Of a stretch of 20,533 nt of DNA, positions 1-20,533 are shown one piece after another; the stretch's first letter is position 1, and the number at the start of each line of letters is the position of its first letter. Below the pieces are notes generated by a model that was not told where the DNA came from, did not search any database, and saw only the letters and a program-made list of their open reading frames with translations. This stretch comes from an uncultured Bacilli bacterium. Its GTDB lineage: Bacteria; Bacillota_I; Bacilli_A; RF39; UBA660. Where the stretch lies: positions 1 through 20,533 of the forward strand of contig CANQFI010000016.1 in NCBI GenBank assembly GCA_947598455.1, written 5' to 3'. The translations under genes and the position numbers were made by a program.

Positions 1-1347
1 GAACGTTCGCATGGAATAAAGATAGAGTTATTTGGAGATGAAGTTGATCGTATTACAACATTTGATCCTTTAACTGGAGTTGTTATAGCTAATAAGAAAA
101 CAATTAGTATCTTCCCTGCTTCACACTTTGTTACAGGTCCAGAAAAGTTACAAGAAGCAATAAGACGTATTGAAGCTGAACTTAAAGATAGATTAGAAGA
201 ATTACATAACAATAATAAATTAATAGAAGAACAAAGATTAAAAGAACGAACTAATTATGATTTAGAGATGCTTAAAGAAACTGGATTTTGTAGTGGTGTG
301 GAAAACTATTCTAGACATTTAGCTTTAAGAGGTGAAGGTGAAACACCGTCTTGTTTGATTGATTTCTTTCCTGATGACTTTTTGTTAGTTGTTGATGAAT
401 CACATGTTACTTTACCACAAGTTAGAGGAATGTATAATGGAGACAGGATGCGTAAACAAACACTAGTTGATTATGGTTTTAGATTACCTAGTGCTTTAGA
501 CAATCGTCCTTTAAAATATGATGAATTTGAAAGTAAAATAAATCAAGCAATATATATTTCAGCAACACCAGGTGATTACGAGCTTGAAAAAACTAATCAA
601 CAGTATGTTGAACAGATAATAAGACCAACTGGATTACTTGATCCAACGATTGAAGTTAAACCAACTGAAGGTCAAATAGATGATATTATTGAGCAAATTA
701 ATATTAGAAAAGAAAAGAATGAAAGAGTTTTAATTACAACGCTTACAATTAGAATGGCTGAAGAATTAACTAACTACTTAAAAGATGTTGGTATAAAGGT
801 GGCTTATCTACATAATGAAGTTAAGACTTTGGAAAGACTTAAAATTATTCAAGAATTAAGAATGGGTAAATATGATGTAGTTGTTGGTATTAACTTACTT
901 AGAGAAGGTATTGATATACCAGAAGTTAGTTTAATATGTATTATGGATGCTGATAAACAAGGTTTCTTAAGAAGTAGTCGTAGTTTAATTCAAACAATTG
1001 GTAGATGTGCAAGAAATGAAAATGGCCATGTAATTATGTATGGCGATATAATTAGTGAAGCGATGGAAGAAGCTATTACAGAAACAGCTCGTCGTCGTAA
1101 AATACAAGAAGAATATAATAAAGAACATGGAATTATACCAAAGACGATTATTAAAGAAATAAGAGAAGTTGTTAGTAATGTAGTAGAAGATACAAAGGGT
1201 ACGAAAGACAAACCTAAGATGAGTAAGAAAGATAAAGAAGCATTGCTAATTAAGATTGAAGAAGAAATGAAAGAAGCTGCTAAACAATTAGACTTTGAAA
1301 GGGCGATGGAATTAAGAGATATCTTGTTTGAAATGAAGAGTGAATAA
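1..1347 (+). CDS. uvrB: UvrABC excinuclease subunit B, 5'-truncated by the window edge
   Basis: UvrB is the DNA-loading helicase-like subunit of nucleotide excision repair; UvrA hands damaged DNA to it and it recruits UvrC. The frame is open from base 1 with no start, so about 210 N-terminal residues (Walker A, start of the beta-hairpin region) lie outside; 448 residues are visible. Recognisable family blocks in order: [76 protein letters not shown], the arginine-finger motif [12 protein letters not shown], and a C-terminal UVR helix pair ([13 protein letters not shown]) that binds UvrC. Variants: the usual DADKEGFLRSERSL reads [14 protein letters not shown], and GRAARN reads GRCARN. It ends in TAA and converges with the minus-strand glycosylase gene, another repair enzyme. 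Identity is certain; the upstream promoter (possible LexA site) is not visible. Confidence 0.97.
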
Positions 1348-1377
1348 AAAGGTTACAAATTGATGTAACCTTTTTTT
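1346..1377. terminator. bidirectional intrinsic terminator between uvrB and the HDG gene
   Basis: Seven-bp stem GGTTACA (1351-1357) / TGTAACC (1364-1370), loop AATTGA, with five A on the left and seven T on the right. The A and T tracts extend the stem and supply a U-run for both strands. The uvrB stop (1345-1347) and the HDG stop (1376-1378) abut it on either side. Confidence 0.9.
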
Positions 1378-1867
1378 AGTTGTTAATAAATTCTTTAATT
1401 ATTTTATAGTATGTGGATAATTCTTCAACACTAAATTTGCAATTAGCAGGAGATGGACTTGGTAATAGAATGGCTTTGATATTAGTTTTAGGATAGCAAT
1501 ATTTATTGTATAAGTTATAAGCTTTATTACCGGTTGTAAAAATAGCTTCGATATGAGAGTTTTTTAATATTTTAGTAAAATCATTAGGGATAGGATTTTT
1601 TATTGAACTATCACTAGATGAAGTAATATCACAGCTTTTTAAGACATCAAATAAGGCGATTTTATGGTTAAGCAAAAATTCTATTTTATCATCTTTATTA
1701 TCTTTTATTTCTTCATTGAAGATAAGGGATAAAGTTTTCCAAAATCTATTTTGAGGATGACCGTAATAAAAACCGACTTCTCGAGATTTTAGTGAGGGCA
1801 TTGTTCCTAATATTAAGACTTTAGATTCTTTATTATATATAGGTTCTAAGGGATGAGTTACTTTCAT
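1376..1867 (-). CDS. hypoxanthine-DNA glycosylase (UDG superfamily, family 6-like)
   Basis: Predicted base-excision-repair enzyme removing deaminated adenine (hypoxanthine) from DNA. The 163-residue length fits single-domain HDG proteins. Visible signatures: motif 1 as ILGTMPSLKS (residues 19-28), then FYYGHPQNRFW (33-43), with Asn40 at the place of the catalytic Asn reported for archaeal HDG, and motif 2 as LLPSPSPAN (134-142), usually LPSTSPAN. The start ATG overlaps the stop of the upstream FemAB gene (ATGA at 1864-1867), so translation is probably coupled and it is the last gene of that operon. The family is well defined by motifs; substrate preference (hypoxanthine versus uracil) is inferred. 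The operon partners are cell-wall genes, so co-transcription looks incidental or a convenience of packing. Confidence 0.88.
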   Translation of the reverse strand: MKVTHPLEPIYNKESKVLILGTMPSLKSREVGFYYGHPQNRFWKTLSLIFNEEIKDNKDDKIEFLLNHKIALFDVLKSCDITSSSDSSIKNPIPNDFTKILKNSHIEAIFTTGNKAYNLYNKYCYPKTNIKAILLPSPSPANCKFSVEELSTYYKIIKEFINN

Positions 1868-3090
1868 TTTCGACCTATATGTTTAATGTTACTTAAAAGA
1901 TGATAAAGAGAATTTAAAGGACTTAAACTAAGTTCAAAAGAACCAACTAATTCTTCAACATAACCACCAAAGCCTTTTTTAAATTCATAAATGCCGTAAC
2001 CATCACCATTTTTATCGAAAATATCTTTTATACCATAAAAGTTATAACGACTATATTTATGTTCAACAGCATATTTTATTATTTCCCATTGAATTCGATA
2101 TTGACCATAGAATTGCATGTATTCAGCATAAGAGCCACTAAATAGATAAACTATTTCATCACCATATAAAACAAACATAGCGGCTGATAGAGGAATGATA
2201 TTGCCTTTAGCTTTTTTTAGTTCTTTTACTTCTTTAATTTTCTTTGTATTTATATCAATAGTTTTACTAATTTCTTCTTTTTTCTTTTTGTTAGCATCAG
2301 CATCTGATAATTTACCAAGTTTTTCTTTTAATTCTTTGTTATCTTTTTCTAAAAAAGCAATAAATTTATCGCAGTTTAAATCAACTATTTTAAAAGTAAC
2401 TTGGTCTTTAAAAGCATCATACATGTCTTCATAGTACTCTAAAGTACGATCAGCAAAATCACGGCGATCACAAGTATCACTGGTTATTTTTTTAAATTCT
2501 TTTAGTTCGTTTTTCTTTAAAGTTCTTATTTCTAATTGGAATTTAGAAATGGTTTTATTAATACAGTATCTAGTATTACTTTTCATTTCTTTTAATAATT
2601 GGTCTTCTGTTTTACCAGCGATATCTAAGCAGTAACACCATTTTACTTGGGCCCCATGAGGATTATCTTTATATCCTAATTGATGAAGGGTGTTAACAAC
2701 TTCACGATTATCAACACCTTCGACGATATTAGCATCAGCATCTCTTGAAACATTAACTATATAAGGATCAATAAATAATCTTAATGCTTTTTTAGATGCT
2801 AAAAATTCTTTAACATTCTTAGTCATAAATTCTAATAATTCTTTATCATGATAATCTAAGATAAAGCCCTTGTAGGCTTCATATGATTTACGACCTAAAA
2901 AAGAATGGCCAGTTTCAGCTATTAAAGAAGCGGCTACTACTTGGTTATCTTTTTTTACACCAACTAAATAAACTTTAGTACCTTCTTTTTCCATACGTTC
3001 TTTCATCATAGTTGTTTGAAAGAAGTTTTTTTCGGGACGAGAGTTAACAAAAGACATAAATTCTATATCATTAAGTTCAACAAACTTCAT
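1864..3090 (-). CDS. FemAB/MurM-family aminoacyltransferase, paralogue 2
   Basis: Probable peptidoglycan interpeptide-bridge enzyme, moving an amino acid from aminoacyl-tRNA to the stem-peptide lysine or to a growing bridge. The 408 residues form two GNAT-like halves (about 1-150 and 150-390) with a Lys/Glu-rich antiparallel coiled-coil arm inserted at about 240-296, as in FemA/MurM. The late motif YNFYGI...YGIYEFKKGFGG...ELVGSFEL (349-386) is typical of the family. The open frame extends to a GTG at 3099, but that GTG lies inside the Shine-Dalgarno AGGTGA. The ATG at 3088-3090 has this site at 5-nt spacing and gives the expected MKFVEL start. The SD overlaps the TAG of the preceding paralogue, 9 nt upstream. 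Amino-acid specificity cannot be read from sequence. Confidence 0.88.
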   Translation of the reverse strand: MKFVELNDIEFMSFVNSRPEKNFFQTTMMKERMEKEGTKVYLVGVKKDNQVVAASLIAETGHSFLGRKSYEAYKGFILDYHDKELLEFMTKNVKEFLASKKALRLFIDPYIVNVSRDADANIVEGVDNREVVNTLHQLGYKDNPHGAQVKWCYCLDIAGKTEDQLLKEMKSNTRYCINKTISKFQLEIRTLKKNELKEFKKITSDTCDRRDFADRTLEYYEDMYDAFKDQVTFKIVDLNCDKFIAFLEKDNKELKEKLGKLSDADANKKKKEEISKTIDINTKKIKEVKELKKAKGNIIPLSAAMFVLYGDEIVYLFSGSYAEYMQFYGQYRIQWEIIKYAVEHKYSRYNFYGIKDIFDKNGDGYGIYEFKKGFGGYVEELVGSFELSLSPLNSLYHLLSNIKHIGRK

Positions 3091-3099
3091 ATTTATCAC

Positions 3100-4341
3100 C
3101 TATCTTTTTAATGAACGATATACTTTTAGTAAAAATGGTAAAATAGCATACCAAAAAGGTTTATTGACTAAATCAAATTCACCAATAAACTCAATAAAGT
3201 CATCGCCATATTTCTTTTTGTATGCATGAAGTCCACCTAAATTTTTATATTTAGTATTAGGGTCCCCTACTGTTCCATATAAGTCTAAGAAACGATAGTT
3301 GTGTTCAAAGCAATATTTTATTGTTTCATAGTAAATACGATTAACAGCAAATAAGTCTTCACCTAATTTATTATTACCTATATACATCGTCCACATTTGA
3401 TTATTAGCGATGCCGTTAATTAGGGAACAAATGACCATATCGCCTTCTTTTTTATATGGTTCAAACATAGCTAGTTCTTTTTCAAGGCGAGTTTTTTTAT
3501 CTAAAGCATCGGGTTTTTGTTTTTTAGTTATTAGATTATTTTTAAAATCATCATTTATTTTATCTAAGGCTTCTTTAGTATCTTGATATAATTTTTTACC
3601 ATTAACGGTTACATCAAAAACTAAGACGTTATCATATTTCTTGCCATATTTATATAATGCTTTATAAAAATCATCAGAATATTGGACAAAATCATCTTTA
3701 GCAGCATTAGATTTGTTAAGTTCAAAGAAGTTATCAACATTACTATCAAAGTTTATCTTTAAATTATAAGAATAACTACGATGAACTGTTTGCATAAATG
3801 TTTTAAAAATACTCTTTTCTATTTCTTCCATACTTTGATATTTTTCAAAATATCTTCTAAATGTATATCTTGGTTCATTATTTTCATAGAGTTTAACAAA
3901 ACCTTTATGTTTATAGCCAAGATTTATAAGATTATTAAATATATCTAGATTGTTTTTACCGTTTTCGATACGATTACCATCTTTATCAATTTCTTGATAC
4001 ATTATCTCAGGATTTATTTTTACATATATACCCTTATTTCTTTTTAAGTATTTTTTCATTTCTTCAGTAAAAGTTTTAAGTAATTTTTTATCTTTAAAAT
4101 CAATTAAATAACCTCTTGAGCAATAATAATAACATAGACCAAAAGGCATTTCTTTTTTTAATAATAAAGCAGCTGCAACTAGTTGGTCATTCTCATCTTT
4201 TAAACCAACATAGCAAGGTATTTTTCCACGAGTTTCTTTAATAGCTTCACCCCAAGCATAAGATTGTAAAAAATGACTATAAGGAAATTTATTAAAAAAT
4301 TTGATGTATTCTTCTTTAGGTAAATTGTCTATAAATTTCAT
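3100..4341 (-). CDS. FemAB/MurM-family aminoacyltransferase, paralogue 1
   Basis: Second member of a tandem FemAB pair; 413 residues. The N-terminal block HFLQSYAWGEAIKE (23-36) is the FemX/MurM signature. A charged coiled-coil arm occupies about 250-300, and the C-terminal half carries LDLYGTVGDP (352-361) and AYKKKYGDDFIEFIGEFDL (373-391). Role: cytoplasmic, membrane-associated transfer of amino acids from tRNA onto lipid-linked peptidoglycan precursor. Two adjacent paralogues usually add successive residues of a cross-bridge (as MurM/MurN or FemA/FemB); that division of labour is inferred here. Start ATG is preceded by AAAGGA at 8 nt. It follows the membrane-anchored gene by 30 nt with no terminator, so all four genes down to the glycosylase form one operon. 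Confidence 0.88.
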   Translation of the reverse strand: MKFIDNLPKEEYIKFFNKFPYSHFLQSYAWGEAIKETRGKIPCYVGLKDENDQLVAAALLLKKEMPFGLCYYYCSRGYLIDFKDKKLLKTFTEEMKKYLKRNKGIYVKINPEIMYQEIDKDGNRIENGKNNLDIFNNLINLGYKHKGFVKLYENNEPRYTFRRYFEKYQSMEEIEKSIFKTFMQTVHRSYSYNLKINFDSNVDNFFELNKSNAAKDDFVQYSDDFYKALYKYGKKYDNVLVFDVTVNGKKLYQDTKEALDKINDDFKNNLITKKQKPDALDKKTRLEKELAMFEPYKKEGDMVICSLINGIANNQMWTMYIGNNKLGEDLFAVNRIYYETIKYCFEHNYRFLDLYGTVGDPNTKYKNLGGLHAYKKKYGDDFIEFIGEFDLVNKPFWYAILPFLLKVYRSLKR

Positions 4342-4371
4342 AGGATCATTCCTTTCTGTGTATTGTGTATA

Positions 4372-5334
4372 TTATAAATCAAAGTATTGTCTTGGTCCCA
4401 TTAAAGAAATATTATCTTGATCATCTAAAAACATTGACATATAGAATGATAAATTAGCAAAGTCGCCATCAAGAGTTTCATCGCCTTCAGGAGTTACACA
4501 GGTATTTGTATCATCATTGCATGAATAGTTAATTTCTACTAAATAACTATCAGCATATGTATTTCCTCTAAATTTATATTTTCCATGATTTTCCATTAAT
4601 TCAATTCTTAAATAACGTAAATTTTCTTCATTTAATAAGTTATTATTTTTTAAATAATTTTGGACTTTTACTGCATATTGTTCTTTCAATTCATTGTAAT
4701 AAGCACCAGAATTTTTAAAAGTTACAATATCATATATTTCATTGTATTTATCTATTCTTACATAGATTTTAATATTATATGGATCATTAAATTCTTTAGA
4801 TGTTTTAAAGCATTTATCGTTACCATCTTTACAAGAAAAAGATATTGTAGCTAAATAATCTGAACCACCTTCTTCATTATCTTCATCATAAATAACATCT
4901 TCTATTTTAAATTCGTTTAAGTAATTACGATTTAATAATTTTTTATCAGCTGAGTAATTAACAAGTTTTTCATATAATACATTACTAAATTTTTTTTCAT
5001 CAAAATCTTCACAAGTTTTATATAGAACAGAACCAACGTATCTTTGACCATTATTACAATATAATACTTTATATCCTATTCCACTAAAAAGAGTTCCTCT
5101 TTCAACTTTTTTACTAGTTGCAAAGACAGGTTTTCCACCTAATTTTGTGACACGTATAAAATCCCCTACTACAAGAGATAAACAGCCTAAAACGGCAATA
5201 ACAAATATTGTTATAAGACGATGTTTATTTCTTAAACGATTATACTCTTCCCTTACTGCTTCTTTATCATTTACGTCTACTCCATAAAAATAATTAGGAG
5301 TTTGTTCATGTTTCTTTTTATTAATTACATTCAT
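4372..5334 (-). CDS. single-pass membrane protein with two extracytoplasmic CX6C repeats, function unknown
   Basis: Not recognised by name. 320 residues: a charged cytoplasmic N-terminus (1-39, with RLRNKHR just before the membrane), one hydrophobic segment (about 40-58), then an outer domain. A linker (about 68-92) contains GTLFSGIGYKV, of a kind recurring in small Firmicutes envelope proteins. The rest is an internal duplication, about 115-203 and 214-310. Each unit has a [KN]LLN start, a (D/S)YL..I.(F/Y)SC strand and a CX6C pair: C168/C175 in the first, C272/C279 in the second. Two more Cys (C93, C108) precede them, so three disulphides are possible. SD AGAGGT at 6 nt supports the start. 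First gene of the FemAB-FemAB-HDG operon, which suggests an envelope role; that is inference. Confidence 0.72.
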   Translation of the reverse strand: MNVINKKKHEQTPNYFYGVDVNDKEAVREEYNRLRNKHRLITIFVIAVLGCLSLVVGDFIRVTKLGGKPVFATSKKVERGTLFSGIGYKVLYCNNGQRYVGSVLYKTCEDFDEKKFSNVLYEKLVNYSADKKLLNRNYLNEFKIEDVIYDEDNEEGGSDYLATISFSCKDGNDKCFKTSKEFNDPYNIKIYVRIDKYNEIYDIVTFKNSGAYYNELKEQYAVKVQNYLKNNNLLNEENLRYLRIELMENHGKYKFRGNTYADSYLVEINYSCNDDTNTCVTPEGDETLDGDFANLSFYMSMFLDDQDNISLMGPRQYFDL

Positions 5335-5356
5335 TATAGCACCTCTTAATATCTTA

Positions 5357-5365
5357 ATTATATCA
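5357..5365 (-). promoter_or_regulatory. extended -10 promoter of the FemAB operon
   Basis: On the minus strand TGATATAAT (TG-n-TATAAT) ends at 5357, shortly upstream of the SD of the membrane-protein gene and just after the yugP terminator. No good -35 is seen, as expected for an extended -10. Confidence 0.5.
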
Positions 5366-5370
5366 TTTAC

Positions 5371-5403
5371 AAAAAAAAGATAAATATATCTTTATTTATC
5401 TTT
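5371..5403 (-). terminator. intrinsic terminator after yugP
   Basis: Minus strand: 10-bp stem AAAGATAAAT (5403-5394) / ATTTATCTTT (5385-5376), 8-nt loop, then five further T. The stem is AT-only but the U-run is long. It separates cysS-yugP from the FemAB operon. Confidence 0.75.
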
Positions 5404-5411
5404 ACAATTTT

Positions 5412-6086
5412 TTATCTTCGATCATTATAAGCATTTAGTAATCTAATTAAGTCTAAAAGTGAAGACAAAACGGCAGCAACATAGGTCATAGCAGCAGCTG
5501 TTAGAACTTTTTTACTGCCTTCATTTTCTTCTTCAGTTACTAAATTATATGATTTTAGAAGAGTTAAAGCACGATTACTAGCATTAAACTCAACAGGTAG
5601 TGTTATTATTTGAAATATTAGGCCTAAAATAATAAGAGCAATACCTATGAGTAATAAGTCCATTAGTTGTAAGAAAATACTTATAAAAAATAAGATATAA
5701 GCAATAGATGTACCAAAATTAACTATAGGATAAATAGCTGATCTTATTTTCATCCATGTATAGCCTTCTTTATCTTGGATGGCATGACCACATTCATGAG
5801 CTGCTACGGCGGCAGCGGCAATGGTCTCTCCATGATATATTTCAGAAGAAAGTCTAACAACTTTTTGTTTAGGATCATAGTGATCAGTTAAATTTCCTCT
5901 TACTTCAACAATATACATATTATTAAGACCATTTTCATCTAAAATTTTTCGAGCAACATCAAAACCAGTTAGTTTTTTAGCATTATTAATTTTTTTATAT
6001 TTACTATAACAAACATTAATATTAATACTAGCTATTATAGGAAGTACTAGAGCAAGTAAGAATAATACTACATTATTATATTCCAT
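5412..6086 (-). CDS. yugP: YugP-type membrane zinc metallopeptidase
   Basis: Integral-membrane neutral zinc peptidase of the YugP family (Zn_peptidase_2); physiological substrate unknown. 224 residues, matching the family length of about 225. It has an N-terminal hydrophobic segment (6-24), then the soluble stretch with DHYDP (68-72) and the zinc/catalytic motif HECGH (residues 97-101; His97 and His101 as zinc ligands, Glu98 as general base). Two further hydrophobic regions follow at about 118-165, and the conserved PVEFNASNRAL block sits near 180. SD AGAGGTG at 5 nt overlaps the TAG of cysS, whose end lies 10 nt upstream, so it is co-transcribed with cysS and probably translationally linked. 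Nothing in the neighbourhood reveals the substrate. Confidence 0.92.
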   Translation of the reverse strand: MEYNNVVLFLLALVLPIIASININVCYSKYKKINNAKKLTGFDVARKILDENGLNNMYIVEVRGNLTDHYDPKQKVVRLSSEIYHGETIAAAAVAAHECGHAIQDKEGYTWMKIRSAIYPIVNFGTSIAYILFFISIFLQLMDLLLIGIALIILGLIFQIITLPVEFNASNRALTLLKSYNLVTEEENEGSKKVLTAAAMTYVAAVLSSLLDLIRLLNAYNDRR

Positions 6087-6096
6087 TTATACACCT

Positions 6097-7407
6097 CTAA
6101 ATTATATTTTTATCAACTAATTCTGCTCTTAATTTATCAGCATTTTCAAAATCTTTATTTTGACGATATTCATTCCATTTATTATATAAATTTATATCTT
6201 CTTTAGATAGAGTTGGTAATTCATATTTTAAACCTAAGATATGATTTATTAAATTTATTTTATCGTATGGTGTAGAAATATCTCCATTATTTCTTAAAGC
6301 ATTATTTAATTCTTTAATTAAATCATTTAAATAAGTAATAAGATTTGGAGTATTAAAATCATAATCCATTATTTCATTAATTTTTTCATCTTTGGTTACT
6401 TTACCAACTGTAATATTTTCTGTTTGAATTTTTAGATTAGCTTGTCTTAAAACATCATATATTTTTTTATCAATTATATTAACTTCATTAAATAAATCAT
6501 CAGTGAAGTTTAATGGTAAACGATAATGGGTTTTAAATAAAGCTATTTTAATGGCATTTGCACTATGTTCTTTAATAAAGTCTTTAGCTAAAATAAAATT
6601 ACCTAAGGATTTACTCATTTTTTCACCATCTAGATTGATATGACCATTATGCATCCAATAATTAGCTAGATGGTTATTATTTAAAGCCATACTTTGAGCT
6701 ATTTCATTTTCATGATGAGGAAATTTTAAGTCTACTCCACCACCATGGATATCTATTTTTTCACCAAATAAGCTATTAATCATTACAACACATTCAGTAT
6801 GCCAACCAGGAATACCTTTGCCCCAAGGAGAGTCAAATTGTTCACCTTCGGTAGTTTTACGCCATAAAGCAAAATCTAAAGGACTTTCTTTTTTCTCATC
6901 TACTTCTACTCTGGCTCCTGAAATTAATTCATCTTTATCTTGATTAGATAAGATACCATAATCTTTAATCTTATTAACTCTAAAATATACATCACCATCT
7001 ACAACATAAGCCATATCTTTTTCAATTAATTTATTAATAAAATCATAAATATGATCAATATGTTCTATTACACGAGGACGATAATCGATAGTGGAACAGT
7101 TATAAGACTCCAAATCAGCTAAGTATGCTTTAATAAACTTATCAGCTACTTCTCTTTCAGTAAGTCCCAATTCTTTAGCTGCAGTAATTATTTTAGGATT
7201 TACATCAGTAAAGTTTGAAGCATAAGTTACATCATAACCTAGATATTTTAAGTAATTGTATACCATATCAAATGTTATAACAGGACGCATATTACCGATA
7301 TGAACATAATTATAAACAGTAGGTCCACATACATACATAGAAACTTTACCTTCATTAATAGGTACAAACTCTTCAACTTTGTCTGTTAAACTATTATAAA
7401 TCTTCAT
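6097..7407 (-). CDS. cysS: cysteinyl-tRNA synthetase
   Basis: Class Ia synthetase charging tRNA-Cys. 436 residues, a little shorter than the E. coli enzyme (461). Visible: CGPTVYNYVHIGN (27-39, the HIGH equivalent), zinc ligands Cys27, Cys206, His231 and Glu235 at the same spacings as in E. coli, HGGGVDLKFPHHENE (221-235), KMSKS (263-267), then the helical DALR/anticodon region. The frame runs on to an ATG at 7425, but that ATG lies in the SD region; the ATG at 7405-7407 has AAGGTGG at 7 nt and gives MKIYNSL. An oddity is NFTDVNPKII (65-74), where the family normally has NxTDVDDKII. The 65-nt leader has its own terminator and promoter upstream and no room for a T-box. Confidence 0.97.
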   Translation of the reverse strand: MKIYNSLTDKVEEFVPINEGKVSMYVCGPTVYNYVHIGNMRPVITFDMVYNYLKYLGYDVTYASNFTDVNPKIITAAKELGLTEREVADKFIKAYLADLESYNCSTIDYRPRVIEHIDHIYDFINKLIEKDMAYVVDGDVYFRVNKIKDYGILSNQDKDELISGARVEVDEKKESPLDFALWRKTTEGEQFDSPWGKGIPGWHTECVVMINSLFGEKIDIHGGGVDLKFPHHENEIAQSMALNNNHLANYWMHNGHINLDGEKMSKSLGNFILAKDFIKEHSANAIKIALFKTHYRLPLNFTDDLFNEVNIIDKKIYDVLRQANLKIQTENITVGKVTKDEKINEIMDYDFNTPNLITYLNDLIKELNNALRNNGDISTPYDKINLINHILGLKYELPTLSKEDINLYNKWNEYRQNKDFENADKLRAELVDKNII

Positions 7408-7441
7408 AACATTTCCACCTTTCATAAATATTTGTGCTTAT

Positions 7442-7450
7442 ATTTTATCA
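7442..7450 (-). promoter_or_regulatory. candidate extended -10 promoter of cysS-yugP
   Basis: Minus strand TGATAAAAT (TG-n-TAAAAT) lies between the terminator of the Clp-N gene and the cysS SD. The hexamer matches TATAAT at 5 of 6 positions. No clear -35. Confidence 0.4.
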
Positions 7451-7463
7451 CATTTAATAAAAG

Positions 7464-7488
7464 AAAAAAATACTAACTATTAGTATTT
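7464..7488 (-). terminator. intrinsic terminator overlapping the end of the Clp-N-domain gene
   Basis: Minus strand: stem AAATACTAA / TTAGTATTT (7488-7480 with 7476-7468), 3-nt loop, then T to 7464. The TAG stop (7473-7475) of the Clp-N gene is inside the right arm. AT-rich but with a strong U-run. Confidence 0.75.
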
Positions 7489-7817
7489 ATTTCTTGATAT
7501 AACTCTTTTATATTAACCTTTTTACTTAGTAAAATGTTATATGCTATACTATTTTCATTACTTAGAATATCTAAAATACTTTCTTTAATATTTTTATTAT
7601 TATTTTTTATTTCTCTTAAGATAGGTGTATAAAGAATATAGGAACTTTCTTTGTATGATGATCCTATTATTTCTATAACATATTTTTTGAATGTTTCATA
7701 AGATATTAGTTTAACTGGATATTTTTTTAAGTAAGCTAATAAAAAATGTTCTGTTCCCACATATGGTTGTTTTAAAGTAATCATTTCTGTTTCAGCTAAT
7801 GCAAATAGTTCTTTCAT
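7473..7817 (-). CDS. stand-alone Clp N-terminal (ClpC/ClpA R-type) domain protein
   Basis: 114 residues that correspond to one Clp N-domain, the two-repeat helical substrate/adaptor-docking module of ClpC/ClpA. First half: ALAETEMITLKQPYVGTEHFLLAYL (6-30; compare A...A...L.h.yIGTEHlLLgLL). Then YTPILREI (63-70) at the place of the family's TPRAKRVLE-like stretch, and a second half ESILDILSNENSIAYNILLSKKVNIKEL (79-106). No AAA+ module or Walker motif follows; the gene stops in its own terminator, so it is complete rather than cut. Start ATG has AGGTGA at 4 nt. It may compete for or deliver Clp substrates, like known stand-alone Clp-N proteins; that is inference. It lies upstream of cysS but is separated by a terminator. 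Confidence 0.72.
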   Translation of the reverse strand: MKELFALAETEMITLKQPYVGTEHFLLAYLKKYPVKLISYETFKKYVIEIIGSSYKESSYILYTPILREIKNNNKNIKESILDILSNENSIAYNILLSKKVNIKELYQEINTNS

Positions 7818-7832
7818 TCTATCACCTGATTA

Positions 7833-7838
7833 ATTATA
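7833..7838 (-). promoter_or_regulatory. candidate -10 of the Clp-N-domain gene
   Basis: TATAAT on the minus strand between the transporter terminator and the SD of the Clp-N gene. The predicted transcription start falls almost at the SD, so the leader would be very short. The -35 region overlaps the terminator and matches poorly. Confidence 0.4.
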
Positions 7839-7850
7839 TGCAATAGGATT

Positions 7851-7876
7851 AAAAAAAGAAGTTTTGAACTTCTTTT
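7851..7876 (-). terminator. intrinsic terminator of the DcuC/YfcC-like transporter gene
   Basis: Minus strand: 10-bp stem AAAAGAAGTT (7876-7867) / AACTTCTTTT (7863-7854), 3-nt loop, T-run to 7851. The stem begins directly after the transporter stop codon (7877-7879). Confidence 0.85.
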
Positions 7877-9313
7877 CTACATTAATATTGCTATTGATAG
7901 AATAATAAAGACAATAATTATAAAGGAAACAACAAATTTCCAAATATATTGTAACCATTTTATATATGGAATATCAGCATAAGTTAAAGCCATTAATAAT
8001 AAGAAACTTGTTGGGACAAAGATAGTAGCAATAGCAGCACCTAAATGCCAAATAAGAGTAGCAGATGCTAAATCATCCATATAAGTAACTATTATGTATG
8101 CACCATATGCATTTCCAAATGTCGAAAAGTCGACACACAAAGTAAAGGCGATGATTGATATAAATGTTAAAGCAAAAATATTAAATGTACTTTTACCAAA
8201 TAAAGCATTAATAAAAGTAATAGGCCAATTATATCTACTTATCATCATAACAATAATATAAGTAAAACCATAAATGAATGCTACTTTAGAAATCTTTTTA
8301 ATACCTAAGCCAAAATTTTTAATAAAATTATCAAGTGAAGTTTTATTAGTTATAGCAAAGATTATTGTCATTATTAAGAAACAAAATATAGCATAAATTA
8401 ATTCTGTATTTTCACCAAAAGCACTTAAAGTTGTACCTAATAAAGTAGAAAATACTGGTACTTCTCCAACAATAGCAAAATTTTCAAATTTACTTTGTAG
8501 TTCAGAAAAAATTGTAATGTTAAAGCTTTCTTTCCAATCTATATAAGCAAGCATAGTAATAATTATCGTTAAAATAAAAATAGTTATATAAGGCCAAATT
8601 TTAACTCGTCTTCTCTTTGTTACTTTTGTTTCGTCCAATTCTTCAGGACAGAATATATCATATTTACCACCATCAGGTGATTTTTTATATTTATTCATGT
8701 ATATAATAGCAAATAAATTAAATAAGATATAAGCAGCTATAAAGATAGTTATTCGCAGTGGAAGTAATAACGATACAGGTTGTGGTAATGTATCTAGTAA
8801 TGAATTTATACTTTCCATACCATATGTACCAACAGTAAGACCTATCGTACCAATAAATAGTCCACCAAAAGCAGCACTAATAGCAGTTAATTTTTTGCAA
8901 CCATTTCGTAAAAAAACAGAGATAATAAATGGTATTATACAAAATAATACTAAAATTTGGCTACTTATTGATGTATATATCCCCATTATTAATGTAGTTA
9001 CAAGCATTGCTATAGCTTCTTTGCCTTCAATTAATTTTGCTGTTTTATCAACTAATTTTCGATAAGCTTTAGTCTGAGTCAATACACCATAGCATCCACC
9101 GATACTTAAAATATAAGCTATATAAGTCATTATAGTTTGGTTTGTAAATGTGTAATATACTGCATATATTAAATCAAATATACCAGCTCTTAGTTTACCA
9201 TAATCAGTGAATACTCCTGAATTATAATATCCTCCTGGAATAAACCAAGATAAAACAGCAATAAACAAAATTGCTATACAAACAATTATTATTTTATCGC
9301 TTTTTTTCTTCAT
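7877..9313 (-). CDS. DcuC/YfcC-like multi-pass membrane transporter
   Basis: 478-residue integral membrane protein with about a dozen hydrophobic segments and a cytoplasmic charged loop near the middle (about 205-240, KYKKSPDGGK...TKRRRVK). The N-terminus, one membrane helix ending in LSWFIPGGYYNSGVF, resembles the LTWIIPAGxYxR start of YfcC/DcuC proteins. IGGCYGVLTQTKAYRKLVDK (71-90) fits the following conserved GGF.GV...TGA helix. The family carries C4-dicarboxylates, short-chain acids or amino acids; the substrate here is unknown. Start ATG has a strong GGGAGGG site and a TATAAT close upstream. It is monocistronic: terminator directly behind the stop, AT-rich spacer in front. Family assignment rests on a few blocks, so other ion-transporter-superfamily members are possible. 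Confidence 0.65.
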   Translation of the reverse strand: MKKKSDKIIIVCIAILFIAVLSWFIPGGYYNSGVFTDYGKLRAGIFDLIYAVYYTFTNQTIMTYIAYILSIGGCYGVLTQTKAYRKLVDKTAKLIEGKEAIAMLVTTLIMGIYTSISSQILVLFCIIPFIISVFLRNGCKKLTAISAAFGGLFIGTIGLTVGTYGMESINSLLDTLPQPVSLLLPLRITIFIAAYILFNLFAIIYMNKYKKSPDGGKYDIFCPEELDETKVTKRRRVKIWPYITIFILTIIITMLAYIDWKESFNITIFSELQSKFENFAIVGEVPVFSTLLGTTLSAFGENTELIYAIFCFLIMTIIFAITNKTSLDNFIKNFGLGIKKISKVAFIYGFTYIIVMMISRYNWPITFINALFGKSTFNIFALTFISIIAFTLCVDFSTFGNAYGAYIIVTYMDDLASATLIWHLGAAIATIFVPTSFLLLMALTYADIPYIKWLQYIWKFVVSFIIIVFIILSIAILM

Positions 9314-9333
9314 TTTTGAACCCTCCCGTAAAA

Positions 9334-9363
9334 ATTATAACATAAATAATTAATTTTAGTCAG
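9334..9363 (-). promoter_or_regulatory. candidate promoter of the transporter gene
   Basis: Minus strand CTGACT (9363-9358), 18 nt, TATAAT (9339-9334). The start would be roughly at the SD GGGAGGG, giving a very short leader. A second possible -35, a perfect TTGACA, is at 9510-9505 but has no good -10 at the right distance. Confidence 0.45.
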
Positions 9364-9651
9364 AAAAGTAAATAAAATGGATATTATAAGATAAAAATAT
9401 TTTTAGAAATTTATATATATTTTATAATTATTAATATCAATTTTTTATATTTTTTTATATAAATATATAGTTTTATATTTATAAGTATCTCTAAAAACCA
9501 CACCTGTCAATCTATTTATAAAATACGCTAGTTAATTTTATATTTAATATGTAAAAAATGTCGTAATCCATCTTTAATATTTTTTAAATGTGACTTTTTA
9601 TTCTTTGATCTTTGAATAATTTAGATGGTATTTTAGTAGTTTTTAAATTAT
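9340..9651. other. AT-rich spacer with no supported gene
   Basis: About 310 bases of very AT-rich sequence with scattered TATAAT-like hexamers. On the minus strand two short open stretches in different frames carry Lys-rich, protein-like sequence: KTTKIPSKLFKDQR, and SHLKNIKDGLRHFLHIKYKIN ending in TAG. These may be worn-out coding remains downstream of the small ORF at 9652-9942. No RNA gene, repeat or riboswitch core was seen. Confidence 0.4.
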
Positions 9652-9942
9652 TTATTTAACTTGGCTTTTTTTAGGCAATTTTTGATTTATTTTATTACTT
9701 TTTCGATTATTTCTTCTTTGTTTAGGCAAGGTATTAATATTGTCATTTTCATAATTTATTCCTTCACAAATAATTAATAATGCCACAATTACTAATGACA
9801 ATAATGCTCGATAATCAAAAAATGAATGTTGGTAAGCATGGGCAAATAAAATAACGTACCTTTCAAAAGTTATCATACATATAAATAGTAAAATATTTAT
9901 TAATTTTCTTTTTTCTTTATTTAATAATAAAATATAAATCAT
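9652..9942 (-). CDS. doubtful small membrane protein, possibly a gene remnant
   Basis: 96-residue open frame with two or three hydrophobic stretches (about 1-8, 14-34 and 46-60) and a very basic Asn/Lys/Gln-rich tail (from about 72). Not recognised. Against it as an intact gene: no Shine-Dalgarno site precedes the ATG, and the frame stays open and hydrophobic for about 19 codons upstream (...ETAIVLLVSAVILIL) without a usable start, as if the true N-terminus has been lost. It has no terminator of its own and is followed by the decayed-looking spacer. It could be a pseudogene of a larger membrane protein or a chance frame in AT-rich DNA. Confidence 0.35.
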   Translation of the reverse strand: MIYILLLNKEKRKLINILLFICMITFERYVILFAHAYQHSFFDYRALLSLVIVALLIICEGINYENDNINTLPKQRRNNRKSNKINQKLPKKSQVK

Positions 9943-10042
9943 TAATATTAATATTACTGCACTTACTAATAATACTATTGCTGTTTCATTAATGCATTAA
10001 TTGGTATGTTATTTTATAAAAGTACTTTATTATTTATAAGTT

Positions 10043-10074
10043 AAAAAAAAGATAAAGATTACTCCTTATCTTTT
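10043..10074 (-). terminator. intrinsic terminator of lysS
   Basis: Minus strand: 9-bp stem AAAAGATAA (10074-10066) / TTATCTTTT (10055-10047), 10-nt loop, U-run to 10043. The lysS stop codon (10059-10061) lies in the loop. Confidence 0.85.
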
Positions 10075-11555
10075 GATCTTTCTTTCATAGTTGGGAATAA
10101 TAGAACATCACGAATTGATTCTTGTTCTAAGAAAAGCATGCATAATCTATCAATACCATATCCTATTCCACCTGCTGGTGGCATACCATATTCTAGAGCT
10201 TCAATGAAGTCCATATCAATGTCATTTGCTTCTTCATTACCTAAATCTTTCTCTTTTAATTGTTCTTCAAATCTTTCTAGTTGATCGACAGGATCATTTA
10301 GTTCAGTATAAGCATTAGCAAATTCTTTACCAGCAATAAATAATTCAAAGCGATCTACAAATCTTGGATCTTCAGGATTCTTTTTAGTTAATGGACTTAT
10401 TTCGACTGGATGACCATATAGGAATGTAGGTTGAATTAAAGTTTCTTCAACATATTTTTCGAAGAATAGATTAATAATATGACCTACTGTATGTTCATGT
10501 TCTTGAACTTCAATATGATGTTCTTCAGCTAGTTTAAGAGCTTCATCAATGGTCATTTCTTTTTTGAAATCAATACCAGTTTTTTCTTTTATGGCATCAA
10601 CCATACTAATTCTTTTCCATGGTCCTTCAAGGTTTATTTCATAACCACCAAATTGATAATTTGTTTTACCAATAACATCTTTAGCAATTGTTTGATACAT
10701 ATTTTCAGTTAAGTCCATCATACCTTCTAAATCACTATATGCTAAGTAAGCCTCCATTAATGTAAATTCCGGATTATGTTTTGGATCCATTCCTTCATTT
10801 CTAAATACTCTTCCAATTTCATAAACTGCTTCCATACCACCAACTAGTAATCTTTTTAAAGGTAATTCAAGAGCAATACGTAAGTACATATCCAAATCTT
10901 GAGTATTATGATGTGTAACAAATGGACGAGCACTAGCTCCTGTTAACAATGTTGATAATATAGGGGTTTCAACTTCAGTAAAACCTTGATTATCCATAAA
11001 GTTTTGAATACATCTAATTATTTTAGGTCTTAAGAAAGCAACTCTTTTAGAATCTTCATTCATTATTAAGTCTACGTAACGTCTTCTATATCTTTCTTCT
11101 ATATCAGTTAAACCATGGAATTTCTCTGGTAATGGTTTTAATGCTTTAACTAAATGTGTATATTCTAAACATTTTATTGTTAATTCACCTGTTTTAGTTT
11201 TCATAATCTTACCATGAACACCAACGATATCACCGATATCAGCGCTTTTAAATAAGTTATATGCATCTTCACCTACATCATTTATTGATATATATATTTG
11301 AATTGAACCGGTTTTATCTTTGATAGTAAAGAATGAGGCTTTCCCCATTTTTCTAATGAACATTATTCTTCCTGCAACAGTTGCTTTATCATCCATGCTT
11401 TCAAAAGCATCATGTTCTACATCTGCATATTTTTCTTTTAGTTCATTAGCATAGGCATCTCTTTCAAATCTATGACCGAAAGGATCTAAACCTAATTCTC
11501 TTAATTTGTCAGCTTTCTCTCTTCTTACTAATTCTTGTTCTGTAAATTCGCGCAT
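10059..11555 (-). CDS. lysS: lysyl-tRNA synthetase, class II
   Basis: Charges tRNA-Lys. 498 residues, almost the same as B. subtilis LysS. N-terminal OB-fold anticodon domain with VAGRIMFIRKMGKASFFTIKD (60-80), the conserved linker DIEERYRRRYVDLI (151-164), class II motif 2 FRNEGMDPKHNPEFTLMEAY (251-270), ELNDP near 425, and motif 3 GGIGYGIDRLCMLF near the C-terminus. The frame is open back to a TTG at 11597, but the ATG at 11553-11555 has AGGAG at 7 nt and starts at the usual family position. A TGATATACT extended -10 stands 26 nt upstream of the start codon, so it can be transcribed separately from the upstream gene 44 nt away. The leader is too short for a T-box. Confidence 0.97.
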   Translation of the reverse strand: MREFTEQELVRREKADKLRELGLDPFGHRFERDAYANELKEKYADVEHDAFESMDDKATVAGRIMFIRKMGKASFFTIKDKTGSIQIYISINDVGEDAYNLFKSADIGDIVGVHGKIMKTKTGELTIKCLEYTHLVKALKPLPEKFHGLTDIEERYRRRYVDLIMNEDSKRVAFLRPKIIRCIQNFMDNQGFTEVETPILSTLLTGASARPFVTHHNTQDLDMYLRIALELPLKRLLVGGMEAVYEIGRVFRNEGMDPKHNPEFTLMEAYLAYSDLEGMMDLTENMYQTIAKDVIGKTNYQFGGYEINLEGPWKRISMVDAIKEKTGIDFKKEMTIDEALKLAEEHHIEVQEHEHTVGHIINLFFEKYVEETLIQPTFLYGHPVEISPLTKKNPEDPRFVDRFELFIAGKEFANAYTELNDPVDQLERFEEQLKEKDLGNEEANDIDMDFIEALEYGMPPAGGIGYGIDRLCMLFLEQESIRDVLLFPTMKERSKDKE

Positions 11556-11580
11556 AGTTTCACTCCTCTTATTATTTTTA

Positions 11581-11589
11581 AGTATATCA
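11581..11589 (-). promoter_or_regulatory. extended -10 promoter of lysS
   Basis: Minus strand TGATATACT (TG-n-TATACT, 5 of 6) in the 44-nt gap before the lysS start. No strong -35. Read-through from the paralogous pair upstream is also possible, since no terminator separates them. Confidence 0.45.
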
Positions 11590-11599
11590 TTTATCAATC

Positions 11600-12565
11600 T
11601 TATTGACTAGTGTCTTCAATATTTTCTGGTACTAGTTGCATAATTAAACATTTTCTATCGTCTTCACTTTTTTCTAATTCTTTCATTTCATTTACTAAAG
11701 ATTTTAGCTCGTTAACAACGGGAATCTGACCATTATAAAAATCTAAATAAACCTGGGGAATAACATTTTCAAAGCCATAACTTTTAATTAGTTCATGCAA
11801 CTCTTCAGTAGTTATTTGTTTAGTAAATGGCCAAAGGTCTGCATAGTCACCATTTTTATGAACAAATGGAGTTTTAATGTAGCGAACTACCTGGTTACTT
11901 TTCTGTAAATTATAAGCTCCATTAACTATGACATTTAATAAGCCATAATCTTTAATAGCTGTTAAAGTATAACCTATTTCTTCGCTATTAAATTCATATT
12001 TCGTAAAGTATTTAGATGTTTTAGGAACTATACCTTTTTTATCGGCGCCTTTTTTACTGTATTGTTCGTCTATAGCTAAGATATCAATCTTCTTTGTATG
12101 AAACTCATATATATGAGGTATACCATCTAACTCACGATACATTTGTTGGTATCTAATATCACATAAAGTATCATTTTCAGGATTGTATTGAATATAGTAA
12201 ACCATTCCATCATAACCATCAATATCTTCATGAGGTAATTTTTTCATGCCAATCATGAATTCTTTTTTATATTTATCTACCATATATATTTTACCTTCAT
12301 CAGAATAGTAAAAATAATTATCTCCTAATTTTATCATACCAATAGTTTTATCTTCTTTTAATTGAAAGGGTGTTATGGAATAGTTTTTAATCTCTTTTTT
12401 TATATAAAGACAATTATTATGATTACGAACAATAAAACTTACTTCGTTGTTATCTAATACAGCATAGACGACTACTTCTTTATCGCCAAAATATTCATAA
12501 ACATGCCCCATTATGTTAGGAATTTTTTCAATAATATCATCAGTACATCTAGTTATTCTCGTCAT
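11600..12565 (-). CDS. protein of unrecognised family, paralogue B of a tandem pair
   Basis: Not recognised. 321 residues, soluble, no signal peptide or membrane segment. It is collinear with the gene directly upstream: DGYDGMVYYIQYNPENDTL (116-134) matches DGYNGMICYVQYNPTNDMR (117-135), YEFHTK matches YEYHTR, and SYGFENVIP (262-270) matches SYGFKTSIP (261-269), followed by an equivalent Glu/Lys-rich helix. The frame is open to an ATG at 12583, but starting at the ATG of 12563-12565 gives an ungapped N-terminal match to the paralogue (shared Met1, Ile4, Thr8, Ile12, Ile18, Tyr23, Phe26), so that start was chosen. It overlaps the upstream gene by 17 nt, with GGAG 12 nt before the ATG. Next gene is lysS. 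No catalytic motif is evident. Confidence 0.7.
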   Translation of the reverse strand: MTRITRCTDDIIEKIPNIMGHVYEYFGDKEVVVYAVLDNNEVSFIVRNHNNCLYIKKEIKNYSITPFQLKEDKTIGMIKLGDNYFYYSDEGKIYMVDKYKKEFMIGMKKLPHEDIDGYDGMVYYIQYNPENDTLCDIRYQQMYRELDGIPHIYEFHTKKIDILAIDEQYSKKGADKKGIVPKTSKYFTKYEFNSEEIGYTLTAIKDYGLLNVIVNGAYNLQKSNQVVRYIKTPFVHKNGDYADLWPFTKQITTEELHELIKSYGFENVIPQVYLDFYNGQIPVVNELKSLVNEMKELEKSEDDRKCLIMQLVPENIEDTSQ

Positions 12566-13526
12566 CTTGTATTTCTTCTCCATCCATTGTAAATTTTAAA
12601 ACTACTGGACTACCATCAGTATAGTCTTTAGTTTCTTCTACTTCTTTCATTAAATTAGCCAATTCTTGATATATTTTAACTTCTGGTAATTCATCATTAT
12701 GATAATCCATTAGTAACTTTGGAATAGAAGTTTTAAAACCATAAGATTCTAAATAATTATTTAAATCTTCTATTTTATATTGATTACAGAACGGGAATAA
12801 TGATATTGCTTGATAATTTTTAGAAATTAAAAGTTCACGATAATATCTAGTTATATTAATACTTCCTTGAAGACTAACAACATTTTGACTAATAGCAGCT
12901 TCAATGCCAAACTCTTTCATGGTTGCTAATTTATAATAAGTTGGCTCATCGCGATAGTCAAAAGTTCTTTTAATATATGTTTTTGAACAGAAAGGAAGTT
13001 TTATTCCTTTGTCTCTTGCTAAAACATGTTTTTCAATTTTTATTTGGAAAGGCACTCTAGTATGATATTCATATATTTTAGTTTTATTATTATAAATATT
13101 TTGTTGATACACTATCATAACACGCATATCATTTGTAGGATTATACTGAACATAACATATCATACCATTATATCCGTCGTTATCTGGACCATTTGGTCTT
13201 TCAAATAAATCTAGACATTCTGTCATACCATCTTTGCGACTTTGAAAAACTTTTCGATTATTTTGTGTATGCATTTCATAATCATCAAATGCTATATCTG
13301 ATACTTGGTAGTTTTCATCTATAGCAAACATTTGATAATTAACAACATTCTCTTCAAGTTCAAAAATAGTAAAAAGGTTTTCGTTACGATGAAGAATCTT
13401 TTCTTCCTCATTTATAGAAATTTTGTAATATACACCATCAACATTTTGAAATAAATCATAACATGCTTGAAAGATAGGTTGATATTTTTTTATATCTTTA
13501 TATGTTAATTCACCAATTGTTATCAT
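12549..13526 (-). CDS. protein of unrecognised family, paralogue A of a tandem pair
   Basis: Not recognised. 325 residues, soluble, mixed strand/helix composition rich in Tyr and Asn. The conserved core with paralogue B is a DGY(N/D)GM..Y(V/I)QYNP.ND segment (117-133), YQQ and Y(E)YHT (140-156), a middle helix with (K/Y)xxGx (about 203-208), NITRYYR (224-230), LFPF (243-246), SYGF...IPK..(M/L)D(Y/F) (261-275) and an acidic C-terminal tail. SD GGTG at 6 nt and a TTGCTA-N17-TATAAT promoter support the start. First gene of a two-gene unit that reads into lysS. The duplication has diverged strongly, which suggests two jobs or a heteromeric complex; both are inference. Confidence 0.75.
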   Translation of the reverse strand: MITIGELTYKDIKKYQPIFQACYDLFQNVDGVYYKISINEEEKILHRNENLFTIFELEENVVNYQMFAIDENYQVSDIAFDDYEMHTQNNRKVFQSRKDGMTECLDLFERPNGPDNDGYNGMICYVQYNPTNDMRVMIVYQQNIYNNKTKIYEYHTRVPFQIKIEKHVLARDKGIKLPFCSKTYIKRTFDYRDEPTYYKLATMKEFGIEAAISQNVVSLQGSINITRYYRELLISKNYQAISLFPFCNQYKIEDLNNYLESYGFKTSIPKLLMDYHNDELPEVKIYQELANLMKEVEETKDYTDGSPVVLKFTMDGEEIQDDENN

Positions 13527-13549
13527 ATTTTCACCAACTTTTGCGTTTT

Positions 13550-13578
13550 ATTATAACTTTTTTATAATAATATAGCAA
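13550..13578 (-). promoter_or_regulatory. sigma-A-type promoter of the paralogous pair
   Basis: Minus strand TTGCTA (13578-13573), 17-nt spacer, TATAAT (13555-13550), 23 nt before the start codon. It directly follows the terminator at 13580-13609. Confidence 0.6.
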
Positions 13579-13579
13579 T

Positions 13580-13609
13580 AAAAAAGACAAACTTATTTAT
13601 TATTTGTCT
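13580..13609 (-). terminator. intrinsic terminator upstream of the paralogous pair
   Basis: Minus strand: stem AGACAAA (13609-13603) / TTTGTCT (13591-13585), 11-nt loop, then T to 13580. It ends transcription coming from typA or from a lost gene in 13610-13824. Confidence 0.7.
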
Positions 13610-13824
13610 AATAATTAATTTTTTAAAGCTTTTAAAATATTTTTAACTAAGCCATTTGCATATTTAATTGTTTGGTTATTTGAATTATATTTAATATTAT
13701 AAATAGAACAAAATTAAAAGGAATGTCACCTATTTAATTCAGGTTACAATCCTTAAATAATTAAACTATTCAACATTTGGAGAATAGTTAAAATGTAGTT
13801 TTTTTTCAGGAAGTTTACTCTTTT
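13610..13824 (-). other. typA 3' region with two hairpins and a possible gene remnant
   Basis: No intact gene. On the minus strand there is a hairpin AACTATTC/GAATAGTT (13789-13782 with 13771-13764). A longer imperfect one (13754-13718, arms AAGGATTGTAACC and GGTGACATTCCTT, 11 of 13 paired) is followed by TTTTAATTTT and could be a typA terminator. Then comes an open stretch of 32 sense codons ending in TAA at 13615-13617, with the tail NQTIKYANGLVKNILKALKN and no start codon. This stop sits 5 nt before the terminator at 13609, the spacing real genes show here, so the stretch may be the 3' end of a decayed gene. Confidence 0.4.
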
Positions 13825-15636
13825 TTATTTTCTGTTTAACCTAAATCTTTCATTTGGATCTAAGACCTTTTTTCTCAATCTTATAGCACTAGGAGTTACT
13901 TCAACATATTCGTCATCTTCTATAAATTCTAAAGCTTCTTCTAAAGTAAATGTTTTAGGTTTTATTAAAGCAATTGCTTCATCACTACCAGATGCTCTTG
14001 TATTTGTTAATTGTTTATTTTTACAAGGATTAACATTTAAATCATTTTCACGGTTATTGATACCTACTATCATACCTACATAAACTTCTTCAGCTGGGCC
14101 AACAATTAAAGTACCTCTATCTTGTAAGTTAAATAATGAGAAACCTAGTGTCTTACCATTTTCCATTGAAACTAGAACGCCATTTTTGCGACCATTTATT
14201 TCACCAACATATGGTTTATAATCTTCAAAACTACGTATCATAACACCTTCACCTTTAGTATTAGTAATAAAGGCGCTACGATAACCGATTAAGCCACGTG
14301 TTGGAGCACTAAATTCTAAGTGAACATAATTATTTTCATCATTATTCACAACTTCTAACGTAGCTTTTCTTTCTTGTAAATCATTAATTATTGTTCCTGA
14401 ATAATCAGAAGGACAATTAACAATAACTCTTTCAAATGGTTCACACTTTTTACCATCTATTTCTTTATATAATACTTCTGGCTTTGATACACTTAATTCG
14501 TATCCTTCACGACGCATATTTTCAAGTAAAATAGATAAGTGTAGTTCACCACGACCTGATACTTTATAGCCGTCTGAATCAGGTAGTTCTTCAACTTCAA
14601 GGCCTACGTTAGTTTCAAGTTCTTTTTCTAGTCTTTCTTTAATATGACGATTTGTTAAGAATTTACTAGCTTTATCTTTACCAGCAAATGGACTTGAATT
14701 GACTAGAAAATCCATGCTTAAAGTTGGTTTTTCGATAATAATTGGTGCCATTGGATCAATATGGTCTTTATCGCATACTGTATCTCCAATAGATATATCT
14801 GGACAACCAGCAAATGTTACAATATCACCATAGAAGGCTTCACTTTTTTCGACTCTTTTAATTCCTTCTTCAACAAATAATTTAGATATTCTAAATGAAG
14901 AAATAGTACCATCATTACGAGATAAGGCAACAGTCTGTCCATTTTTTATTTTTCCCTTAGTTACACGGCCAATTCCTAGACGACCGATGAATGAATCATA
15001 ATCAAGAGAACTTACTTGTAATTGTAATGGATCATTTTCATTTCCTTCATATGGTTTACATTGTTTTAAGACAATATCTAATAATGGAGAGATATTTGTA
15101 CCTGGTTCATCTAATGATAATTGTGCAATACCATCCCTAGCTGTACCATAAACAATTGGAAAATCTAATTGTTCATCAGTAGCATTTAATTCCATAAATA
15201 AATCAAATGTCATATCAACGACAGTTTCAGGACGAGCATCTTTTTTATCTATTTTATTAATAAATAAAATTGGTTTTAAATTTTGTTCTAAGGCTTTCTT
15301 TAAGACAAATCTTGTTTGAGGCATTGGTCCTTCTGCTGCATCAACAAGTAAGATAACTGTGTCTACTGTTTTCATGATACGTTCTACTTCTGATGAGAAA
15401 TCAGCATGTCCTGGTGTATCAACAATATTTATTTTATAATCTTTATATCTAATTGCACAATTTTTAGAATAGATTGTAATACCTCTTTCTCTTTCGATAT
15501 CATTACTATCCATTACACAATCGACTACTTCTTCATTTTCTCTAAAAACGCCATTTTGATTAAGTAAAGCATCAACTAATGTACTTTTACCAGCATCAAC
15601 ATGCGCCACTACCGCTATATTAATTATTTTATCCAT
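13825..15636 (-). CDS. typA: TypA/BipA translational GTPase
   Basis: Ribosome-binding GTPase of the EF-G family, involved in ribosome assembly and stress or cold growth. 603 residues (B. subtilis about 612). G1 AHVDAGKST (11-19), G2 [11 protein letters not shown] (49-59), G3 DTPGHADF (73-80), G4 NKID (127-130), then the TypA-specific [16 protein letters not shown] stretch, EF-Tu-like domain 2, and the TypA C-terminus with [22 protein letters not shown] and [21 protein letters not shown]1 differs from the usual HVDHGKTT and reads like RF3/TetM-type GTPases, but the C-terminal half fixes the identity. The frame is open to a TTG/ATG region 45 nt earlier, but the ATG at 15634-15636 with GGGGAAG upstream gives the standard start. 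Monocistronic with its own promoter. Confidence 0.96.
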
Positions 15637-15671
15637 ATAACTTCCCCACTTCTTTTTAAAATCTAAGCTAC

Positions 15672-15700
15672 ACAATACCACATTTTGGAGTAAAAAACAA
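15672..15700 (-). promoter_or_regulatory. candidate typA promoter
   Basis: Minus strand TTGTTT (15700-15695), 17-nt spacer, TATTGT (15677-15672), with a TG one base before the -10. The 5' leader would be about 30 nt. Confidence 0.5.
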
Positions 15701-15783
15701 GTTTATTTATGGATTATTGGGATTATTTAACACTTAATTCCATTTTATTTTTAATTTTTTAGAATTTTGCTAAAAAATTATGA

Positions 15784-15830
15784 GTTATCGACCACTTTTG
15801 TACTAATTATATATGAAATTGGTCGATAAC
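15784..15830. repeat. 47-nt palindrome-ended repeat, copy 1 (downstream of the ATPase)
   Basis: Perfect 11-bp inverted arms GTTATCGACCA (15784-15794) and TGGTCGATAAC (15820-15830) enclose a 25-nt AT-rich centre. The same arms with a centre of identical length (18 of 25 bases equal by hand alignment) recur in the same orientation at 17142-17188, so the pair brackets the ATPase gene. The ATPase stop codon is 30 nt away. On the minus strand the hairpin precedes a T-run (CATAATTTTTT), so it might also end ATPase transcription. Confidence 0.9.
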
Positions 15831-15860
15831 ATTAATGGTTCAGAAAGAAATAAAATTTTT

Positions 15861-17096
15861 TTATAAATCTTCATTTTTATAAATAAAATCAACTATATTA
15901 ACATTTTTTATCCCATCAATATTTTTTTGAAGAATTAAATCTAAAACAAATAAGTATCGAGGATATAAATCTTTAATTTCGTAAAAAGGTTTATATTCTC
16001 TGTTGGCTGTTTCAACATCATCTATATTTTTTGATATTTGAATATAAAAGTATTCATCTATTCCACGTCGTGCTATGAAATCACATTCTAAATTACCAAT
16101 TTTACCAACACTTAAACTATAATCTTTACTTTTTAAGTATGAATATAATGTATTTTCAAGTACTGGTCCATAATTTATTCTGTTATCGGTATTAAGCGCA
16201 AAATAAATACTCAAATCAGCTAAGTAATATTTTTTCTCACCATCTAATACTTTTTTTGATTTAATATCAAATAAATCGCATGGGTATAAAATTTTTGCAT
16301 TTTCTAAAACTTCGATATAGTTTTTTATTGTTCTTCTATCTACATTTATTTTCTGATCTTTTGTTAAATATTCATATATACTACCGATTGAAATTCTTGC
16401 TCCAAAATTATTTATAACAAATTTTTGAATTACTTCAAATAGTTCTGGATCTTTTATTTTTTTATGAGGTTTAATGTCTTTATCAAAAATTTGGTTGATG
16501 ACATTGTTAGTATATAATAATTTATCTTCATATCGATCGTATTTTAACGAACCTGGAAAGCCACCATTTCTTATGAATTCTTCAAATTCATTATATATAT
16601 TAGAGTTAATATCTTTGCCTAAGAATTTTTTCATATCAACATATTCATAGAAGTTAAGCGGTAACATTTCTACTTCAATATATCTACCAGTAAGTTTAGT
16701 AATTAGTTCACCTGATAATAAATATGAATTTGATCCGGTTAAAAAGATTGAATAATCTCCTTCTTCTCTATAGGCATTAACAATAGGTTCAAATCCTGTA
16801 ACGTTTTGAACTTCATCAATGAATAGATATTTAAAATCATTATTATTTTTAACAAGAGAATCAATAGTTTTTTCTAATTGCTCAGGTGTTTCAATACTTT
16901 TGTATCCTTTTTTATCTAGCTCAATATAAATTATATTTTTCTCTTCTATACCTTGCTCTTTTAATTCTTCAATTATACTTTTTAGTAAAAAAGATTTACC
17001 ACATCTACGTATTCCAGTAATAACTTTAATCATTGTATCATTATAAAATCCTCTTAATTTGTTTAGATAACTTTCCCTTTTATATATTTCTTCCAT
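15861..17096 (-). CDS. AAA_14 / DUF4143 family ATPase with PD-(D/E)XK-like C-terminus
   Basis: 411-residue P-loop ATPase of the large, often multicopy AAA_14-DUF4143 family, whose biological role is not settled. Walker A GIRRCGKS (28-35), Walker B YLFIDEVQ (90-97), sensor region FLTGSNSYLLSGE followed by LTGRYIEVEMLPLNFYEY, RNGGFPGS, then a winged-helix-like middle (IGSIYEYLTKDQKINVDRRTI). The C-terminal DUF4143 part contains NLECDFIAR...EYFYIQISKN, resembling a degenerate PD-(D/E)XK nuclease core with QIS in place of ExK. A 5'-extension to 17174 would run into the hairpin repeat; the ATG at 17094-17096 has AGGTGA at 4 nt and gives the family's usual N-terminus. It stands alone with its own promoter between two copies of a 47-nt repeat, which suggests a mobile or self-regulated cassette (inference). 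Confidence 0.9.
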   Translation of the reverse strand: MEEIYKRESYLNKLRGFYNDTMIKVITGIRRCGKSFLLKSIIEELKEQGIEEKNIIYIELDKKGYKSIETPEQLEKTIDSLVKNNNDFKYLFIDEVQNVTGFEPIVNAYREEGDYSIFLTGSNSYLLSGELITKLTGRYIEVEMLPLNFYEYVDMKKFLGKDINSNIYNEFEEFIRNGGFPGSLKYDRYEDKLLYTNNVINQIFDKDIKPHKKIKDPELFEVIQKFVINNFGARISIGSIYEYLTKDQKINVDRRTIKNYIEVLENAKILYPCDLFDIKSKKVLDGEKKYYLADLSIYFALNTDNRINYGPVLENTLYSYLKSKDYSLSVGKIGNLECDFIARRGIDEYFYIQISKNIDDVETANREYKPFYEIKDLYPRYLFVLDLILQKNIDGIKNVNIVDFIYKNEDL

Positions 17097-17112
17097 GGTA
17101 TCACCTATTAAA

Positions 17113-17141
17113 ATTATATGATGTTTTGTTAAAAAAAGCAA
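17113..17141 (-). promoter_or_regulatory. promoter of the ATPase gene, abutting the repeat
   Basis: Minus strand TTGCTT (17141-17136), 17-nt spacer, TATAAT (17118-17113), then the SD AGGTGA. The -35 overlaps the outer end of the palindromic repeat (arm 17140-17152), so a protein bound to the repeat would be well placed to control it. Confidence 0.55.
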
Positions 17142-17188
17142 GTTATCGACCACTTTTTGACTTTTTATATGCAAAATTGGTCGATAAC
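17142..17188. repeat. 47-nt palindrome-ended repeat, copy 2 (upstream of the ATPase)
   Basis: Same arms as copy 1 (17142-17152 and 17178-17188), here extended to 13 bp (17140-17190), around a 25-nt centre. Read on the minus strand it is followed by GC and seven T (17137-17131), so it can act as a terminator insulating the ATPase promoter. Start-to-start distance to copy 1 is 1358 nt. The only other feature inside that span is the ATPase promoter. Confidence 0.9.
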
Positions 17189-17210
17189 TTCCAATTTTGC
17201 ATATAAAAAG
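17161..17210. repeat. perfect 20-bp inverted repeat interlocked with repeat copy 2
   Basis: Arm 17161-17180 (CTTTTTATATGCAAAATTGG) and arm 17191-17210 are exact reverse complements, with a 10-nt spacer. The left arm is the centre plus the first bases of the right arm of repeat copy 2, so the two hairpins cannot form together. The right arm's end is also the U-run of the terminator at 17205-17226. Confidence 0.92.
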
Positions 17211-17226
17211 AAGAATTACTTCTTCT
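17205..17226 (-). terminator. intrinsic terminator of the broken zinc-ribbon gene
   Basis: Minus strand: stem AGAAGAA (17226-17220) / TTCTTCT (17215-17209), loop GTAA, then T to 17205. The loop contains the TAA stop (17216-17218) of the upstream disrupted gene. Confidence 0.7.
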
Positions 17227-17678
17227 CATTTCTAATTTCATATAATAATTTAAGCATGTAAGCTTTCCATTTTGGACTTATCTCTATCATTATTCCCCAA
17301 CCAATAAAAGATATCAAAATTATAATTCCTAGCAAGCCATTATATTCAAATTCTATTATACTAAAATACACTCCTAATAATATAATCATCTATTTGGTTA
17401 AAGTACCATATGTAATAAACCATTCGTATGTTTTAATCATATCGCCTTTTTTATTTATTGGAGTTGGTGAATAATAGTACTGATAATTATTACTTGCTTG
17501 TCCATTATTTATTGATACATTTTGTCCTTCTGATTTTATTGTATTCATTGAATTATTAGATTTTTTTTCGTATTTTTTTTATTTCTTCTTCGTCGTCAAA
17601 TGCATACCCGCAATGTGGACAATATGTATCTTTTTCTGTTACTTCATTGTTGCAATTGTTACAATAATATTTCTTCAT
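17216..17678 (-). pseudogene. disrupted zinc-ribbon / two-helix membrane protein gene
   Basis: Three consecutive minus-strand pieces make one protein-like sequence. (1) ATG at 17676-17678, SD GAGGT, gives MKKYYCNNCNNEVTEKD, with a C6-x2-C9...C20-x2-C23 zinc ribbon and an acidic/Lys tail; this frame stops after 40 codons. (2) Dropping one base in either of two A8 tracts (T on the plus strand, 17561-17568 or 17573-17580) joins it to a Ser/Asn-rich linker and IKTYEWFITYGTLTK. (3) That frame meets TAG just before an ATG at 17387-17389 and continues in frame as MIILLGVYFS..., a hydrophobic region (about two helices), ending in EIRNEKK-TAA inside a terminator. Zinc-ribbon plus membrane-helix proteins are common in this group. 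The gene has a promoter, SD and terminator but two lesions. Alternatives are slippage on A8 or sequence error. Confidence 0.72.
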
Positions 17679-17700
17679 ATTAACCTCACTTATCTATAAA

Positions 17701-17729
17701 AATATTCTACCCCGCTAACTTTTTGTCAA
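17701..17729 (-). promoter_or_regulatory. promoter of the zinc-ribbon gene
   Basis: Minus strand perfect TTGACA (17729-17724), 17-nt spacer, AATATT (17706-17701, 4 of 6). It is right after the pheT terminator and ahead of the GAGGT site, and survives although the gene it serves is broken. Confidence 0.55.
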
Positions 17730-17731
17730 CG

Positions 17732-17755
17732 AAAAAGAAGAGATTAACTCTTCTT
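17732..17755 (-). terminator. intrinsic terminator of pheST
   Basis: Minus strand: 8-bp stem AAGAAGAG (17755-17748) / CTCTTCTT (17742-17735), 5-nt loop, short T-run. The first bases of the stem are the pheT stop codon (17754-17756). Confidence 0.75.
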
Positions 17756-20123
17756 AGTTTCTTAATTTAGCATTCATTTTTGATTCTACTTCATTGATTA
17801 TCTTATTGAAGATTTCCATTACTTCATCATCTAATAAAGTCTTAGTATTATCTTTGAATGTTAATTTATAAGCGATTGATTTTTTACCTTCTTCAATGTT
17901 TTCATATAAATCAAAGACTTCAATAGTATCTAAAAGACGGCCACCAGCTTTTTTAATTACTGATTTAATATCTTCACTTAAAACATTGTTATCAACAACA
18001 AAAGCAACATCTTTAACTATTTCTGGATACTTAGAAGCTTCTTTATATTTGATAGGTTTAATTGTTTTATTATATAGGGCTGTTAGAGATAATTCAACTA
18101 CATATATTTCATCTTTTTTATAGTTTGGATGAACACGTCCTATAATACCTATTTCATCACGATCAACGAGTATTTTAGCAGCGATACCAGGATGAAGATC
18201 AGTTACATCATTAACGGCTTCAAATGTATATCTATTTTTAAATCCTAAGTAGTTAAGTAAGTTTTCGACAACACCTTTTAAGCAATAGAAATCACATTTT
18301 ATAATACTATGTTGCCATTCATTAGTTAAGTAATTACCTTTCATTAAAATAGCTATTTTAGTATCTTCATTATAATTTATATCATATGTTTTAGCTATTT
18401 CATATAACATAACATCTTTAACATGACGAGCCTTATTATAATCATAGACATTTAATAATGATGGTAATAATGTTTTACGAATTACTGATTTATCAATACT
18501 CATTGGATTTGGTAAAACGATATTTTCTTTGTTTTCATAGTTGAAATGGCTAGCCATATCTGGAGAAGTTAAAGTATAAGTTTTAGTTTCGTTAATACCT
18601 AAAGTTCTTAATCTTTTTGAAGTTTCTTTTCTTATTTTAACATCACCAACATAGACACCTTTTCTAGTAGGTACTAAAGGTAGTGTAGATACTAAGTTTT
18701 CATAACCATATAAACGACCAATTTCTTCAGCGATATCATTAACATTTGGATCAATATCTAGTCTTCTTCTTGGAATAGTAACAGTAAATGTATCTTTAGT
18801 TAATTTATATGGGAAACCTAAACGATTAAGTTCAGTTTCAACGTCAGTATCAGTTAATTCTAAACCTAGTAAAGTAGATACTTCTTTAGTTTTAAATTTA
18901 ACTACTTTTTCAGTTTTATCTACTTTATCATGAACTGCACGACCGCTTAAGACAGTAGCATTAGCATATTTTTCTAGTAAGTAACATGCACGATTTAAAG
19001 CAGCATCAGTATATTCATATGATAAGCCTTTACCATAACGGATAGAAGCTTCGCTTTTTAAATCTAGACGACTAGATGTGTATCTGATACTTACAGAATC
19101 AAAGATAGCACTTTCAATTAAGATATCTTTAGTAGTTTCATCAACATCAGTATTTTCACCACCCATAATACCGGCGATACATACTGGTTTTTTACCATCA
19201 GTTATAACAATATCAGTATCTTTTAAAATTCTTGTTTGACCATCTAAAGTAATTATTTCTTCGTTTTCTTTAGCATTACGAACTAAGATATTATCTCCTA
19301 GTTTGTCTTTATCAAAGAAGTGAAGAGGTTGACCATATTCTAACATGACGTAGTTAGAAATATCGACAACGTTATTTATTGGACGCATACCAGCAGCAAT
19401 AAGTCTTTTTTTCATGAAGTCAGGAGATTCTTTTATTTCAACGCCTTTAACCATTTTGGCTGTATAGTATGGGCATTTATCAGTATCAACTTTTAATTTA
19501 AGATGTTTATTAACATCATCAGTTATTTCTTTATAGTTACTTTCTGGTAATGTAACTGGTTTATTTAGGATACTAGCTATTTCATAAGCAAAACCAATAT
19601 GATAGTAGCAATCATTATTACGGTGTTTATGTACATCTAATTCATATAAGGTATCATCAGTACCTAAATAGATATTTGCATCAGTACCTGGTTCTAAATC
19701 AGTATCTAATACTTCAATACCTTTAGCATATGTTTCATCATTTTTTTCTTCTAAACCTAGTTCAAATAAGGCACATATCATACCATTTGATTCTTGACCA
19801 CGAATTTTACCAGCTTTGATTTCGTTATCACCAGGTAAGATACATCCAGGTAGAGCTACTAAGACTTTAATACCTTTTTTAACATTAGGAGCGCCACATA
19901 CGATTTGAACTGTCTTATCACCAACATCTACTAAACATAAATGTAAGTGATCACTATCTGGATGGTCTGTACATTCAAGGATTTGACCAATAACTAAGTT
20001 TTCAATACGACTATCAACAACTTTTTCAACATTAACACCAGCTTTAGTTATTTTAACAGCTAGTTCATGAAGATCTTCGTTTTTGATATCAACATAATCT
20101 TTAACCCAATTTAAACTTATCAT
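17754..20123 (-). CDS. pheT: phenylalanyl-tRNA synthetase beta subunit
   Basis: Beta chain of the alpha2-beta2 PheRS; it carries tRNA-binding and editing domains. 789 residues (B. subtilis about 804). Order: start MISLNWVKDYVDI; EMAP/OB tRNA-binding domain (about 39-150) with ILECTDHPDSDHLHLCLVDVG and VCGAPNV; B3/B4 editing region (about 205-375) with MLEYGQPLHFFD and GIMGGENTDV; B5 region (about 395-465); the pseudo-catalytic core with LPNPMSIDKSVIRKTLLPSLL; and the C-terminal ferredoxin-like anticodon domain (about 695-789) starting near KYPEIVKDVAFVVD. It begins 2 nt after the pheS stop with AAGGA upstream, so the two subunits are translationally coupled. It ends in a terminator that includes its stop codon. 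No anomalies seen. Confidence 0.98.
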   Translation of the reverse strand: MISLNWVKDYVDIKNEDLHELAVKITKAGVNVEKVVDSRIENLVIGQILECTDHPDSDHLHLCLVDVGDKTVQIVCGAPNVKKGIKVLVALPGCILPGDNEIKAGKIRGQESNGMICALFELGLEEKNDETYAKGIEVLDTDLEPGTDANIYLGTDDTLYELDVHKHRNNDCYYHIGFAYEIASILNKPVTLPESNYKEITDDVNKHLKLKVDTDKCPYYTAKMVKGVEIKESPDFMKKRLIAAGMRPINNVVDISNYVMLEYGQPLHFFDKDKLGDNILVRNAKENEEIITLDGQTRILKDTDIVITDGKKPVCIAGIMGGENTDVDETTKDILIESAIFDSVSIRYTSSRLDLKSEASIRYGKGLSYEYTDAALNRACYLLEKYANATVLSGRAVHDKVDKTEKVVKFKTKEVSTLLGLELTDTDVETELNRLGFPYKLTKDTFTVTIPRRRLDIDPNVNDIAEEIGRLYGYENLVSTLPLVPTRKGVYVGDVKIRKETSKRLRTLGINETKTYTLTSPDMASHFNYENKENIVLPNPMSIDKSVIRKTLLPSLLNVYDYNKARHVKDVMLYEIAKTYDINYNEDTKIAILMKGNYLTNEWQHSIIKCDFYCLKGVVENLLNYLGFKNRYTFEAVNDVTDLHPGIAAKILVDRDEIGIIGRVHPNYKKDEIYVVELSLTALYNKTIKPIKYKEASKYPEIVKDVAFVVDNNVLSEDIKSVIKKAGGRLLDTIEVFDLYENIEEGKKSIAYKLTFKDNTKTLLDDEVMEIFNKIINEVESKMNAKLRN

Positions 20124-20125
20124 TA

Positions 20126-20533
20126 TTACACATCCTTCCTATCAAATGTATCTGTTTCTCGTAAATCTGTTTGATAGAATGTTCTTATATCATTAATACC
20201 ATATTTAAGCATAGCAAGACGTTCAGCACCGAATCCGAAAGCAAAACCAGACCAAACAGCTGGATCATAACCACAGTTTCTTAAAACGTTTGGATGAACC
20301 ATACCAGCACCACTTACTGTAATCCAACCAGTATTTTTACATAATGAGCAACCTTTACCTTTGCAAACAAAGCAAGAAATATCAGTTTCAACTGATGGCT
20401 CAGTAAATTGATAGTAACTTGGTCTAAATCTTGTTTCACAATCTTCACCAAATAATTTTTTAGCAATAGCATCAAAAGTTCCTTTTAAGTCAGATAAACG
20501 AATATTTTTATCAACTAGTAAACCTTCGATTTG
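20126..20533 (-). CDS. pheS: phenylalanyl-tRNA synthetase alpha subunit, C-terminal part
   Basis: The window holds the last 135 residues; the 5' part, promoter and any leader lie beyond the right edge. Catalytic-subunit landmarks: [14 protein letters not shown] (motif 2 region), the Cys-rich [18 protein letters not shown] insertion found in many bacterial Phe[12 protein letters not shown], and motif 3 [18 protein letters not shown]. The tail after this is [18 protein letters not shown] and then TAA at 20126-20128. It is not listed as a long frame because it lacks a start inside the window. Forms an operon with pheT, 2 nt apart. Confidence 0.97.

What the first reader, a model, noticed from the sequence alone, without database searches (positions are those of the whole stretch)
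15784..17188. AAA_14-DUF4143 ATPase bracketed by two same-orientation copies of a 47-nt palindrome-ended repeat
Both copies have identical 11-bp arms (GTTATCGACCA / TGGTCGATAAC) and 25-nt centres that match at 18 of 25 positions. They lie 30 nt after the stop and 45 nt before the start of a solitary ATPase gene, and the arm sequence was seen nowhere else in the window. This looks like a cassette boundary or a paired binding site. The ATPase family is often multicopy with an unsettled role and ends in a PD-(D/E)XK-like domain, so gene plus hairpins could be a self-recognising, possibly mobile unit. Mobility is inference; no transposase is present.
Basis: partly seen in the sequence, partly recalled or inferred. 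Interest (0 to 1): 0.75.

Follow-up and report, generated by a model that had tools for sequence, protein, structure and literature searches.

The report
Immune-type ATPase reading its own palindrome
A lone ATPase gene of a type suspected to defend bacteria against viruses sits behind a palindrome that the protein itself most likely reads to control its own promoter, and in related genes the palindrome and the DNA-reading helix change together.

Summary
The two 47-nt palindromes are real and non-random. The copy before the gene matters most: its arm abuts the -35 box of the ATPase promoter (TTGCTT-17-TATAAT). The protein (AAA_14, winged helix, DUF4143) matches PDC-S01, an abundant anti-phage candidate. 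Of 17 close relatives found by protein, 16 keep a dyad there; 14 identical changes hit both arms, 11 one arm. Residue 254, first of the recognition helix, changes with arm positions 10-11. Of 88 distant paralogues, 46 have a strong inverted repeat abutting a -35/-10 pair, against 4 of 83 other genes, and operator classes go with their own recognition helices. So the palindrome is most likely the ATPase's own operator. Bracketing is exceptional: 8 of 50 distinct subfamily loci, 1 of the 17. Self-recognition is well supported by comparison, self-mobility is not; binding, the sign of control and any defence role are inferred.

The parts
17142..17188 (-). Palindrome copy 2 (operator copy): GTTATCGACCA n TTTT - 15 variable - AAAA n TGGTCGATAAC, upstream of the ATPase
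   Evidence: upstream of relatives
17136..17141 (-). -35 box TTGCTT, directly abutting the palindrome
   Evidence: sequence, (consensus match only)
17113..17118 (-). -10 box TATAAT, 17-bp spacer
   Evidence: sequence, (consensus match only)
17100..17105 (-). ribosome-binding site GGTGAT
   Evidence: sequence
15861..17096 (-). ATPase gene, 411 aa, AAA_14 + winged helix + DUF4143; PDC-S01 of PADLOC
16641..17033 (-). AAA_14 domain (residues 22-152): G28, R30, G33-K34, D94-E95, S122-N123, R138 invariant in 70 aligned proteins
16221..16448 (-). winged helix-turn-helix (residues 217-292)
   Evidence: secondary structure of the model; fold matches 2qen/2fna over residues 1-303
16299..16337 (-). recognition helix (residues 254-266, RRTIKNYIEVLEN); residue 254 co-varies with the operator
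15864..16172 (-). DUF4143, PD-(D/E)XK-type fold (residues 309-411): E314, E337-x-D339, Q353; no conserved Lys
15784..15830 (-). Palindrome copy 1, after the gene; arms intact while the centre has diverged

Best explanation
The palindrome is the cognate DNA site of this very ATPase, read by its winged helix and placed on its own promoter. A dimer (or a larger assembly) on the two arms blocks the -35 box and holds the gene low: negative autoregulation. Shown by sequence and comparison: the position at the promoter, a dyad kept through paired changes, co-variation of recognition helix and half-site within the subfamily and across paralogue classes, one locus per genome. Inferred: that the protein binds it, that binding represses, and that the STAND-like ATPase with its PD-(D/E)XK-type tail is a virus-triggered effector kept low in this way. 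The second copy behind the gene looks like a local duplication of the site, with flank in two loci; it may serve as a second binding site (looping) and lets the gene drop out by recombination, leaving one site.
For: Position: the arm ends 0-2 nt before a -35 box with a 16-18 bp spacer to -10 in 33 of 36 subfamily genes tabulated. Relatives found by protein: 15 in 14 of 291 family genomes plus 2 further copies in genomes that had been chosen by the palindrome; of these 17, 10 have it at up to 3 mismatches, 6 a diverged dyad, 1 (L071) none. Paired change: 14 identical both-arm changes against 11 single-arm in 11 arm pairs picked and aligned by hand; L069 and L214 share theirs. Residue 254: R in all 44 genes (38 distinct) with an exact palindrome within 140 nt upstream and in 5 genes with a changed palindrome that keep GACCA; I, D or Y in 6 genes, of which 5 have position 10 changed alike on both arms (position 11 too in 4) and the sixth (L071) has no dyad. 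Paralogues: strong inverted repeat (at most 2 of 40 shuffles as good) in 67 of 88 against 17 of 83 control genes; strong and abutting a -35/-10 pair in 46 of 88 against 4 of 83. Classes pair with helices: CCAAAAC with SNHTVENY, GCAAAAC with SNHQTIDNY, GTAATAAC with SNETLYNY, AAATAAC with STETLY. Half-site similarity correlates best with identity in residues 206-285 (r 0.62 and 0.66; standardised weight 0.64 and 0.70, other regions -0.11 to 0.16). Purifying selection on the gene: dN/dS 0.00-0.12 in 8 close pairs. Second-copy arms 22/22 in the window while the inner 15 nt match 9/15.
Against: No binding or expression data. In sliding windows residues 121-160 follow the operator at least as well (partial r 0.29-0.31) as the winged helix (0.18-0.27), and in paralogues 316-355 too (0.26); a ranking of single columns by operator class did not single out the winged helix (9 of the top 40); kinship is not removed by the permutations. 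10 of 15 plasmid-borne homologues from other groups show no strong repeat upstream, nor do 21 of 88 paralogues. L071 has none; in L007 and L069 no -35 box abuts; in L028 the palindrome lies 112 nt from the start. Sites without an ATPase keep near-perfect arms (partly because the search asked for them).
Confidence: 0.75

Rival explanations
1. Self-moving cassette: the palindromes are the ends or the target of a mobile unit moved by the ATPase or its nuclease-like tail.
For: Up to 35 groups of flanking context among 66 loci (an upper limit, short or diverged flanks inflate it). Three orthologous site pairs with two copies plus gene against one copy without: window / L023 and L050, L041 and L021 / L044, L007 / L030. 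L041 and L053 duplicate exactly 11 nt of flank with the palindrome, like a target-site duplication.
Against: 42 of 50 distinct full genes have no copy behind them; no transposase or recombinase domain in the protein and no other ORF of 80 aa or more between the copies; no excess of the own half-site downstream of paralogues (1 of 73, permuted mean 1.9). Several gene-less sites keep ATPase pieces (L035, L121, L125 by tblastn; L122, L123 promoter and first codons by eye). No exact palindrome in the viral contigs; all 232 plasmid and 17 phage records with a match are below 60% identity. At the window's site 12 genus genomes show no palindrome in the stretch read, but flanks are too changed to read an insertion.
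Confidence: 0.12
2. The palindrome is a transcription terminator or RNA hairpin of the neighbouring gene, and its link to the ATPase is a by-product of insertion behind genes.
For: Decayed single copies look like terminators (L294: hairpin plus T8; L240 possibly); G326 has a terminator-like hairpin at the L044 site.
Against: The arm sequence, not only its pairing, is conserved across genera and the length is 46-48 nt; bases next to the arms and the middle do not pair above shuffles; position tied to -35, outside the ATPase transcript; never two loci per genome; arm bases follow the protein's helix.
Confidence: 0.06
3. The palindrome is bound by another regulator of the host, not by the ATPase.
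For: Not excluded by position alone; single sites persist in genomes without a subfamily ATPase (11 of 12 searched; draft genomes, so absence is not certain).
Against: Co-variation with the ATPase's own helix in several clades; no second locus in the genomes searched.
Confidence: 0.07

Closest known systems
PDC-S01 (PADLOC candidate single-gene anti-phage system; AAA_14-DUF4143)
   Same: Near full-length profile match; ATPase fused to a PD-(D/E)XK-superfamily domain, as PMC12988326 states (passages)
   Different: Cognate promoter palindromes and a helix code are not in the passages seen; word searches (palindrome, inverted repeat, operator, promoter) in the main text of two of the three held papers gave only CRISPR mentions or nothing
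Archaeal STAND-like ATPases SSO1545 (2fna) and PABY2304 (2qen)
   Different: 20-22% identity in that alignment; the DUF4143 tail is outside it
IniR, a signal-transduction ATPase that binds a promoter (PMC5760070, passages only)
   Same: SSO1545-like ATPase working as a transcription regulator
   Different: MalT-like middle domain and a C-terminal DNA-binding domain; acts on another operon
Self-regulated toxin-antitoxin and restriction C-box operators (recalled)
   Same: Palindromic operator at the promoter of its own gene, specificity groups
   Different: Single gene here: regulator and presumed effector in one protein
REP-RAYT elements (recalled)
   Same: Protein and palindrome co-vary; palindromes flank the gene in some loci
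   Different: One locus per genome; no transposase domain found

Membership tests
PDC-S01 | match to the PADLOC models over the whole protein | tested here: met
   PDLC04787 E 1.3e-128, residues 1-408 of 411
PDC-S01 | anti-phage activity | not testable with these tools
   validation said to be pending for most such candidates (PMC12988326, passage)
AAA_14 / DUF4143 (Pfam) | both domains above gathering score | tested here: met
   115.9 vs 27 bits; 43.2 vs 28.1 bits
STAND-like NTPase | P-loop, Walker B, winged helix after the AAA core | tested here: met
   invariant residues, model, fold matches
PD-(D/E)XK nuclease | core fold | tested here: met
PD-(D/E)XK nuclease | catalytic Lys beside the conserved acidic residues | tested here: not met
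   E314, D339, Q353 kept; position 355 is S/A/T/C, 356 K in 31 of 70; activity stays open
REP / terminator repeat family | many copies per genome | tested here: not met
   20 sites in 19 of 291 genomes, never two loci
Insertion sequence | transposase or recombinase gene in the unit | tested here: not met
   no such domain in the ATPase; no other ORF of 80 aa or more between the copies
Autoregulated operator | palindrome overlapping or abutting own -35 | tested here: met
   window and 33 of 36 subfamily genes
Autoregulated operator | binding and repression | not testable with these tools
   needs experiment

The most novel reading that the evidence does not exclude
PDC-S01 proteins are self-guarding immune ATPases: bound to their own subfamily-specific palindrome they are both repressed and kept inactive, and viral attack that strips them from the site both raises expression and fires the nuclease-like assembly. 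Changing one helix together with one site insulates the several paralogues of a genome, like phage immunity types, and the second palindrome in the window is a real second site that loops the gene.
Probability: 0.2. Interest if true: 0.88.

Novelty: new variant of a known kind. Interest (0 to 1): 0.7.

Why it matters
PDC-S01 is reported as the fourth most common defence (candidate) across prokaryotes (PMC12988326, passages) and the most frequent single locus in rumen genomes (PMC13356809, passages), while those passages name no target for it. A predicted protein-site code with named residues and bases gives a directly testable molecular interaction for the family and a way to read specificity groups from genomes.

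Tried and rejected
REP or terminator family: rejected by copy number. Integron attC: the arm GTTATCG does not fit GTTRRRY (motif recalled). Carrier on viruses or plasmids: no exact palindrome in viral contigs, no close homologue in plasmid or phage records. A PDB relative by sequence: none below E 0.1. Rfam was not searched. Target-site duplication: exactly 11 nt in L041 and L053, but only about 7-8 of 11 in L007, L018, L022, L052 and no likeness in the window (read by eye); cluster-1 sites give no clean duplication, so no insertion mechanism is claimed. Orthologous sites without the palindrome (G326, G360 and others) carry other hairpins or terminators, so the direction of change stays open. 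Searches in the genus of L022 (1 genome), L052 (58) and L030 (6, not followed in detail) gave no informative empty site; the genus of L053 (2 genomes) gave a decayed single copy. The own downstream half-site cannot be tested by permutation inside the subfamily because all share it (5 of 30 against permuted mean 4.45). Promoter calling in a first version missed 24 of 127 genes and was replaced.

Full report
Check of the observation. Four arm matches in the window compare with 0.13 expected. The gene is AAA_14 plus DUF4143, most likely 411 aa from the ATG at 17096.

Distribution. An exact scan of genome contigs (one genome for each of 84,980 species) for the arms 20-30 nt apart gave 57 stretches, mostly metagenome-assembled genomes labelled Bacilli, Tenericutes or Clostridia, with a total length of 46-48, mostly 47 nt. 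40 of the 57 hold an ATPase match at 65-82% identity (L008 and L014 cut by a contig end), two more (L038, L054) are cut just after the gene start, and 15 have no whole ATPase beside the site. In the window's family, 291 genomes searched by protein gave 15 subfamily members at 66-82% in 14 genomes and then a gap down to 40% or less; searched by palindrome at up to 3 mismatches they gave 20 sites in 19 genomes, two of them the pair of one locus. This is not a repeat family; it is the site of one ATPase subfamily.

Where it sits. In gene orientation the right arm is followed within 0-2 nt by a -35 box, 16-18 nt and a -10 box in 33 of 36 subfamily genes, in the window TTGCTT-17-TATAAT (consensus matches). 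The palindrome therefore lies outside the predicted transcript and abuts the promoter. Selection by the palindrome is avoided in the set found by protein: 15 family members plus 2 further copies in genomes that had been picked by the palindrome. Of these 17, 10 have it at up to 3 mismatches, 6 a diverged dyad in the same place, 1 none. Inner arms (nTTTT...AAAAn) are conserved too (92-99% per T in 53 distinct 47-mers); the position next to the arm and the middle 15 nt are free and do not pair above shuffles.

The wider family. For distant paralogues (33-40% identity) the best upstream inverted repeat beats at least 38 of 40 shuffles in 67 of 88 genes, against 17 of 83 intergenic upstream regions of other genes (ORFs of 150 aa or more in L002-L058, not the paralogues' own loci); strong and abutting a promoter-like -35/-10 pair in 46 of 88 against 4 of 83 (first pass, where downstream regions had a median score of 8.5 against 12.5 upstream). 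The repeats fall into classes with their own recognition helices, apart from 20 of 101 genes left as 'other'. In one pair of classes residue 254 again moves with one base: the STET helix with AAATAAC in 5 of 5, the SNET helix with TAATAAC in 8 of 9 (right arm), the ninth (L201) being a hybrid operator; one further GTAATAAC gene (L148) has SRET. Half-site similarity follows protein identity (0 of 500 permutations as high), most strongly in residues 206-285; but in 40-residue windows 121-160 do at least as well (partial r 0.29-0.31 against 0.18-0.27), 316-355 also count in paralogues, and kinship is not removed. Outside this family 5 of 15 plasmid-borne homologues show a strong repeat, two of them next to TTGAC.

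Gain and loss. At three orthologous sites two copies plus gene in one genome face one copy without gene in another: window against L023 and L050, L041 and L021 against L044, L007 against L030. In 15 genus genomes, 14 gave the side of the neighbouring translation-factor gene: 2 with a single copy (the same genomes as L023 and L050), 12 without any in the stretch read (at most 420 nt; 155 nt in L101). Genomes of 12 gene-less sites were searched whole: 11 have no subfamily ATPase, one (G311) has a 68% member elsewhere. Gene pieces next to several single sites (L035, L121, L125 by tblastn; L122, L123 by eye) point to loss. Eight of 50 distinct loci have the second copy. In L041 and L053 it includes exactly 11 nt of flank; in L053 the centre is inverted between copies. 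In the window, L018 and L052 the arms stay 21-22 of 22 while the inner 15 nt fall to 6-9 of 15, near the level of unrelated sites (mean 5.0; 9 or more in 7% of pairs), so the second copy's arms seem to be kept by selection.

Reading. The most economical account is a self-recognising gene: the winged helix reads its own dyad and closes its own promoter. Calling it mobile rests on scattered contexts (up to 35 groups among 66 loci) and empty sites, which loss between direct repeats and ordinary transfer also explain. What the protein does is suggested by PADLOC (PDC-S01) and by its STAND-like core; anti-phage function is unproven in the passages seen. Three held papers name PDC-S01; none of the passages seen speaks of an operator, and the listings of searches showed no such report, in a library that lacks many journals.

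Noticed in passing
window 17161-17210: A perfect 20-bp inverted repeat pairs the centre and part of the right arm of copy 2 with host DNA just outside it; imperfect in L023, not seen in L050.
   Followed up: partly
L053 89-135 and 1426-1472: The two copies have inverted centres (12 of 15 inner positions when inverted, 5 direct) inside matching flanks, as if the middle had flipped.
   Followed up: partly
L294, L240: Decayed single palindromes seem to have become terminator hairpins followed by T runs; certain only for L294.
   Followed up: partly
L119 1501-1547: A palindrome with one mismatch sits before a promoter-like sequence of what looks like another gene (by eye).
   Followed up: no
L201 (G274:C64): Hybrid operator: left arm of one class, right arm of another.
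   Followed up: no
upstream of L088, L165, L192: CCAAAAC-class genes carry a third half-site further upstream, followed by TTGTC, a possible second operator (by eye).
   Followed up: no
L341 (G273:C3): Subfamily member with one in-frame TGA that keeps its own dyad.
   Followed up: no
window 17754-20123 and L007: In window and L007 the ATPase lies near a matching gene, pheT by recall: chance, old inheritance or site preference.
   Followed up: no
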